64,000 bases of DNA from Candidatus Gastranaerophilales bacterium (GTDB lineage Bacteria; Cyanobacteriota; Vampirovibrionia; Gastranaerophilales; Gastranaerophilaceae). Of the stretch, positions 1 to 64,000 are shown piece by piece. Position 1 is the stretch's first letter. Every line of letters starts with the position of its first letter. The notes under the pieces are model-generated. The model saw nothing but the letters and a program-made list of their open reading frames with translations, was not told where the DNA came from and made no database searches. The stretch lies in contig CALUYE010000001.1 in assembly GCA_944324945.1 (NCBI GenBank), forward strand, positions 186,001-250,000. The letters are read 5' to 3'. The position numbers were made by a program, and so were the translations under genes.

Positions 1-894
1 CGTCAGTTAAAATTGAGAAATATAGGAGGCATGGTCGTAATTGATTTTATCGATATGGCGACAAGAATGGATAAATTAGCTCTTTTAGAGCATTTTGAAC
101 TGGCTCTTGAAAAAGATAAAGCAAAACCGCAAATAGGGCAATTGTCTGATTTAGGGCTTGTTGAATTAACGCGCCACAGACAAGGTCAAAGTTTAGCTGA
201 AATATTTACCAAAAAATGCGACAAATGCGGCGGTCAGGGTTTTATTATTGATGAGATGAAATATTCAACCGCAACAAATGTCGGAGAATCAAGAGCAAAA
301 ATGAATAAAATTAAAGGACCTTTTAACTCCAATTTCTCTAATTCAAGTCAGGAATCGGCTCCTAATAATCAAAAACACAATAAATTTGATAAAAATCAAA
401 AAAGAGATAAAAACAGAAATCAAAATTACCAAAACAATCAAAACCGCCAAAATCAAGAAAAAGCTCAACAACAAAATGTTCAAGAGCTTACAAAATCGCA
501 GGTTAGCGAATTGATTGACGATTTAATTAAGGATATCGAAATAAGCGATGAAAAAACGCCTGATATTGAAATTAAAAACGAAGCGGAAATTGAATCAGGT
601 AACGAATTAAAAACAGATGTATCTGAAGATGAGGAAATTAAAGCCGCAATAAAAGAGGCAATTCAAGACAGCGTCTTGGATAATCAGGAAACAAAAGAAA
701 CCAAAAAGCTTTCAAGAAAAGCAAAGAAAACAAAGAAAAAAGAACAAATTCAAGAAGAAGTAAAGCAGGATGAGGATGTTTCTTCAACCATAGAAAAAGA
801 AAATGAAAAATCTGATGAAGAAAATGAGAAAAAGCCTGCTAAAAAGACGACAAAAAGAACAAGGAGAACGAAAAGTGCCAAAACTGCTTCATAA
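1..894 (+). CDS. rne: Ribonuclease E/G, C-terminal part (5' end outside window)
   Basis: Endoribonuclease of RNA decay and rRNA processing. The frame is open from base 1, and its first residues read RQLKLRNIGGMVVIDFIDM, the conserved end of the RNase E/G catalytic domain. The apparent TTG start at 13 is therefore an internal Leu codon. The segment GLVELTRHRQGQSL and the pair CDKC (Zn-link-like CxxC) follow. From about residue 98 of the visible part the protein is a low-complexity tail rich in N, Q, K and E, ending in a very basic stretch. In RNase E such tails bind RNA, membrane or degradosome partners; that role here is inference. The 3' end overlaps the next gene by 20 bases. Confidence 0.9.
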   Translation, partial: RQLKLRNIGGMVVIDFIDMATRMDKLALLEHFELALEKDKAKPQIGQLSDLGLVELTRHRQGQSLAEIFTKKCDKCGGQGFIIDEMKYSTATNVGESRAKMNKIKGPFNSNFSNSSQESAPNNQKHNKFDKNQKRDKNRNQNYQNNQNRQNQEKAQQQNVQELTKSQVSELIDDLIKDIEISDEKTPDIEIKNEAEIESGNELKTDVSEDEEIKAAIKEAIQDSVLDNQETKETKKLSRKAKKTKKKEQIQEEVKQDEDVSSTIEKENEKSDEENEKKPAKKTTKRTRRTKSAKTAS

Positions 895-1300
895 ATTTTT
901 GATTTGCTTTTCAATATTTTCTTTTTTAACTTTTTCTCCTGCCCTGTTTGCTCAAAATGATGCTCAAATTCAGGATATAAAAGAAAACGGGCAATTGAAC
1001 ATGGTTCAAAACGATATCAAAGTGAATGATTTTGATGTTGAACCGATAAATACAAACGAAGTCAAAAATGTTGTTCCCGATGCGCAAAAAGAAGGACGAA
1101 AAGTAATAAACCTTTTTTTAAAGGTCATGGGTGCCGTTCTTTTGAGTGCGTTTATATTATATATTGTTTTATTGCTTGTTAAAAAGTATTATGGAAGCGC
1201 TTTTGCGGTTGAAGAATATGACGAATTTGAAAATTTAAACTTAAGCGCTCCGACAAGCAAAGAAGAAGCGCTGAAATCTTTTTTAAACAGAACAAAATAG
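875..1300 (+). CDS. Small membrane protein with signal peptide, unknown function
   Basis: I do not recognise this family. The start is taken as GTG at 875, because AAGGAG lies 8 bases upstream and this start puts a clean signal peptide first (basic n-region, hydrophobic core, likely cleavage at ALFA-Q). The longer start at 803 would add a highly charged leader. The mature protein has a short acidic ectodomain, one strong transmembrane helix near residues 85-108 and a short cytoplasmic tail with E/D residues. It is 141 residues long. It overlaps the RNase E/G stop, so the two are probably translated together. It ends directly against the convergent sigma factor gene. Confidence 0.75.
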   Translation: MPKLLHKFLICFSIFSFLTFSPALFAQNDAQIQDIKENGQLNMVQNDIKVNDFDVEPINTNEVKNVVPDAQKEGRKVINLFLKVMGAVLLSAFILYIVLLLVKKYYGSAFAVEEYDEFENLNLSAPTSKEEALKSFLNRTK

Positions 1301-2326
1301 TTATTCCGTTTCAATATAATTTTTTAAATTAATTGAAAGATTTTTGTTCCTGCATAATTTTTTCAATTTTGCAATGGCTCTTGTTTCAATCTGGCGGATT
1401 CTTTCTCTTGAAACGCCATAGCGGGAGCCGATTTCGTCAAGCGTTTTCTTTTGTCCGTTGTTATCAAGCCCGTAGCGCATAATTAAAACATCTTTTTCTT
1501 TGGGATTTAATTGATTTAACATTTTTCTTACATCTTCAAGAAGATTTTCCTGTGTTACTTTTGTATCAGGAGTTGCGTGGGTATCATCCACAATGAAATC
1601 CGCAATTTTTGATGTGTCGTCTTTTTGGTTTGCAGGGGTTTCTATTGAAATTGTGCTTTGAGAACTTTTCATTAATTGAACAAGTTTATTTACGGGTAAA
1701 TCCACCCTGCGTGCGATTTCTTCTTTTGTCGGAACTCTGTTTAGTTCCGTAGACAGTTCGATTGTTGCTTTTTTAATTCTGCTAAGTGTTTCAATCATAT
1801 GAACAGGAAGTCTTATCATTCTTGATTTATCGGCTATACCTCTTGTTATTGCCTGTTGAATCCACCAGGTTGCATAGGTTGAAAATTTATAGCCTTTTGA
1901 ATAATCAAATTTTTCTGCCGCTTTCATAAGCCCCAGGTTGCCTTCCTGAATTAAATCAAGGAATGAAAGCCCTCTTCCTATATATTTTTTGGCAATAGAC
2001 ACAACAAGTCTCAAATTTGCGTTAATTAAAATTTCTCTTGCTTTTTGGGAATGGTTTTCTTTAATTTGGCGTGCAACTTCAAGCTCGTCCTCAAAGCTTA
2101 AAAGGGGAATTTTACCTATCTGCTGCAAATAAATTTTAACCGAATCATCCGCAACGGCGCTTTTGTAGTCTTCCTGTGTTTTATGAAGCTCGTTTTCATC
2201 ATCGGAATCATTTTCTTCATCCGCTTTTTGGGCAATATCGCGATCAATTTGTAAAAGAGTTTCTTCATCGATATCGTCATACAAAAAATCGTTTTTTGAA
2301 TTTTCTTCCTGAACTTTTTGCTTCAT
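1301..2326 (-). CDS. rpoD: RNA polymerase primary-type sigma-70 factor
   Basis: Directs RNA polymerase to -10/-35 promoters. Seen in order: an acidic N-terminal segment, region 1.2 (DDSVKIYLQQIGKIPLLS), region 2 (NLRLVVSIAKKY; YATWWIQQAITRGIADKSR), region 3, and region 4 with the helix-turn-helix YGVSRERIRQIETRAI. At about 341 residues it lacks the long 1.1/non-conserved insert of E. coli RpoD and matches cyanobacterial or firmicute SigA in size. The start is placed at the ATG at 2326 because GGAG lies 6 bases upstream; an ATG at 2338 and a TTG at 2344 are alternatives. A TATAAT on the minus strand at 2349-2354 may provide a promoter. It could be a group 2 paralogue, but the conserved regions suit the housekeeping factor. 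Confidence 0.93.
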   Translation of the reverse strand: MKQKVQEENSKNDFLYDDIDEETLLQIDRDIAQKADEENDSDDENELHKTQEDYKSAVADDSVKIYLQQIGKIPLLSFEDELEVARQIKENHSQKAREILINANLRLVVSIAKKYIGRGLSFLDLIQEGNLGLMKAAEKFDYSKGYKFSTYATWWIQQAITRGIADKSRMIRLPVHMIETLSRIKKATIELSTELNRVPTKEEIARRVDLPVNKLVQLMKSSQSTISIETPANQKDDTSKIADFIVDDTHATPDTKVTQENLLEDVRKMLNQLNPKEKDVLIMRYGLDNNGQKKTLDEIGSRYGVSRERIRQIETRAIAKLKKLCRNKNLSINLKNYIETE

Positions 2327-2374
2327 TTTTTTCTCCATAAACAAAATTATTATACAATATCTTGCGATATTTTG

Positions 2375-3154
2375 TTAATCAGGTGTGGATTTGGCGTTTT
2401 TTTGTTTAAGGTCAATTTGTCTCTGTGCTTCGTAAAGAATAACGGCTGTTGCATTGGAAACATTTAAAGATTCAAAGTTGCTTTTTAATTTAACCGTAAA
2501 ATCTGCCTGATTTAAAATTGTTTTGGATATTCCTTTTCCTTCGGATCCCATTACAAGGGCAAAATTCATATCCGTGTAATCAATTTCATAATAATTATCT
2601 TTAGCATTCATTTGAGTTGCAATTACCCAGAAGTCGTTCTTTTTTAAAATTTCTATACTGCCAAAAAGGCTACTTGTTTTTATAACGGGTATGTGATTGA
2701 TTGCACCTGATGAAATTTTTTCAACGGTTGGATTAATAAGGCAGCTTCTGTGGTTTGGAACCATGACGGCATCAATTCCGACAGCAGCACATGTTCTTAT
2801 TATTGCACCGAGATTGTGAGGATCCGAAATGCCATCCAAAATAACAAGTTTTTTAAATCCGTCTTTTTTAATATTTAAAAAATCTTCAAGCTTTAAATAT
2901 TCAACAGGCGAAACTTCAGCTACAACGCCCTGAAAATTAGGTTTTTCATCAAAATATTCGCAAAATTTTTGAAGCGAAGTAAATTGAAGATTGATTTTAT
3001 TTTCCTGCGCCAGTTCGTAAATTTTTTTTAAGCGGTTATCAAGAGAAAAATTTTTCTGAATGTATATTTTATTAACTCTTTTGGGGTTTTTACTTAAAGC
3101 TTCAAAAACCGGATTCTTGCCGTAGATAATATTTTTGGAGGATTGCGTGTTCAT
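2375..3154 (-). CDS. rlmB: SpoU/TrmH-family RNA 2'-O-ribose methyltransferase (RlmB-like)
   Basis: Probably methylates a ribose in 23S rRNA (family knowledge); the exact target cannot be read from sequence. The N-terminal 75 residues resemble the SpoU substrate-binding domain (IIYGKNPVFEAL). The SPOUT methyltransferase domain follows with motif 1 (DGISDPHNLGAIIRTCAA), motif 2 (ALVMGSEGKGIS) and motif 3 (LNVSNATAVILYEAQRQ), which form the knotted SAM site. The length of 259 is normal. An AAAGG lies 6 bases before the ATG. It sits upstream of, and is probably co-transcribed with, the sigma factor gene (48 bases between the chosen start and this stop). Confidence 0.88.
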   Translation of the reverse strand: MNTQSSKNIIYGKNPVFEALSKNPKRVNKIYIQKNFSLDNRLKKIYELAQENKINLQFTSLQKFCEYFDEKPNFQGVVAEVSPVEYLKLEDFLNIKKDGFKKLVILDGISDPHNLGAIIRTCAAVGIDAVMVPNHRSCLINPTVEKISSGAINHIPVIKTSSLFGSIEILKKNDFWVIATQMNAKDNYYEIDYTDMNFALVMGSEGKGISKTILNQADFTVKLKSNFESLNVSNATAVILYEAQRQIDLKQKNAKSTPD

Positions 3155-3261
3155 TTTTTACCTTTTTTTGTATATAATTGTAAAGTTATTTTTAATTTGT
3201 TATATATTATTGTATTATAAAATTAGAAGTAGGATGTGAATAAGTTTAGAATTTTATAGAG

Positions 3262-4995
3262 ATGTTAAATTTTTTATCTTCTGGTAATCAAAAGCAAATA
3301 GTTGGAATTTCACTAACCCCCGGTATCGGGCTTCAGGCTGTAGTTATAGATAAAGCAACAATGAGTGTTGCAAATTACGGTGTTAAGAAAGTCGAATACA
3401 ATTTTTCAAACAGGGAAATTCAAAATTATTCTCAATTTAAATCAGCACTGGCTGAATTGATGGATGAAATGGGAATTCCCGCTAAATCTTATGTTTATAT
3501 GGTTTTGCCGAATGTTTTATTTGATTTTATAGAGTTACCTCCCGCTACAACGGATGCGGAATTGAAAAATATATTCTTGGCAAAAGCTGAAGAATTTTAT
3601 ATTTTCAAAAAAACCGAACCTGTTTCAGGATATTGCGAAGTTGCAAACATTGGTGATCAAGACCAGAAACGCTGGGCATACAGTTCAATTCAAAAAAGCG
3701 CCATTGATCAAATAAAGGAGATTACGGCAGACTTAGGTTTGCAGCTTGTAGGTATTGAAAGTGATTATAGCGCAACGTTAAGAGGTATGCAGGTTACAGG
3801 TATCATTGATGATATGATATTTGAAAATGCCTCCTGGACTGCCATGCTTATTAATGCAAATAACTTTGTTTTATTCCAGATGGACGGGAAAAATTTAATA
3901 AATTGCGCCGAAGTACCTCTTGCAATTCGTTCTTTTTCAACGGAAGAAGCTTATGACAGCATAGTTTCAAGCGCTTCTCAGATGTTGAAAGATTCTGATT
4001 TTTCTTCAAAATTGTTTATCATAAGTCAGACTGATGAAATTGATGCTGAATTATTAAAAGCAAACATGGATTTTGTAGGCGAAATTGTCGCAATAAATAC
4101 AAATAAATATGCCGATCATCCAATTATTGCTGCCGATAAAGCGGTAAATGGCAATATTAATATTTTGACGCTTGCTTCAATCGGTGCAACCTGTATAAAT
4201 AAAAAGACGGTTAATATTATCCTGAACGCTATGGCGGATGATCCTAATGCAAATTTAGGCGTATATTTTACGACATACTTATTCGGACAGGAAGTCGATG
4301 TTACAAATGAGTTTATTGCTAAAACAAGTATAGGAATTTCAATACTGGCTGCAATTGTATTGGGTTCCATTATAGGTGCTCTCGCTTTATACGGCCAAGT
4401 ACAATCCAAACAGCTGAGCGATTTAGATTCAAAAATAAGCAAAGTCAGAGGGGATATTGCAAGATATTCGGAAGAAGACAAAAAACCCGAAATAGATATT
4501 ACGAATATTATTGATGAAATTGCAAAAAGAAACCTTTCATCTTTAAGATTCTATGATTCTATTGCATCTGATATACCTAAAAATATCTGGTTAACTAAAT
4601 ATTACAATAAAGATGGAGACAAAATTGCAGTAAGAGGCGTTGCTCAAAATATTGTGGATATTTACGGTTATTATAAAAATTTAAGAACAATATCTCCTCA
4701 ATCCGACATAAAATTAGCGGAATTAAAAGTTATAACGGACAGCGCCCCGGATACGGATGAGGGCAGATATATAGAAAGTTTAGTAATAAATAAGAATGTT
4801 GACAGATTGTACAGTTTTGAAATTTCAAATATTCAGGTAGATTTCACACAACAACAGGTTCAACATTTACAAGGCGGTGAAAACCAGCAAAACGAAGATG
4901 AAGCCGCAAGAATACGTGCTGAAGAAGCGGTTATAATTCAAACATATCAACCGCCCGTAGAACAAACATCAGGTCAAATGCAACCTGCGGAGTAA
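3262..4995 (+). CDS. PilM-PilN fusion, type IV pilus inner-membrane assembly protein
   Basis: PilM is a cytoplasmic actin-like protein that binds the PilN N-terminus; PilN and PilO form the periplasmic alignment complex. Here one 577-residue protein covers both roles. Residues about 10-325 have the PilM actin-like pattern, although the first phosphate loop is degraded (VGISLTPGIGLQAVVI instead of GIDIGSSS). A single transmembrane helix lies near residues 352-375, then a short coiled coil. A PilN-like domain follows (SIASDIPKNIWLTKYYNKDG..IAVRGVAQNIVDIYGYYKNL). The C-terminus is a Gln/Glu-rich tail. A PilO-like gene follows after 9 bases. The fusion is seen directly; the PilMN assignment is from motif memory. 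Confidence 0.75.
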   Translation: MLNFLSSGNQKQIVGISLTPGIGLQAVVIDKATMSVANYGVKKVEYNFSNREIQNYSQFKSALAELMDEMGIPAKSYVYMVLPNVLFDFIELPPATTDAELKNIFLAKAEEFYIFKKTEPVSGYCEVANIGDQDQKRWAYSSIQKSAIDQIKEITADLGLQLVGIESDYSATLRGMQVTGIIDDMIFENASWTAMLINANNFVLFQMDGKNLINCAEVPLAIRSFSTEEAYDSIVSSASQMLKDSDFSSKLFIISQTDEIDAELLKANMDFVGEIVAINTNKYADHPIIAADKAVNGNINILTLASIGATCINKKTVNIILNAMADDPNANLGVYFTTYLFGQEVDVTNEFIAKTSIGISILAAIVLGSIIGALALYGQVQSKQLSDLDSKISKVRGDIARYSEEDKKPEIDITNIIDEIAKRNLSSLRFYDSIASDIPKNIWLTKYYNKDGDKIAVRGVAQNIVDIYGYYKNLRTISPQSDIKLAELKVITDSAPDTDEGRYIESLVINKNVDRLYSFEISNIQVDFTQQQVQHLQGGENQQNEDEAARIRAEEAVIIQTYQPPVEQTSGQMQPAE

Positions 4996-5004
4996 AGATT
5001 AATA

Positions 5005-5598
5005 ATGGATAAATTTACACAAGAAAAGCTACTAAAAGAAAATATACTTTGGATTATAATGGTTGTACTTGTAATCGGCGGATGCAGTTACGGTATTTAT
5101 CAGTTCGGCAAATCGGTTTTTGCCAATATGGAAGATATTAAAACCAAAACCGCAGAATATCAGGCAAAAGATATGGAGCTGAAAAAGATTAAAGCATCCC
5201 TGGAAGCCAAAAAGAAAAATAAGAAAAAACAAACAGAATCAGGCAAAATAATTTATGAAGTTTTAAGAGAGCAGTTTACTCCTGAAGCTTCGTTTGGTAT
5301 TATGTTTGAAAATATTTTATCAAATATTACAAACAGCGGAGTAAGAATTCGCTCAATTGATTATAACTATGCCCCTCAAGATGATAAAATTATTATGACA
5401 AACATCGAGGGCTATAACGCGTGTGAACTGTCTTTTGTTGCAGTTGGTAAATACATGCAGTTGCAAAATTTCTTTAGAAATATTGCAAAAGAAAAATATT
5501 TAAGCGATATTCAAGAAATTTATATTGAGCCTTATGATAAAGATAAATCAATACTAATCGCCAGATTTAAAATACGTCTTTACACGAGAAGTATTTAG
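5005..5598 (+). CDS. pilO: PilO-like type IV pilus assembly protein
   Basis: The 197-residue protein has the PilO layout: a short cytoplasmic N-terminus, one transmembrane helix near residues 14-33, a Lys/Glu-rich coiled coil (residues about 40-75) and a C-terminal periplasmic domain containing ACELSFVAVGKYMQLQNFFRNI, the typical PilO segment. PilO pairs with PilN in the periplasm and links the pilus motor to the secretin. It lies 9 bases after the PilM-PilN fusion. No pilP or pilQ follows in this window, since the next genes encode efflux proteins. Sequence identity to known PilO is evidently low, so the call leans on layout and neighbour. Confidence 0.7.
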   Translation: MDKFTQEKLLKENILWIIMVVLVIGGCSYGIYQFGKSVFANMEDIKTKTAEYQAKDMELKKIKASLEAKKKNKKKQTESGKIIYEVLREQFTPEASFGIMFENILSNITNSGVRIRSIDYNYAPQDDKIIMTNIEGYNACELSFVAVGKYMQLQNFFRNIAKEKYLSDIQEIYIEPYDKDKSILIARFKIRLYTRSI

Positions 5599-5661
5599 TT
5601 TTAAAATTAAGTCTGAAGCATTAATACACTTAGAGGATTTTTCAATTCGCTCTTGTTTTTT

Positions 5662-5677
5662 ATGTTAATATTAACAT
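5662..5677. promoter_or_regulatory. 16-bp perfect palindrome before the RND efflux operon
   Basis: ATGTTAATATTAACAT is a perfect inverted repeat 22 bases before the adaptor start codon. A TTGTTT (5653-5658) and TATTAG (5677-5682) could form the promoter around it with an 18-base spacer. A repressor site for the pump operon is inference; no TetR- or MarR-type gene is adjacent. Confidence 0.45.
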
Positions 5678-5699
5678 ATTAGGGAGTTGTGGTCTTATT

Positions 5700-6845
5700 A
5701 TGAAAAAAACACTTATAATAACATCTGTCATCATCCTTGTTTTGATTTTAATCAGATTTTCATATACAAAATACGGGGAAATTACAAGAGCAAAACAATT
5801 GGCTTTGCAATCAATTCCCGTTGTTGAATTGAAAGAAGTAGAACAAAAACCCATATATAAATCAATAGAAATCCCCGGGCGTGTTCAATCCATGGATAAA
5901 GTTGATTTAATATCAAGGGTTGACGGATATCTTCAAAAGAAACATTTTAACGAAGGTGATTTTGTTAAAAGGGGTCAATTACTTTTCACAATTGAGCAGA
6001 CTCAATATATAAACGCTCTAAATCAGGCAAGTGCAAATGTTGAGAATGCAAAAGCGACTTTATATAAAGCACAGAGAGATTATGAGCGCGGATGTGAGCT
6101 TGTTAAAAAAGATTTTATTTCAAAATCAACATACGACGGTTTATATGCAGATAAAAAAGCGGCACTTGCAAACTTAAAATCAGCAAACGCGCAGCTTGCG
6201 GAAGCTAAAAGAAACTACGGCTATACATTAATTAAAGCACCTGTAGACGGTAAAATAGGTTCTCTTAAAATTCAGGAAGGTAATTACGTTACAATTTCAT
6301 CAGGCACGCTTGCTACAATCACTAAAACAAACCCTATATATGTAGCCTACAGTTTAGATTCAAAGATGTTTGATGAGATAAGACATTTGGATTTTATTCC
6401 GAAAAAAGGTCAAAGCCCGACTAAAGTTGATGTTATATTATCAAGTGGAAAAGTTTATCCCATAAAAGGTGTTCAGGATTTTTGGGATAACCAGATATCA
6501 ACTTCAACAGGAACAATAGATTTTAGAGCAACATTTAATAATGACGATAATATATTAATCCCCGGGGATTTTGTGAAAGTAAAAGTGTATTCAAATCAAA
6601 AAATAGATGCGCTTTTGGTTCCGCAGGAATTTGTTTTGCAGGATTCCAAGGGAAGATATGTTTATGTTGTCGATAAAGATAATAAAGCTCAAATCAAATA
6701 TTTCACTGATAACGGGCAATATGAAAGCTATTGGATAGTTGCAGAGGGTTTAGAAAAAGGAGAAAAATATATTTCAACTTCTTTGACAAAACTAATGCCT
6801 AAAATGCCTGTTAAAATTGCACAAAAAGAAGCTAAAGAAAAATAA
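5700..6845 (+). CDS. RND efflux periplasmic adaptor (membrane fusion protein, AcrA/MexA type)
   Basis: Bridges the inner-membrane RND pump to the outer-membrane TolC channel. The 381-residue protein begins with an uncleaved-looking hydrophobic helix (residues 3-20) and no lipobox Cys. It continues with a lipoyl/barrel-sandwich half (IPGRVQSMDKVDLISRVDGY), a long alpha-hairpin (residues about 95-165), the second lipoyl half (YTLIKAPVDGKIGSLKIQEGNYV), and beta-barrel and membrane-proximal domains (PGDFVKVKVYS, ALLVPQEFVLQDSKG). The pump gene follows after 26 bases and a TolC-like gene after that, so the tripartite set is complete. Confidence 0.93.
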   Translation: MKKTLIITSVIILVLILIRFSYTKYGEITRAKQLALQSIPVVELKEVEQKPIYKSIEIPGRVQSMDKVDLISRVDGYLQKKHFNEGDFVKRGQLLFTIEQTQYINALNQASANVENAKATLYKAQRDYERGCELVKKDFISKSTYDGLYADKKAALANLKSANAQLAEAKRNYGYTLIKAPVDGKIGSLKIQEGNYVTISSGTLATITKTNPIYVAYSLDSKMFDEIRHLDFIPKKGQSPTKVDVILSSGKVYPIKGVQDFWDNQISTSTGTIDFRATFNNDDNILIPGDFVKVKVYSNQKIDALLVPQEFVLQDSKGRYVYVVDKDNKAQIKYFTDNGQYESYWIVAEGLEKGEKYISTSLTKLMPKMPVKIAQKEAKEK

Positions 6846-6871
6846 ACTTCAGCTTTTTTCGGGGAGAATAA

Positions 6872-9800
6872 ATGTTTTCAAAATTTTTCATAGAAAGACC
6901 CAGATTTGCTCTGGTTATATCAATTTTATTCATACTAATCGGTATGATTGCGATTAAAGTATTGCCTTTGGAAGAATATCCTACGGTTACTCCCCCGCAG
7001 GTTAGAATTACGGCTACATACACAGGCGCATCATCCGATGTTATCGAATCAACCGTGGCATCTCCAATAGAATCCGCAGTAAACGGTGTTGAACACATGA
7101 TTTATATGATGTCGGATTCAAAAGATGGAACTTATACCTTAAATATCTTTTTTGAAGTAGGATCTGACCCTAATATGAACGTTGTAAACGTTCAAAATAA
7201 AGTTTCTCTCGTAACTTCAAGACTGCCTTCCGATGTTTCAAGATACGGTTTAACCGTAAAACAAAACACAGGCGGCGGCGGCTTATTGTATTACGGTATT
7301 TATTCTCCCGATAATTCTGTAGATCTTGTAACGTTATCAAACTATGCTGCTGTTTATTTAAAAGATGAACTTGCCCGTGTGGATGGTGTTGCAGAGGTTC
7401 AGGTATTCGGCAGTAAAGATTATTCAATGCGTGTTTGGCTTGATAGCGAAAAATTAGCAGCGCTTAACGTCTCACCATCCGAAGTATCCAATGCGATTTC
7501 TGCTCAAAATGCGCAGGTATCGGCAGGGGCGTTGGGTAATGAACCTGCAATAAATAAAACGGATATGGCAATTACTTTGAGAACCCCGGGGCGGCTTGAA
7601 ACAAAAGAACAATTTGAAAACATAATTATAAGATCCGATTCAAACGGCCAGTCCATAAAATTATCCGATGTTGCAAGAGTTGAGCTTGCGGGTGAAAATT
7701 ATATAACAGACGGTAAAGTAGACAATAAATCGGTTGCCGTTATGTCTGTTTCTCAATTGTCTTATGCAAATTCAATCGAAGTTGCGCGTGAATGTAATAA
7801 AAGAATGCAGGAATTATCAAAAGCATTCCCTAACGGAATTGAATATTACGTTTTCAGGGATTCTACGGACTATATTAAAGATTCTCTGGAAGAAGTAGTA
7901 AAAGCGATTGTCCTTGCGGTCTTTATTGTTGTAGGTACCGTTTATCTGTTTTTGGGTGATTGGAGGGCAAGTATTGTTCCTTTTTGTGCAATTCCCGTTT
8001 CAATTATAGGTACCTTTGCCGCATTTGCAGCTTTTGGTTTTTCAATAAATACTCTAACCCTTTTCGGGCTTGTGCTCGCGGTCGGAACGGTTGTAGATGA
8101 TGCTATTGTTGTTGTTGAAAACGTACAAAGGCATATTGAAATGGGCTTAAAACCTAAAGAAGCTTCGTTAATATCCATGGAAGAAGTTTCGGGTGCCGTT
8201 GTTGCAACTTCGCTTGTTTTAATGGCAGTATTTGTTCCCGTTGCTTTTATCCCGGGTATTACGGGTAAAATGTATCAGCAGTTTGCAATTACAATAGCGG
8301 TTTCAGTAGGTATTTCAACAATCATGGCACTAACCTTGGCGCCTGCTTTGTGTTCAATAATTTTAAGAAGCAAAGAAGATATGCCCAAAAGGAGTTTTTA
8401 TGAAAAATACAGAGAATTATATAACGATTACTGGCAGGATAAAAAAGAACTTAAAGGAATTGAATTAATTAAAGCATGGGGCGAATTTTTAGCTTACGGC
8501 TGGGATGTTTCTTTGAAGAAATTCGACAGAGCCTTCGAAAGAACAAAAACAAACTTTATTGAAAGCTCAAGATATTTTATTGAAATGCCTAAAAGAACCC
8601 TTATTACCTATGTTATTCTGGTATTTGCGCTTATCGGGATGTTTAAACTTATTCCTTCCGGGTTTTTACCCACTGAAGATTCAGGCGCAATATTTACGAG
8701 CGTTTTATTAAAAGACGGTTCTTCTTTATCTAAAACCGATGAATTAACAACAAGTTTAACAAACGATTTATTAAATGTACCGGGGATTGATTCCGTTTTA
8801 ACTCTTAACGGTTTTAACGGCCAAAACAGTGCAATTTTAATTTCGCACCTTGGGGCTTGGAAAAAAAGATTAAATCCTGCCTGGTATAAATATATATTTA
8901 TGTCCAAGGAGAAAAAAGAAAAATCGCATCAACAAATTGAAGACATTTTAAAAAATGCCAACGCGCTCAGTGCAAAATATCCTAACGCTACGATGTATTC
9001 TTTTGTTCCTCCCGCAATTACGGGCTTGAGTATGTTCGGCGGTTTTGAATATCAATTGCTTGATAAAGGTTCAAGAACTCCTCAGGAGCTTCATAAGATT
9101 GCGAAAAATTTAATCCTTGAAGCAAACAAAAGCCCCAAGTTATCGAGCGTTTTCACTCAATATAACTCTGAAACCCCGCAATTAATGTTAAACATTGATT
9201 ATGAAAAAATACTTGCTCAAGGTATTGATATACAAGATGTTTATACCGCACTGTCAAGCCAATTCGGTACTTATTACGTTAACGATTTTAACTTATACGG
9301 GCGTGTATTTAGGGTTATGATGTCAGCATCCGAAGAATACCGCTCAACCATAAATTCAATAGATAAAGTATATGTAAAAACCGCTTCGGGTAAATCCGCT
9401 CCGCTATCTTCTTTAATTAAAGTGGAACCTACGACAGGGCCTTATAATATAACAAGGTTTAACCTTTATAAATCAATACAAATTCAAGGTTCACCCGCCA
9501 AAGGTCAATCATCGGGTGATGCTATCAAGGAAATGGAGAGAATTTCAAAAGAAAATCTGCCTGATGATGTCGGTTTTGCTTGGAGCGGAACATCGCTTCA
9601 GGAAATTGAATCAAGCGGACAAACAAACATTGTTCTTATAATGTCTTTGACATTTGTATATTTATTCCTTGTTGCGCTTTATGAAAGCTGGATGCTTCCG
9701 ATAGGGGTAATGTTAATTGCTCCGATTGCGATGTTAGGCGCTATATTGTTTCAGTATTTATGGGGTCAATCGCTTGATTTATACGCTCAAATAGGGCTTA

Positions 9801-10189
9801 TTATGTTAATCGGTCTGGCTGCAAAACAGGCAATTTTAATCATAGAATTCGCAAAAACGGAACATGAAGAAAACAATCTTCCCATAATTGAGGCGGCAAT
9901 TAAAGCTGCAACAATAAGATTCAGAGCCGTTATGATGACGGTATTGGCATTTATTTTCGGTATCCTGCCTTTGGTATTTGCGGTAGGCCCCGGGTCAATG
10001 TCTCGTAAATCTTTAGGTGTTACCGTGTTTGGCGGTATGACGGCTGCTGCAATAATCGGTACGATTATGGTGCCTGCTTTTTATGTAATCATTCAAAAAT
10101 TAAGAGAAGAAACCAAAAAAAGATGGCATAATAAAAGTAAGGATAGTTCGCAAGCAATGAAAAAAGGGGAAAAGGAGGAAAATGAATAA
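6872..10189 (+). CDS. RND multidrug efflux permease (HAE1 family, AcrB-like)
   Basis: Proton-driven trimeric inner-membrane exporter. At 1105 residues it is longer than AcrB (1049). Seen: the start [20 protein letters not shown], the porter-domain signature [12 protein letters not shown]4 with the proton-relay pair in [15 protein letters not shown], and TM10 with the essential Lys in [15 protein letters not shown] (Gln replaces the usual Asn next to Lys). The extra length lies mainly between TM6 and TM7, as a charged loop of about 60 residues (roughly residues 505-570). The start has GGGGAG upstream. It overlaps the following TolC-like gene by 8 bases, so both are co-translated. Substrates cannot be told. 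Confidence 0.95.
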
Positions 10190-11714
10190 AAAAATATTAA
10201 TTTCATTTATCGCTTTGAGCCTTTTATTAACAACAGCTGCCGGTTTTTGCGATGAAGATAAAAAAAATTTAGATAAGGGATTAAAGATATTTCAAAAAAA
10301 TAAAAAAGAAAAAAAAATAAAAGTAAAACCCAAAAAAATCAAAAAAGAATTCCAGCCTTCAAAAAAGGTGCAGGAAGAATATTCAATCCCGACAAATATT
10401 TATATGCCCGTCGGTGAAAAAAGCGATAAAGTCGTAAAGCTTGAAGGCGGTGTTTCAAAATCAATCGAGCTTAATATGTCCGATTGTATCGAGCTTGCTT
10501 TAATTAATAATCCTAAAATTAAAGCCGCTTATGCAAAATCGGAAATAGCAAAATATCAAAAATGGGAAACTCTTGCAGGCTATACTCCGTACTTGGATTG
10601 GTCAAGCTCCGTAAAACACAATATGCCAGATTTAAGTATGATTAGAAATTTGAAAGCAAGCGCTTTTGATAAATACGTACTTGGTACAATCAGTATAAGA
10701 CAGCTTGTTTGGGATTTCGGGTATACGCAAAATCAATATACAATTGATAAAATTGCATACGAAAGATCAAAAACAGAAATTGATTCAACGGTAAATGAGG
10801 TTGTGTGTGCGGTAAAAGATGCATATTATAACCTTGCATACGCTTTTGATAAAAAAAAGGTAGCTCAGGAAGCGCTTGATAACTACACAAAGACTTATCA
10901 TCAGGCAATGGCGTTTTGGGAAGTCGGAACAAAAACAAAAGTAGATGTTTTATTTGCGCAGACAAACATGGAAGATGCAAGAGCGCAGTTGATTTCTGCC
11001 AATAACAATATAGATATTGCATACTCGCAGCTAAATAACGCCATGGGGCTTCCATTTTCGGATCCTTATATGATAGATATTTCACTTAAATATGAGCCCG
11101 TAAGTATTACCATGAAAGAAGCGGTTGAAATTGCAAACAATTCAAGGCCCAATCTTAAAGGAACCATGTTAAGCGTTGATGAAGCCCATCAAGGGGTTAA
11201 GCTGGCATGGAAATCGTTTTTGCCGAGTATTGAGTTTCAGGCAAGCTATTCAAAAGGCGGTGTTAACAGCTGGACAGACAGGCACTGGTATGATATCGGA
11301 GGATATTTGGAATTTCCGACAGTAAATCCCGTTTTAATCAGAAATCAAATAAAAGAAGCGAAAGCATTGTATGAACAAACGCAATACGAAGCAAAAGCTC
11401 AAATAAACGATATTTATTACGAAATACAAAGCGTTTATACAAGATTAAAAGACGCAAAAGCAAGAATACCCGTTGCAAAAGTTGCCATGGATAAAGCTCA
11501 GGAAAATTACGAACTGACATCAGGCAGATATAAAGTCGGTTATGGCGATGCCATTGAATTAAAAGATGCTCAAGTAGCGCTTGTAAGTGCTAAATTGGCA
11601 TATTATCAAACAATATATGACTATAACAGCGCAAGAGCCAACCTTGAAAAATCAATAGGTCAAACCCTAAAACCTGATAGCAGCGAAGTCATTGACAATT
11701 TCCAGGATATATAA
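10182..11714 (+). CDS. TolC-like outer-membrane efflux protein (RND partner)
   Basis: Outer-membrane channel of the RND pump. A signal peptide ([18 protein letters not shown]) is followed by a Lys-rich linker of about 45 residues (dense KK pairs). Two outer-membrane-efflux repeats follow, each opening with the typical segment ([20 protein letters not shown] and [20 protein letters not shown]). The end contains [19 protein letters not shown] and [15 protein letters not shown], both typical of the second alpha-helical repeat. Its length of 510 fits the family. SD-like GGAGG lies just before the start, inside the pump gene. The basic linker after the signal peptide is shared with the next TolC paralogue and may be lineage-specific. 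Confidence 0.92.
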
Positions 11715-11757
11715 TTTAATAAAAATTAGATTTTAAAAGGAACAATCGAGATAAAAA

Positions 11758-13383
11758 TTGAAAAAGATAACAACATTTTTAATAATATTTTTGTTTTTGT
11801 TTAATATGCCGCTTTCTTTTGCCATCGAAGAAAAAGACGACATTGACGCGCAAAATAATAAATGGAATATAGGAAAACTTTTTAATTTCAAAAAAAATAA
11901 AACACCAAAAGAAAAAACTCAAAAAGAACTTGAAAAACAGGCAAAAAAAGAACAAAAAAGGCTTTTAAAATCTCAAAAAAACAGACGTGTTCAGGATATT
12001 AAGCTTCCTTCCGTTACGGCCTTTGAAAAACGGCCCCATAATTTAAATGTTATGACAATTGATGATTGTGTTGAATATGCAATTGTACACAACCCCAATC
12101 TTTTTGCTTCAAGCGAGAGAATTAAAGCGGCTAAAGCAGGCGTCGGACAGGCAAGGTCAAATTATGCACCCAGATTGACAGGCAGAGTGAGCTATAATCA
12201 TAATAATACCAACGGCACGCGTGTTTCTGATTCACAGCAAAATTCCTTAGGTTTTAACGTTGGAATATCAGAGATGATATGGGATTTCGGGCGCACAACG
12301 GCGCAGATCAACATGGCAAAATATGATATTTTAAGTACGCAATACGATTACGATTTTGATATTTTGGATGTTATTTATAACGTTAAAATTAATTATTATA
12401 AAGTATTATCAGCACTTGCCTCCCTTGATATATACGAGCAATATGTAAGAATTCAAAAACTTAACTATGAACGCACAAAAGCGATGTTTGACGAGGGATT
12501 AAAATCTAAAATCGATGTTGTAAACGCGCAAGTGAATCTGACCGATGCAAGAATTCAACTTATTGAAGGCAAGCAGGCTCTTGAAGTAGCTATTATTGCC
12601 CTTCAAAATTCCATGTATTACCAGGAAGATACGGGTTTTATTGTTCAAAACACAGAAAACTTTAACTTTTTAAAAGCAGATTATAAAAGAAAAATCGAAA
12701 GCATAACGGAGGTTGCTCCCGAAGGTCATCAAATTAAAAAAACGCCCGAAGGTATGATTATGTTAACATCCGGCATTCAACACAAAGATATAATACAAAA
12801 TTTTGAATTTAAACCCCTGGTATTATCAAGAGAGGAAGCGGTTAAAGAAGCGCTTGAACTTCGCCCCGATTTAAAATCGAACGAGATGCTTGCTTTGGTT
12901 CAGGAAGAATCTTTAAAAGCAATTAAAAGACAATATGCTCCTGAAATAAACGGAGAATTAACCTGGGGTTATACAAAAAATGAATCTTATTACAATTCCC
13001 CTCTGCAATTAGGTGCAAGTATAGGAATAGGTTCAATTAACCCTTACGGTATTCACTATCAGGTAAAAGAAGGGGAAGCTTATTTAGATATTGCATATCA
13101 CAATATAAATATCGCCAAATCGGATATATTTTGGGAAGTTCAGACAAATTATATTAACATGAGAAGACTTGAGCGGATTGTGCCTTTGATGAATTTAAAA
13201 GTTAAAGCGACCCTTGAAAATTTTGAATTGGCAGACGGAAGATACAGCGTCGGTTTAAACAATTACGTTGAATTGCAGGATGCACTTGCAAACTACAACA
13301 CTTCGCAATTGAATTTTGTAGATGCGGTATTTCAATATAATGTAGCAAGAGAAACTTTGTTAAAATCCATGGGGGTTAGATGA
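11758..13383 (+). CDS. TolC-like outer-membrane efflux protein (MacAB partner)
   Basis: A second TolC paralogue of 541 residues. It starts with TTG (no in-frame ATG fits the signal peptide KKITTFLIIFLFLFNMPLSFA). A long Lys-rich linker (residues about 40-80) precedes the first repeat (IDDCVEYAIVHNPNLFASSERI) and the second (REEAVKEALELRPDLKSNEM). The C-terminal end DGRYSVGLNNYVELQDALANYNT is a family hallmark. A segment of about 60 residues between the halves (residues about 290-355) is unusually long. The stop overlaps the macA start (ATGA), tying it to the MacAB genes rather than to the upstream RND pump. Confidence 0.92.
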   Translation: MKKITTFLIIFLFLFNMPLSFAIEEKDDIDAQNNKWNIGKLFNFKKNKTPKEKTQKELEKQAKKEQKRLLKSQKNRRVQDIKLPSVTAFEKRPHNLNVMTIDDCVEYAIVHNPNLFASSERIKAAKAGVGQARSNYAPRLTGRVSYNHNNTNGTRVSDSQQNSLGFNVGISEMIWDFGRTTAQINMAKYDILSTQYDYDFDILDVIYNVKINYYKVLSALASLDIYEQYVRIQKLNYERTKAMFDEGLKSKIDVVNAQVNLTDARIQLIEGKQALEVAIIALQNSMYYQEDTGFIVQNTENFNFLKADYKRKIESITEVAPEGHQIKKTPEGMIMLTSGIQHKDIIQNFEFKPLVLSREEAVKEALELRPDLKSNEMLALVQEESLKAIKRQYAPEINGELTWGYTKNESYYNSPLQLGASIGIGSINPYGIHYQVKEGEAYLDIAYHNINIAKSDIFWEVQTNYINMRRLERIVPLMNLKVKATLENFELADGRYSVGLNNYVELQDALANYNTSQLNFVDAVFQYNVARETLLKSMGVR

Positions 13384-14525
13384 AGAAAAAATATATAATA
13401 GCACTAATAGCGGCATTTGTTGCTTTGATAGTTTTATTTATAATAATAAAAAGCAATTCCGTTAAATATATCACAAAAGAAGTAACAAAAGAAACAATAA
13501 CCCAATATGTTGAAGCGTCGGGAACAATTAAACCCATTAACACAATTCAGGTAGGTACGCAGGTATCGGGAACCGTTGCAAAAATATACGTTGATTACAA
13601 CTCCCAGGTTAAAAAAGGCGACTTGCTTGCAGAATTGGATCCCAGTTTGTTTCAGGCAAATGTCGATCAGTCAAGCGCTAAATTAAATAACGCAAAAGCT
13701 ACCTATGCTAAAATTAAAGCTACTCTTGCATATAAAAAGAACAATTACGAACGCTACAGACACTTATATCAGAAAAATTACGTATCAAAAGACGATGTTG
13801 AACTTGCTCAGTCAAATTATCTTCAAACAAAAGCGGAACTTGATGCCGCTATTGCTGAAGTAAACGCTGCAAGTGCAAGTTTAAACAACAATCTGACAAA
13901 TTTACGCTATTCAAAAATAGCTTCCCCTGTTGACGGTACGGTTATTTCAAGGGCGGTAGATGTCGGCCAGACGGTTGCTGCAAGCTTTAATACCCCGACA
14001 TTGTTTGAAGTGGCGCAAGATTTAACAAAAATGCATATTGAAACAAGCGTTTCAGAAGCCGACATAGGAAAAATTGAAGTAGGACAGGATGCGCAATACA
14101 CTCTTGACGGCTATCAGGATAAAATATTTAAAGGAAAAGTTACCCAGGTTCGTCTTGCTTCAACAACAACAAATAATGTTGTAACTTATACCGTTATTAT
14201 TTCCGTTGATAATAGCGAAGGTTATGCAATCCCGGGCATGAGTGCAAACGTTTCAATAATAACAGATGAAGTAAAAGATGCGCTTTGCGTTCCAAATATT
14301 GCTCTTAAATTTACTCCCGAAACAAGCGGCAAAAAATATGAAAAACAGGGAATCTGGATTTTGACAAAATCGGGATTAAAACGCTATAACGTTGAAATCG
14401 GAGCAAGCGATGATACTAAAGTTCAGATTATTTCAAAAGAAATTAAAGAAAAAGATAAAGTCGTAATCGGTATGACAGGTCAAAAGAAAAAGGCGGCAAA
14501 TGCTATGCGCCGTCCTCCGCTGTAG
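13380..14525 (+). CDS. macA: MacA-like periplasmic adaptor
   Basis: Adaptor linking the MacB ABC transporter to TolC. The 381-residue protein has an N-terminal membrane helix (IIALIAAFVALIVLFIII), a barrel-sandwich start (EASGTIKPINTIQVGTQVSG), a long alpha-hairpin (residues about 90-165), the second lipoyl half (IASPVDGTVISRAVDVGQTVAA) and a beta-barrel (AIPGMSANVSIIT). The start overlaps the preceding TolC stop as ATGA, and the MacB ATPase gene begins 8 bases downstream. MacAB-TolC exports macrolides, lipoproteins, siderophores or peptides in known bacteria; the cargo here is unknown. Confidence 0.92.
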   Translation: MKKKYIIALIAAFVALIVLFIIIKSNSVKYITKEVTKETITQYVEASGTIKPINTIQVGTQVSGTVAKIYVDYNSQVKKGDLLAELDPSLFQANVDQSSAKLNNAKATYAKIKATLAYKKNNYERYRHLYQKNYVSKDDVELAQSNYLQTKAELDAAIAEVNAASASLNNNLTNLRYSKIASPVDGTVISRAVDVGQTVAASFNTPTLFEVAQDLTKMHIETSVSEADIGKIEVGQDAQYTLDGYQDKIFKGKVTQVRLASTTTNNVVTYTVIISVDNSEGYAIPGMSANVSIITDEVKDALCVPNIALKFTPETSGKKYEKQGIWILTKSGLKRYNVEIGASDDTKVQIISKEIKEKDKVVIGMTGQKKKAANAMRRPPL

Positions 14526-14533
14526 GAGTAAAT

Positions 14534-15250
14534 ATGCCACTTATCGAAGTCAGAAACGCAGTTAAAACATATCAAATGGGAGATGAAACTTTTTACGCAC
14601 TCCATGGGGTTTCTTTTTCTATTGAAAAAGGTGAATTTGTTGCAATTATGGGTGCATCAGGTTCAGGCAAATCAACCTGTATGAATATGTTAGGGGCACT
14701 CGATAAACCCACAAGCGGAGAATATTATTTAGACGGTGTTGATGTATTTTCTCTTAACAGTGATGAATTATCTGATATCAGAAATAATAAAATAGGTTTT
14801 GTGTTTCAAGGATTTAATTTAATTTCAAGAACAAGCGCTATCGATAATGTGGCGTTACCTATGATATATAAAGGAATAGCGGAAGAAGAAAGATATAAAA
14901 GAGCTAAAGAAGCGCTTAAAATCGTAGGTCTTGATTCAAAAGAAAATAACATGCCTTCTCAAATGTCAGGCGGGCAACAACAAAGGGTTGCAATTGCAAG
15001 AGCAATCGTAAACGATGCGCCTTTAATTTTAGCCGACGAACCCACGGGTAACTTAGATACCAAAACAAGTATTGATGTTATGGAATTTTTTGTAAATTTA
15101 AACGAAAAGTTAAATAAAACAATAGTTTTAGTAACACACGAACCCGATATAGCGGAATATACAAAAAGAATAATAAAATTTAAAGACGGAAAGATAGTCT
15201 CCGATTTACTAAAGGAAGACTGGTTAAAACAAAAAACAAGAGAAACATAA
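14534..15250 (+). CDS. macB: MacB/LolD-type ABC transporter ATPase
   Basis: ATP-binding subunit, 238 residues. Walker A is GASGSGKS, the Q-loop lies in IGFVFQGFNLI, the ABC signature is MSGGQQQRV, Walker B with catalytic Glu is LILADEPTGNLD, and the H-loop lies in VLVTHEPD. E. coli MacB is a single ATPase-permease chain; here ATPase and permease are separate genes 4 bases apart, as in many non-proteobacterial lineages. TAGGAG precedes the start. LolD-like ATPases look alike; the MacA neighbour decides the call. Confidence 0.93.
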   Translation: MPLIEVRNAVKTYQMGDETFYALHGVSFSIEKGEFVAIMGASGSGKSTCMNMLGALDKPTSGEYYLDGVDVFSLNSDELSDIRNNKIGFVFQGFNLISRTSAIDNVALPMIYKGIAEEERYKRAKEALKIVGLDSKENNMPSQMSGGQQQRVAIARAIVNDAPLILADEPTGNLDTKTSIDVMEFFVNLNEKLNKTIVLVTHEPDIAEYTKRIIKFKDGKIVSDLLKEDWLKQKTRET

Positions 15251-15254
15251 ATAT

Positions 15255-16481
15255 ATGATAGATTTTAAATCAACATTTAAAATAGCAATCAATTCTCTAA
15301 AAGTCAACAAAATGCGCTCTGCTTTGACTTCATTAGGGATTATCATAGGCGTTGCAGCGGTAATCGTTATGCTTGCAATAGGATCGGGAGCCAATAAACA
15401 GGTTCAGGAAAACATGGAATCTATGGGTTCTAACCTTTTAACCATACGTTCCGCAACCGCTAAAACAGGCGGTGTTTCAATGGGTATAGGTTCAAAGCCG
15501 ACCTTGAGCTTAAAAGATGCCGCAGCAATTCAAAAGCAGGCAAGAGGAATTGAAGCTGTTGCCCCTGTTGTAAATTCTACAAGCCAGTTAATGTATGGCA
15601 ATCAAAACTGGCAAACGACGGTATACGGCGTTACAAATTCATATTTGTACATTAAAAATTATGAAATTGAACTCGGGCACTCTTTTTCAATAAACGATAA
15701 CTTAAACGCCGCAAAAGTCGCTCTTATCGGTTCAACGGTTGAAACGGAACTGTTTGGAGACGTTAACCCCATAGGTAAAACAATAAGAGTAGGGAATGTT
15801 CCTTTTAAAGTCATAGGAACTCTAAAAACCAAAGGTCAACAAGGGCCCATGGATCAGGATGATTTAATTTTAATACCCGTTACAACTGCTCAAAGGAAGC
15901 TTTTTGGAACGGATTTCCCCGGTTCCGTTAATCAAATTGTTGCAAAGGCAAAGTCTTTAGAAGATTCAAACATTGCTCAAAGCGATATCGAAGAAATATT
16001 AAGAACAAGACACAATCTTGGTAAAACTCAGGAAGACGATTTTAAAATCAGAAACAGTGCGGAATTTCAGGAAAGAATGAAATCAACCGTTCAAACTTTT
16101 GCTATTTTATTGGCTTCGATTGCTTCGGTTTCGCTTGTTGTAGGCGGTATCGGGATTATGAATATCATGCTTGTATCCGTAACGGAACGCACGAAAGAAA
16201 TAGGAATCCGTATGGCAATCGGAGCAAGAGCGCATGATATAAGAATACAATTTTTAATAGAAGCCCTTGTTTTATCTTTAATAGGCGGAATTATAGGAAT
16301 TATAGCGGGAATTATAATAGCACTTTTAGTTGGTGTTATTTTTAACACAAAAATTTTAATAACTATCCCGCCGATTCTTCTTTCTTTCTGCTTTTCCGGG
16401 CTTGTCGGGATAGGTTTCGGTTATTACCCCGCCCATAAAGCTTCCCTGTTAAACCCGATAGATGCTCTAAGATACGAATAA
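15255..16481 (+). CDS. macB: MacB-type ABC transporter permease (FtsX-like)
   Basis: Permease half of the MacAB system, 408 residues. The first helix follows MRSALTSLGIIIGVAAVIVMLAIG. A large periplasmic domain (residues about 55-275) comes next. Then come three C-terminal FtsX helices, including the signature VVGGIGIMNIMLVSVTERTKEIGIRMAIGA and the end PAHKASLLNPIDALRYE. This is the mechanotransmission topology (4 helices). It ends the four-gene operon. The convergent ribbon-helix-helix gene abuts its stop codon with no space between. Confidence 0.93.
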   Translation: MIDFKSTFKIAINSLKVNKMRSALTSLGIIIGVAAVIVMLAIGSGANKQVQENMESMGSNLLTIRSATAKTGGVSMGIGSKPTLSLKDAAAIQKQARGIEAVAPVVNSTSQLMYGNQNWQTTVYGVTNSYLYIKNYEIELGHSFSINDNLNAAKVALIGSTVETELFGDVNPIGKTIRVGNVPFKVIGTLKTKGQQGPMDQDDLILIPVTTAQRKLFGTDFPGSVNQIVAKAKSLEDSNIAQSDIEEILRTRHNLGKTQEDDFKIRNSAEFQERMKSTVQTFAILLASIASVSLVVGGIGIMNIMLVSVTERTKEIGIRMAIGARAHDIRIQFLIEALVLSLIGGIIGIIAGIIIALLVGVIFNTKILITIPPILLSFCFSGLVGIGFGYYPAHKASLLNPIDALRYE

Positions 16482-16646
16482 CTATTCTTTATAATTGTTT
16501 AGGGCATATTCAATACACTGAACAATAAGCTCATTTCTGCTTATGTCAACTTTAGATGAAACTTCATCTATTGATTTTAGTAAATCTATATCTAATCTTA
16601 TGCTTATTACCGTTTTTTCCTGTTTTAAAGGTTTGAAATCTTTCAT
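16482..16646 (-). CDS. Ribbon-helix-helix DNA-binding protein (54 aa)
   Basis: A small gene found by reading the minus strand between macB and the glycosyltransferase. It encodes 54 residues starting MKDFKPLKQEKTVISIRLD. The segment TVISIRLDIDLLKSIDEV fits the beta strand and first helix of the Arc/CopG/MetJ fold, and ISRNELIVQCIEYALNNY fits the second helix. RHH proteins bind short inverted repeats as dimers and often act as antitoxins or repressors; no toxin gene is adjacent. No clear Shine-Dalgarno sequence is visible. It ends directly against the macB stop. A candidate operator is in its upstream region (16709-16729). Confidence 0.7.
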   Translation of the reverse strand: MKDFKPLKQEKTVISIRLDIDLLKSIDEVSSKVDISRNELIVQCIEYALNNYKE

Positions 16647-16708
16647 AATTAAATATAATTGTATTTAAATAAAATGGTTTTATATATATTTAATTTTATA
16701 TTATAAAT

Positions 16709-16729
16709 TGTATTCACTTTTAGAATACA
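16709..16729. promoter_or_regulatory. Inverted repeat in the RHH / glycosyltransferase divergent region
   Basis: TGTATTC and GAATACA form 7-bp arms with a 7-base spacer, midway between the divergent RHH and glycosyltransferase genes. It is a plausible operator for the adjacent RHH protein (inference). The surrounding DNA is extremely AT-rich, so chance repeats are possible, but these arms contain G and C. Confidence 0.4.
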
Positions 16730-16776
16730 TTATGTTATTATTTCAATAAATTATACACAAAGAGAATATTAAATTA

Positions 16777-17793
16777 ATGCCACTAAACACTACTTGTAAA
16801 ATTTCAATAATCATACCCGTATATAATGCAGGGCAATATTTAAGCCAGTGTCTTGATTCTTTATTAAAACAGACATTAAGGGAAATAGAAATAATATGCG
16901 TAAATGACGGTTCAAGCGATAATTCTTTTGAAATTTTGAAACACTATAAGACAAAAGACGAAAGAATAATAATCATTAATCAAAACAATCAAGGTCAGGG
17001 AAGCGCAAGAAATCGCGCAATTGATATTTCAAAAGGAGAATATATTGCTTTTGTTGATCCGGATGATTGGGTTGAAGATAATATGTTTGAATATATGTAT
17101 CAAAAAGCAAAAGAAAATAACTGTGATGTTGTTTATTGCGATTATAAAGTTTATTTTGAAGAAACAAAAAAATTTTTTCTTGATTACACTTTAAAAAAAA
17201 TTTTAAAACAGGATGCGAAATTTTCTTCAAAAGACATAAAGAAATATTATCTTATAGGAATTCCAAACTACGCATGGAATAAAATTTATAAAAGGCAATT
17301 TATTTTAGATAACAATATAAGATTTTCAAACTATAAAATGAAAGAGGATAATTTATTTTCAATAAAAGTTAGATTACTAAGCAAGAATAATTATTACTGC
17401 GCCAAAAGTTTTTATAATTACAGAAAATACAAAAGAACAAGAGAATATTATTTATATTCTCACATCCCAATCGAAAAATTAATTAAAGAAATAGATAACT
17501 TACTTAAAGAACTTGATTTAAAAGAAAAATTAAATACCCAATTCAGTAACTACATTGTTCTTGTATGCGGAGCGGAATATAACAATTTAAAAAAAGAACA
17601 GGAAGAATTTCTTTTATACTTAAAAAATAAACTGCTTACAAAAAACCAGTATAAATTATTCAGCGATAATTTTTATAATAAATTTAATTTAAAATCAATA
17701 TTTTCAATAAGAGATACAATAAATAAAGAGCATAAAATTATTACACTTTTTGCAATCAAAATAAAACTAAGAAACAAATCGGCAATTTGCTAA
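16777..17793 (+). CDS. Family 2 glycosyltransferase
   Basis: GT-A fold glycosyltransferase, 338 residues. The N-terminal domain reads ISIIIPVYNAGQYLSQCLDS, with the nucleotide-sugar motifs VNDGSSDNS and NQGQGSARNRAI and the metal-binding DxD-type motif FVDPDDW. The C-terminal third is Lys/Asn/Tyr-rich and not diagnostic. Such enzymes build LPS, capsule or glycan chains; the acceptor cannot be told. No clear SD precedes the ATG. It stands alone between macB and pgk, not inside a polysaccharide cluster. A lysine- and AT-rich composition suggests faster evolution than its neighbours. Confidence 0.88.
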   Translation: MPLNTTCKISIIIPVYNAGQYLSQCLDSLLKQTLREIEIICVNDGSSDNSFEILKHYKTKDERIIIINQNNQGQGSARNRAIDISKGEYIAFVDPDDWVEDNMFEYMYQKAKENNCDVVYCDYKVYFEETKKFFLDYTLKKILKQDAKFSSKDIKKYYLIGIPNYAWNKIYKRQFILDNNIRFSNYKMKEDNLFSIKVRLLSKNNYYCAKSFYNYRKYKRTREYYLYSHIPIEKLIKEIDNLLKELDLKEKLNTQFSNYIVLVCGAEYNNLKKEQEEFLLYLKNKLLTKNQYKLFSDNFYNKFNLKSIFSIRDTINKEHKIITLFAIKIKLRNKSAIC

Positions 17794-17871
17794 ATATCAA
17801 TTACTTATTGAACAATATTTTTCTTTAGTTTAAAATTACCTTGTTAAACCATTTTAATAAGGAGTTTAGAT

Positions 17872-19071
17872 ATGAAAAAATCCATTAAAGATTTAGGGGA
17901 CATCAAAGGAAAACGCGCATTAGTCCGCGTAGATGTTAATGTTCCTCTTGATGAAAACCATAACGTAACGGATGATACCAGAATTCAGGCAATTTTACCA
18001 ACGGTTAATTATCTAAAAGATAAAGGAGCTAAAGTTATCTTAATGGCCCACCTTGGACGCCCGAAAGGCGAAGTTAAACCGGAATTCAGCTTAGAACCCG
18101 TTGCAAAATATTTATCTAAACTTTTAGGAGAAGATGTTTTATTTGTTAAATCTCTTGTAGGGCAAGGTGCAGATAAAGAATTGGAAGCACTAAAAGACGG
18201 CCAGGTTGCACTTCTTGAAAATATCAGATTCTATAAAGCAGAAGAAGCAAAAGATGACGATATGACATTTGCAAAAGAACTTGCAAAATTGGGTGATTTC
18301 TACGTAAACGACGCATTCGGCGCAGCCCACAGAAAACACACCTCAACCGCTAAACTTGCGATGATTCTAAAACCTGCCGTTTCAGGCCTTTTAATGGAAA
18401 AAGAATTAAGATGCTTAGGCAACGCTTTAAATAATCCTTCTCATCCTTTTACGGCAATTGTCGGCGGCGCTAAAGTTTCAACAAAAATCGGCGTTTTGGA
18501 AAATTTAATCGACAAAGTTGATAACCTAATCATAGGCGGCGGTATGGCATATACCTTCGTTAAAGCAAACGGAGGTAAAATCGGTAATTCAATCTGCGAA
18601 GATGATCAAATGGATACAGCACGCGCAATTGAAGCAAAAGCTAAAGCAAAAGGCGTTAAACTGGTTCTAGCTACGGATGTTTTAGCAACAAACGATTTTT
18701 CAGGAAACGGCGAAAATAAAGTAGTTCCTGTAAACAATATCCCCGACGGCTTTGAAGGAGTTGATGCAGGCCCTGAAACCCAAAAAGCTTTCGAAGAAGT
18801 TATCAAAACTTCCAAAACAATATTAATGAACGGTCCTGTCGGTGCTTTTGAAAATCCTAAATTCGCTCAAGGTACAAAAGCTGTTCTAAATGCAGTTGTA
18901 GAAGCAACCAAAAACGGAGCAACATCAGTAATCGGCGGCGGAGATTCCGTAAGCGCCGCTAAAAAATTCTGCAACGCCTCCGATTTCACCCACGTCTCCA
19001 CCGGCGGCGGCGCCTCCCTTGAATTCATAGAAGGCAAAATCCTACCGGGCGTAGACGCTTTGGATGATTAA
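17872..19071 (+). CDS. pgk: Phosphoglycerate kinase
   Basis: Glycolytic enzyme that transfers phosphate from 1,3-bisphosphoglycerate to ADP. Full length at 399 residues. Seen: ALVRVDVNVPLDE (PGK signature), substrate-binding HLGRPKG, YVNDAFGAAHRKHTST, the hinge region GGAKVSTKIGVLENL, and the nucleotide-binding C-terminus VIGGGDSVSAAKKF plus STGGGASLEFIEGK. AAGGAG precedes the ATG. The last 170 bases are markedly C-rich compared with the rest of the gene (see findings). A strong bidirectional terminator follows. Confidence 0.97.
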   Translation: MKKSIKDLGDIKGKRALVRVDVNVPLDENHNVTDDTRIQAILPTVNYLKDKGAKVILMAHLGRPKGEVKPEFSLEPVAKYLSKLLGEDVLFVKSLVGQGADKELEALKDGQVALLENIRFYKAEEAKDDDMTFAKELAKLGDFYVNDAFGAAHRKHTSTAKLAMILKPAVSGLLMEKELRCLGNALNNPSHPFTAIVGGAKVSTKIGVLENLIDKVDNLIIGGGMAYTFVKANGGKIGNSICEDDQMDTARAIEAKAKAKGVKLVLATDVLATNDFSGNGENKVVPVNNIPDGFEGVDAGPETQKAFEEVIKTSKTILMNGPVGAFENPKFAQGTKAVLNAVVEATKNGATSVIGGGDSVSAAKKFCNASDFTHVSTGGGASLEFIEGKILPGVDALDD

Positions 19072-19089
19072 TTATAAAGTATAAAGTAT

Positions 19090-19126
19090 AATAAATAGGC
19101 ACTACATAATGTAGTGCCTATTTATT
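19090..19126. terminator. Bidirectional intrinsic terminator between pgk and carB
   Basis: A 16-bp perfect stem (19090-19105 with 19111-19126) has a 5-base loop. Core arms are GGCACTAC and GTAGTGCC, flanked by A and T runs on both sides, so it can stop transcription from either direction. It overlaps the carB stop codon. Confidence 0.9.
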
Positions 19127-22100
19127 ATTTAAATATATCCATCAATTTCTTTTTTCTGTAGTTTGTGATTGTGTCGTAGTCTAGGTGGGGGGATTTGTCG
19201 TAGACGCGGTAGGCTTTTAGGAAGGCGTTGGCGGTGTCGATTGAGGTGAAGCTTGGGACGCCGTAGATTTGTGCTATTGTTCTTATTTGAAAGCCTGCGT
19301 TTTGAGAATTTTTGCCTGTTGTCGGTGTGTTTATAATAAAGCTCAAGCGTCCGTTTTTCATACGTTTTTGAAGTTTATCAATCATGAATTTTTCTATCAT
19401 TTTAGATGGAATTCCGTTCTTTTCAAGGAATTTGTGTGTTCCCCAGGTTGCCATGATGAAAAATCCCTGTTTGAACAATTTTTTAACCATGGGAAGTGCC
19501 TGTTGTTTACAGTGATCGTTTAGAGAAACAAGAACCCTTTGTTTTGAATTTGAAAATTTGTAGCCGCCTGCTAAAAATGCTTTGTATAGGGCTTTTTTGT
19601 AAGTTTTATCTATTCCTAAAACCTCGCCTGTAGATTTCATTTCAGGAGCAAGGGCAGGATCTATTCTGTTTAATTTTTGCCAAGAGAATACGGGCATTTT
19701 GACGCTTACAAGGTTTGATTTTTTGTATAAACCAACGCCATACCCTGAGCGTCTTATTGATTTACCCAAAATTGCGCGGATTGCGATTTTAACCATGGGG
19801 ATTCCCGTAACTTTACTCATTATGGGAACCGTTCTTGAGGCTCTCGGGTTAACTTCGATAACGTATACTTTATCATCTTTTATGATGAATTGAATGTTCA
19901 TTAAACCTTTAATATTTAATTTTCTTGCGATTTGAGTTGCGTATTTTACAAGAATTTTTTCATTTTTTCTTGAAATATTCTGGCTTGGATAAATGCTCAT
20001 TGAATCGCCTGAATGCACCCCGGCGCGTTCGATATGTTCGCAAATACCCGGGATTAAAATGTCTCTGCCGTCGCTTATGGCATCAAGTTCAACTTCCTGT
20101 CCTTCAAGGTATTGATCTATTAAAACAGGGTGTTCGTTTGAAAATTTAAATGCTTCGTTGATATATGTCAATAATTCATCATCGTTATATACAACCTGCA
20201 TGCCTCTGCCGCCGATTACGTAACTCGGGCGGACTAAAACGGGGTATCCTAATTCTTTAACTGCATTTAGTGCCTGTGTAGCATTTGTTACGGCAACTCC
20301 TTTGGGCTGTGCTATATTTAATTCTTTTAAAAGTTTTTCAAAAACTTTCCTGTCTTCAGTTGCATTTATGCTTTTTAAGCTTGTACCGAGGATTTTAATT
20401 CCGAGTTCATCCAGTTTTTCTGCAAGGTTAATGGCGGTTTGACCTCCGAATTGGACAAGAACGCCTTTGGGATTTTCTTTTTTTATAATATTCATAACGT
20501 TTTCGATATTCATAGGCTCAAAATAAAGCCTTGTCGCAATATCGAAATCGGTTGATAGTGTTTCCGGGTTAGAATTTATCATAACCGATTCATAGCCTTG
20601 ATTTCTTATCTCAAGTGCCGCATGGACGGAACAGTAGTCAAATTCAATACCCTGACCTATTCTAATCGGCCCTGAACCAAGTACGACAATATTTTCTTTT
20701 GATTCATCTTTGTATTTTTTGAGTTCGCATTCTTCATTGTATGTTGAATAAAAATACGGAGTTTTTGCACTGAATTCTGCAGCGCAGGTGTCAACAATTT
20801 TAAATGATGCATCAACATTATATTCTTTTAAAATATGTTCGGGTGTTGATGAAAATCTCGATATTTCTTCATCTAAAAAGCCCATTTCTTTGGCTTTTAT
20901 GTATAGTTCTTTATCGAGTTTTGAATTTATAAGTAAATTTTCTATCTCGACAATTTCTTTAATTTTAGCTACAAACCATTTGTCGATTTTTGTAATTTTA
21001 CACAATTCATCAATCTCAATTCCGTTATTTATGGCCTGGGCAAGTCTGAAAATTCTTCTGTCGTCTTGAATATACAGTTCTTTTAAAAGCTCTTCATTTT
21101 TTAATTTGTCAAAACCTCTGTGCAAAAGTCCTAAATAACGTTCCTCAAGTGAAGCGACGGCTTTTTTGAATGCGGAATTAAATGTTCTTCCGATAGCCAT
21201 AATCTCGCCCGTTGCTTTCATTTTGGTGCCTAAAATTCTATCGCCTGTTGAAAATTTGTCAAAAGGCCATTTTGGAATTTTGACGACAACATAGTCAAGA
21301 GCCGGTTCAAACGCTGCCGTTGTTCCCGTTATTGAATTTTTGATTTCGGATAGATTATATCCTATGGCAATTTTTGTAGACATTTTTGCAATTGGGTATC
21401 CCGTTGCTTTGGATGCAAGTGCGGATGAGCGCGAGACTCTGGGGTTTACTTCAATTACGTAGTATTGATTTGATTTAGTATCAAGCGCAAATTGAACGTT
21501 GCACCCGCCTTCGATTTTAAGCGCTCTTATGATTTTAATTGCGCTTGAGCGCAGCATTTGAAATTCGTTATTTGTCAATGTCTGACTCGGAGCTACAACA
21601 AAGCTGTCGCCCGTGTGGATACCTATCGGGTCAATATTTTCCATATTACAAATAATTATACAGGTATCGTTTGCGTCTCTTAAAACTTCATATTCTATTT
21701 CTTTAAAGCCTGCTATTGATTTTTCAACAAGTACTTGATTAATTGGCGATTGAGAAAGTCCTGTATAGACTATTTGTTCATATTCTTCTTTATTTCTTGC
21801 AATACCGCCGCCTGAACCGCCTAAAGTGAAAGCAGGTCTTATAATAATCGGAAAACCTATTCTTTCGCTGAATTTCAGTGCTTCTTCATAACTTGAAACG
21901 ATTTCGCTTTCAGGAATAGGTTCACCTATATCCTGCATTAATTTTTTAAACAGTTCTCTGTCTTCTGCCTGTCTTATTGAATTAATATCCGTTCCTAAAA
22001 TTTTTACGTTGAATTCTTCTAAAACGCCTGCTTTATCTAATTCACAGGCTAAATTAAGAGCGGTTTGTCCGCCAAGAGTAGCAATTAAACCTTGCGGACG

Positions 22101-22340
22101 CTCTTTTTTAATTACTTCTCTTAAACATTCAACGGTTAAAGGTTCAATATATACTTTGGATGCTATTTGTTCATCCGTCATAATAGTAGCCGGATTAGAA
22201 TTAACAAGGACTACTTCTATATTTTCTTCGCTTAAAGCACGACATGCCTGAACGCCTGCGTAATCAAATTCCGCTGCCTGTCCGATTACAATCGGACCTG
22301 AGCCTATTACAAGAATTTTTTTAAGAGATTTATTTTTCAT
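19125..22340 (-). CDS. carB: Carbamoyl-phosphate synthase large subunit
   Basis: Makes carbamoyl phosphate from bicarbonate, ammonia and two ATP for pyrimidine and arginine synthesis. At 1071 residues it is full length. It has two homologous ATP-grasp halves (GSGPIVIGQAAEFDYAG near residue 12; GSGPIRIGQGIEFDYCSVHA near residue 553), glycine-rich loops (LGGSGGGIA; IGGRGMQVV), and a C-terminal methylglyoxal-synthase-like allosteric domain (residues about 930-1071). It is the last gene of the pyr operon and overlaps carA by 11 bases. Its 3' end lies within the terminator shared with pgk. Confidence 0.97.
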   Translation of the reverse strand: MKNKSLKKILVIGSGPIVIGQAAEFDYAGVQACRALSEENIEVVLVNSNPATIMTDEQIASKVYIEPLTVECLREVIKKERPQGLIATLGGQTALNLACELDKAGVLEEFNVKILGTDINSIRQAEDRELFKKLMQDIGEPIPESEIVSSYEEALKFSERIGFPIIIRPAFTLGGSGGGIARNKEEYEQIVYTGLSQSPINQVLVEKSIAGFKEIEYEVLRDANDTCIIICNMENIDPIGIHTGDSFVVAPSQTLTNNEFQMLRSSAIKIIRALKIEGGCNVQFALDTKSNQYYVIEVNPRVSRSSALASKATGYPIAKMSTKIAIGYNLSEIKNSITGTTAAFEPALDYVVVKIPKWPFDKFSTGDRILGTKMKATGEIMAIGRTFNSAFKKAVASLEERYLGLLHRGFDKLKNEELLKELYIQDDRRIFRLAQAINNGIEIDELCKITKIDKWFVAKIKEIVEIENLLINSKLDKELYIKAKEMGFLDEEISRFSSTPEHILKEYNVDASFKIVDTCAAEFSAKTPYFYSTYNEECELKKYKDESKENIVVLGSGPIRIGQGIEFDYCSVHAALEIRNQGYESVMINSNPETLSTDFDIATRLYFEPMNIENVMNIIKKENPKGVLVQFGGQTAINLAEKLDELGIKILGTSLKSINATEDRKVFEKLLKELNIAQPKGVAVTNATQALNAVKELGYPVLVRPSYVIGGRGMQVVYNDDELLTYINEAFKFSNEHPVLIDQYLEGQEVELDAISDGRDILIPGICEHIERAGVHSGDSMSIYPSQNISRKNEKILVKYATQIARKLNIKGLMNIQFIIKDDKVYVIEVNPRASRTVPIMSKVTGIPMVKIAIRAILGKSIRRSGYGVGLYKKSNLVSVKMPVFSWQKLNRIDPALAPEMKSTGEVLGIDKTYKKALYKAFLAGGYKFSNSKQRVLVSLNDHCKQQALPMVKKLFKQGFFIMATWGTHKFLEKNGIPSKMIEKFMIDKLQKRMKNGRLSFIINTPTTGKNSQNAGFQIRTIAQIYGVPSFTSIDTANAFLKAYRVYDKSPHLDYDTITNYRKKKLMDIFK

Positions 22341-23436
22341 TTCTTACCTCGTTAATTCTGTTTGTTTTTTTATTTAAAATATTTATCCATTCATCAAAAA
22401 TAATTGATGCGTCGTTTGGCCCCGGTTTTGCTTCGGGGTGGAATTGAACCGCATAAACTTTCATCCCCTCAATTTCAAAGCCTTCAAGGGTATTATCGTT
22501 TAAATTTTTATATGTCGGTCTTATGATTTTGGGTAATTCTTTTATATCAACCGCATAACCGTGATTTTGGCTTGTTATCATAACTTTATTATTTTCTAAA
22601 TTAATAACGGGATGATTTGCACCTCTGTGTCCGTATTTTAATTTATAAGTAACAGCGCCTGCAGCAAGTGCAAGTAATTGATAACCCAGGCATATTCCAA
22701 AAATCGGAATCTGCCCCATCATTTTTTTAACTTCTTCAATTTGAAATCTGTAATCAGCAGGATCCCCGGGGCCGTTTGATAAAAATACGGCATCGTAATT
22801 TGAGGATAAAATTTCATTTGCCGTGGTAGAGGCAGGATATACGGTTATTTTACATCCTCTTTTTGCCAAAGACTCAATAATTCCTTCTTTGGCGCCGTAA
22901 TCCATAAACGCCATGTTAATTGTGCCTTCTTTATTGTATTCATAGCTTTTATCGCACGTTACTTCATCTAAAAGCGTTGGTAAAGTTTTGAAATTTTGTA
23001 TTTTTTTAATTTTTTCTTTAATAAATTCTTCATCAACATCGTTTGAAGTAATAAAAGCGCTCATGGTTCCCGCTTCTCTTATTTTTTCTACAAGCGAGCG
23101 GGTATCGATATTATCAAGAGCTATTATGTTATTTTCCTTAAAGTACTCTGAAATATTCTTTTGAGATAAATAGTGGCTTTCTTGATTACAGAAATCTTTT
23201 GCAATCATACCAAGCATCTGCGGTTTTTTTGATTCAAAATCAAAATCGTTTATACCGTAATTTCCAATTTCGGGATATGTCATAACAACAATTTGTTTAG
23301 CATAAGAAGGATCGGTTAAAATTTCCTGATAACCTGCCATGGAAGTATTAAAAACGATTTCACCTTCATAGCCTCCTATTGCACCTTTTGATTCTCCTTT
23401 TATAACGCTTCCGTCCTGAAGTATCAATGTACCCAT
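22330..23436 (-). CDS. carA: Carbamoyl-phosphate synthase small (glutaminase) subunit
   Basis: Class I glutamine amidotransferase that supplies ammonia to CarB. Length 368 is standard. The N-terminal CPSase small-chain domain has GYEGEIVFNTSMAGYQEILTDPSY. The C-terminal amidotransferase has the nucleophile Cys in PIFGICLGYQLLALAAG, the GHRGANHPV loop, SQNHGYAVD, and the catalytic His-Glu pair in QFHPEAKPGP. It is 17 bases after pyrF and overlaps carB. No separate carA promoter was evident, so it is read with the pyr operon. Confidence 0.97.
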   Translation of the reverse strand: MGTLILQDGSVIKGESKGAIGGYEGEIVFNTSMAGYQEILTDPSYAKQIVVMTYPEIGNYGINDFDFESKKPQMLGMIAKDFCNQESHYLSQKNISEYFKENNIIALDNIDTRSLVEKIREAGTMSAFITSNDVDEEFIKEKIKKIQNFKTLPTLLDEVTCDKSYEYNKEGTINMAFMDYGAKEGIIESLAKRGCKITVYPASTTANEILSSNYDAVFLSNGPGDPADYRFQIEEVKKMMGQIPIFGICLGYQLLALAAGAVTYKLKYGHRGANHPVINLENNKVMITSQNHGYAVDIKELPKIIRPTYKNLNDNTLEGFEIEGMKVYAVQFHPEAKPGPNDASIIFDEWINILNKKTNRINEVRNEK

Positions 23437-23453
23437 TTTTATTTCCTTTTCTT

Positions 23454-24182
23454 TTATAATTCTTTTATTTCTTCATAAACTTTTTTTATTGCTTCAATTT
23501 TATCTTCGCTTTTTGTTATTGCTCTTCCTAAAACTATATAATCCGCTCCGTCATTAATAGCACTTGAGGGTGTTGCTATTCTTTTTTGATCGTTTTTAGA
23601 TGACCATAAGGGTCTTATACCAGGAGTTAGGACAATAAAATCTTCTCCCAGTTCTTTTTTTATAATTTTTAGTTCATGGGCTGATGCGACTACACCGTCT
23701 AAACCTGCTTCTTTAGCGTTTTTAGCAAGCTGTAAGACCATATTTTCCACACTGTTTTTGTTTAAAAGTTCTTTTTCTAAAATATTTTCATTTATACTTG
23801 TTAAAATTGTAACCGCTAAAATTAAAGGGGCTTGTTTATTATATTTTTGAGCGGCTTCAAGAGCACCTTTTTTTGCCGAGCGCATCATTTCAATCCCGCC
23901 TGTTGCGTGGACATTAAAGAAATTTGCTCCGTTTTTTATGATGTTATAAGAAGCTTTTTCAACAGTGTTTGGAATATCGTGCAGTTTAACATCTAAAAAG
24001 AAATTTGAATTTTTTTCTTTTATATAATTTATAATCTCAAGCCCGTATCCGCAAAACAATTGCAGACCTACTTTAAAAGTTCCTATATATTCACCCAATT
24101 CATCAACTAATTTTTTTGCTTCGTCAATTTCTTCAACATCAAGCGCTAAAACCAGCTTTTTTTTGATTTCTTCATTGTTCAT
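23454..24182 (-). CDS. pyrF: Orotidine 5'-phosphate decarboxylase
   Basis: Last step to UMP. The 242-residue TIM barrel starts KKLVLALDVEEIDEAKKLVDEL and carries the catalytic Asp-Lys-Asp array in FFLDVKLHDIPNTV. The phosphate-binding end reads LTPGIRPLWSSKNDQKRIATP, followed by ADYIVLGRAI. This is the bacterial PyrF group with a compact barrel. It overlaps pyrC by 11 bases and is followed by carA. Confidence 0.96.
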   Translation of the reverse strand: MNNEEIKKKLVLALDVEEIDEAKKLVDELGEYIGTFKVGLQLFCGYGLEIINYIKEKNSNFFLDVKLHDIPNTVEKASYNIIKNGANFFNVHATGGIEMMRSAKKGALEAAQKYNKQAPLILAVTILTSINENILEKELLNKNSVENMVLQLAKNAKEAGLDGVVASAHELKIIKKELGEDFIVLTPGIRPLWSSKNDQKRIATPSSAINDGADYIVLGRAITKSEDKIEAIKKVYEEIKEL

Positions 24183-25173
24183 AAATAATTCTTCCTTTTA
24201 ATTTCATGCCTTTATATGGAGATACCTTGCATTTTGTTTTAAATAAAGTAGGTGCCACAAGCCATTGTTCGTCAAGGGCTGCTTTTATCATTTTTGTGTT
24301 GTGGATTTTTAAGATTTTTCTCGGGTTATAGGCTAATTTTTCTAAGGTTTTGTCAAGTCCCAAAAGTTCATAAGATAGTGAAAACGCTGTTTCTAAGCCT
24401 GTTATTCCGTTTGGAGCTTCACTGTAAGGAGACAATTTTTCGGCATTGGAATGCGGGGCATGGTCTGTTGCAATAACATCAATGGTATTGTCAAAAAGCC
24501 CGTCCATAATTGCTCTTTTATCCGCTTCATCTCCTAAAGGAGGATTCATTTTAAAAGTTCCCGTATTATCAATATCGTTTTTTGTAAAAGTAAAATAATG
24601 AGGAGCAGTCTCTGCGCTCAAGTTTTTCAAGCCTTTGCGCTTTGCTTTTCTTATTAATTCGACGCTTTCTTTTTTTGATACATGACAAAAATGCAGTCTC
24701 GGGCAAAAGCCTGATTTTATTACACGTTCGAATAATTCAATCTGCCAGTTTATTTCGTTTGTTTCATCTTCGCAATGAGATAAAATCAATTCTTCGCTTT
24801 TCAGTGCTTCCAAAAATACATCTTTATCTAAAATAGGCAAGCCGTCATTTGAAAAAGCTATGGCACCTGCTTGTTTTAATTCTTTAAAGTTAACAAGTTC
24901 CCCTGAATTTAAATTTTTTGTAACTGCTGCAACGGGATATATGTCAAAATGATATTTTTTTGCTTTTGATAAAATCTCTTTAATCACTTTAACATTGTCA
25001 GCAACAGGGTTGGTATTAGGCATTGTGCAAACCCCCAAAAAGCCTCCCGCTCTGGCTGCTTTTATCCCTGTTTCTATTGTTTCTTTATATTCAAAACCGG
25101 GTTCTCTAAAATGCACATGCATATCTATAAATGAAGGTATGGTTGTGATTTTGTAATTTTTTTCTTTAATCAT
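24172..25173 (-). CDS. pyrC: Dihydroorotase, class I, lacking the N-terminal barrel strands
   Basis: Cyclises carbamoyl aspartate to dihydroorotate. Active-site motifs are intact: metal ligands HVHFREPG, MPNTNP, AFSNDGLP, ILSHCEDE, HFCHVSK, and ATDHAPHS, with the substrate loop PNGITGLETA. The protein has only 333 residues, while class I enzymes are usually about 420-430. It begins 13 residues before PSFIDMHVH, so the N-terminal half of the composite beta domain is missing; the C-terminal half (LKGRIIYEQ) is present. Only 1 base separates it from pyrB, so no upstream coding has been lost by a simple frameshift. It is probably active, with a trimmed side domain. Confidence 0.93.
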   Translation of the reverse strand: MIKEKNYKITTIPSFIDMHVHFREPGFEYKETIETGIKAARAGGFLGVCTMPNTNPVADNVKVIKEILSKAKKYHFDIYPVAAVTKNLNSGELVNFKELKQAGAIAFSNDGLPILDKDVFLEALKSEELILSHCEDETNEINWQIELFERVIKSGFCPRLHFCHVSKKESVELIRKAKRKGLKNLSAETAPHYFTFTKNDIDNTGTFKMNPPLGDEADKRAIMDGLFDNTIDVIATDHAPHSNAEKLSPYSEAPNGITGLETAFSLSYELLGLDKTLEKLAYNPRKILKIHNTKMIKAALDEQWLVAPTLFKTKCKVSPYKGMKLKGRIIYEQ

Positions 25174-25174
25174 T

Positions 25175-26065
25175 TTAATATCCCTGAGAAGATAAAATCA
25201 TATCTAATACCGCCATTCTGACAAATACGCCGTTTCTTGCCTGATTTAGAATAGTGCGTGCATTTTGTGTTTCTAAAACATCGCTTCTAATTTCAATATC
25301 ACGGTTTATCGGCCCCGGATGCATTAAAACTGCAGCATAGGGAAGATTTTCTTTCGTAATTTGAAATTTCTCAATATATTCACTAAAGTTAATCTTTTCT
25401 TCAATTCTTTCTTTTTGGATTCTTAAAGGCATAATAATATCGGCTTCTTCAAAAGCCTCTTTAAGAGAGTTAAAATATTCAACTCCTTCAATTTTTTCGC
25501 CCATGAAAATATCGTCGCTTAAACATCTTATATTCATATTGGCTTTTTTAAATATTTCAATATCCGATTTTGCAACGCGCGAATGTGCAATATCTCCGAC
25601 TATTGTTACGGTTTTACCTTTTAAATCCATGAAGTGTTTTTTAAGTGTATAAAAATCAAGAAGCGCTTGCGTGGGGTGAGCGCTTTTGCCGCTTCCCGCG
25701 TTGACAAAAGAAATATCTTGAAAATATTTCTTTTTGCTGAGTTCAAAAATTAAATCATCATCGCTGTGTCTTAAAATAACAAGATTCATCCCGATTGCGC
25801 ACAGATTATTTATCGTGTCAAAAATTTCTTCTCCTTTTGATATTGAAGATGAATTTGCGCAAAAATCGTATTTATTTGCATGGATTTTATTTGACGCCAT
25901 TTCAAAAGACATTTTTGTTCTTGTTGAATTTTCAAAAAACATATTTACAATGTGGGCGTTTAGATGGTTTGATTTTCTTATTCCTTTTTCAAACTCGTTT
26001 GCGCGAAAATAAATTTGATTGATTTCATCGTTTGATAAACTTTTAATATCCAGTAAATGTTTCAT
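25175..26065 (-). CDS. pyrB: Aspartate carbamoyltransferase catalytic subunit
   Basis: Condenses carbamoyl phosphate and aspartate. The 296-residue protein has the carbamoyl-phosphate loop FFENSTRTKMSFEMA, the 80s loop SSSISKGE, AHPTQALLDFYTL, the Asp-binding segment PLRIQKERIE, and MHPGPINRDIEI. No regulatory pyrI is present in the window, so the enzyme is probably of the unregulated or PyrC-associated type (inference). It overlaps pyrE by 1 base and precedes pyrC by 1 base, a pairing consistent with a physical ATCase-DHOase complex as known in some bacteria. Confidence 0.96.
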   Translation of the reverse strand: MKHLLDIKSLSNDEINQIYFRANEFEKGIRKSNHLNAHIVNMFFENSTRTKMSFEMASNKIHANKYDFCANSSSISKGEEIFDTINNLCAIGMNLVILRHSDDDLIFELSKKKYFQDISFVNAGSGKSAHPTQALLDFYTLKKHFMDLKGKTVTIVGDIAHSRVAKSDIEIFKKANMNIRCLSDDIFMGEKIEGVEYFNSLKEAFEEADIIMPLRIQKERIEEKINFSEYIEKFQITKENLPYAAVLMHPGPINRDIEIRSDVLETQNARTILNQARNGVFVRMAVLDMILSSQGY

Positions 26066-26634
26066 TATTTTCTGCTCCCCGGTTTAACAAGTTCAATACC
26101 TTTTTTGCATAAAGGACAATCCTTGGCTTCATAAGTAACAGGGCTTGATTTTAAAAGGGAATAAATTTTAAATTCGCTGTCAAGTTTACCTTGAGTCCTG
26201 TCTACAATACAGCCTACTCCTTTTATTTCGCAATCAAATTCCTTTAGTGCTTCTTTTGTTTCAAAAACAGTACGTGCTGTTGTTATTACATCTTCAATAA
26301 TAACTATTCTTTCTCCCTTTTCGATTTTATAGCCGCGTCTTAATTGCATTATATTATCTTTTCGCTCGACAAAAAGGTTTCTTTTTTTTGCTTGACGCGC
26401 AACTTCATAACCGAATATAACAGCGCCTATTGCGGGAGCTACAATTGTATCAAAGTCTATTTCTTCCAATTTTTTTGCTAATTTGTATGCTAATTTTTCA
26501 ACAACATCGGGATACTGGTATAATTTTGCACATTGAAAATATGTATCGGAATGCAGTCCTGAAGTAAGGCAAAAATGCCCCGATAAAAGTCCTTCGTATT
26601 TAATTAAAAGTTCTTTTACATCAATATTATCCAT
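26065..26634 (-). CDS. pyrE: Orotate phosphoribosyltransferase
   Basis: Adds ribose-5-phosphate from PRPP to orotate. The 189-residue protein has the family fold with SGLHSDTYFQCAKLYQYP and an unusual PRPP loop, IVIIEDVITTARTVFETKEAL, where the common TTGGS reads TTART. The C-terminus, CPLCKKGIELVKPGSRK, matches the short-form (Thermus/Aquifex-like) PyrE branch. It overlaps pyrD by 8 bases and pyrB by 1. The ED acid pair that holds the PRPP ribose is intact, so activity is expected. Confidence 0.94.
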   Translation of the reverse strand: MDNIDVKELLIKYEGLLSGHFCLTSGLHSDTYFQCAKLYQYPDVVEKLAYKLAKKLEEIDFDTIVAPAIGAVIFGYEVARQAKKRNLFVERKDNIMQLRRGYKIEKGERIVIIEDVITTARTVFETKEALKEFDCEIKGVGCIVDRTQGKLDSEFKIYSLLKSSPVTYEAKDCPLCKKGIELVKPGSRK

Positions 26635-27568
26635 TAAGTATTGCTCCTTTTAAAGTTTCAAAATCATAAAAATTATTTTTTTCCATAAATTCGCACAATT
26701 CTAAAGCCAAAGAAGTACAAATTGAAGGAGTTTGAAAATTTGCGGTTCCGATTTGAAAAGCATCTGCACCCGCTAAAATAAATTCAAATAAATCGCTTAA
26801 TTTACAAATCCCGCCCATGGCAATAACAGGGATTTTAACGGCATTTTTAATTTGATTTACCATATAAAGTGCAACAGGTTTAATACAAGAACCCGATAGT
26901 CCCCCTTGAACCATTTTTTTGATAAATTTATTTCCGATATATTTAATATCAACTCCTAATCCTCTTAGGGTATTTATTGCGCTTATACAATCGGCGCCGC
27001 CTGATTCTGCTGCCATTGCAAGAGATTTAATATCAGAGGTGTTTGGAGATAATTTTACAATTAAAAATCCTTTGTAATTTTTTCTTATTTTAGATGTAAG
27101 AGAAAATAAACTTTCAGGGTTTAGCCCGAATTCTAAACATCCTTGTTTGACATTGGGACATGAAACATTTACTTCAAGCGCTTTTATTTCATTTTGAGAA
27201 GCAATAAGCGCAAGTTTTTCATAATCTTCAATTGTATTACCCGCTATATTTAATAAAAAATCAATCTTTTTTTCTTTTAAAACAGGTAATTTTTCTTTTA
27301 TAAAGTTTTCAATTCCGACATTTTCAAGCCCGATACGGTTAATCATGCCTCCCTGAACTTCAAAAATTCTGTCTCCGTCGTTTCCTAATCGTGATTCTAG
27401 TGTTATTCCTTTTGTTGAAATTGCGCCTAAGTAATCTAAATTAATAAAATCCGCATATTCGATATTGTATCCGTAAGTTCCAGATGCTCCTATAATCGGG
27501 GTTTTTAAAATCAGGGTGTTATTTGTTTTTTCGTTTTTTAAAACCGTTTTTAACTTTTCTATTCCCAT
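26627..27568 (-). CDS. pyrD: Dihydroorotate dehydrogenase B, catalytic subunit
   Basis: FMN enzyme oxidising dihydroorotate to orotate. The 313-residue TIM barrel has the FMN-binding start APIIGASGTYGYN-like (here TPIIGASGTYGYN), EVNVSCPNVKQG with the Cys base that defines class 1, KLSPNTSDI, and the phosphate-binding GGICKLSDLFEFILAGADAFQIG. The neighbouring pyrK shows this is class 1B, which passes electrons to NAD rather than fumarate or quinone. It overlaps pyrK by 10 bases and pyrE by 8. Confidence 0.96.
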   Translation of the reverse strand: MGIEKLKTVLKNEKTNNTLILKTPIIGASGTYGYNIEYADFINLDYLGAISTKGITLESRLGNDGDRIFEVQGGMINRIGLENVGIENFIKEKLPVLKEKKIDFLLNIAGNTIEDYEKLALIASQNEIKALEVNVSCPNVKQGCLEFGLNPESLFSLTSKIRKNYKGFLIVKLSPNTSDIKSLAMAAESGGADCISAINTLRGLGVDIKYIGNKFIKKMVQGGLSGSCIKPVALYMVNQIKNAVKIPVIAMGGICKLSDLFEFILAGADAFQIGTANFQTPSICTSLALELCEFMEKNNFYDFETLKGAILNG

Positions 27569-28287
27569 ATTATTTCACCCCCGAAAAACACAGGCCCGTC
27601 TTTACAAACAGAATAATTTTGAATTTTGTTGTTGCGAATTAATTTTATAACACATCCTCTGCAAACGCCGATTGAGCATGCCATAACTTTTTCAAGTGCA
27701 AGCTGTGAAGGGGTGTTTAATTTTGTTGAAAGTTCATCAACCATCTTTAAAACTACCTTAGGCCCGCAGGCATATATAAGCTCGATATTTTTTTCCTTAA
27801 TCAATTCTTCGATATTATCCATGACAGAACCGCCGATAACGGTTTTATCACTTCCTTTTATAATTTCATTTTCATTTTTAAAACCTGAAATTAAAAAGTT
27901 TTCTATATTTTTTTCATTTAATTCTTTTTTTAAAAACAGCATAGGCGCAATTCCTATACCGGCGCCTATTAGTAATGATTTTTTGTTTTCAATTTTAAAA
28001 CCGTTCCCTAAAGGAGCCAGAAAATCAATTTCATCTCCTTTTTTTAAATTTTTAAGGTAGCTTGTTCCTTCTCCTTTAAGTTTAAATAGAATTGTAGTTA
28101 AGCTTTCTTTTTCTTTTTTTTCAAAATCGCTTATGCTAAAAGGACGGCGCATGGTTTTATTGCCGCACAATATTGAAATAAACTGCGCAGGGTTTGCCCA
28201 TCTTAAATCTGATAAAATAACCATTTTATAAGTATCAAGCGCTATATTTTCAATTAATTCTATTTTTCCTTTGTAATCTTTTTTCAT
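27559..28287 (-). CDS. pyrK: Dihydroorotate dehydrogenase B, electron-transfer subunit
   Basis: Carries electrons from PyrD FMN through a [2Fe-2S] cluster and FAD to NAD. The 242-residue protein has the FAD-binding RPFSISDF, the NAD-binding LIGAGIGIAPMLFL, and a C-terminal cluster of Cys residues spaced C-x4-C-x2-C (CSIGVCRGC) plus a distal Cys (SVCKDGPVFFGGEI). It is the first gene of the pyr operon. AAAGG lies 5 bases before the ATG and only about 15 bases after a terminator-like hairpin, so transcripts must pass that hairpin to express the operon. Confidence 0.95.
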   Translation of the reverse strand: MKKDYKGKIELIENIALDTYKMVILSDLRWANPAQFISILCGNKTMRRPFSISDFEKKEKESLTTILFKLKGEGTSYLKNLKKGDEIDFLAPLGNGFKIENKKSLLIGAGIGIAPMLFLKKELNEKNIENFLISGFKNENEIIKGSDKTVIGGSVMDNIEELIKEKNIELIYACGPKVVLKMVDELSTKLNTPSQLALEKVMACSIGVCRGCVIKLIRNNKIQNYSVCKDGPVFFGGEIIWE

Positions 28288-28302
28288 TTTTGCCTTTATA
28301 TC

Positions 28303-28335
28303 AAAAAAAGGAAGGCGAAACGACCTTCCTTTTTA
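28303..28335 (-). terminator. Attenuator-like hairpin in the pyr operon leader
   Basis: On the minus strand an 11-bp stem (AAAAAGGAAGG with CCTTCCTTTTT; forward positions 28305-28315 and 28324-28334) is followed by a seven-T run (forward A run at 28303-28309, overlapping the arm). It ends 15 bases before pyrK, with no room for a promoter downstream. With the promoter at 28385-28413 upstream, this places an intrinsic terminator inside the operon leader, i.e. attenuation (inference). Confidence 0.75.
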
Positions 28336-28377
28336 TTTTATTTTATTAAATTTTGATGATTTTTTAATACTTTTCAT
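28333..28377 (-). CDS. Putative 14-residue leader peptide of the pyr operon
   Basis: An ATG 7 bases after the -10 box opens a 14-codon frame reading MKSIKKSSKFNKIK and ending in TAA at the base of the attenuator hairpin. It lacks a Shine-Dalgarno sequence but would be leaderless, as other genes here appear to be. In E. coli pyrBI a ribosome on the leader peptide blocks the terminator; the same logic could apply. Such a short AT-rich frame can arise by chance. Confidence 0.3.
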   Translation of the reverse strand: MKSIKKSSKFNKIK

Positions 28378-28384
28378 ACAAGTT

Positions 28385-28413
28385 ATTATAATCTAAACAT
28401 TGTTTTTTGTTAA
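28385..28413 (-). promoter_or_regulatory. Promoter of the pyr operon
   Basis: TTAACA (28408-28413), a 17-base spacer and TATAAT (28385-28390) form a near-consensus sigma-70 promoter reading towards pyrK. Predicted start of transcription is near 28378, giving a leader of about 90 bases. Confidence 0.8.
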
Positions 28414-28443
28414 TGAAATTTTTGAAAAGTTTAAGTTTTATTT

Positions 28444-29043
28444 CTATTCTATTTCCACCCTTCCTTCAAGAGCACGCGCCAGTGTCATTTCATCGGCATA
28501 TTCAAGCTCTGAACCCATTGGAAGCCCGAAAGCTATTCTTGTTATTTTAATATTAAAAGGTTTTAAAAGTTTATTTAAATACATTGCGGTTGCTTCTCCT
28601 TCAACGGAAGGATTCAAGGCCAAAATAACTTCTTCGATATCGTTTTGATTAATTCTGTATAATAATTCTTTTATTCTTATATCATCAACCCCGATGCCGT
28701 CTATCGGAGAAATTAACCCTTGAAGAACATGATAGAGTCCGTGGTATTCGTTTGTTTTCTCAATTGCCATTAAATCTTTTGTTTCACTTACAACGCAAAT
28801 TATTTTTTTGTTTCTTGTATGATCCGAACATATTTCACAAGGGCTTGAGCAGGAAATATTAAAACAATTTTCGCAGTAGGTTATTTTTGTTTTAGCATCC
28901 ATGAGCGCATCTGCAAATTCAGAAACATTACTTAAAGGCATTTTTATAACATGAAGCGCCAGCCTTGTTGCGGTTTTAGGCCCGATTGAAGGCAATTTTT
29001 GAAAACATTCGATTAATTTTGCAAGCGGCTTAGTATATTCCAT
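28444..29043 (-). CDS. recR: Recombination mediator RecR
   Basis: Works with RecO/RecF to load RecA on gapped DNA. Full length at 199 residues: N-terminal helix-hairpin-helix (LPSIGPKTATRLALHVIKM), a four-Cys zinc finger (CENCFNISCSSPCEIC) and a Toprim domain (IICVVSETKDLMAIEKTNEYHGLYHVL). It follows a TPR protein gene after 2 bases, and the pair is probably one transcript from the promoter at 29910-29937. It lies just upstream of the pyr promoter, not next to dnaX as is common, although dnaX is two genes away. Confidence 0.96.
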   Translation of the reverse strand: MEYTKPLAKLIECFQKLPSIGPKTATRLALHVIKMPLSNVSEFADALMDAKTKITYCENCFNISCSSPCEICSDHTRNKKIICVVSETKDLMAIEKTNEYHGLYHVLQGLISPIDGIGVDDIRIKELLYRINQNDIEEVILALNPSVEGEATAMYLNKLLKPFNIKITRIAFGLPMGSELEYADEMTLARALEGRVEIE

Positions 29044-29045
29044 AA

Positions 29046-29903
29046 TTATAAATCAAATTTTACTACTTTATTGGTGTTTTGTTCGGTTACATACAGTCTG
29101 TTATGGATAGAATCATAAGTAATGCAGTACGGTTTTTGTATGTCGGCATAAACACTTGAAAGACCTTGAGAGTTTATTTTAACTATATTGTTTGCTCCGT
29201 AATTTGCAATATAAACATTATCTTGTCTGTCTATTGCAATACCTATCGGGCCTTTAATTAAGACGGATTTTGAAAAAGTTGTTTTTTGTCCGTAGATACT
29301 GATTTTATAAACAGCGTTATCGCTATAACTTGCAGTATAAATATTACCTCTTGAATCAACTGCAATGCCTGAGGGCGCATCATATTGTTCAATTTCCACG
29401 CCTTTGGTTTTTCCTTGGGCATCTGTTTCGTTTTTGTGTTCTTTTATTATTGCTTCTAAATTAAGCTCTTCCTGTCTTTTTTCGATTTTATCCATTAAAA
29501 GTTCGGCAGATTCATATTGAGGAGCTTTTTTGTCTATTTTTTTCAAATAACCGTACGAGCTTGCAAGGTAGCCTCTGTTGTATTGAACTTTTCCTATGTT
29601 ATATAAAGACTCCCAATCGTCGGGTTTTAATTTTACAACCTGTTCTAAGGCTTTATATGCTTCTTCATTTTTATTTAAAGACATTAAAATCTGTGCAAGA
29701 TTGTAATTTGCTTCATAAAATTCAGGATTTAATTCAATAGCCTTTTTAAAAAGTTCTATTGATTCATCCACTCTATCCGCTTTATAAAGATCAATTGCCT
29801 GATTGTAATAATTTGTAGCTTCTTCTGTTTCATTAGCATTTAACGGTAGTGAAAATAACAGCGTAAATAATAAAAATAAGAAAATTATAAAATTTTTTTT
29901 CAT
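29046..29903 (-). CDS. Secreted TPR and NHL-repeat protein
   Basis: The 285-residue protein starts with a signal peptide (KKNFIIFLFLLFTLLFSLPLNA). Three or four tetratricopeptide repeats follow (residues about 26-155; for example YNQAIDLYKADRVDESIELF and PEFYEANYNLAQILMSLNK). The C-terminal third carries NHL-type beta-propeller strands (APSGIAVDSRGNIYTASYSDNAVYKI, GPIGIAIDRQDNVYIANYGANNIVKI). With only about three NHL strands the propeller is incomplete unless it oligomerises. It acts outside the cytoplasm, probably as a binding scaffold. The ATG is 6 bases after a TATAAT, with no SD. Confidence 0.85.
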   Translation of the reverse strand: MKKNFIIFLFLLFTLLFSLPLNANETEEATNYYNQAIDLYKADRVDESIELFKKAIELNPEFYEANYNLAQILMSLNKNEEAYKALEQVVKLKPDDWESLYNIGKVQYNRGYLASSYGYLKKIDKKAPQYESAELLMDKIEKRQEELNLEAIIKEHKNETDAQGKTKGVEIEQYDAPSGIAVDSRGNIYTASYSDNAVYKISIYGQKTTFSKSVLIKGPIGIAIDRQDNVYIANYGANNIVKINSQGLSSVYADIQKPYCITYDSIHNRLYVTEQNTNKVVKFDL

Positions 29904-29909
29904 GCTATT

Positions 29910-29937
29910 ATTATAGCAAAAGTTAATTAAACTACAA
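29910..29937 (-). promoter_or_regulatory. Promoter of the TPR/NHL protein gene, leaderless geometry
   Basis: TTGTAG (29932-29937), a 16-base spacer and TATAAT (29910-29915) point to the minus strand. Exactly 6 bases separate the -10 box from the ATG at 29903, so the transcript should start at or next to the start codon. Confidence 0.7.
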
Positions 29938-29964
29938 CAAAAATTTTTAGAAATTAAGGTAAAA

Positions 29965-30939
29965 ATGATAATCTTAGGTCTTGAATCAAGCTGTGACGAA
30001 ACAGCATGCGCTATTGTAAAAGACGGCAGGGAAGTATTAGCAAATGTTGTTTCAAGTCAGATAAAAATACACGAAAAATTCGGCGGCGTTGTTCCTGAAG
30101 TTGCTGCAAGAGAACATTTAAATTCAATCAATCTTGTAATAAAAGAAGCGTATTCGCAAGCTCAAATTGACCCTTGTAAAATTGATGCTTTTTCATCAAC
30201 CGCAGGCCCGGGGCTTGTGGGGTGTCTGTTGGTCGGTTTAAACGCGGCAAAAACTTTATCTTTAATTTATGATAAACCTTATTTAGGGGTTAATCATTTG
30301 AGCGCGCATGTATGCGCAAATTTTATCGAAAGCGATTTTGAACCTCCTTTTGTTTGTCTTCTTGTTTCGGGCGGTCATACACAGGTTATCTGTGTTAAAG
30401 ACTATGAAAACCAGCAAATAATAGCTCAAACTATGGATGATGCAGTCGGAGAAGTTTATGATAAAGTAGCAAGACTATGTTCAATCCCCTACCCCGGCGG
30501 AGTTTTATTGGATAAATTAGCTCAAGAAGGGAATAATAAAGCGTTCAATTTTCCAAAAGCAAAAGTAGGCGAGGATGAATTTTCTTTTTCAGGGCTAAAA
30601 ACGGCAGTTCTTCGCGAAGTTAAAAAATTTGATAAAGATAATATCCCCAAAAAAGACATAGCTGCAAGTTTTCAATATGTTATAGCGGATACTTTAATTG
30701 AAAAAACAAAAAATCTTGCGCGCAAGCTTTCGGTTAAAAAAATTGCCCTTGCAGGAGGGGTTGCAGCTAACAGTGAATTAAGAAAAAGATTAAACGAACT
30801 TAAAAATGAAGGCTATATAACTCATTATCCGGAACTTAAATACTGTACGGATAACGCTGCTATGGTAGCTTCATGCGCATATTTTAACCCGATTAAGACG
30901 AAAGATTCTTTGTTAATTGAAGTATTTTCAAGAGAATAA
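29965..30939 (+). CDS. tsaD: tRNA N6-adenosine threonylcarbamoyltransferase
   Basis: Transfers threonylcarbamoyl to A37 of ANN-decoding tRNAs. The 324-residue ASKHA-fold protein opens ILGLESSCDETACAIVKDG and has the metal-binding pair in GVNHLSAHVCA, the phosphate loop LLVSGGHTQV, DDAVGEVYDKVARL, and a C-terminal GGVAANSELRKRL plus YCTDNAAMVA. AAGG lies 5 bases before the ATG. It is divergent from the TPR gene and ends 2 bases from the convergent dnaX. Confidence 0.97.
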   Translation: MIILGLESSCDETACAIVKDGREVLANVVSSQIKIHEKFGGVVPEVAAREHLNSINLVIKEAYSQAQIDPCKIDAFSSTAGPGLVGCLLVGLNAAKTLSLIYDKPYLGVNHLSAHVCANFIESDFEPPFVCLLVSGGHTQVICVKDYENQQIIAQTMDDAVGEVYDKVARLCSIPYPGGVLLDKLAQEGNNKAFNFPKAKVGEDEFSFSGLKTAVLREVKKFDKDNIPKKDIAASFQYVIADTLIEKTKNLARKLSVKKIALAGGVAANSELRKRLNELKNEGYITHYPELKYCTDNAAMVASCAYFNPIKTKDSLLIEVFSRE

Positions 30940-30941
30940 AA

Positions 30942-32714
30942 CTAATCTTCTATGATTCTGCCGCTGAATTGTTCTATCATATCCTGAACTTTTTGGCTAT
31001 AGTGTTTTTTTTCCTGATTTAAATTTGAATTATCTTCATCTTTTTCATCATTTTTAACGGTTTCTTGTTTTAAATCGTTTTCACTGTTTTGCATTTCCTT
31101 TTGAGGAATATAAGATTGTTTTTGAGGCTGATATTGCGGTTTTGGAGCAATCTCGGGTTTTAGCTCAATTACTTTTGTGTCGGGTGTTATTTTAATAAAT
31201 TCAACACTGAAACCCGGGTAAAGGGATTCAACGGTTGAATTTAAAACATCTAATTTGTTTGGCGATTTTGCCTGGTTTAGCGCGTTTTCATGGGTGAAAC
31301 CCAGAGTAATTTTTTGATTTTCAACTTTGACAAGTTTTGCCACTCCGCTATAGAGAGCTTTTATCGGAAGGGATGGAATTGCTTGAATTACATTAAGCCA
31401 AATTTCTGCTCCGTCTTGATTTTTAGCGATTTCATCATTTATTTGCGGTTTTATTTCCTTTATTGTTTGCACATTTTGTGCAATATTTTCTCTCGGTTTT
31501 TCGGGTTCTATGGTTTTTGTTATCGGAGCTTGAATATCAAGCGCTATTGCTTTTTGGTTTTTATTTTGAGGTGGTGTTTGAGTGTTTATTTGAACAGGTG
31601 TCTTATTATTTATTAAATCCAACCTGCAAGATGCAATACATGCAAGCTCCATCCATAAATACGGGTTTGTTGAAACTTTAATTTCTTTATAATATTCAAT
31701 TAAAGTATTCAAGATTTTAATTATTTTATCTTTATTAAAATTATAAGAATTGATTTTTTCAATATCTTCATCAATTAAAGTAGTGAAATTTTTAATGTTT
31801 GCAAATTCTTTTGAGCTTAAAACAAGAATTACGTTTCTTAAAAATTCAATAAAGTTTTCAGCCAGATTCCTCGGCTCATTTCCTTTTGAATAAATTTCTT
31901 CAATACAGGATAGCGTATTTTCTATATCTTCATTTACTATGTTATTTAAAAGTTTTAATAAAACATCAATATTAATTTTGCCGAGTAATTCTTCAATTAA
32001 ATCTTTATCAATTTCTTCCCTGACGCCTAAAATACTTACCTGATCCAAAAGCGCAAGGGAATCTCTTAAACCTCCTGAGACATTTTTTGCGATTGTATAA
32101 AGCGCATCGTCTGTGATTTTGATATTTTCAAGATTAGATATTTCTCTTAATCTTTTTACGATATCTCCGGTTGTAATTCTTCTTAAATCAAATCTCTGGC
32201 ATCTTGAAACAATTGTTTCAAGAACTTTGTGCGGTTCTGTTGTAGCTAAAATAAAAATAACATTTTTCGGAGGTTCTTCAAATGTTTTTAACAATGCATT
32301 AAAAGCATCATTTGAAAGCATGTGAACTTCATCTATAATAAAAATTTTATATTTTCCGTTAATAGGGGCATATTGAACCTGCGCAATTAAATCTTTGGCA
32401 TCTTGTATACCGCGGTTAGACGCAGCGTCAATTTCAATTACATCAAGTCCTGTTGCATTTGTAATATCAACGCAACTCGGACATTTCTGGCATGGTTCAA
32501 GAGTCGGGCCGTGGATACAATTTAGGGATTTTGCAAAAATTCTTGCACTTGAAGTTTTACCTGTTCCCCTGGGGCCGCAAAACAAATAAGCGTTTGCAAT
32601 TCTGTTTAATTCAATTGCATTAGAAAGCGCCCTAACCAGACTCTCCTGCCCCACGATATCTTTAAAAGACTGAGGACGATATTTTCTAAACAACGGCAAA
32701 TAATTTTCTTCCAT
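30942..32714 (-). CDS. dnaX: DNA polymerase III subunits gamma/tau
   Basis: Clamp-loader ATPase. The 590-residue protein has Walker A (GPRGTGKTSSARIF), a zinc-binding Cys set (CIHGPTLEPCQKCPSC), Walker B (IFIIDEVHMLS), the sensor region FILATTEPHKVLETIVSRCQRFDLRRI, and a collar domain up to about residue 365. A Pro/Gln/Lys-rich linker leads to a C-terminal domain (AEIWLNVIQAIPSLPIKALY) that fits a tau-like extension. I did not identify a programmed frameshift site. The ATG lies 6 bases after a TAAAAT with no SD. It is preceded by the small gene at 32859 and its terminator, so it is probably expressed from its own promoter. Confidence 0.96.
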   Translation of the reverse strand: MEENYLPLFRKYRPQSFKDIVGQESLVRALSNAIELNRIANAYLFCGPRGTGKTSSARIFAKSLNCIHGPTLEPCQKCPSCVDITNATGLDVIEIDAASNRGIQDAKDLIAQVQYAPINGKYKIFIIDEVHMLSNDAFNALLKTFEEPPKNVIFILATTEPHKVLETIVSRCQRFDLRRITTGDIVKRLREISNLENIKITDDALYTIAKNVSGGLRDSLALLDQVSILGVREEIDKDLIEELLGKINIDVLLKLLNNIVNEDIENTLSCIEEIYSKGNEPRNLAENFIEFLRNVILVLSSKEFANIKNFTTLIDEDIEKINSYNFNKDKIIKILNTLIEYYKEIKVSTNPYLWMELACIASCRLDLINNKTPVQINTQTPPQNKNQKAIALDIQAPITKTIEPEKPRENIAQNVQTIKEIKPQINDEIAKNQDGAEIWLNVIQAIPSLPIKALYSGVAKLVKVENQKITLGFTHENALNQAKSPNKLDVLNSTVESLYPGFSVEFIKITPDTKVIELKPEIAPKPQYQPQKQSYIPQKEMQNSENDLKQETVKNDEKDEDNSNLNQEKKHYSQKVQDMIEQFSGRIIED

Positions 32715-32786
32715 AGAAATATTTTACCATAACAACTAAAAACAAAAACCATTTTTTAATCTTCATTAAGTATGTTTATTAAAAAA

Positions 32787-32821
32787 TTAAAACAGCGCAT
32801 AAATAAAAAGCGCTGTTTTAA
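32787..32821 (-). terminator. Intrinsic terminator after the 53-residue gene
   Basis: A 12-bp stem (32787-32798 with 32810-32821; core ACAGCGC / GCGCTGT) with an 11-base loop is followed on the minus strand by a six-T run. It separates the small gene at 32859 from dnaX. Confidence 0.85.
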
Positions 32822-32858
32822 TAAAAATACTTTGAGAACAAAAGAAATTGAAAATTTT

Positions 32859-33020
32859 TTAAACTAACCCTAAAACTTTTTTGTACCAAGAGAATGTTTC
32901 TAATTCTAATCCGTTGAAGGTAGTTTTCAAGCATTGTTTTTTCAAATAACGCTGAAATTCATCGTTGAATTTTGTTTTTAAAGAAGATTCTACTTCTTTT
33001 TTTTGAGTGGCAAGAGACAT
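32859..33020 (-). CDS. Small protein (53 aa), unknown function
   Basis: A short gene not matched to any family I know. Its support is unusually good. A full Shine-Dalgarno AGGAGGT lies 6 bases before the ATG, TATAAT lies upstream on the minus strand at 33065-33070, and an intrinsic terminator follows at 32787-32821. The protein is basic and hydrophilic, starts MSLATQKKEVESSLKTKFND, has one Cys and ends FSWYKKVLGLV. No signal peptide or membrane helix is visible; a helical fold of about 50 residues is likely. It is a self-contained monocistronic unit, so probably well expressed. Confidence 0.7.
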   Translation of the reverse strand: MSLATQKKEVESSLKTKFNDEFQRYLKKQCLKTTFNGLELETFSWYKKVLGLV

Positions 33021-33064
33021 GACACGACCTCCTATTTAAGCTAACAACCTAACATTTTGAATAT

Positions 33065-33092
33065 ATTATATCACAAAAATAACATTTATGAA
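33065..33092 (-). promoter_or_regulatory. Promoter of the 53-residue gene
   Basis: TATAAT at 33065-33070, with TTCATA at 33087-33092 (16-base spacer), reads towards the small gene. The predicted 5' leader is about 38 bases and contains the strong AGGAGGT ribosome binding site. Confidence 0.55.
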
Positions 33093-33238
33093 CCGTTTTT
33101 TTAAAAAAATAAGACAATAGGACTAGAAAATAAGATGTAAGTAAGATTTACAAATGTAACAAAAAAGACACAATACCTTTTGGGGCAATTTTTTGCTTTC
33201 AGATGTTTTAACAAATTATCAAACGGCAAGGAAAAATT

Positions 33239-34930
33239 ATGGAAATTACTAATATAAAATTTTATCAAAACAGTAACAGAATAAATTATAAAAACAGAAT
33301 TAAATTAAACAATTTTAACAATGGAATTTCAAACACAAATACAATAAAATCTTTTATGCCTTTAACTTCGCAATACCTTGCATTTTGCGGAGGATATTCA
33401 ATTGATTTAAAAGAAGTAAAAAGAAATCTTGATTCATCGGATTATCCTTGTGATATTGAAAAAATGGTAAATAATGAAACAGAAAACGATTCTTATAAAA
33501 GCAAAACCCTTTATGATGTTCATTTTGATAAATATAAAGAAATCTTAGATTGTTATTCACTTGATGAATTAAAAGAAAAATATCCTGAATTTAGTGATGT
33601 TATTTCTGTTTTTGATGTTAGTGCGAATAAAGGCAGTTTCATAGATAAATATTTTGAAGAAAATTTAGATGCTTTTACATCGGATGAAGATTTAACCTTA
33701 TCCTTAATTAAACTGTACTGGGGAGAAGGTTTTTCCTTAAACGATTTAGCGAATTTCATGGAAAAAAATGAAGGAGAAAAAATAAATCTTTACCATACAA
33801 TGAAGAAATTAAACATTCCTTTGATGAACCAACATTACGCTATAGTTTTAAAATTATCAAATAAGGATTATAATGAGCATTTTTGCGAAATTTTATCTCA
33901 AAAAATAAAAGAAGCCCATGAAATAAGAAACCAAAAAGCTCAAGGAGAAGCGGTTGTAATTCCAAGAGGAAAACTAAGCGAAGCACATAAAAAGAAAATA
34001 TCGGATTCTCTAAAGCAATATTTTAAAGAACACCCCGAAAAAATTTACGAACAATCTCAAAGACAAAAACAATTCTATGAAGAAAATCCAAAATTCAAAG
34101 AAGAAATGTCAATTGCAATGAAACATGCGTGGAACTCAACACAAGAAGGTAAAACCGTTAAAAAATATCTTTCAAGATTTATGAAAAAATACAATCAAAA
34201 ACTAAATGATGAAGAATTATTTTCACCCGATACAATCTCAAAAGAAAAACAAAAAGCGCTTGATGAATTTTGGAAAAGAAACCCATGGGCAAAGGAAAAA
34301 TTTTCAATTGCAACTAAAAAAGGATGGGAATATTTAAATAGCCTTAAAACCCGCTATAAAGAAAAATATACTTACAATCTTTATCCTTCCCAAATAAGAA
34401 AAGATTTAGAAGAATACGCAAAAAAATATTATCCCGATAAAGAATTTGTTTCGGGAGAAGCAATTATATATTCAAACAAAGAAGAAAAACCCGATGATGA
34501 ATATAAAAAAATACAAAAAACATCAGAAAAAATCGTTAACAAATATTTTGATAACCACGCAAGACTTGATGATGAACTGGCAAATGCTAAACTTTTTACC
34601 TTAATGAAAATAAAAAGGGATTTAGAAAACAACTCAGATACACTTCCTGAAAGCTTAAAACAAAATAGAAATAAAAGACACGCGCTTAATAATACTATGG
34701 AAGGATTATTTAAAAATAATCCTATATATCGCCCTGCACACGGCTATAAAAGAATACCAATCGCAGGAGTTAAAACTACAGTTCTTAGCGATTTAATTAA
34801 AGATATTATTTTAAGCGCAATCCTTGCAGACTGTGAAGATTTTATAGCTTATTATGAAGCTGTTTATGACGATATATGGTCTTATTTTGACGAAAATAAA
34901 ATGAATCAATTAGTTTATCTTTTTAAATAG
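33239..34930 (+). CDS. Large hydrophilic protein with NUMOD3-like segments, unknown function
   Basis: I do not recognise this 563-residue protein as a whole. The start has AAGGA 6 bases upstream. The N-terminus is Asn-rich and contains AFCGGYSIDL near residue 48. There is no signal peptide. The middle (residues about 240-390) contains GKLSEAHKKKISDSLKQYF, which resembles the NUMOD3 DNA-binding motif of homing endonucleases. It also has two copies of an NP-x2-KE-x2-SIA-x-K-x2-W motif (ENPKFKEEMSIAMKHAW and RNPWAKEKFSIATKKGW) about 70 residues apart. A helical C-terminal domain follows. DNA binding is possible but unproven. It overlaps the convergent rmlA gene by 8 bases. Confidence 0.75.
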   Translation: MEITNIKFYQNSNRINYKNRIKLNNFNNGISNTNTIKSFMPLTSQYLAFCGGYSIDLKEVKRNLDSSDYPCDIEKMVNNETENDSYKSKTLYDVHFDKYKEILDCYSLDELKEKYPEFSDVISVFDVSANKGSFIDKYFEENLDAFTSDEDLTLSLIKLYWGEGFSLNDLANFMEKNEGEKINLYHTMKKLNIPLMNQHYAIVLKLSNKDYNEHFCEILSQKIKEAHEIRNQKAQGEAVVIPRGKLSEAHKKKISDSLKQYFKEHPEKIYEQSQRQKQFYEENPKFKEEMSIAMKHAWNSTQEGKTVKKYLSRFMKKYNQKLNDEELFSPDTISKEKQKALDEFWKRNPWAKEKFSIATKKGWEYLNSLKTRYKEKYTYNLYPSQIRKDLEEYAKKYYPDKEFVSGEAIIYSNKEEKPDDEYKKIQKTSEKIVNKYFDNHARLDDELANAKLFTLMKIKRDLENNSDTLPESLKQNRNKRHALNNTMEGLFKNNPIYRPAHGYKRIPIAGVKTTVLSDLIKDIILSAILADCEDFIAYYEAVYDDIWSYFDENKMNQLVYLFK

Positions 34931-35792
34931 TCTTTGCTACTTTTTCAAGATAAGTTCCATAACCGTTTTGTTTATATTTTTTAGATATTTCAAGAAGTTT
35001 ATCAGGCGAAATATTACCCATGCGGCATGATACTTCTTCAATTGCAGCTATTTTCATTCCAGTATTTATTTCCATGGATTGAACAAAATTAGCCGCCTGC
35101 AATAAACTCTCAAAAGTTCCCGTATCAAGCCAGGCAAAACCGCGCCCTAAAATTTCAACTTTTAAATTATTTTTTTCAAGATAAATTTTATTTAAATCCG
35201 TAATTTCAAGTTCTCCTCTTGCTGAAGGTTTAAGGGTTTTAGCATATTCAACAACATTGTTATCGTAAAAATAAAGCCCCGTAACCGCATAATTGGATTT
35301 TGGATTAAGCGGTTTTTCTTCAAGAGAAACAGCTTTATTGTTTTTATCAAATTCGACAACTCCGAATCTTTCAGGGTCTTGAACCTGATAACCGAATATT
35401 GTTGCTCCTTGTTTTCTTGTTGAAACTTCTTTAAGCATGGAAGAAAAACCAAAACCATGGAAAATATTATCCCCTAAAATTAAAGCAACAGGTTTATCCT
35501 CAATAAAATCTTCAGCTATCAAAAAGCTCTCGGCTATTCCTTTTGGAACTTTTTGCAGTGCGTATGAAAATTTTACGCCAATTTCACTGCCATCCCCTAA
35601 AACATTTTTGAAATTTTCAATGTCTCTGGGACTCGTAATAATTAAAATATCCTTAATCCCCGCCAATAAAAGCGTTGTAATCGGATAATAAATCATGGGT
35701 TTATCATAAACCGGAAGTAAAATTTTAGATATAGGCAGGCTTGCAGGGTAAAGCCTTGAACCTGCGCCTGCTGCAAGGATAATACCTTTCAT
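34923..35792 (-). CDS. rmlA: Glucose-1-phosphate thymidylyltransferase
   Basis: Makes dTDP-glucose, precursor of dTDP-rhamnose and other surface sugars. The 289-residue protein has the nucleotide-binding start MKGIILAAGAGSRLYPAS, the catalytic Lys in PISKILLPVYDKPMIYYPI, LILGDNIFHG, FGVVEFDKNNKAVSLEEKP and GFAWLDTGTFESLLQAANFV. No rmlB, rmlC or rmlD is adjacent, so the pathway is split across the genome. The ATG abuts the recA stop, so it is probably read through from recA, which is an unusual pairing. Confidence 0.95.
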   Translation of the reverse strand: MKGIILAAGAGSRLYPASLPISKILLPVYDKPMIYYPITTLLLAGIKDILIITSPRDIENFKNVLGDGSEIGVKFSYALQKVPKGIAESFLIAEDFIEDKPVALILGDNIFHGFGFSSMLKEVSTRKQGATIFGYQVQDPERFGVVEFDKNNKAVSLEEKPLNPKSNYAVTGLYFYDNNVVEYAKTLKPSARGELEITDLNKIYLEKNNLKVEILGRGFAWLDTGTFESLLQAANFVQSMEINTGMKIAAIEEVSCRMGNISPDKLLEISKKYKQNGYGTYLEKVAKTI

Positions 35793-36875
35793 CTATTTTT
35801 CTTCAACCTTTTCTTCTTTTTCAGTCTGCGCTTGGGTTTGAGGTTTATTTTTAGAAGCAATTCTTTCTCTTACTTTTGTTTCAATTTCTTTTAAGATTTC
35901 AGGGTTTTGTTCTAAAAATTCTTTTGCCTTTTCCCTTCCCTGTCCTAATTTTTCATCATTATAGCTAAACCATGCGCCTGCTTTTTTAATGATATCAAAA
36001 TTAACCGCAACATCAATTATATTACCTAAAGCACAAATACCTTTACCGTAAATAATATCAAATTCAGCCACCTTAAAAGGCGGAGCCACTTTATTTTTAG
36101 CTACTTTAACACGGACTCTGTTTCCTATATCTTCATTATCTTTATTTTTAACACTATCACATCTTCTTATGTCAAGACGAACCGAAGCGTAATATTTAAG
36201 CGCATTTCCGCCTGTTGTTGTTTCGGGATTTCCAAACATTATTCCGATTTTTTGCCTTAATTGGTTAATAAAAATAACGGTCGTATTTGTTTTTCCGACA
36301 ACTGCAGTTAATTTTCTTAAAGCTTTTGACATCAAACGAGCCTGAAGCCCCATTTGCTGATCTTCCATGGCTTTTTCAATTTCCGCTTTAGGAACAAGTG
36401 CGGCAACGGAATCAATTACAATAATATCTATAGCGCCCGAGCGCACAAGCTCTTCCGTTATTTCAAGCGCCTGTTCACCCGTATCAGGCTGCGAAATCAA
36501 TAATTGATCAATATCAACCCCGACATTTTTAGCATACTCAGGATCAAGCGCATGCTCAGCATCAATATAGGCTGCAATTCCGCCCTTTTTTTGGCAATTA
36601 GCTACAATATGCTGTGCAAGGGTTGTTTTACCCGATGATTCAGGGCCGTATATTTCTATTATTCTTCCTCTCGGAACTCCTCCGATTCCAAGCGCTATAT
36701 CAAGCGCCAAAGCGCCTGTCGGGATACATTCGCAATCAACGCTTGTTTTATCCCCAAGACGCATGATGGATCCTTTTCCGAAATCTTTTTCAATTTTATC
36801 AAGTGCCATTTTTAAGGCTTTGTTTTTTCCTTCACGGATGGCTTTTTCATCAACTTCAACTGTGGCTGCGCACAT
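35793..36875 (-). CDS. recA: Recombinase A
   Basis: Strand exchange and SOS co-protease. Full length at 360 residues: Walker [15 protein letters not shown], the catalytic Glu region [13 protein letters not shown], Walker [20 protein letters not shown], loop L1 ([20 protein letters not shown]), loop L2 region ([26 protein letters not shown]) and a Lys/Glu-rich C-terminus. GAGG lies 7 bases before the ATG. It is divergent from kdsA with a 49-base intergenic region containing overlapping -10-like TATAAT boxes on both strands. Confidence 0.98.
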
Positions 36876-36924
36876 AAAAAATCCTCACTTCCCTAATATT
36901 AATTTATATTATATAATAAAATTT

Positions 36925-37740
36925 ATGAAAACTCTAACACTTAACAATTTTGAAATAGGAAAAGATAAACTTACCGTATTTGCAGGCCCATGCGCTATGG
37001 AAAGCGAAGAAATCTGCTTTACAACAGCTGAAAAATTAATAGAAATTACAAAAAGGCTGGATATTAATTTTATTTTTAAAACATCATTCGATAAAGCAAA
37101 CCGCTCATCTTTAAAATCATACAGAGGTTTAGGCTTAGAGCGCGGACTTAAAATTTTATCAAAAATAAAAAAAGAACTGAATGTCCCGATAGTTACGGAT
37201 ATCCACGAATCATCCCAGGCAAAAATTGTTGCGGATGTAGCTGATGTTATTCAAATCCCTGCATTTTTATGCAGACAAACAGACTTACTTGTTGCTGCCG
37301 CTAAAACAAATAAAATCGTTAATATCAAAAAAGGGCAATTCCTATCTCCCTATCAAATGAAATCAATTGCACAAAAAGTAATTGATTCGGGGAATGACAA
37401 AGTATTAATAACCGAACGCGGAACAAGCTTTGGTTACAACAACCTTGTTGTTGATATGAGAGGAATTCAAATAATTCAAGATGAACTCGGTTATCCTTTA
37501 GTGTTTGATGCTACACATAGCGTTCAAATCCCCGGAGGACACGGTGAAAGCTCTTCAGGCGAAAGGAGATTCGTCTCCCTTTTGGCAAAATCGGCAATTG
37601 CAGCAGGTGCCAAATGCCTGTTTTTCGAAATTCACCCCGACCCCGACCATGCCCTATGCGACGGCGACAACATGCTCCCCTTAAACGAATGCGAACAAAC
37701 CTTCCAAATCTGCAACAAAATCTTTAAACTTGTGAATTAA
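36925..37740 (+). CDS. kdsA: 3-deoxy-D-manno-octulosonate 8-phosphate synthase
   Basis: Makes KDO-8-phosphate for lipid A core, so the cell should build LPS. The start is taken at 36925 (KTLTLNNFEIGKDKLTVFAGPCAMES), giving 271 residues. A longer frame to 36763 would run into recA and has no support. The metal-binding Cys in AGPCAMES marks the metal-dependent class (Aquifex type) rather than the Asn type of E. coli. Other motifs: FKTSFDKANRSS, TDIHESSQA, IPAFLCRQTDLL, NIKKGQF, DATHSVQIPGG, FFEIHPDPDHALCDG. The last 150 bases are C-rich; the dus gene begins 2 bases later and is G-rich (see findings). Confidence 0.95.
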   Translation: MKTLTLNNFEIGKDKLTVFAGPCAMESEEICFTTAEKLIEITKRLDINFIFKTSFDKANRSSLKSYRGLGLERGLKILSKIKKELNVPIVTDIHESSQAKIVADVADVIQIPAFLCRQTDLLVAAAKTNKIVNIKKGQFLSPYQMKSIAQKVIDSGNDKVLITERGTSFGYNNLVVDMRGIQIIQDELGYPLVFDATHSVQIPGGHGESSSGERRFVSLLAKSAIAAGAKCLFFEIHPDPDHALCDGDNMLPLNECEQTFQICNKIFKLVN

Positions 37741-37742
37741 AA

Positions 37743-38714
37743 ATGAACAAAAGTTTTGATATTAAGGATATTAAGGTGATTCAGGCGCCGTTGGCGGGGG
37801 TTACGGATAGGGTTTTTAGGGGGCTTATTCGTAAGTTTGGTTCGGGATGTTTGATGACAACCGAGATGATTTCATCGGAGATGCTTTGTAATAATCCTGA
37901 GCCCAGGATTATTCAATTTGAAGAATTTGAGCATCCGCTTTCTTTTCAGCTTGTGGGGCATAAGATTGATAAAATGACAAAGGCGGCTAAAATTGTTGCG
38001 CCTTTTGCGGATGTTATAGATATAAATTGCGGATGTCCCGTTAAAAAAGTTGTTGTATCGGGTGATGGCAGTGCCATGATGAGGACTCCGAAGTTAATTT
38101 ATGAAATAATCCAGTCGATAAAAGAGGCGGTTAATCTTCCCTTAAGTGTGAAATTTCGTTTAGGCTGGAGTTTAAATGAGGAAAATTATATAGAATTTGC
38201 AAAAACCGTTGAATCCGCAGGAGCTGATTTTGTAACGCTTCATGCCAGAACAAGGTCGCAGTTGTATCAGGGAAGTGCTGATTGGAAAAAGATAGGACTT
38301 TTGAAAAAAGAATTGAAAATCCCTGTTTTTGCAAACGGGGATATTAAAACAATAGAAGATGTTAAAAATTGCATAAAAGATTCAAATGCTGATGGTGTAT
38401 CGGTTGGCAGGGGTATTATGGGAGATTTTACCCTGCCTTATAGAATAGAGCAGTATTTTAAAAAAGGAGTTATTTTGCCCCCTCCCTCTTTTGAAGAAAA
38501 AATTTCCATGCTTAAAGAGCATTTAAATTCAGAAATTGAGTTTATGGGAGAAAAAAACGGGGTGAAATTTATGAGAAAATTTTATAATTATTATATATCG
38601 CAGGAGCGCAACTGTTCAAAGTACAGAAGTGTTTTGGTAAGATTGGAAACAAGAAAAGAAATATTGAAAGTTTTGGATGAAATATTATCTCTACATTATT
38701 CTAACTCAAGATAA
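37743..38714 (+). CDS. dusB: tRNA-dihydrouridine synthase (DusB-like)
   Basis: FMN enzyme reducing uridines in tRNA D-loops. The 323-residue protein has the FMN barrel start QAPLAGVTDRVFRGLIRKFG, the catalytic Cys in DINCGCPVKKVV, KFRLGW, LHARTRSQLYQG, and the phosphate-binding FANGDIKTIEDV followed by DGVSVGRGIMGD. Length and motifs fit the DusB branch. It starts 2 bases after kdsA and overlaps the GIY-YIG gene by 38 bases, so the three are probably one transcript. Confidence 0.94.
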   Translation: MNKSFDIKDIKVIQAPLAGVTDRVFRGLIRKFGSGCLMTTEMISSEMLCNNPEPRIIQFEEFEHPLSFQLVGHKIDKMTKAAKIVAPFADVIDINCGCPVKKVVVSGDGSAMMRTPKLIYEIIQSIKEAVNLPLSVKFRLGWSLNEENYIEFAKTVESAGADFVTLHARTRSQLYQGSADWKKIGLLKKELKIPVFANGDIKTIEDVKNCIKDSNADGVSVGRGIMGDFTLPYRIEQYFKKGVILPPPSFEEKISMLKEHLNSEIEFMGEKNGVKFMRKFYNYYISQERNCSKYRSVLVRLETRKEILKVLDEILSLHYSNSR

Positions 38715-38964
38715 TACTCTATATACGGGTATTGCGCTTGATGTTAAAAAAAGATTTATTCAACATAAAGAAAAAAAAGGTGCAAAATATACAATTTCTC
38801 ATAAACCTAAAGAAATTGTATATTTAGATGTTTTTGAAAATAAGTCTTTGGCATTAAGTGAAGAATACAGGATTAAAAAAACTCTTAAAAGACAGCAAAA
38901 ACTTGAGTTAATTGAAAAAAATAAATCAAAAACAAAAGAACTTTTGAGTCTTTTGGATATTTAG
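38677..38964 (+). CDS. GIY-YIG nuclease-superfamily protein (YhbQ/UPF0213-like)
   Basis: A 95-residue single-domain protein. The GIY-YIG pair is represented by YYLYIILTQDNTLYTGIALDVKKRFIQH, including the catalytic Arg, and the conserved Glu follows in LALSEEYRIKKTLKRQQKLELI. Members such as YhbQ act on DNA in vitro; the cellular role is unclear. It overlaps the dus 3' end by 38 bases in another frame, so its start could lie slightly downstream, but the motif begins at residue 3, which supports this ATG. Confidence 0.9.
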   Translation: MKYYLYIILTQDNTLYTGIALDVKKRFIQHKEKKGAKYTISHKPKEIVYLDVFENKSLALSEEYRIKKTLKRQQKLELIEKNKSKTKELLSLLDI

Positions 38965-40451
38965 TCGTAAACGTAGGGAGGCCCGTTTTTAATTTCGATT
39001 AAAATGTTTTGTGCAATTTGTCCCAGTTCTTCATTGCTCTTTCCTTGTTGTAATTTATAGTTAAAATCGTCGATTAAGGGTTTAATTGCGCTTAGTTTTT
39101 TAGCTTTAAAGTTTTCTATTTCAATTTCAACTAAATTTTTCCTTAAATTCAGTTCGCTTTTTGAATTTTCTTTTGTAACCGTAACGTTTTTAATTGCGTC
39201 TGTTGCAGATTTTGAAATGTAACCTATTGATGAAATTGCGCTCAGTGCTATAAATAAATATTTATTAAATTTATTTTCAGGATTTAAAATCCAGTTGTAT
39301 AAATGACCTCTGTTGTCGTTTATATAGCAATAGTATTGAATTTTTCCCGATGTTCCGTATATTGCTTTATCTGCGTTTGAAAATATATGCGCGTCTTTAA
39401 TTTCCTGAATAAATTGTTCAATTTCTTGAGGAGTTATGTTTTTAATTTTTCTTACATCTTCTTCAATTGTTTTATTGCTTGCTTTTGTGCTTATTAAGAC
39501 TTCTTTTAGTCTTTTTAGGGCTTCTTTTTTATCTTCAATGGAAAAAATTTCCAGTTTATCGGAATCGATTAACTTATTTTTAAATTTTTCTTCGTATTTA
39601 TCAAGATTGCTTATTGTTTTTTGATAATTTTTAAATGTAAAAAATGCTAAAGCAACGGAAGCTAAGATTCCTCCTGCTAAAAGTATTCCTTTTTTTAGGG
39701 TTTGATTTTTGTTTTGAGTTTTATTTTCGTCTTTTTTACCTTTAAAGGGGATAGCGGTTTCTTTTTTTGAAAAAATTTCTTTAAAATAATCAGAACTGTT
39801 TTTTAGAATTGAATTTACGACGTTTAATTTTCCGCTGAATTCTTTTGTTTCAACATCTATTAACTCTTTTTGAAAGTTTCTGTTTATGTCGCATTCCTGT
39901 TTTTTAATCCAGATTTCTTTATATCCGTCAACAAAATTTTTAGCCCCCAAAGTAAACCCTGACATTAAACCTACCCCTAATAATCCTAAAATATTCTTTT
40001 TATTTGGGTCTCTCAGTGCTCTAAACATTGCAAATTCAGGCTCTTCAACTATATTCATATTACGCGCAAGATCTTCGGGTTGAATTAAATCAGCTTTGTT
40101 TAAAAGTTTTTTAGAATAACCTTTTAATAACATACTGATTAAAACAACCCCTATAATTGTTGCGCTGCTTAAGAAAGCTAACGGTTTTAAGATTTTTGCG
40201 CTGTTGAAATTTTCTTCTTTTTTATCAAAATTTGTCTCTATTGGTTTAATATCGGTTATTAAAAGTCCGTTTGAGACTTTATCCAGGTCTGATAAAACAT
40301 CTTTTGAATCTTTTTTAATGTTGTTATTTAAAAGGTATCCTCTAAGGGTATTGGATTCAAGGTTTTTCTTTTTATCTTTAGTTGTATCATATTTATTTAC
40401 GTATTGATTTTTGTCGGTAAAATTTTTAAATGAATTAGGCAATACTTTCAT
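38961..40451 (-). CDS. Multi-pass membrane protein, unknown function
   Basis: I do not recognise this 496-residue protein. There is no signal peptide; the first 85 residues are hydrophilic (Asn/Lys/Asp-rich). Four hydrophobic segments look like membrane helices, near residues 93-112, 150-170, 250-270 and 393-412. Between them lie charged, partly coiled-coil stretches (for example residues about 270-330). The N-terminal style (Asn/Lys-rich leader, then membrane segments) resembles other unassigned proteins of this lineage. The ATG overlaps the stop of the upstream zinc-ribbon/11-mer repeat gene by 4 bases, so the two form a translationally coupled pair, likely working at the same membrane (inference). 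Confidence 0.75.
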   Translation of the reverse strand: MKVLPNSFKNFTDKNQYVNKYDTTKDKKKNLESNTLRGYLLNNNIKKDSKDVLSDLDKVSNGLLITDIKPIETNFDKKEENFNSAKILKPLAFLSSATIIGVVLISMLLKGYSKKLLNKADLIQPEDLARNMNIVEEPEFAMFRALRDPNKKNILGLLGVGLMSGFTLGAKNFVDGYKEIWIKKQECDINRNFQKELIDVETKEFSGKLNVVNSILKNSSDYFKEIFSKKETAIPFKGKKDENKTQNKNQTLKKGILLAGGILASVALAFFTFKNYQKTISNLDKYEEKFKNKLIDSDKLEIFSIEDKKEALKRLKEVLISTKASNKTIEEDVRKIKNITPQEIEQFIQEIKDAHIFSNADKAIYGTSGKIQYYCYINDNRGHLYNWILNPENKFNKYLFIALSAISSIGYISKSATDAIKNVTVTKENSKSELNLRKNLVEIEIENFKAKKLSAIKPLIDDFNYKLQQGKSNEELGQIAQNILIEIKNGPPYVYD

Positions 40452-41131
40452 AAATCTTCGCTTTCTTGTTTTTCTTTTCTTGATTTAAATATTTTTCTCA
40501 ATGTCTTTTTTATTTTTTCAAATTTAACTTTTTTTCTGTGTTTATTCTCTTCTTTGTTACTTTGTGTAAATAATTCAAGTACTGTTTTGATTGTTTTAAA
40601 GATATTTTCTTTTGATATTTTTGAAATTGTCTCTTTGATAAAGTTTTTTATTTCCCCGATAAATGAGCTTAATTTTTCTGTTGTTGATGAAATAAAAGAA
40701 AAAGTATCGGCTGTTATATTTTTAATAATCGTAAAGGTATTTGAGGCTATTTGTGATATTGTTGAAAAAGTTTTTGCTGTTATGTTTGATATAAGATTCA
40801 GGGGGGTTTTTATAATTTTTGGAGAGTTATTAATTACGTTATTTAAAAAAATTCCTGTTTTATTTATCAGTGAATTTATTTTTTCTTTTATCGGATTTTG
40901 AAAAAGTTGAGCTAAAAATTCCTTGTGCTGCTCGAGTCTTTCTTGTTTTTGGGCTTTCATAAGGTTCCACTGCGCAAGACATTCGTTATATGTCATCTCA
41001 CCCGGTTTTCTTGCTTTGTTTCTGTCGCTGCTCGGTCTTGAACCCATGCCCGAGCAGATAGGGCAAGAGCCTAAAGGAAAGCCATGGGGGCATTTATTAT
41101 TTTGTGTAACTTGTGTATATGATTGTACCAA
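40448..41131 (-). CDS. Zinc-ribbon-like protein with amphipathic 11-residue repeats
   Basis: The start is taken as TTG at 41131, with AAAGAG just upstream. A TTG at 41191 would lie inside the leader hairpin. The 227-residue protein begins with KCPHGFPLGSCPICSGMGS, two CPxx-type knuckles that could hold zinc, followed by EMTYNECLAQWNLMKA. From about residue 105 to 170 (numbered from 41131) six near-perfect 11-residue repeats follow (NITAKTFSTIS, QIASNTFTIIK, NITADTFSFIS and so on), with Ile at positions 2 and 10. Such 11-mers form long amphipathic helices that lie on lipid surfaces, as in apolipoproteins and perilipins (family knowledge). The C-terminus is strongly basic. It is coupled to the membrane protein gene downstream. 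Confidence 0.7.
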   Translation of the reverse strand: MVQSYTQVTQNNKCPHGFPLGSCPICSGMGSRPSSDRNKARKPGEMTYNECLAQWNLMKAQKQERLEQHKEFLAQLFQNPIKEKINSLINKTGIFLNNVINNSPKIIKTPLNLISNITAKTFSTISQIASNTFTIIKNITADTFSFISSTTEKLSSFIGEIKNFIKETISKISKENIFKTIKTVLELFTQSNKEENKHRKKVKFEKIKKTLRKIFKSRKEKQESEDL

Positions 41132-41157
41132 ATTTCTCTCTTTCGACCGCACATATA

Positions 41158-41262
41158 TAAAAAACAAAATTGCATTTCGGGTTAGGCGCAAAATGCATAA
41201 ATTCAGTCTTCCGGCTATACGGCTGCGGCCCAGCTTAAGGAATTTCGCCTTAATTTCCTGAT
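41158..41262 (-). promoter_or_regulatory. Structured leader RNA, cobalamin-riboswitch-like core plus terminator
   Basis: On the minus strand, directly before the 11-mer-repeat gene, GC-rich structured sequence interrupts AT-rich DNA. A hairpin TTAAGG-CGAAATT-CCTTAA (forward 41235-41253) is followed by GCTGGGCCGCAGCCGTATAG and CCGGAAGACTGA. The order GG(U/C)GAAAUUCC, G-C-x-G-x2-CCGCA, CCGUA, AG-x-C-x-GGAA-GAC parallels the cobalamin riboswitch core from memory. A 7-bp hairpin (41171-41177 with 41191-41197) and a T-rich run then form an intrinsic terminator. The class assignment is tentative; the structured element is clear. Confidence 0.4.
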
Positions 41263-41308
41263 ATTGATTTATTGTTTTTATTTTAACACAAGAATTTTAA
41301 ACAAGAAA

Positions 41309-41800
41309 TTAATAAATTTCGCCTTCTTCATCTTCGCTAAATTCATCAACTTCATCTTCCGCAATTGGGATTTTAATTTCAACACCCATTTCGGTTAAAA
41401 TATCTCTTGCTTTCGGGCCGTATGCGGTATCGGAGAAATTTTCAAGTATTGTTTGATAGCAGCTTATTGCATCTTTTTCTATTCCTCTCAAGCGGAAAAT
41501 ATTTCCTAATTTATAATAAAGAGGTGCAAAGCTTGCTTCCGATAATATATCCATTTGTTCATCAAGCTGTAATTTTAAGCCTATTAATTGTTTTGAATCT
41601 TCGGGAGTGTATAGTTCCCTTTCATAGATTTTTTTTGTTAAATTATCGATTTTTGTTGTCATATCGGTAATTACTTCTTCGCTCACACCTTTCTTTTTAG
41701 CTGCAGTCTTGCCTTTTGCAGCGTCAGCCGGAAGCACCTGATTTAAAACAAGAGCAAAAACCATAATAATTAAAGTTAAAAATGCTAATATTTGTCTCAA
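41309..41800 (-). CDS. Secreted TPR-like protein, unknown function
   Basis: A 163-residue exported protein. The signal peptide is QILAFLTLIIMVFALVLNQVLPADA, with cleavage likely after ADA. The mature part begins with a Lys-rich stretch, then helical hairpins, of which YYKLGNIFRLRGIEKDAISCYQTILENFSDTAYGPKARDIL fits a tetratricopeptide repeat. It ends in an acidic tail (EDEVDEFSEDEEGEIY). It is divergent from the secreted protein gene at 41895. Probably a small periplasmic scaffold; no enzyme motif is seen. Confidence 0.8.
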   Translation of the reverse strand: MRQILAFLTLIIMVFALVLNQVLPADAAKGKTAAKKKGVSEEVITDMTTKIDNLTKKIYERELYTPEDSKQLIGLKLQLDEQMDILSEASFAPLYYKLGNIFRLRGIEKDAISCYQTILENFSDTAYGPKARDILTEMGVEIKIPIAEDEVDEFSEDEEGEIY

Positions 41801-41860
41801 AATATCATCCTCTTAATTAATATATTACAATGATTTTTTTGAATTTCCTCAATCTTCGGG

Positions 41861-41888
41861 TTGAAATTTTTTAAGTTTTAATTAAAAT
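41861..41888 (+). promoter_or_regulatory. Promoter of the 41895 gene, leaderless geometry
   Basis: TTGAAA (41861-41866), a 16-base spacer and TAAAAT (41883-41888) are followed after exactly 6 bases by the ATG at 41895, with no SD between. The predicted transcript starts at the start codon. Confidence 0.65.
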
Positions 41889-41894
41889 CAATAT

Positions 41895-42389
41895 ATGAAA
41901 AAATTGATTTTAATCTGCTTTGCGTTTTGTTTTTTATTGCTTTCTTCAAATGCAATGATTTTAAAAGGCTCTGTTAATGAAGATTATATTCCTAACGGAT
42001 TCTATGGCACTTGGGGAGTTATTTCGAAGTTAAAAAGTTCAAATAATCCCGCTCTTTTTAATTCTGAAAGCAGAGATGTATGGGTTTTATCGGGACATTC
42101 TAATGTTCTTGTTTTGGAAAATCTTCAAAGCGGTGCAAGGTCTGAAATTACAATTAAACAAAAAAGCAATAAAAAAGATACCTTGAAGTTTGAAAGAGAA
42201 AAAGTTGTGGAAAAAAACGGCGAAAAAACGGTTTATCGCGAAATTGTGGAGTTTTTGCTTATAAAAGACATTTTTACGGGTAATGATAAATTTATTGTTG
42301 AAAAATGGAAAGACGGCGTACTTTTCCAAAAAAGCGAAGCAACTTATATCGTAAGCGGAGTAAAAATTTCAGGAACAAACCCCAAATAA
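41895..42389 (+). CDS. Secreted protein, unknown function
   Basis: A 164-residue protein with a signal peptide (KKLILICFAFCFLLLSSNA). The mature domain is probably mostly beta structure (alternating strands such as VWVLSGHSNVLVLENL and SEITIKQKSNKKDTLKF), with NGFYGTWGVISKL near the mature N-terminus reminiscent of lipocalin-like or outer-membrane-associated domains. I cannot name a family. It has its own leaderless-type promoter and stands alone before trxB. Confidence 0.75.
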   Translation: MKKLILICFAFCFLLLSSNAMILKGSVNEDYIPNGFYGTWGVISKLKSSNNPALFNSESRDVWVLSGHSNVLVLENLQSGARSEITIKQKSNKKDTLKFEREKVVEKNGEKTVYREIVEFLLIKDIFTGNDKFIVEKWKDGVLFQKSEATYIVSGVKISGTNPK

Positions 42390-42443
42390 TTTGCGTCTTA
42401 TTAAAAAAGTATTTATGGTATTATAATTTATAAGGTTGAGGAA

Positions 42444-43394
42444 ATGAGCAATAAAATTTTTGACTGCATAATTTTAGGCGGAGGCCCTGCGGGTTTATCA
42501 AGCGCTCTATATTGCGCAAGAGGAAATCTTGACTGCGCAATTATAGATATATCATCCATCGGTGGTGCGCCTGTTAATTACTGTGAAATAGAAAATTATC
42601 TGGGGTTTGATAAAATCAAAGGGTTCGAGCTGTGCGAAAAGTTTGAAAATCATATAAACAATTTCAATATAACAAAATTGGAATATGAAGAAATAACAAA
42701 GGTTGACTTAAAATCAAACATTAAAACAATAACAACAAAAAATTCAACCTACAGGGCAAAGACAGTTATAATTGCAACAGGTGCAAAGCCTAAGAAATTG
42801 AATATTAAAGGCGAAGTTGAAAACATAGGAAAAGGTGTCAGCTATTGCGCTGTTTGTGATGGAGCCTTTTATAAAGATAAGGTTGTAATGGTTGTAGGCG
42901 GCGGTAATTCCGCTCTTGAAGAAGCGCTTTATTTAACAACATTTGCCAAAAAAGTTTATTTAATGCACAGAAGAGATGAATTTCGTGCGGATAAAATAAT
43001 TCAAAAAAGAGTTCAAGAAAATAAAAAGATAGAATTAATTCTAAATTCAATCCCCCTTGAGATTATGGCGGATAAAACGGTAAATTCCGTTAAAATATTA
43101 AATAACCAAACAAATAAAGAAAAAATAATTAAAATTGACGGAATATTCCCATATATCGGTATTGAACCTAATATTGAACTGTTTTTACATCAGGTTAATT
43201 TTGATAAATTCGGTTTTATCATAACCGATAACACCATGAAAACCAATCTTGAAGGGGTATATGCCATAGGTGATGTCAGAAATACGCCTTTAAGACAGGT
43301 AATAACCGCAGTTTCAGATGGCGCTGTTGCAGGGGTTGAGGTTAGTAAATATTTATTAAATTTAAAAGAAACGATGAAAGAAAAGGAAGTATAA
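42444..43394 (+). CDS. trxB: Thioredoxin reductase
   Basis: NADPH-dependent flavoenzyme reducing thioredoxin. The 316-residue protein has the FAD motif ILGGGPAGLSSALYCARG, the redox pair CAVC in SYCAVCDGAFYKDK, the NADPH motif VVGGGNSALEEALYLTTFA and the FAD-binding end GVYAIGDVRNTPLRQVITAVSDGAVAG. GAGG lies 4 bases before the ATG. The zinc dehydrogenase gene follows after 6 bases. A thioredoxin-fold partner (62534) lies elsewhere in the window. Ferredoxin/flavin-type TrxR variants look similar, but the NADPH motif is intact. Confidence 0.93.
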   Translation: MSNKIFDCIILGGGPAGLSSALYCARGNLDCAIIDISSIGGAPVNYCEIENYLGFDKIKGFELCEKFENHINNFNITKLEYEEITKVDLKSNIKTITTKNSTYRAKTVIIATGAKPKKLNIKGEVENIGKGVSYCAVCDGAFYKDKVVMVVGGGNSALEEALYLTTFAKKVYLMHRRDEFRADKIIQKRVQENKKIELILNSIPLEIMADKTVNSVKILNNQTNKEKIIKIDGIFPYIGIEPNIELFLHQVNFDKFGFIITDNTMKTNLEGVYAIGDVRNTPLRQVITAVSDGAVAGVEVSKYLLNLKETMKEKEV

Positions 43395-43400
43395 GAAGAT

Positions 43401-44369
43401 ATGAAAGCTTTAGTGTATGATGAGGATTTAAAACTTGTAAAAGATTACCCTAATCCTGTTTTAGGCGAAAATGAAGTTTTAATTAAAACAATTATGGTAG
43501 GAATCTGTAACACCGATTATGAAATAACTCAAGGTTATATGGGATATAAGGGTGTTATAGGTCATGAATTTGTCGGGCGTGTAGTTGATGTCGGATGTAA
43601 GGTTGATAAAAATTTAATAAATAAAAGAGTGGTGGGTGAAATAAATTGCGCATGTGAAGAATGTGATATGTGTCATAAAAACCTTCAAAGACATTGTCCT
43701 AACCGTTCAACTTTGGGAATTTATAAAAAAAACGGGTGCTTTAGCGAATATTTTACGCTTCCTTGGCAAAACGTAATTGAAATTTCTTCAAATGTTGATG
43801 ATATAACGGCAACATTCACAGAGCCCTTGGCTGCTGCTATGGAAATATTGGAGCAGGTTCATATAAAACCCGATTCAAAAGTTGCAATCTTGGGAGACGG
43901 CAAACTGGGTCTTTGCATTTCTCTTGTGTTTAGCGCTATGAATATCAATTATATCCATATCGGCAAACACAAAGAAAAATTACAAATAACAAAAGATTTG
44001 GGAAATAAGGTAATGATGCTTGATGAAATAAGCGAAAAAGATAAAAAGTCTTTTGATGTTGTAATTGAAGCAACAGGCTCGATGGGAGGTTTTAACACAA
44101 GCGCATCTTTAGTAAAACCGAGAGGTATACTTGTTTTAAAAAGTACAATAGCAGCAAAAGAAGGATTGAATTTAGCGGGAATCGTAGTTGATGAAATAAC
44201 AATTCTGGGTTCGCGCTGCGGACAGTTTAAACCTGTTTTAGAAATTCTTGAAAAACAAAAAATAAACGTAAAACCTTTAGTAAGCGCTGTTTATAATGTT
44301 GATGATTTTGAAGAAGCTTTCAAAAAAAATTCTCAAAAAAATGTAATAAAAGTTTTGGTTAAATTTTAG
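43401..44369 (+). CDS. Zinc-dependent medium-chain alcohol/polyol dehydrogenase
   Basis: NAD(P)-dependent oxidoreductase, 322 residues. Catalytic zinc ligands are Cys in GICNTDYE and the His-Glu pair in GVIGHEFVG, with a further Glu in TEPLAA. A structural zinc lobe has four Cys in CACEECDMCHKNLQRHC. The Rossmann motif is AILGDGKLGLC (G-x-G-x2-G). At 322 residues it is slightly short for sorbitol or threonine dehydrogenases (about 345). Substrate cannot be assigned. It is 6 bases after trxB and is followed by a strong terminator. Confidence 0.88.
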   Translation: MKALVYDEDLKLVKDYPNPVLGENEVLIKTIMVGICNTDYEITQGYMGYKGVIGHEFVGRVVDVGCKVDKNLINKRVVGEINCACEECDMCHKNLQRHCPNRSTLGIYKKNGCFSEYFTLPWQNVIEISSNVDDITATFTEPLAAAMEILEQVHIKPDSKVAILGDGKLGLCISLVFSAMNINYIHIGKHKEKLQITKDLGNKVMMLDEISEKDKKSFDVVIEATGSMGGFNTSASLVKPRGILVLKSTIAAKEGLNLAGIVVDEITILGSRCGQFKPVLEILEKQKINVKPLVSAVYNVDDFEEAFKKNSQKNVIKVLVKF

Positions 44370-44388
44370 CATTAGATATATGTTACAG

Positions 44389-44427
44389 AATAAAAAAATC
44401 CAAAATTTAATTTTGGATTTTTTTATT
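44389..44427. terminator. Bidirectional terminator between the dehydrogenase and pilin 1
   Basis: An 18-bp perfect stem (44389-44406 with 44410-44427) with a 3-base loop; the centre is ATCCAAAAT-TTA-ATTTTGGAT and the flanks are A and T runs in both directions. The right arm lies inside the pilin 3' end. Confidence 0.9.
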
Positions 44428-45165
44428 AAGCCATTCTTGGGCTCTTAAACCGTTTAAAATTTTGCCGTCAACTCTTATTCCAAAGCCAAAAGGGTCTTCG
44501 CCTTCTCCTATTCCGTCTATATCCATACATATTATTCTGTAATTATTAAGAAAACCATCCTCATTGGTTTTTAAAAACATTCTTACATCTTCTGTTTTGT
44601 TAATTCCATCAATTTCTTCTTGCGTGTCTCCTTGAATAATGTCTAATTCTTTATGTGCAGTAATTCCAAAAGTATAGCTCGGATTTGGTATATAGAAAAT
44701 TAAACCGTCATTTGTAATAATTTCAGGTTTTATTTGCGGATCTGTTTTACAGCCTCTATCCATGTGCTCTTTGGCACTTTCACCCCAAGCATCTTGTGCT
44801 CCTTCTTCATTTACGTAGGTATAACCTGTCTGGCGATTAAATCCCCCTGTTTGATTGTAGCAATTAACGCTTTTTGTATTTAATAAATCGGCTAATGTCT
44901 GACAAAAATACGTTATATCGCCTTCATGGTTCCCGTCAATTAAATTTCCGTTCGCCCTGATTCCAAGGTCTCCATCCTGATAGTATTCATCACTTGAAAC
45001 AAGTTCTTTTATTGCTGTTGTAATTGTATTATATCCTTTTTTAAATTTCATAACTTCTTCATCAGGCGAAGATTGAAACGCCATTGGAAGTAAAATCATG
45101 GTTAAAACACCTATTATTACAAGAACGATTAAAATTTCAGCTAAAGTAAAACCTTTTTTCATCAT
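44407..45165 (-). CDS. Type IV pilin-like protein (pilin 1)
   Basis: A 252-residue prepilin. The leader MMKKG is cut before Phe in G-FTLAEILIVLVIIGVLTMI; Glu5 of the mature form is present. After the N-terminal helix the globular part has paired Cys residues and ends with ICMDIDGIGEGEDPFGFGIR-type Asp/Gly-rich sequence, common at the C-terminus of secretion-type pilins. AAGGAG lies 6 bases before the ATG. The divergent promoter overlaps a palindrome shared with the XRE gene. The first 53 coding bases after the second ATG equal those of pilin 2 (48317). Major pilin and pseudopilin are both possible. Confidence 0.88.
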   Translation of the reverse strand: MMKKGFTLAEILIVLVIIGVLTMILLPMAFQSSPDEEVMKFKKGYNTITTAIKELVSSDEYYQDGDLGIRANGNLIDGNHEGDITYFCQTLADLLNTKSVNCYNQTGGFNRQTGYTYVNEEGAQDAWGESAKEHMDRGCKTDPQIKPEIITNDGLIFYIPNPSYTFGITAHKELDIIQGDTQEEIDGINKTEDVRMFLKTNEDGFLNNYRIICMDIDGIGEGEDPFGFGIRVDGKILNGLRAQEWLNKKIQN

Positions 45166-45193
45166 AAATTCTCCTTAAAGGTAATTTTATTTT

Positions 45194-45207
45194 TTGCATG
45201 CGTGCAA
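45194..45207. promoter_or_regulatory. Operator copy A (TTGCATGCGTGCAA), pilin 1 / XRE-1
   Basis: A 14-bp inverted repeat of the form TTGCA-N4-TGCAA. It lies just downstream of the predicted pilin 1 transcription start, where a bound protein would block elongation. The second copy is at 45235, 41 bases centre to centre, close to four helical turns. Confidence 0.7.
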
Positions 45208-45219
45208 AAAATATAGAGA

Positions 45220-45248
45220 ATTATACTATTAAAATTGCATGTATGCAA
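45220..45248 (-). promoter_or_regulatory. Promoter of pilin 1, with -35 inside operator copy B
   Basis: TTGCAT (45243-45248), a 17-base spacer and TATAAT (45220-45225) read towards pilin 1. The -35 hexamer is one arm of the palindrome at 45235-45248, so binding there should exclude RNA polymerase. Confidence 0.75.
45235..45248. promoter_or_regulatory. Operator copy B (TTGCATGTATGCAA), pilin 1 / XRE-1
   Basis: A second 14-bp repeat, TTGCA-N4-TGCAA, matching copy A at all but two central positions. It covers the pilin 1 -35 box and the proposed ATG of the XRE-1 gene, so it could control both genes. Confidence 0.7.
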
Positions 45249-45461
45249 GAAAAAAATGAACAGCTGATTTTGCTTGGAAAGCATATTAAAAATTTAAGGC
45301 TTGAGCGCAATATGACCTTAGAAAATTTATGCTACAAAAACGGACTTGAACCTTCCACGATTTCAAGAATCGAAAAAGGGCAGGTCGAAGCTAAATATTT
45401 AACAATAGTAAAAATAGCAAAAGCTTTTAAATTATCTTTATCGGAACTTTTGGATTTTTAA
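45243..45461 (+). CDS. XRE-family transcription regulator (XRE-1)
   Basis: A small DNA-binding protein. The start is taken as the ATG at 45243 (72 residues, MQEKNEQLILLGKHIKNLRL); a frame-compatible ATG at 45198 would add 15 residues and lies in operator copy A. The helix-turn-helix reads LGKHIKNLRLERNMTLENLCYKNGLEPSTISRIEKGQ, followed by KYLTIVKIAKAFKLSLSELL. It has no sensor domain, so it is a compact Cro-like repressor. It is divergent from pilin 1, and the intergenic region carries two identical-type palindromes. No SD is visible before either start. The stop overlaps the convergent peptidase-like gene. Confidence 0.85.
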   Translation: MQEKNEQLILLGKHIKNLRLERNMTLENLCYKNGLEPSTISRIEKGQVEAKYLTIVKIAKAFKLSLSELLDF

Positions 45462-46132
45462 TAATCCTGCTTTAATCTTTTTCTTTTTAATTTCCAATCG
45501 GGACAATATTTTTCAACTTCAGACCAAAACAGGTTTGAATGGTTTTTAATTTTCGTATGACACAATTCATGGATTAAAACGTAATCTATTAAATCAAAAT
45601 CGTATTTCATTAAATTTATATTTAAACTTATATCATTTTTAAACGAGCAGCTTCCAAACCTTGTTTTCTGGTTTCTTAAAGTTACTTTATTATATTTAAA
45701 ACCGTATTTTTGAGCTAAAAATTGAAGCCTTTGGATAAGATAATTTTTGGCTTCTATTTTAAGCGCTTTAAAATAGGCATCTTTTAGGGATTTTTGAATT
45801 AAATCAGAGCTAAAATCAATATTTTTCGGATAATGAAAATAAACAATATTCTTTTTTATTTTTGTTTTTAGGATTTCATCCTCTATTAAAATTAAAGTTT
45901 CAAACTTTGTTTTAATATCGGGAGTTAATTTTTTGGAATTGATTTTAAAGCCTTTTAATTTGACAAAATTTTTCATCAGAAAGTCTCTTGCCGTTTTATA
46001 AGGGCAAAAATAAGGCATTGTAACAAGAATAGAGTTATTTTCCCTTAGAGTTATTTTTATATTCTTTGAAAAAGCGTATTTTTGATATTTAACGCTATAA
46101 TTTTCGATTGTTTCTTCTTTTGTTTTAGTCAT
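45458..46132 (-). CDS. YgjP-like zinc metallopeptidase-fold protein (DUF45)
   Basis: A 224-residue protein of the YgjP/WLM-type gluzincin group. The zinc motif is DYVLIHELCHTKIKNHSNLFW (HExxH plus a third His), preceded by the family signature TRFGSCSFKNDISLN. Known relatives are predicted metal-dependent hydrolases of unknown substrate. The start is placed at the ATG at 46132, overlapping the AAA/R3H stop by 8 bases; the longer frame to 46210 only adds overlap. It is probably co-transcribed with the AAA/R3H gene. Confidence 0.88.
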   Translation of the reverse strand: MTKTKEETIENYSVKYQKYAFSKNIKITLRENNSILVTMPYFCPYKTARDFLMKNFVKLKGFKINSKKLTPDIKTKFETLILIEDEILKTKIKKNIVYFHYPKNIDFSSDLIQKSLKDAYFKALKIEAKNYLIQRLQFLAQKYGFKYNKVTLRNQKTRFGSCSFKNDISLNINLMKYDFDLIDYVLIHELCHTKIKNHSNLFWSEVEKYCPDWKLKRKRLKQDY

Positions 46133-47717
46133 CTTTAAATATTTTAAGGTGTCTGTTTTTGCCTTCTCCGACACTGGTTGATTTATAGCCGTGCGCTTCA
46201 ACGAGTTCATGTTGTAATTTTCTTATTTGTTTTTCCTGCGGTTCAAGTTCAACAACTTCAGCACCCTCGGAAAGTTTTGCAATTGCCGCATTTGTTTCAT
46301 CAAGCGCAAGTTCGGTTGAGTCTTTATAATTTGTTAAGTGCTGAACTTCCTGATTTTCCTGCGTTAAATTAAGCGCTTCTTTTAAAACACGCTGTATTTG
46401 GCTCATGGAATTTGTTCTGACAAAAAACACGGGCAGGTGATATTCGTTTGCGGTTGATAAAATTTTTGTTCCGCCTTTTGCAAAATTTTTATGCGCAATT
46501 ACAAAATCAGCCTCCTCAACGCTTCTGACAATTGAAGCATCAATATCAAGACGCTCTATTATTTTATCCACTATCGAGCGCGAAACGGCATAAATGTATA
46601 TTTTTTTATGTTTTTTATTATTTTTAATGTATTCCTGTCTGTTAAAGCTGAAATTAAGTGCTGAGGGGATATCGCTTTTTGCTTTTTTATCCAGCTCTTC
46701 AACTTTTTTAATTATATCAACCTTTTTTTCTTCTTTGTAATTATTATCAACTTTTCTTATTTCAGGAGTAATAGGCCAGCCTCTTAGTATATAATCAACC
46801 GCTGCGGCACTGTCTTTATAAACGGCTAAAGTGTTTCTGTCTATAATTTCGATTACTATATCAAAAGTCGGTTGTTTTTGACGCTCTAAAACGGTTTTTT
46901 GGCATCCTCTGTGTTTTGCTTCATCGTCTCCCAAAGTTACGGTATCAATTCCGCCTATTAAATCCGATAATGTCGGATTTTTAATTAAATTATCAAGTGT
47001 ATTACCATGTGCCGTTGCAATAAGCATAACGCCGCGTTCTGCTATTGTTCTTGCAGCTTGTGCTTCAGCTTCGGTTCCAATTTCATCAACAACAATAACT
47101 TCAGGAGTATGGTTTTCAACCGCTTCAATCATGATATCTTTTTGAAATTCGGGCTGTGAAACCTGCATTCTCCTTGCTTTTCCGATTGCAGGATGCGCAA
47201 CATCACCGTCTCCTGCTATTTCGTTAGATGTATCAACTACAACAACTCTTTTTCCTAAATCATCCGCCATAAGACGGGTAATTTCTCTTAATTTTGTAGT
47301 TTTTCCGACCCCCGGGCGTCCTAAAAATAAAATTGATTTATTTTGAACGACAAAATCTTTAATACATTCGATTGTTCCCGTTACAACACGCCCTATCCTA
47401 CATGTTAAACCTACGATTTTACCTTGTCTGTTTCTTATGGCGCTTATTCTGTGCAGGGTTCCCGCTATTCCGGAACGGTTATCATGGGTAAATTCGGGCA
47501 ATTGTCTTGTTATATAATCCAAGTCTTCTCTTGTAATATTCTCATTTCCCAAAGAAATAATCTTTCCATTTCCAAGCCTGATTTCAGGAATTCTTCCGAT
47601 ATCGAGCACAATTTCAATCGCATCATCCAAAATTCCTTCCTGAATATTTCTTTTAATTTTTAGAGGTAATATCTCTATTAATTTTTCAATGTCGTTTCGA
47701 AATTGTACTTCACTCAT
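46125..47717 (-). CDS. AAA ATPase with R3H domain (Ycf45/SpoIIIAA-like)
   Basis: A 530-residue protein typical of Cyanobacteria and relatives. Residues about 100-300 form a SpoIIIAA-type P-loop ATPase: Walker A LFLGRPGVGKTTKLREI, DTSNEIAGDGD, Walker B EVIVVDEIGTEAEAQAARTI, and TAHGNTL. A long linker leads to a C-terminal R3H domain (EAHGYKSTSVGEGKNRHLKIF), which binds single-stranded nucleic acid. The start is placed at the ATG at 47717 (SEVQFRNDIEKLIEIL); AAGGTG is about 10 bases upstream. The cellular role is not established in the family. Confidence 0.9.
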   Translation of the reverse strand: MSEVQFRNDIEKLIEILPLKIKRNIQEGILDDAIEIVLDIGRIPEIRLGNGKIISLGNENITREDLDYITRQLPEFTHDNRSGIAGTLHRISAIRNRQGKIVGLTCRIGRVVTGTIECIKDFVVQNKSILFLGRPGVGKTTKLREITRLMADDLGKRVVVVDTSNEIAGDGDVAHPAIGKARRMQVSQPEFQKDIMIEAVENHTPEVIVVDEIGTEAEAQAARTIAERGVMLIATAHGNTLDNLIKNPTLSDLIGGIDTVTLGDDEAKHRGCQKTVLERQKQPTFDIVIEIIDRNTLAVYKDSAAAVDYILRGWPITPEIRKVDNNYKEEKKVDIIKKVEELDKKAKSDIPSALNFSFNRQEYIKNNKKHKKIYIYAVSRSIVDKIIERLDIDASIVRSVEEADFVIAHKNFAKGGTKILSTANEYHLPVFFVRTNSMSQIQRVLKEALNLTQENQEVQHLTNYKDSTELALDETNAAIAKLSEGAEVVELEPQEKQIRKLQHELVEAHGYKSTSVGEGKNRHLKIFKDD

Positions 47718-47838
47718 TTTTCTTTGGCACCTTTTTACCTTATCTAATATTATAATGCCCAATTATTTTTTTCAATCAACATTTTGGTTTTACGGCATGA
47801 AACAGTTTGAAATAATGTATTTTAGACACTATAGAAAA

Positions 47839-48153
47839 CTACTTTACTTCGTTTAGCAATCTGTATATAAAAATAATCTTATCATCGCTTAATTTATCAA
47901 TATTATCAACAATCTCACATTTCATATCATCTATTGATTTTAAATGATTAAAATCAAACAGGGTTTTTAGTTCGATATTTAATTTGTTTGCAATTTTTTC
48001 AATTGTCGGAAGGGAAGGAAAATGTCTTCCGCTTTCAATGCCGCTTAGTGAAGTTGTTTCAAGACCCACAAGCTCAGCTAAATTCTCCTGAGTCAGACCT
48101 TTATTTTTCCTTAATTCTTTTATTCTTTTTCCTAAAAGTTTTTTAGTGTCCAT
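47839..48153 (-). CDS. XRE-family transcription regulator (XRE-2)
   Basis: A 104-residue regulator. The start is set at the ATG at 48153 (DTKKLLGKRIKELRKNKGLT), with AGGCGA 4 bases upstream; a further ATG at 48177 is less likely. The helix-turn-helix is KRIKELRKNKGLTQENLAELVGLETTSLSGIESGRHFPSLPTIEKIANKL. A short helical tail (MKCEIVDNIDKLSDDKIIFIYRLLNEVK) may serve dimerisation. It is divergent from pilin 2, just as XRE-1 is divergent from pilin 1, but its flanking palindromes have another sequence. Confidence 0.88.
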   Translation of the reverse strand: MDTKKLLGKRIKELRKNKGLTQENLAELVGLETTSLSGIESGRHFPSLPTIEKIANKLNIELKTLFDFNHLKSIDDMKCEIVDNIDKLSDDKIIFIYRLLNEVK

Positions 48154-48213
48154 AAAATCGCCTGTTTTTATAATCATAAGTTATTAATGTTAAAAAAATA
48201 AGCGTAATTTATG

Positions 48214-48235
48214 CATAGTTTTAGCTAAAACTATG
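48214..48235. promoter_or_regulatory. 22-bp perfect palindrome, XRE-2 / pilin 2 operator copy A
   Basis: A 22-bp perfect inverted repeat centred on TTTTAGCTAAAA with outer arms CATAG / CTATG. It lies between the divergent XRE-2 and pilin 2 genes, just upstream of the pilin 2 promoter. Its core TAGTTTTA recurs at 48268. Confidence 0.8.
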
Positions 48236-48258
48236 TAAAATATATTAATAAATTGTTG

Positions 48259-48264
48259 TATAAT
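48259..48264 (+). promoter_or_regulatory. -10 box of pilin 2
   Basis: A consensus TATAAT reads towards pilin 2. No good -35 is present at 16-18 bases (TAAAAT at 48236-48241), which would fit a promoter depending on, or tuned by, the factor bound at the flanking palindromes (inference). Confidence 0.5.
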
Positions 48265-48267
48265 ACT

Positions 48268-48285
48268 TAGTTTTAATATAAACTA
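48268..48285. promoter_or_regulatory. Palindrome TAGTTTTAATATAAACTA, operator copy B
   Basis: An 18-bp near-palindrome sharing the TAGTTTTA arm with the 22-bp site at 48214. The centres are 52 bases apart, about five helical turns. It covers the predicted transcription start of pilin 2. Confidence 0.65.
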
Positions 48286-48316
48286 TTTATTAATTACGTA
48301 GTTAGGAAAATTATTT

Positions 48317-49095
48317 ATGAAAAAAGGTTTTACTTTAGCTGAAATTTTAATCGTTCTTGTAATAATAGGCGTTTTGACTATGATACTTTTACCTATGGCG
48401 TTTCAATCTTCGCCTGATGAAGAAGTTATGAAATTTAAAAAAGGATATAACACTTTTTTAACCGTAATAAAAGAACTTGTTTCAAGTGATGAATACTATC
48501 AGAACGGAGACCTTGGAACTAAAAGCAATGGAGATATAGTAGACAGCTCTACTTATTTTTGCGAAACGTTTGCCGATGTTGTAAGTACAAAGAATGTCAA
48601 TTGTTCCGAAGACAAAAGTGCAAGTTCAAATGATGATCAGTTCGTGCAGTATGGAATAACGCAAACAACAGGTGAAGATATGGGAAGCATTGAAGATGCT
48701 AAAAAAATACTTGATGAATCATGTAAAAAAAGAGCGCAGACGATAGGAGCGGAAATAACAACAACCGACGATATAATATATTATCAAACCGCCCCTAATA
48801 TCCATTTTGGAGTTAATTGGAAAACAAGTCTTGAACAAAGCTCCCAGGGCGGGGATGACGGGGCGGATGAAATTCTTGAAATAGGCTCAAAAGAAAGTCT
48901 TGAAGAAGGCAGGCACTTCGCGCAGCATAAAAACGAATACGGTTTTTATAGGGTATATAAAACCTTTTGTATGGATATGACGGTATTAATAAAGGAGAAG
49001 ACCCTTTCGGGCTTGGCTTGAGGTTGGACGGTAAAATTTTAACGGGTAAAAGAGCCGATGAGTGGCTTAATAAAGAAATTCAAAAAGATAAATAA
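48317..49095 (+). pseudogene. Type IV pilin-like gene (pilin 2) with a -1 frameshift near the 3' end
   Basis: Paralogue of pilin 1 with the same prepilin leader and N-terminal helix (MKKG-FTLAEILIVLVIIGVL). The uninterrupted frame stops at 49021 after 234 residues, ending in an atypical tail (TVLIKEKTLSGLA). Shifting frame after about 48978 restores the pilin 1-like end: GINKGEDPFGLGLRLDGKI, then RADEWLNKEIQKDK and a stop at 49093-49095. One base is missing where pilin 1 has ATGGATATAGAC. So either the gene is broken or phase-variable, or the base is an assembly error. The internal part (residues about 60-200) differs strongly from pilin 1. AGGA is about 10 bases before the ATG. Confidence 0.8.
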
Positions 49096-49104
49096 TATAA
49101 ATTC

Positions 49105-49132
49105 TTGAATAGATTTTTTTTAAAGCTATAAT
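49105..49132 (+). promoter_or_regulatory. Promoter of the 49139 gene, leaderless geometry
   Basis: TTGAAT (49105-49110), a 16-base spacer and TATAAT (49127-49132), then exactly 6 bases to the ATG at 49139. No ribosome binding site can fit in between. Confidence 0.75.
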
Positions 49133-49138
49133 AGCCTT

Positions 49139-49870
49139 ATGAAAGATATTATTGCCTTTTGGGGGTATCCGAGAAAAGAATTAATTAAAGAAGCAAAAGA
49201 AAAGTATCCTTTTGCTCAATTTGTTGATTTAGATATTGATTATAACTATCCAAAGTTAAATTTAACCCCTGATGCTTATTGCGTTATTATTAAAAATATT
49301 TTAAACAACGCTTATTATCTTAAAAACAGGATAATTGAAATCCTTGCTCCGATAGGGAAAGATAAGTGCGACAGCGCGTTTTTTGTTTGTGAAATTTTAA
49401 AAAATGAAGGATTTAAAGTTATACAATCAGTTTTTGAAGACAAATGCCCGGATATTAAAAAACTTTTTTTGCCGATTTCCAAAAGCGGCCTGCCCTTAAA
49501 AGAAAAAGTCGAGATAATAACAAAAAATATATACGAACAAAAAGATTACTCTTATTTAAAAGAAGTAAAACCTGCTTTCGGCTTTTGGGGTGTACCTCCC
49601 AATGATCTTGATATTTTAAATTTATTTCCCGACAACACCCACGTTTTTGGCTGGATAAGAGCAGTTGAAGCAGGATATCCCGGGGACTGGGAAATAGAAA
49701 GCTACGCGGATAAAAATATACCCGTGGTATTTTTCACACAATCATTTTGCTCAAAAAACTATCTTGCAAAATATCTTGCAGATAAATACCAAGGGCTTTA
49801 TATCGATATTGATTCTACTCCGACAAACAGTGCGAAAGCTAAAATTGAAGCATTTTTAAAGTTAAGGTAA
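49139..49870 (+). CDS. Protein of unknown function, partner of the BadF-type ATPase
   Basis: I do not recognise this 243-residue protein. It has two halves that begin alike (IIAFWGYPRKELI at residue 4; AFGFWGVPPNDLDIL near residue 145), suggesting an internal duplication. Three or four Cys are scattered (including DKCDSAFFVC, DKCPDI and SFCSKNY), which could hold metal. It is soluble, with no signal peptide. The ATPase gene follows after 3 bases, so the two are co-expressed. In known systems BadF-type activators serve 2-hydroxyacyl-CoA dehydratase components; this protein is shorter than those and not clearly related, so the role is open. Confidence 0.7.
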   Translation: MKDIIAFWGYPRKELIKEAKEKYPFAQFVDLDIDYNYPKLNLTPDAYCVIIKNILNNAYYLKNRIIEILAPIGKDKCDSAFFVCEILKNEGFKVIQSVFEDKCPDIKKLFLPISKSGLPLKEKVEIITKNIYEQKDYSYLKEVKPAFGFWGVPPNDLDILNLFPDNTHVFGWIRAVEAGYPGDWEIESYADKNIPVVFFTQSFCSKNYLAKYLADKYQGLYIDIDSTPTNSAKAKIEAFLKLR

Positions 49871-49873
49871 GCA

Positions 49874-50527
49874 ATGGAAAAAGTTTATATTGACGCGGGT
49901 ACAACCTGGACAAAAGTTTTAAAAATTGAAGATAATAAAAAACAATACGATATTATTAAAACCTCGGATTTTAAAAAATCTTTTTTGAAATTTGAAAAAT
50001 GCACGGGGCACAGCCTTCAAAAAACCAAAGGAATATATGAAAATGAAGTCGTAGCGCTGTCATACGGTGCTAAAAAATATCTTGACGATGATTTTGTTGT
50101 TCTTGATTTAGGTTCAAGAGATATTAAATACGTTAAATTTGAAAACAAAAAATTTAAAGACATGGACTGGAATTGTTCCTGCGCTTCTGCAACAGGGGCA
50201 ACTATTGAAATGCTTTTAAAATTTTATAATGTTAAAAATGAAGATTTAAAATATACCCCCGAAAGATATTCCATAACCTGCGGAATTTTCGGTTTAGAGA
50301 GGATTATGGACGATGTTGCGCAAGGGGTTGAGCCAAAAATCGCAATTTCAAAATTTATCCACGGAATTGCCTATAATGCGTTTAATTTTGTTAAGAAGGC
50401 TCCTAAAATCTGTGTTAGCGGAGGTTTTTGCGAAAATAAATGTTTTATTGAAAGTTTAGAAAAATATTCCATGGTTGTGCCTTTGGGAAGGTTTGTTTTA
50501 GTTGACGGTTTGAGCGAAATCAGCTAG
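49874..50527 (+). CDS. BadF/HgdC-type ASKHA ATPase (activator-like)
   Basis: A 217-residue ATPase of the 2-hydroxyglutaryl-CoA dehydratase activator group. Phosphate 1 motif is VYIDAGTTWTKVLKI, phosphate 2 is VVLDLGSRDIKYVKF, and the adenosine-like end is KICVSGGFCENKCFIESL. The Cys region NCSCASATGATIEMLLKF parallels the family's CxAGTGRFLE loop where a [4Fe-4S] cluster bridges a dimer; here two Cys are spaced CxC and AGTG is ASATG. Family members use ATP to inject electrons into a partner enzyme. The usual dehydratase genes are absent, so it is an orphan with the 49139 product. Confidence 0.78.
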   Translation: MEKVYIDAGTTWTKVLKIEDNKKQYDIIKTSDFKKSFLKFEKCTGHSLQKTKGIYENEVVALSYGAKKYLDDDFVVLDLGSRDIKYVKFENKKFKDMDWNCSCASATGATIEMLLKFYNVKNEDLKYTPERYSITCGIFGLERIMDDVAQGVEPKIAISKFIHGIAYNAFNFVKKAPKICVSGGFCENKCFIESLEKYSMVVPLGRFVLVDGLSEIS

Positions 50528-50528
50528 A

Positions 50529-51368
50529 TTATTTTAATTTTGCGCAAATAACGCGCTCAATTCCCGCTAAATCTTTAATTATTTCAATATCTTGAAAACC
50601 TTCTTCAAACATGGAAATAATTGATTTATACTGATTTATCCCGACTTCAAAAGCTAAATAGCCGCCTTTTTTAAGATAGGCGGGCGCTTGATTGATGATT
50701 TTTTGATAAAATTCAACCCCTTCTTCATCATCGGTAAATAAAGCATCATAAGGTTCAAATTCCAATTCTTTTTGAAGATTGTTTTTTTGAGATTTCGGAA
50801 TGTAGGGGGGGTTAGAAATAATTAAATTAAATTTTTCAAAATCTCGGATTTTGGAAAATAAATCCGATTTTCTGATTATTATTTTTCTTATTAAATCTAA
50901 TTTAGATATATTCTCAATTGCAACTTCAAGCGCTTCTATACTTTTATCAACAGCTAAAATTTCAATATTTTTATTAATTAATTTTTTGGCTAAAGCACAG
51001 CTTATGCAGCCTGAACCGGTGCCGATATCCAAAATATCAATTTTTTCGTTTTTGTCTTTTATGAGATTATAAGCGCAATTAACAAGTATTTCCGTTTCGT
51101 CTCTCGGGATTAAAACATTTTCATTTACAATATATCTGTCTCCCATAAAATCCTGACATCCTAAAATATACTGAACGGGCTTTTTTGTTTCGGCTCTAAG
51201 AGACGCTTTTTTTAAAATCTCTTCTTCGTTATTTACTTTTGAAGTTATTATAATTTCTTCTATGGTTTGTTTTGACGTTTCAAGGATGATTAATTTTGCT
51301 TCCTTTTTATATTCCTCAATTTTTGCTTCTTGTAATATTTTTTCAACTTTTTTAAATATTTCATTCAT
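50529..51368 (-). CDS. prmC: Peptide chain release factor N5-glutamine methyltransferase
   Basis: Methylates the GGQ glutamine of release factors. The SAM-binding domain has ILDIGTGSGCISCALAKKL, the substrate motif LIISNPPYIP, and YLAFEVGINQYKSI. The N-terminal helical domain (residues 1-85) ends in VQYILGCQDFMGDRYIVNENVLIPRDETEILV, a family hallmark. The start is set at the ATG at 51368 (279 residues); the frame extends to a TTG at 51377. prfA is not adjacent here. It overlaps the upstream hypothetical gene by 8 bases. Confidence 0.95.
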   Translation of the reverse strand: MNEIFKKVEKILQEAKIEEYKKEAKLIILETSKQTIEEIIITSKVNNEEEILKKASLRAETKKPVQYILGCQDFMGDRYIVNENVLIPRDETEILVNCAYNLIKDKNEKIDILDIGTGSGCISCALAKKLINKNIEILAVDKSIEALEVAIENISKLDLIRKIIIRKSDLFSKIRDFEKFNLIISNPPYIPKSQKNNLQKELEFEPYDALFTDDEEGVEFYQKIINQAPAYLKKGGYLAFEVGINQYKSIISMFEEGFQDIEIIKDLAGIERVICAKLK

Positions 51369-51846
51369 TTTTTTCAATTATTTCCATAATCCAATTTCTT
51401 AAATCAAGCCTCGAAGCGTTTGTAGTGTCTTTTTTTTCTGTATTGTGCCAGGTTGTTATCTTATCATAATATAAAAGCTGTTTTTTTGTGGGCTTTAATT
51501 TAGACATTTTATAATCCTGCGCTTTTTTGCGCGCAATTTTTGCAAGCTCTTTTTGTTTTTGCAAATACGGTTCGGCTTTTTTTAACTGTTCATCTTGATA
51601 AGAGAGAAAATCAAGATATCTTTTTAAATCTTTTAAGAAATTTTCATCATCAAAATAATCCCCCAAAAATTCAAAATGCGGATTTTCGATATCCAGATAA
51701 TATTTTTCATCTTCAAGGAATTTATCTTTTATTTCAGCATTTGATAAATTTGAAAATTTTTTATGATAAGCCTTCAAAGTACCCAAAAGCTGAGACTTCT
51801 GGCGAGGTGTTAAATATTGGAAAAGAATGTTTTTAATATTTTCCAT
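51361..51846 (-). CDS. Hypothetical protein upstream of prmC
   Basis: A 161-residue, strongly charged helical protein (Lys, Glu, Asp, Tyr-rich) with no signal peptide or membrane segment. A probable coiled coil runs through KKAEPYLQKQKELAKIARKKAQDY (shown here in spirit near residues 88-112). The end, SRLDLRNWIMEIIE, looks like a capped helix. I recognise no family. It lies directly between a 55-residue gene and prmC with no spare bases, so the three form one translational unit. Confidence 0.65.
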   Translation of the reverse strand: MENIKNILFQYLTPRQKSQLLGTLKAYHKKFSNLSNAEIKDKFLEDEKYYLDIENPHFEFLGDYFDDENFLKDLKRYLDFLSYQDEQLKKAEPYLQKQKELAKIARKKAQDYKMSKLKPTKKQLLYYDKITTWHNTEKKDTTNASRLDLRNWIMEIIEKNE

Positions 51847-52014
51847 CTAAAATAAATCTTTTAAATCAATTTCTTTTTTCGTTTTTTGAAAAGCAAGAAA
51901 CTTGGCTTTAATCGGATTTTGCGCATTTGTGTTTTCAAGAAAACGTTTATAGTTTTCTTTGGCTTTTTTTTGCAATTCTTTCTCTTTTAAAAATGTCAGT
52001 TTCTCTTTTTCCAT
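51847..52014 (-). CDS. Small hypothetical protein (55 aa)
   Basis: The start is placed at the ATG at 52014 (MEKEKLTFLKEKELQKKAKE). A longer start at 52032 adds six residues. The product is very Lys/Glu-rich and helical, without membrane or signal features. Its stop codon is adjacent to the ATG of the next hypothetical gene and the pair precede prmC. Function unknown. Confidence 0.55.
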   Translation of the reverse strand: MEKEKLTFLKEKELQKKAKENYKRFLENTNAQNPIKAKFLAFQKTKKEIDLKDLF

Positions 52015-52123
52015 AATTAAATTATAATACATTCTCCCTTATTTTATTAAAGTATTTTTTTTGAAAAAAATTGTCAAATATTAATTAAACTTTACATAAA
52101 ACCCCCACAAAACCGAGTTTCTA

Positions 52124-52153
52124 TTGCTTTTTAAAAATTATTTTTGTTATAAT
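52124..52153 (+). promoter_or_regulatory. Promoter of the PIG-L-like gene
   Basis: TTGCTT (52124-52129), an 18-base spacer and TATAAT (52148-52153) read rightwards. Predicted transcription start is near 52160, which rules out the upstream frame start at 52124 and supports the ATG at 52175. Confidence 0.65.
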
Positions 52154-52174
52154 TTTATAAAGAGATGGATTTTT

Positions 52175-52945
52175 ATGAGCGCGTTTGTTCAAAAAAAAGA
52201 AGAATTTTTAAAATTTATAAAAAATAAATTTTTAAATAAAGAAGAAAAGTTCAACAGTTCTTTATTTTATTTTGCGCTGAATTCAAATTCTCAAAAAAGA
52301 CAATTCAGGATTAATATTGATAAAAAATGTCTTGTTTTATCCCAATACCCAGGAGCCGAAATCAAAGGTCTGGGCGGGTTAATTGCTCAATATCCGAAAA
52401 ATTTTGAAATTTTGTGTTTAACAAACGGCTCAAATCTTGTCGAATATTGCGATGCTATTGAATCGGCAGGGATTGAAAAACAGCGCTTTTGCGAAGTTAT
52501 GAAAAGTTTAAGAGTTAAAGGCTATAAAATTTTTGATATAAACAGCCTTGAGCTTGATAAAAACTATCAGACATTTAGAAAAATCGATATTTCCGAAGTC
52601 GATTACATTTTTATCCCCAATATTTACGATGATAACAAGGATACAGTTTCTCTTTTAAAACATTTTAAAAAGCTTTTGGAAGAAAAAGAACACAAAGAAA
52701 ATCTTAAAATAGTAATGTTTGAATCGGATAATCCTCTTTGCGCTCCTGATTATCTTGCAGATATTGAACATATTATCGAAACAAAAAGAAAAATGCTTGG
52801 CATTTATTATCCTAATAGCGAAAATTTAATAAATAAAATAATTTCACTTAACTCGTATCGAGCCTCTAAATACAATAATATTCAATATTTAGAAGCATTT
52901 ATGACTTTCAGTATTAACGATTTTTTAAATATTAAATTAATATAA
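52175..52945 (+). CDS. PIG-L/LmbE-fold protein lacking the zinc motif
   Basis: A 256-residue protein that follows the PIG-L deacetylase plan but not its chemistry. The strand-loop LVLSQYPGAEIKGLGGLIAQY sits where LmbE/PIG-L proteins have HPDDExxGxGG, so the His and Asp zinc ligands are absent. ILCLTNGSN follows as the usual second strand, and ESAGIEKQRFCEVMKSLRVKGYKIFDI mimics the R-x3-E helix and next strand. The C-terminal ISLNSYRASKYNNIQYLEAFM resembles the substrate-loop helix. It may be a binding-only pseudoenzyme. It precedes fabI by 59 bases. Confidence 0.6.
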   Translation: MSAFVQKKEEFLKFIKNKFLNKEEKFNSSLFYFALNSNSQKRQFRINIDKKCLVLSQYPGAEIKGLGGLIAQYPKNFEILCLTNGSNLVEYCDAIESAGIEKQRFCEVMKSLRVKGYKIFDINSLELDKNYQTFRKIDISEVDYIFIPNIYDDNKDTVSLLKHFKKLLEEKEHKENLKIVMFESDNPLCAPDYLADIEHIIETKRKMLGIYYPNSENLINKIISLNSYRASKYNNIQYLEAFMTFSINDFLNIKLI

Positions 52946-53004
52946 TTTCATTTCGCCCGTATTTATATTATAATCATTTTAACGAAATATAAGGGAGACA
53001 AATT

Positions 53005-53811
53005 ATGGGTTTAATGAGTGGTAAAAAAGGTATTATTTTTGGTGTTTCAAATAAATTCGGAATTGCAAACGCCATAGCCGAACAATTATACGCACAGGGC
53101 GCAGAAATTGCTTTTACTTATGCAAATGAAGCAATGGAAAAAAGAGTCCGCCCAATAGCGGAATCAATGAACGCTAAAATATGCCTTGAATGCGACGTTA
53201 CAAAAGAAGAAGACGTTAAAAAAGTTTTTGAAGAATATCAAAAAACATACGACAAACTTGATTTTGTGGTTCATGCCGTTGCTTTTGCAAACAAAGACGA
53301 TTTAGTAGGCGACTTTTATACGGTAACACGCGAAGGCTGGGACTTAGCAATGCATGTCAGCGCATATTCACTTGTTACAATTGCAAAATATGCAAAGCCT
53401 CAAATGGAAGCTTCAGGCGGAGGTTCAATCCTTGCTTTAACATATCTTGGAGCTACTAAAGTTGTTGCAAATTATAACATCATGGGTGTTGCAAAAGCTG
53501 CTCTTGAATCTTCAATGAGATTTATTGCAATGGATTTAGGAAAATACAACATCAGATGCAACTGCTTATCCGCAGGCCCGATTAAAACAATGGCAGCAAA
53601 AGGTATCGGCGGCTTTGACAGAATGCTAAAAGCAAACGCATTGAAAGCTCCTCTAAAACGTACACCTGCCGTTGAAGAAGTCGGAAAAGCTGCACTATAT
53701 CTACTTTCAGACCTTTCTTCAGCAGTTACTGCACAAGTTCAATTCGTAGACTGCGGCGCAAGCGAAGTCTTCGCCTCAATAGACGAAATGGCACAAATTA
53801 AATTTGATTAA
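53005..53811 (+). CDS. fabI: Enoyl-[acyl-carrier-protein] reductase (NADH)
   Basis: Final reduction step of type II fatty acid synthesis. The 268-residue short-chain dehydrogenase fold has the cofactor motif GIIFGVSNKFGIANAIAEQL, the first catalytic Tyr in ALTYLGATKVV and the FabI-type Y-x6-K pair in NYNIMGVAKAALESSMRFIAMDLG, followed by RCNCLSAGPIKTMAA. AAGGGAG precedes the ATG. This is the triclosan-target class by motif. It is monocistronic, ending at a strong terminator. Confidence 0.97.
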   Translation: MGLMSGKKGIIFGVSNKFGIANAIAEQLYAQGAEIAFTYANEAMEKRVRPIAESMNAKICLECDVTKEEDVKKVFEEYQKTYDKLDFVVHAVAFANKDDLVGDFYTVTREGWDLAMHVSAYSLVTIAKYAKPQMEASGGGSILALTYLGATKVVANYNIMGVAKAALESSMRFIAMDLGKYNIRCNCLSAGPIKTMAAKGIGGFDRMLKANALKAPLKRTPAVEEVGKAALYLLSDLSSAVTAQVQFVDCGASEVFASIDEMAQIKFD

Positions 53812-53828
53812 TTTGTAATATTGATATA

Positions 53829-53861
53829 AAAAAAGCGGTCAATTGACCGCTTTTCTTTTTT
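53829..53861 (+). terminator. Intrinsic terminator after fabI
   Basis: A perfect palindrome (53831-53854) with stem AAAAGCGGTC / GACCGCTTTT and an AATT loop is followed by CTTTTTT. The rest of 53862-54013 shows no gene or further structure that I can support. Confidence 0.92.
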
Positions 53862-54013
53862 AATAAACTGAGTATTTTATAATACGGCATAACTAATGTA
53901 AGATTTGTAATTTCTATATTATCTTAGTCTTGAATTTATAGACGGTTATTGGTGTTTTAGGGCAGTGTTAAGAAATGTTAAAATTATTTTGTTAAAATGT
54001 TCATTTTTCCTCT

Positions 54014-54042
54014 TGTAGTTTTTTTAGATATATTGTATATTT
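54014..54042 (+). promoter_or_regulatory. Promoter of speD
   Basis: TTGTAG (54014-54019), a 17-base spacer and TATATT (54037-54042). The predicted transcription start near 54049 lies before the TTG start at 54080 and after the spurious upstream frame start at 54041. Confidence 0.6.
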
Positions 54043-54079
54043 GTTTTTGCGAACAGAAAAATATAAGGGGGAATATGAA

Positions 54080-54532
54080 TTGGCAGTAATGACACCTATT
54101 AAAGATATGAGCAACGTAATCGGAAACAAGGAACAGTACCTTGGAAGGCATATCTTAGCGGAATTTTTTGAATGTGATTCTAATGTATTAAATAATCCGA
54201 AACTTGTCGAAAAGTATATGTTGCAGGCAGCTCTTGAATGCGGAGCAACGATAGTTAATAAATGTTTTCATTTGTTTATGCCGCATGGAGTTTCAGGAGT
54301 TGTTATCATATCGGAAAGTCATTTAGCTATTCATACTTGGCCTGAATATGGTTATGCTGCGGTTGATTTATTTACTTGTGGTGAGCAGTGTGATCCTAAA
54401 GTTTCTTATGAATTTTTAAAAGAAAAATTTGGTTCAAAAGATGCAAGATATTCTCAATTAAACCGTGGTTTAATGGATTTTGAACAACACAATATTGAAC
54501 ATACTCCTTTTAAAATATCAGAATCATTCTAG
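54080..54532 (+). CDS. speD: S-adenosylmethionine decarboxylase proenzyme
   Basis: Makes decarboxylated SAM for spermidine synthesis. The protein self-cleaves at the Glu-Ser bond in [14 protein letters not shown] to create the pyruvoyl group; His and Cys active-site residues follow ([17 protein letters not shown]). The start is taken as TTG at 54080 ([11 protein letters not shown]), because AAGGGGG lies 8 bases upstream; an ATG at 54089 is the alternative. About 150 residues is near the class 1B (Thermotoga/Bacillus) size, with a longer C-terminus. speE is not adjacent. Confidence 0.95.
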
Positions 54533-54560
54533 TTTTGAATTTTTTTGATAATATATTTAT

Positions 54561-55082
54561 ATGGATGAGTTCACAATAGAAGAATTAAAAAGGGAAATGA
54601 TTGATGATATTCTTCAAATTGAAGAATTGTGCTATGGTGCTCATCATTGGTCTTATGATTCTTTTTTGAGTGAGTTGAATAATAAAATTTCTTCTTATTT
54701 TTGTTTATTAAATAAAGAAAAAAAATGTGTAGGCTATATTGGTATTTGGAAAATAATAAACGAAGCTCATATTACGAATTTGTCCGTTCATCCTGATTAT
54801 CAAAACCAAAAATTGGCTCACAGATTGCTTTTAAAAATGATTGATGAATGTTATAGGGCAAAAATTAAATTTATCACATTGGAAGTAAGGAAATCCAATA
54901 AAAAAGCGATACATTTATATGAAAAATTCGGTTTTAAATCATTGGGTTTAAGAAAAAAATATTATCAAGATAATAATGAAGATGCTCTTATAATGTGGAG
55001 CGAGAATATTTTTGATAAAAAATACAAAGATTTATATCAGGGGTTTAAAAAAGAGTTGGGAAATGAGCATGGCAATAATTAA
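54561..55082 (+). CDS. rimI: Ribosomal-protein-alanine N-acetyltransferase (RimI-like GNAT)
   Basis: A 173-residue GNAT acetyltransferase. The acetyl-CoA loop region reads VHPDYQNQKLAHRLL, preceded by ITNLSV and followed by LEVRKSNKKAIHLYEKFGFKSLGLRKKYYQD, the typical RimI end. It probably acetylates the N-terminus of S18 or another protein. The C-terminal 25 residues are charged and overlap the BioY-like gene. No SD; a TAATAT lies 6 bases before the ATG. Confidence 0.88.
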   Translation: MDEFTIEELKREMIDDILQIEELCYGAHHWSYDSFLSELNNKISSYFCLLNKEKKCVGYIGIWKIINEAHITNLSVHPDYQNQKLAHRLLLKMIDECYRAKIKFITLEVRKSNKKAIHLYEKFGFKSLGLRKKYYQDNNEDALIMWSENIFDKKYKDLYQGFKKELGNEHGNN

Positions 55083-55767
55083 TAAAAGATACAGGGATAT
55101 TTTTGAAGAGTATATTTATAAGAATCAGCAAACACCTTTAACGATAGGGACTTTGGCGGTGTGTGCTTTTTGTTTTTTATTGCTTATTATTGCGACATTT
55201 ACGGAAACTTCAATCCCGACACCTCATATAAGCTATGATTCAATTTACGGATTAAATTTTTCAACAAAAATTCTAAATTATACCCCGAGAATCCCTGTTA
55301 TGATATTTATAATATATCTTCTTGGAAGAAATTATTCCATGCTTGTATTTTTTACATATCTTATTGTCGGGTTTTTTGTTTGGCCGATATTTGTTTTCGG
55401 AGGAGGGTTATCCTATATTCAAAATTATCTTTTCGGTTATTTTTTAGGTTTTATTTTTGCAATTTTTATAACGGGAGGGCTTTTATCAATAAGCCAGAAT
55501 TTTAAAGCAAAACTTATCTCAGGAAGTTTAGGAGTTATATCGATTCATCTTTGCGGCTTTTTGTATTGTGTTATTTTGGCATTATTCGGGGTTATAGGGT
55601 TTAATATGGTATTGCCCATAGCGCATATTATTAGCGGAAGCAATATTATTTATGATTTGTTGTTTAGTATTATTGTTTTATTAATAGGGCCATATATTAA
55701 AAATGTATTTTGGGTTTGTATGAAACCAAAACCCGACAAGAAGAAAAAGCTTGAAAAATTAAAATAA
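55063..55767 (+). CDS. bioY: BioY-like transporter substrate-binding membrane protein
   Basis: A 234-residue integral membrane protein with about six hydrophobic segments. RIPVMIFIIYLLGRNY and the glycine-rich FGGGLSYIQNYLFGYFLGFIFA correspond to the BioY motifs near helices 2-4, where biotin binds. The N-terminus carries an extra amphipathic stretch before the first helix. BioY imports biotin alone or with an ECF module; no ECF ATPase genes are here. The start is placed at the ATG at 55063, overlapping rimI by 20 bases. It overlaps the convergent fliR end by 9 bases. Divergence from classical BioY leaves substrate uncertain. Confidence 0.7.
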   Translation: MSMAIINKRYRDIFEEYIYKNQQTPLTIGTLAVCAFCFLLLIIATFTETSIPTPHISYDSIYGLNFSTKILNYTPRIPVMIFIIYLLGRNYSMLVFFTYLIVGFFVWPIFVFGGGLSYIQNYLFGYFLGFIFAIFITGGLLSISQNFKAKLISGSLGVISIHLCGFLYCVILALFGVIGFNMVLPIAHIISGSNIIYDLLFSIIVLLIGPYIKNVFWVCMKPKPDKKKKLEKLK

Positions 55768-56538
55768 ATTTGCGTATGAAACTAAATAATCGGTTATAAC
55801 ATTAATCAACATAGGTAAAATTACAATCAGTATAAAAGCGCCCATAACGGGTTTGAATAAAAAGCTGAGAGAAAAAACGTTTACCTGCGGGGCAGTTTTT
55901 GAAATAATACCAAGGATTATATCCTGTGCTAAAGTTGCAAGCAAAACAGGAGCTGCTATATGAAGCCCCATAAAAAGAATGTTCCCCGTTATTTCGCTTA
56001 AATATTGAATATTTATTATATTTTCAAAATGAAAATTAACACTATACATAGGATACAGTTCAAAACTTCTTATAAGCGCGTTAAAAAGCCAGTAAATCCC
56101 TCCTGAGTATATAAAAATAAGCAAAGATAAAACGGAAAAATAATTAGCCATAACGCTAACCTGGCTTTTAGTGGAGGGATCCATAATCATTGCCGATGAT
56201 AAACCCATTTGCGTATTTATCATATCTCCCCCCGTTAAAACGGCGGCAAGGATACAATTTGCAACATAACCTATGATGGCTCCAAATAAAAAGTTTAAAA
56301 GTATACACAAAAATATAGGGCACCCTTCGGGTGCTGCTGCGGGTTTTAAAACGCCTATTAAAATTATTGTTGAAATTAAGGCAAAAGAAATTCTAACCAT
56401 TGCGGGTATTTCGCTTTTGGATAAAACAGGAGCCAGTCTCATCATGCCTGCCAATCTGGCAAAAATCATAATTCCTGCTCCGAGTGCGTTATTGATTTCC
56501 GGAAATAAAAGTGCAAATTGTTTTAAAATTTCATCCAA
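55759..56538 (-). CDS. fliR: Flagellar export gate protein FliR
   Basis: Core of the flagellar type III export gate, forming the FliP5Q4R1 assembly. The 259-residue protein has about six membrane helices and the family segments RLAGMMRLAPVLSKSEIPAMVRISFAL and GGDMINTQMGLSSAMIMDPSTKSQVSVMANYF. The end ANLF differs from the E. coli protein but the length is standard. It is the last gene of the operon, 10 bases after fliQ. flhB and flhA are not in the window. Confidence 0.93.
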   Translation of the reverse strand: MDEILKQFALLFPEINNALGAGIMIFARLAGMMRLAPVLSKSEIPAMVRISFALISTIILIGVLKPAAAPEGCPIFLCILLNFLFGAIIGYVANCILAAVLTGGDMINTQMGLSSAMIMDPSTKSQVSVMANYFSVLSLLIFIYSGGIYWLFNALIRSFELYPMYSVNFHFENIINIQYLSEITGNILFMGLHIAAPVLLATLAQDIILGIISKTAPQVNVFSLSFLFKPVMGAFILIVILPMLINVITDYLVSYANLF

Positions 56539-56548
56539 AATTTACTCC

Positions 56549-57040
56549 TTAATTTCCGTTTATTTTTAGTCTTTCAATAAAATTAGGGTTATTTACGGGG
56601 TTTTGTTTAGCGGGAAGATAGATTTCATGTTGTGTTGCTTTTTTATCCCAGGGAATATTGCCTTTATTTTTAAGGGCACTGTTTAAATTGGAGTTAGCAT
56701 TTATTTTATCTCTCATTTCCCTGTCAAAAGGACGGGTATATTTAAAATAATCTTCAGGCAAAACAAAAGTATCGTTTTTGGGGGTAATTTGAAAAGCAAG
56801 ATGCACTCCTTCATAGACATAATTTGTCATAATTTTCATAAAAAATCCGCCAAGGATGATTATGCTTAAAAATACGAGACATATTTTGGGTGCTGCCGCG
56901 ATTGTTTGTTCTTGAACCTGTGTTACTGCCTGTAAAATACCGACAACAAGACCGACTGCCGCAGCAACAAGTACGCACGGCATTGAAATTGCCAGCATAA
57001 CCATAAAACCTTTTGCTAAATATTCTACAAGTAATTCCAT
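56549..57040 (-). CDS. fliQ: Flagellar export gate protein FliQ with C-terminal extension
   Basis: The first 86 residues match FliQ: two membrane helices (MVMLAISMPCVLVAAAVGLVVGILQAVTQVQEQT-type, ending in the conserved QVQEQTIAAAPKI) and a second helix up to about residue 72. FliQ is normally about 89 residues; this one has 163. The extra 75 residues (from about residue 89) are hydrophilic, Asn/Lys/Pro-rich and look disordered. The extension is in the same frame without a visible gap. The ATG overlaps the fliP stop by one base, so translation is coupled. Confidence 0.92.
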   Translation of the reverse strand: MELLVEYLAKGFMVMLAISMPCVLVAAAVGLVVGILQAVTQVQEQTIAAAPKICLVFLSIIILGGFFMKIMTNYVYEGVHLAFQITPKNDTFVLPEDYFKYTRPFDREMRDKINANSNLNSALKNKGNIPWDKKATQHEIYLPAKQNPVNNPNFIERLKINGN

Positions 57041-57681
57041 TAATTAAAACTCTCCACAAGCCCTTTAACAATTAAGCTCCAGCCGTCAACCGCGATAAAT
57101 ATTAAAAGCTTAAAAGGAGTTGAGACAATCTGGGGCGACAACATAAACATACCAAGAGCAAGAAGTATGTTTGCAACAATTAAATCAAGTACAATAAAAG
57201 GTACATATATAATAAAACCGATTTCAAAAGCCGTTTTAAGTTCCGAGACAATGTATGCCGGAGCCACTTCCCATAATGTTAAGTCGTCAGGAGAATTTGG
57301 CGCCTGTCCTCTTGTTTTGCTTACAAAAAAGGCTAAATCGCTCTGGCGGGTTTGTTTTAACATGTATTCTTTCAAAGGTTTTGAGCTTGCATTGAGCGCT
57401 TCAACCATGTTTTGATTTTTTGAATACGGAACCTGGTATGCTTTATACATATCGTCAAAAACAGGACTCATGGTATAAATCGTCAAAATTAAAGAAAGCC
57501 CGATTAGGGTGATTGCAGGCGGGACCGAGTTTGTACCCATGGCTGTTTTAAGCATTGAAAAAACAATCGTAAACCTCAAAAACGGAGTCATTGAAACAAA
57601 CATAAAAGGCAACAGGGAAAAAGTTGCCATTACAATCAACAGTTGAATAACGGGACTTATATCTTTTAATAAATTATCCAT
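57040..57681 (-). CDS. fliP: Flagellar export gate protein FliP
   Basis: A 213-residue gate protein with FliP signatures: MTPFLRFTIVFSMLKTAMGTNSVPP, the periplasmic loop ending in LKEYMLKQTRQSDLAFF, and SELKTAFEIGFIIYVPFIVLDLIVANILLALGMFML followed by PFKLLIFIAVDGW (listed as separate segments of the same helix-rich end). It lacks the cleavable signal peptide of E. coli FliP, as type III secretion SctR proteins do, but KEYMLKQTR and GTNSVPP are flagellar-type. It overlaps fliO (ATGA) and fliQ. Confidence 0.93.
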   Translation of the reverse strand: MDNLLKDISPVIQLLIVMATFSLLPFMFVSMTPFLRFTIVFSMLKTAMGTNSVPPAITLIGLSLILTIYTMSPVFDDMYKAYQVPYSKNQNMVEALNASSKPLKEYMLKQTRQSDLAFFVSKTRGQAPNSPDDLTLWEVAPAYIVSELKTAFEIGFIIYVPFIVLDLIVANILLALGMFMLSPQIVSTPFKLLIFIAVDGWSLIVKGLVESFN

Positions 57682-58280
57682 CAGTAATTACTTCCTATTT
57701 TAGAATCGTAATCATTATCGTTATTAAGCTCTTTTAAAAGCTGTTTTATTATTTTTTGTTTATTTCCTTTTCTTAATTGCTCAACGGGCGAAAAATCTTT
57801 TTCTTCTTTTTCGTAAAGTTCTCTAAATTGGCGCTGAAGTTTGTTTAATCTTGCCTGATGCAATTCATCAAACTGTGTGTTTTGTTTGGAGGCTCTTGGA
57901 TTTATATTTGAATCCATGAAATCTTGAATTTCTGCTGAATTTTTATTTTTTTGTTCAATGTTATTTAAAGCCTGAAGAAGATTTTGAGAATCCGTTTGTT
58001 GATAAGTTTTTTGGCTTTTATTTTGAGAATTTTCATCGTTTAATTTTGATAAAAATGTTGTATGCTCAAGCCCTGAAGCTATAAGGAACTTTTCATTTTT
58101 AATTTTAACAACCAAAAGCACCTTTTTAGGTCCTATGGGCATGGAATCAAGAATTTTAATCATCCCTTTATTTTCGTTTTTATTAAGGGGGCCTATTTTT
58201 TTATATACGATAAAACCGATAAGCAAAATGCCTACTATAGCTAATGTATAAAATATAAATGCCGTTAAATATGTAATCAT
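57681..58280 (-). CDS. fliO: FliO-like flagellar assembly protein
   Basis: A 199-residue protein with one N-terminal membrane helix (TAFIFYTLAIVGILLIGFIVY) and the FliO beta domain IKILDSMPIGPKKVLLVVKI..EKFLIASGLEHTTFLSKL. FliO helps FliP form its ring and is found in flagella but not in virulence type III systems, which argues for a flagellar origin of this cluster. The second half (residues about 85-199) is Gln/Asn/Lys-rich and probably disordered. Position directly before fliP agrees. Confidence 0.82.
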   Translation of the reverse strand: MITYLTAFIFYTLAIVGILLIGFIVYKKIGPLNKNENKGMIKILDSMPIGPKKVLLVVKIKNEKFLIASGLEHTTFLSKLNDENSQNKSQKTYQQTDSQNLLQALNNIEQKNKNSAEIQDFMDSNINPRASKQNTQFDELHQARLNKLQRQFRELYEKEEKDFSPVEQLRKGNKQKIIKQLLKELNNDNDYDSKIGSNY

Positions 58281-58301
58281 TTTTCTTTCCTTTTGTATTT
58301 A

Positions 58302-59516
58302 TTATTTTTCAAAATCCGAATAGTCAAATTCTTCATCCTGTACTTTTTGCGTCTGCTGAGGCTGCTGAGGTCTTGGTTGTTGGGGGCGGGCTTGTGTTTG
58401 CTGCGGCTGTTTCGGGGGAGGATTTTTAGCGGGTTCTTTTTTTATTTCCTGCGTTTTTTGTTCGGGCATTTGTTTTTTAACTTCCGAACTCATAACCTCG
58501 TTTAATCTGACTGCGTATCTGTCGTTAATTATCACAAGTTCGCCTTTTGCAACCTGTTTATTTTCAACAAAAAGCGACAACTCGTTTTCAAATACCGAGC
58601 CTAAGTCAACAATTTGTCCTTTGGTTATTTGCTTTAGTTCTCCGATAGTCATTTTGACTTTTGCAAATTCAGCATTTATCTCAACCTGTATATCATCCCA
58701 TAAATTTTTTTCCATTATTACCTCTTGATTGATTTGCTGTTCCTGTGTATCTTCTTCGTCATCTCCTAAGTTAATAATTAATGACGGGTTTGGTCTTATG
58801 TTGAATTTTTTTTTAAAATCACCTGAAATTAAAGTCGCTTTTTTGATATCGCTATCTTCTAAAAGGACAATATCACCTTCTTCAAGGTTTTTAAGTTCGC
58901 TGAGTCTTATTTTAGATGTTCCAATTTGTACCCTGACAAAAGTCGATTGATTAACAAAATCTTCATCATAAAAAGATTCGCATTTTTTCAATTCGCTCAA
59001 TTGAACCCTGTCTTGCGGGATTGTGAGCATGATGTTTGAGCCTGTCAGGTTTTTTGTAACAACATAAAATAAAATATTTAATTTCTTTTCGCTTTTGTCG
59101 CTTAATTTAACGGTAGATACGGGTATTAAAATATCTTTTATTTTTTTGTATAAAAATTCGCAAAAACTATTTAAAATCTTGATTTCAAGGTTACTCATGG
59201 ATGATAATTTAAAATTTTTTTTCTTGTATGTATCAGACTCATCATCAAGAGTAATATCAAAGAAATTTTCGATAAAATCACTATCCAGCCTTATTGTAAC
59301 GGGTTTATGCTGTTCTACTTTTATCTGGCTTGAGAAAAAATCAACCCCTTTGATTAATTTTTCGTCTCTTAATTCTCTAAAAGTATTCATAGCGCGGATT
59401 TTAAGCTTTACATCCTGCTCCCAGAATTTTTCAATGGCAATATGTACGGCCTCCATAATTGAAGCTGTAAAACCCGTAAAATCATTATTTTGAAAAATAT
59501 CTGCGTAATATGCCAC
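58302..59516 (-). CDS. C-ring protein with two SpoA domains (FliM/FliN- or SctQ-like)
   Basis: A 404-residue protein. The N-terminal 170 residues may be a diverged CheC-like FliM middle domain. A first SpoA-like domain is suggested by FVRVQIGTSKIRLSELKNLEEGDIVLLED (near residue 190). A second, clearer one is VEINAEFAKVKMTIGELKQITKGQIVDL with LSLFVENKQVAKGELVIINDRYAVRLNEV (near residues 280-345), as in FliN. A Pro/Gln-rich tail of about 60 residues ends the protein. Two SpoA domains in one chain is the SctQ arrangement; flagella normally split them between FliM and FliN. It is first in the export operon, 21 bases before fliO. Confidence 0.8.
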   Translation of the reverse strand: MAYYADIFQNNDFTGFTASIMEAVHIAIEKFWEQDVKLKIRAMNTFRELRDEKLIKGVDFFSSQIKVEQHKPVTIRLDSDFIENFFDITLDDESDTYKKKNFKLSSMSNLEIKILNSFCEFLYKKIKDILIPVSTVKLSDKSEKKLNILFYVVTKNLTGSNIMLTIPQDRVQLSELKKCESFYDEDFVNQSTFVRVQIGTSKIRLSELKNLEEGDIVLLEDSDIKKATLISGDFKKKFNIRPNPSLIINLGDDEEDTQEQQINQEVIMEKNLWDDIQVEINAEFAKVKMTIGELKQITKGQIVDLGSVFENELSLFVENKQVAKGELVIINDRYAVRLNEVMSSEVKKQMPEQKTQEIKKEPAKNPPPKQPQQTQARPQQPRPQQPQQTQKVQDEEFDYSDFEK

Positions 59517-59603
59517 GAAACTACCTGTTTTTTAGCTATAATACCCCACAGATATTATATAATTTTCTTTTTTGGTAAGGCAATTTATTAAAAAAAATTA
59601 AAA

Positions 59604-59810
59604 TTACATAATAAAATTATGACCGTATCTTAATGAACCTGTTAAAAAGCTTTCTTTAACGGTAGAGCGAAGACTCTTATAGCTTTTCTTGCGGTCTTCT
59701 TTAGAAGACTCGTCTATCTTTTCTTTGGATGTTTGATACTTATCCACAACAAGATTAGATGAAACATCAAGATTTAAATTTAATAAAATAGAACAAGTCC
59801 TGCTGTCCAT
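59604..59810 (-). CDS. Small hypothetical protein (68 aa)
   Basis: A possible small gene upstream of the C-ring operon. AAAGGA lies 10 bases before the ATG. The product is Ser/Lys-rich (MDSRTCSILLNLNLDVSSNL at the start, GSLRYGHNFIM at the end), with no signal or membrane helix. An AT-rich leader of about 100 bases (59811-59913) contains TTGTAA and TATAAT elements that could form a promoter. No family is recognised, and coding status is uncertain. Confidence 0.45.
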   Translation of the reverse strand: MDSRTCSILLNLNLDVSSNLVVDKYQTSKEKIDESSKEDRKKSYKSLRSTVKESFLTGSLRYGHNFIM

Positions 59811-59913
59811 AATTAGTATATCCTTTTTATCTATATCTTATATATAAATAAAAACTTTTTTTGAGGAACAATTTCAAAATTATATTTTATCTTAACAAAA
59901 ATTTACAATAAAT

Positions 59914-60189
59914 TTAATATGCAACGGTATCTTCAAGCATAAATCTGTAAAGCTGGATATCGTCCTGTTCTTCCTTGGGTTTTAGCTTTTCTTTTTCAAG
60001 TCTTATTTGTTCTTCTTTTGTTTCCGATTTTAATTGAACAAGAGGCTGACCTTCTTCACGATTAAAGAAATTCCATTTAAAGCCGTCTATTAAACCGTAT
60101 TCGGTTTCTGTTTTGTAAGTCCCGAAGGTAACGGCATAAACAGGGGATAGAACAAGAGTTAATATTAAGGTTAAGAGAATCTTTTTCAT
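59914..60189 (-). CDS. Small exported protein (91 aa), unknown function
   Basis: The protein begins with a signal peptide (KKILLTLILTLVLSPVYA) and cleavage is likely after VYA. The mature 72 residues include TFGTYKTETEYGLIDGFKWNFFNREEG followed by a Glu/Lys-rich helix (shown in part) and end MLEDTVAY. No Cys, no membrane anchor. A small periplasmic or surface protein; no family recognised. It is divergent from the 60227 gene with a 37-base intergenic region. Confidence 0.65.
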   Translation of the reverse strand: MKKILLTLILTLVLSPVYAVTFGTYKTETEYGLIDGFKWNFFNREEGQPLVQLKSETKEEQIRLEKEKLKPKEEQDDIQLYRFMLEDTVAY

Positions 60190-60226
60190 GCTTATATGTT
60201 AGCACAGTTTAAGGTATTATTAAAGT

Positions 60227-60550
60227 ATGTTTGAATATGATTATGAAAATGAGGATAAAGAGTTGAAGCTCGTGGGTTTAGAGCTTATGTTTCTGACGCC
60301 TGAAAAATATTCAAACCCCGAAGGAATAACGGCAGTTGAGCTTGCAAAAAGAGTGGGATTGAGTCTTGATATTGTAAAAAAGAAATTAAAAATTTTATAC
60401 GATAACGAAATTATAAGATGCAGCGGCTTAAATCCTAAATTCTGGAAGTTTGATGAATACAAATATCAAAGGCTTGATGAAGATAATGAAATCTATAGAT
60501 TGCTTTGTTCTTTTGATGATGTGGATTTTGACAGGTATTTCAGCTATTGA
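60227..60550 (+). CDS. Small winged-helix-like protein
   Basis: A 107-residue acidic protein. The central segment GITAVELAKRVGLSLDIVKKKLKILYDNEIIRCSG has the spacing of a helix-turn-helix within a winged helix (helix 2, turn, recognition helix, wing). It is followed by FWKFDEYKYQRLDEDNEIYRLL. No other domain. It could bind DNA or be a fold relic in a protein-protein adaptor, as the acidic charge is high. TATTAT lies 6 bases before the ATG. The rlmD start overlaps its stop (TTGA), so the two are coupled. Confidence 0.7.
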   Translation: MFEYDYENEDKELKLVGLELMFLTPEKYSNPEGITAVELAKRVGLSLDIVKKKLKILYDNEIIRCSGLNPKFWKFDEYKYQRLDEDNEIYRLLCSFDDVDFDRYFSY

Positions 60551-61911
60551 TTAAATTAAATGATGAAATAATATTAAATATAGAAAAATTAACCCCTAAC
60601 GGGTGTGCTTTAGCACGGTTTGAAGAAGAAAAATTTGTTGTGTTTGTTGATGGTGCGCTTTGCGGGGAAGAAGTAAAAGTAAAAATTACAAAATTAAATA
60701 AAAAATATGCAAAAGGTGAAATTCTTGAAATAATAAAACCTTCAAAACACAGAATTAAACCCCCCTGTGCGCTTTATAACGCCTGCGGAAGCTGTGATTT
60801 TCAAATTTGCGATTATGATTATTCAATATTGCAAAAAACTTTGATTTTAAAGGATATATTTAAAGATATTACAGATGAAGAAAAAATATACGATGTTATA
60901 AAATCCCCTGAAATTCTTCACTACAGACACAAAATTCAATATCCTTCAAGGAGGACAAAAAATTCAAAAAGAATGCTTCTAGGCTACTATAAAAATAACT
61001 CTCACGATTTAATAAACATTAAATACTGCCCGATTCAACCCGAAATCATTAATGAAATAGCGCAATTTATAAGAGATAATTTTATTTTTGACTGTTATTG
61101 CGAAAAAACATCAAAAGGACTATTAAAAAACGTTGTTTTTAGAATTACCAAAGACAATAAAAATATTCTTTTATCGTTTGTATTAAATTGCAATATTGAT
61201 GAATATCAAAAACTATATAAGAGTGATTTTATCCTTTTTACAAAAAATATAACTGAAAAATTCAGTGAAATCAAAGGAGTATTCGTAAATTTAAACCCCG
61301 ATAAGTCTAATAAAATTTTAAGTGAGATTGATATAAAAATTCAAGGAGAGGACTATATAATTGAAACTCTTGAAGATAAAAAATATAAAATAGGCCCTTC
61401 GAGCTTTTTTCAAGTGAATCCTAAAAGCGCAATTAATTTATTTAACACGGTAAAAAATCAAATAAAAGAAAATTCAACCATACTGGATGCTTATGGCGGC
61501 GTCGGAGCAATAGGGATTTTTATAAGCGATAGAGCCAAAAAAATCACTCTTGTTGAAGAAAATAAAAATGCAATAAAAATGGCAAAAGAGAATTTTAAAT
61601 TAAACAATATTAAAAATTATGAAATTTATGAAGGGGATGCTAAAAAACATCTTATTGATTTTCAAAAAGAAAAAAGAATGTTTGATTATGTAATACTTGA
61701 TCCTCCAAGAAAAGGGTGCGATTATGATGCTCTTTTAGCCGTTTTGAAGATTGCAAAAAATATAATTTATGTATCATGTAACCCCCAAACCTTAAAGCGC
61801 GATATGTTGCATTTAAAAAAAGAAGGTTTTAGCGCTAAATTTATACAAGGAGTTGATTTATTTCCCTATACACATCATATTGAAGCTGTGGTATTATTTG
61901 AAAAAATATAA
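60547..61911 (+). CDS. rlmD: 23S rRNA (uracil-5-)-methyltransferase RumA/RlmD-like
   Basis: SAM-dependent m5U methyltransferase, 454 residues. Order: TRAM RNA-binding domain (residues 1-58), iron-sulfur Cys set (CALYNACGSCDFQIC, with a later Cys in IKYCPIQPE), an RNA-binding region, and the catalytic domain with FFQVNPKSAINLF, ILDAYGGVGAIGIFI, DYVILDPPRKGCDYDALL and VSCNPQTLKRDM, the last holding the catalytic Cys. It starts with TTG overlapping the previous stop codon. The precise uridine target (U747, U1939 or tRNA U54) is not decidable here. Confidence 0.92.
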   Translation: MIKLNDEIILNIEKLTPNGCALARFEEEKFVVFVDGALCGEEVKVKITKLNKKYAKGEILEIIKPSKHRIKPPCALYNACGSCDFQICDYDYSILQKTLILKDIFKDITDEEKIYDVIKSPEILHYRHKIQYPSRRTKNSKRMLLGYYKNNSHDLINIKYCPIQPEIINEIAQFIRDNFIFDCYCEKTSKGLLKNVVFRITKDNKNILLSFVLNCNIDEYQKLYKSDFILFTKNITEKFSEIKGVFVNLNPDKSNKILSEIDIKIQGEDYIIETLEDKKYKIGPSSFFQVNPKSAINLFNTVKNQIKENSTILDAYGGVGAIGIFISDRAKKITLVEENKNAIKMAKENFKLNNIKNYEIYEGDAKKHLIDFQKEKRMFDYVILDPPRKGCDYDALLAVLKIAKNIIYVSCNPQTLKRDMLHLKKEGFSAKFIQGVDLFPYTHHIEAVVLFEKI

Positions 61912-61923
61912 AAGGCGGGGTTT

Positions 61924-62481
61924 ATGAAAGAAAAGATAGTTGAATTAATTGAGAAAAGAAAAAATAATTTTAATCTTTTAAAAAATAAATCAAATGAGAT
62001 ATGCGAGGCTGTTAGAATAATTAAAACAGCGCTTGAAAACGGCAACAAAATCATATTTTGCGGAAACGGAGGCTCTGCAAGCGATGCTAACCATCTTGCA
62101 TGTGAATTCGTTTCAAGATTTAAAAAAGAAAGAAAAGCGCTTCCTTCTATTTCCCTTTGCTCAAATAATTCTATAATAACGGCAATTGCAAACGACTATT
62201 CTTTTGATGATGTTTTTAAAAGACAAATTGAAGCACTCGGGCAAAAAGGAGATGTTTTAGTTGCCATTTCTACAAGCGGCAAAAGTAAAAATGTTATAAA
62301 AGCTCTATATCAAGCAAAAAATCAAGAGCTTAAAACCATACTTTTAACGGGAGAAAATAAAACAGGTTTAGATATTGATTTAGAAATTAATATATTAAAT
62401 AAATCAACGGAACAAATTCAAGAGATGCATATTGCGCTCGGGCATATAATTTGCGAATTATGCGAAAAAGATTTTAATTAA
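61924..62481 (+). CDS. gmhA: Phosphoheptose isomerase
   Basis: Converts sedoheptulose-7-phosphate to D-glycero-D-manno-heptose-7-phosphate for the LPS inner core. The 185-residue SIS-domain protein has IIFCGNGGSASDANHLACEFVSRF, SLCSNNSIITAIANDYSFDDVF, VAISTSGKSKNVIKAL, and the metal-site end QEMHIALGHIICELCE. It starts 12 bases after rlmD with AAAGGCGGGG upstream. Together with kdsA it indicates a heptose-containing LPS. A DiaA-type replication protein is similar, but the metal-ligand residues favour GmhA. Confidence 0.92.
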   Translation: MKEKIVELIEKRKNNFNLLKNKSNEICEAVRIIKTALENGNKIIFCGNGGSASDANHLACEFVSRFKKERKALPSISLCSNNSIITAIANDYSFDDVFKRQIEALGQKGDVLVAISTSGKSKNVIKALYQAKNQELKTILLTGENKTGLDIDLEINILNKSTEQIQEMHIALGHIICELCEKDFN

Positions 62482-62482
62482 A

Positions 62483-62514
62483 AAACTGCCTTGTGTTTTC
62501 GCACAAGGCAGTTT
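62483..62514. terminator. Terminator between gmhA and the membrane thioredoxin
   Basis: A 13-bp stem (62483-62495 with 62502-62514; AAACTGCCTTGTG / CACAAGGCAGTTT) with loop TTTTCG. On the minus strand it is followed by a T run, and on the plus strand by AT-rich sequence, so it can serve both convergent genes. Confidence 0.85.
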
Positions 62515-62533
62515 AGTTATATTTTATTATATT

Positions 62534-63067
62534 CTATTTAACCCCGATTAGTTCAAGAGCTTTATTTTTTACAACTTCTTTTGAATCGTTATTAAAGAAA
62601 GTTTCGTTTTGAAGTTGTGTTCTTTGTCCGTTTTTATCCACTACAAAAACGGTAGGGAATGCTTGAATACCGTATTCTTGAACAAATTTAGCATTTTCCG
62701 GGGCATCACAGTTAACATAAGCTATTGCAAAATTTGATTTAACTTTTGAATCTTTAGTGATTTTATGGAAAGTCGGAGCAAATTTTTGACAGAAGCCGCA
62801 CCAATCAACATAGAAAAATACCAGCATGGGTTTTTTTGTTTCAAGGGCTTTATCAAGAGATTGACCTTTATCATATTTTTGAGAAATAACAACGGGTTTT
62901 GCTTCTCCGATTTTTATTCCTTTCATGTTTAAAACCGATAAAGTCAATGATGTGATTGAGAATAATAAAGATAAAATTAAAAGTACAACAATTGTGTTAA
63001 ATTTACAATTTTGTTCTTTTTTTTCTTGATTTTCCGTTTCTTGCGTTTTTGCTGTTTCTTCTGACAT
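62534..63067 (-). CDS. Membrane-anchored thioredoxin-domain protein
   Basis: A 177-residue protein: an acidic, Lys/Glu/Gln-rich N-terminus (about 22 residues), one membrane helix (TIVVLLILSLLFSITSLTLSVLNM), then a thioredoxin fold with the redox motif WCGFC in FFYVDWCGFCQKFAPTF and the cis-Pro strand AFPTVFVVDKNGQ. The topology places the redox domain in the periplasm, where it may reduce or oxidise envelope proteins. GGAG precedes the ATG. It is convergent with gmhA and 50 bases downstream of the SEC-C gene. Confidence 0.88.
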   Translation of the reverse strand: MSEETAKTQETENQEKKEQNCKFNTIVVLLILSLLFSITSLTLSVLNMKGIKIGEAKPVVISQKYDKGQSLDKALETKKPMLVFFYVDWCGFCQKFAPTFHKITKDSKVKSNFAIAYVNCDAPENAKFVQEYGIQAFPTVFVVDKNGQRTQLQNETFFNNDSKEVVKNKALELIGVK

Positions 63068-63117
63068 TTTAAACTCCTTTATTTTTATATTTTTCTTATA
63101 TCATAAATTTTATTTTT

Positions 63118-64000
63118 TTAAAAGTCTTTTTTGGCGCAGCAATTTTTATATTTTAACCCCGAACCGCAAGGGCAAGGGTCATTTCTGCCGATTTTTGGCG
63201 GATTTTTCTCTGTATCAGCGGCTTTGGTTAATTCAAGCATTTTTGAAAATAATTCCGAATTAAATAAAACCGTAACAGGCGAAAACACTCCGCTTTCCAC
63301 AAAACTTGCTTTTGTATTGAATAAAATTTCTTCAAGGGTTTTAAAATTGGTATTCAGCGCTTTATTTATAACTTCAAAAAAGTTTTTATTGTTTTCCTGC
63401 GCATATTTTATAACGCTCGGGGGAATTTTATCGCTTGTTAAAAATTCTTTTATGCAGGACTTAGCCCCTTCAATATCTTGATTTTTAAATATTTCAAAAA
63501 ATGTTTTTAAGAAAGGAATTATATACAATCCTCTTTTTTTATCTATCCAAAGCGCAACATCGTAAATTTCATTGTGGGTTGAAAAGCCGCCGGAGGCATT
63601 TTCAAGAAAATATTTATCATCGCAATTCAGTTCTTTAACGTTAATATATCTATATTTTTCAACATCTTCAATTAAATTATCAAAAGGCTCTTTTTTGCCA
63701 TCCAGTCTGTATTTATTAAAAAATTCAATTAAGTAATCGATTTTTTTATTTGTTGTTGAAATAAATTCGCAATTAAAGCATTCTAAAAATTTATCGTAAA
63801 ATTCCGAAACGCTTTTTTCAAGTTTTTCTTTTTGAATTTCGTTTTTAAAATATGCACTTTTGGGGTTTTGAATTAAGTTTTTTATTCCTTCACTTAATGC
63901 TTTATAAGTATTAAACTCAGAAATTACATCATAAATTTCTAAAATGTATAAAGTATTATCAAGTTCTAAAATTCTTGCTTCTATATAATCATATTTTCCG
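63118..64000 (-). CDS. SEC-C motif protein (5' end outside window)
   Basis: The minus-strand frame is open from the right edge of the window to its stop at 63118, at least 294 codons with no internal stop, so the gene starts beyond base 64000. The apparent start at 63528 is an internal TTG (Leu) codon. The C-terminus carries the zinc-binding SEC-C motif: [19 protein letters not shown]. Upstream the chain is Asn/Lys/Glu/Tyr-rich and helical, with [22 protein letters not shown] in the middle. SEC-C tails occur on SecA and on many unrelated proteins; this is not SecA by its other sequence. Function unknown. Confidence 0.8.

Follow-up and report, generated by a model that had tools for sequence, protein, structure and literature searches.

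The pyrimidine operon pyrKDEBCF-carAB of an uncultured Gastranaerophilales genome is probably controlled as a whole by a ribosome-coupled transcription attenuator that resembles those of pyrE and pyrBI and senses UTP/CTP through the speed of RNA polymerase. We infer termination, translation, the effector and the pause site. The order Gastranaerophilales comprises gut bacteria related to cyanobacteria, and the DNA analysed is a stretch of 64,000 nucleotides of one such genome, here called the window. In the proposed mechanism, RNA polymerase would start approximately 50–65 nt before an intrinsic terminator, and a ribosome would load at once on a short leader ORF, through a 5′-terminal AUG in the window's genome and, in most relatives, downstream of a short 5′-UTR. 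With plentiful UTP and CTP, the polymerase would move fast through the loop and the 3′ arm, so that the hairpin is complete before the ribosome arrives and transcription ends there. With scarce UTP and CTP, it would slow down in a stretch of about 20 nt with 90% pyrimidines, which consists of the U-rich loop, the pyrimidine 3′ arm and the T run. The ribosome at the stop codon could then cover the 5′ arm, no hairpin would form and pyrKDEBCF-carAB would be transcribed. Such a switch would allow UMP to be made only when pyrimidines are short.

All elements of the switch and the operon lie on the minus strand of the window, in the order promoter, 14-codon ORF, terminator hairpin and pyrKDEBCF-carAB. 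The predicted promoter consists of a −35 hexamer TTAACA (28408–28413) and a −10 hexamer TATAAT (28385–28390) with a 17-nt spacer, and it matches the consensus at 11 of 12 positions. The −10 box is followed by AACTTGT (28384–28378) and then by the leader mini-ORF (28333–28377; ATG at 28377, stop codon at 28335–28333), whose 14 sense codons read MKSIKKSSKFNKIK. Judged by the −10 spacing and a genome-wide spike of TATAAT-N6/7-ATG arrangements, transcription is predicted to start leaderless at 28377–28379, at the ATG or no more than 2 nt from it. The attenuator hairpin (28305–28334), identified by folding, by covariation in relatives and by its purine asymmetry, has a polypurine 5′ arm and a polypyrimidine 3′ arm. 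Its stem GGAAGGT[CGTTTC]GCCTTCC starts 3 nt after the mini-ORF stop and is lengthened by A/T pairs, and a run of seven T (28303–28309) completes the intrinsic terminator. From the T run to the pyrK ATG at 28287 there are 15 nt, which leaves no space for another promoter. The first structural gene is pyrK (27559–28287; NF000798, E 2.7e-40, 138.6 bits, under the curated cut-off of 219), followed by pyrD (26627–27568; dihydroorotate dehydrogenase of the PRK07259/pyrD_sub1 family), pyrE (26065–26634), pyrB (25175–26065), pyrC (24172–25173; best model under the curated cut-off), pyrF (23454–24182), carA (22330–23436) and carB (19125–22340). The genes were assigned by matches to family models; PyrK and PyrC are good family matches, yet under the NCBIfam curated cut-offs. 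Together, the eight genes, which all point in one direction, are a full route to UMP. An earlier interpretation made from the letters of the DNA alone, the sequence-only reading, had described a near-consensus promoter, a 14-codon frame that begins 7 bases after the −10 box and stops at the hairpin base, no room for a promoter downstream of the hairpin, and the whole eight-gene UMP pathway behind one terminator. All of these features are present in the window.

A single promoter match is little proof alone, because promoter-like matches in this AT-rich window are not above chance (47 found, 47.9 expected), and we therefore relied on relatives. Only four strong terminator-like sites occur in the 64 kb of the window, and the hairpin is among them; the RNA folding z-score is −2.1. 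The decisive support for the predicted arrangement is comparative. PyrK was traced through the genus, the family, the order and a named genome collection, consisting mostly of Candidatus Gastranaerophilales MAGs from animal guts. Of the contig scans, one with a single PyrK protein gave nothing and one based on an alignment gave matches. A comparison of leader and mini-ORF across relatives, as the sequence-only reading had proposed, revealed the same layout ahead of pyrK in approximately 100 distinct leaders of the window's family (f1) and of two further families of the order (f6 and f7). Nearly all of these leaders carry a TATAAT box or a close match, a short ORF, a hairpin with a T run and then pyrK. 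The attenuator is missing in the distant families f2 and f3 (L174–L182). In one f3 locus without the attenuator (L180), pyrK itself looks leaderless (TATTTT-AGTATT-ATG). At two other loci of the window's genome, pyrG and upp, the genes lie directly behind other genes without such a leader, so that among the three loci inspected the switch was seen only at the pyrK operon.

Within the window's genus, 26 of 28 genomes have a PyrK match, and the two others (G013 and G014) have no pyrB either. About half of the f1 genera are without pyrK. In 20-odd pyrK-less genomes checked from other genera of the family, pyrB is missing as well, and the pyrimidine pathway as such appears to be lost in them; the attenuator was thus seen where the pathway exists. 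The joint loss of both genes in the tested genomes suggests widespread pyrimidine auxotrophy in this gut family.

Clustering of the leaders at 80% similarity gave 60 clusters. An ATG-initiated ORF of at least 7 codons whose stop codon lies −3 to +14 nt from the stem core was found in 50 of the 60, where related leaders are non-independent trials for which the clustering corrects only partly. By the same criterion, 400 trials with dinucleotide shuffles averaged 7.8 and never exceeded 15, while reversed leaders gave 2 and reverse complements 7. The ORFs are 7–15 codons long, centred on 12, and the distance from stop codon to stem core in the relatives is mostly 2–14 nt. Around 10 of the 60 clusters miss the strict criterion, and the ORF of some leaders (L046, L050, L060, L070 and L185) extends into the hairpin or across it. 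By these counts the predicted mini-ORF is real, and the position of the stop codon is consistent with the earlier proposal that a ribosome on the mini-ORF could block the hairpin. The encoded peptides are not conserved between genera, and their residue composition is like that of shuffled leader DNA. Near pairs of leaders differ by 18 synonymous and 56 non-synonymous changes (dN/dS approximately 0.62, from few sites and with a weak synonymous excess). Because of the shuffle-like composition and this ratio, what is kept is, on comparative grounds, the stop position of the ribosome rather than the peptide product. Sensing by a nascent peptide is unlikely, since the peptides differ between genera.

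Two recurrent motifs were observed close to the leader ORF stop. Many leaders of the window's genus (e.g. L006, L007, L009, L016, L020, L021 and L022) carry TGAAGTATGA directly before the hairpin, with stop codons in two frames; this motif is absent from the window's own leader. In another genus (L051, L125, L129–L135, L138–L140 and L154), the leader ORFs repeatedly show K-x-E-Y / GAATATA a little ahead of the stop, which could be a peptide or pause signal.

A conserved stop codon with a variable peptide would also be expected if the attenuator sensed general translation capacity, an amino acid or a charged tRNA instead of UTP/CTP, and any change in the relative speed of ribosome and polymerase would act on such a leader. 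We consider this unlikely. The peptide composition resembles that of shuffles, regulatory codons do not occur in a run, and the operon behind the switch is that for UMP, with a pyrimidine-biased terminator that is atypical for the genome. Classical amino-acid attenuation was rejected on the same composition and codon evidence and because mutually exclusive hairpins are missing from the leader.

In the window, 7 nt separate the end of the −10 box from the mini-ORF ATG. Across 103 leaders this distance is bimodal, with 6, 7 or 9 nt in 12 leaders and at least 16 nt in the rest; most relatives have a 5′-UTR, with 16–26 nt from the −10 box to the start codon. In about 20 leaders the assignment of the −10 box was corrected by eye, which leaves some subjectivity in the 6-nt leaderless class, while the exact TATAAT boxes of L001, L003, L044 and L045 were called automatically. 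In 464 kb of the window's genome (L186–L205 and the window), the distances from perfect TATAAT boxes to ORF starts peak at 6–7 nt (22 of 73 within 40 nt; binomial P about 5e-12). A peak at 6–7 nt between −10 box and start codon is a signature of leaderless genes (PMC3160421), and leaderless mRNAs seem to be common in this Gastranaerophilales genome. On the PyrK tree, the leaderless arrangement recurs on separate branches; no fewer than 6 changes are required to explain it, and well-supported branches force 4 of these. A leaderless leader peptide, as the sequence-only reading had suggested, is therefore plausible for the window's genome, given the 7-nt distance, the genome-wide spike and this recurrence. 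It does not extend to most relatives with their 5′-UTRs: leaderlessness is a lineage variant and not a defining feature of the switch.

In an alignment of 17 gap-free hairpins of the leaders, 100% of the cells are paired and both sides have changed in 8 of 11 pairs, with 29 compensatory cells compared to 6.6 in shuffles. Judged by this covariation, the hairpin is kept by compensatory change. The 5′ arm core is 87% purine in the attenuators versus 53% in 64 intergenic terminators of the window's genome, and it contains at most one pyrimidine in 50 of 60 versus 9 of 64 (Fisher P = 3e-15). The T content of the loop is 66% in the attenuators and 41% in the intergenic terminators. Loop, 3′ arm and T run together form a tract of about 20 nt with roughly 90% pyrimidines just past the stop codon. 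This tract would be a natural place for a UTP/CTP-dependent slow-down as the ribosome reaches the stop codon. The polypurine stems may partly persist because compensatory change through G-U intermediates keeps the purines on one side.

A partial terminator might also act constitutively, setting a basal level of expression while the mini-ORF tunes readthrough and nothing is sensed. Regulation is a part of the preferred attenuator that we infer, which speaks for this reading. We nevertheless regard it as improbable, as an ORF and a terminator stand order-wide before the pathway that makes the substrates of RNA polymerase, and the hairpin is maintained by compensatory change.

Control of the terminator by an RNA-binding protein or by a small-molecule RNA structure, like PyrR or a riboswitch, finds little room in these leaders. 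No PyrR scored above the cut-off in any of 35 genomes; the matches were weak, reaching at most about 43 bits where the cut-off is 138. This bears out the statement of the sequence-only reading that the operon has no pyrR, extends it to all 35 genomes and led us to reject PyrR-dependent attenuation. No Rfam family reached its gathering score in the leader, and a scan at low threshold returned sub-gathering matches of unrelated families. Neither a PyrR-binding loop nor an antiterminator was found by the Rfam scan or by folding upstream of the hairpin, where no stable structure was detected (median −2.95 kcal/mol), which argues against a classical antiterminator. The leader sequence is also poorly conserved between genera. 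The genus-specific motifs near the stop codon, TGAAGTATGA in the window's genus and GAATATA in the genus of L051 and L138, could be binding sites, but such control seems very unlikely. UTP-dependent reiterative initiation of the pyrBI, carAB, codBA and upp type was rejected, since no U run after the −10 box is conserved in the relatives and the predicted start of the window reads (G)TATGAAAAG; a start that supports reiterative initiation is, for example, GUUUGC in carAB P1 (PMC6245113).

The upstream neighbour in the window is recR (28444–29043), which lies on the same strand outside the switch; most relatives have a divergent gene at this place (66 of the 77 loci whose flank was long enough). 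With a divergent gene upstream and a gap of usually 10–60 nt between hairpin and pyrK in the relatives, transcription from the promoter has to pass the terminator to reach pyrK. That the hairpin is merely the ordinary recR terminator, with pyrK expressed by readthrough from upstream, could draw on the same-strand recR of the window and on other terminators of the genome that lie close to the following gene, but it is hardly credible and, as a general explanation, refuted: promoter, mini-ORF and hairpin are still present beside divergent genes, where the hairpin is therefore not a neighbour's terminator, and in the window the hairpin lies approximately 110 nt past the recR stop with the promoter in between. 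Main transcription of pyrK from within recR with complete readthrough, which the sequence-only reading had named as evidence against itself, likewise cannot explain these relatives. Its conditional terminator ahead of pyrK is instead supported by covariation, recurrence and the divergent neighbours. In L006, L033, L036 and 31 other leaders, a palindrome-like box GTWACANNTRTTTACA (e.g. GTAACAATTGTTTACA) was observed about 27–48 nt upstream of the −10 box, in the spacer that separates pyrK from a divergent gene of about 160–170 aa. It is absent from the window and may act as an operator of the divergent gene or of both genes.

For the preferred ribosome-coupled attenuator, the composition of the leader counts as a point against it: before the hairpin the leader is A-rich (52% A, 28% T), unlike the U-rich pause region that lies ahead of the terminator in classical pyrBI. 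In E. coli, a ribosome that terminates at a stop codon almost completely represses a terminator a few nucleotides further on, an effect that fades by about 30 nt (PMC4824070), and the stop-to-stem distances of the relatives fall within this range. However, it is doubtful whether a ribosome can catch an unpaused polymerase within the first 100 bp (PMC4824070). With a leader of 40–65 nt, the ribosome may thus fail to do so, which also counts against the preferred reading. It is a realistic possibility, somewhat short of probable, that the terminator's own polypyrimidine strand serves as the UTP/CTP brake while a ribosome on a leaderless micro-ORF races the polymerase over less than 60 nt, with neither a regulatory protein nor a dedicated upstream pause region.

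The predicted switch would regulate the UMP pathway of a gut lineage of Cyanobacteriota/Melainabacteria as a whole and without a repressor, and no earlier report of such regulation was found in the searched literature (openly licensed PMC papers). Pyrimidine attenuation through ribosome coupling has been studied in E. coli; the switch would add an unrelated phylum, in which the leader is much shorter. The approximately 100 leaders vary naturally in ORF length, stop-to-hairpin distance and 5′-UTR and thereby offer a test bed for the closeness of transcription and translation. Given that leaderless micro-ORFs recur, it may be asked whether the need for a ribosome to reach the polymerase within 60 nt favours leaderless initiation. 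As a separate observation, L202 carries at 10880–11010 what we take to be a guanidine-I (ykkC-type) riboswitch with a terminator, ahead of a transporter of the small multidrug-resistance type.

Compared to known systems, the leaders share a premature terminator before the pyr operon with the PyrR-dependent attenuators of Bacillales, but differ in lacking a PyrR above cut-off and an antiterminator or binding-loop structure. The anatomy is similar to that of the UTP-modulated attenuator of E. coli rph-pyrE, which also has an intrinsic terminator before a pyrimidine gene and works with no repressor. There, readthrough and its regulation are made possible by a translated ORF, rph, through the place of its stop codon close to the hairpin (PMC2784333, citing Bonekamp 1984). 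Unlike in rph-pyrE, the ORF here is a leader of 7–15 codons and not a full gene, eight genes stand behind one switch, the terminator is polypyrimidine and the phylum is unrelated. With E. coli pyrBI, the leaders share an ORF and a terminator before pyrimidine genes; pyrBI coupling is governed by transcriptional pausing, and its terminator lies inside the leader ORF (PMC4824070). The sequence-only reading had compared the blocking of the hairpin to pyrBI, and the coupling anatomy it implied is supported. The stop just before the stem, however, brings the arrangement closer to pyrE, and unlike pyrBI the leader is much shorter and A-rich, with no sign of reiterative initiation. In trpL attenuation, tryptophan is sensed through charged tRNA. 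The trpL leader of Sinorhizobium meliloti resembles the window in its ORF for a 14-aa leader peptide that begins at the RNA 5′ end (PMC7298713), an end that is predicted in the window. Unlike trpL, the leaders described here have no regulatory codon run, and their target is the synthesis of UMP.
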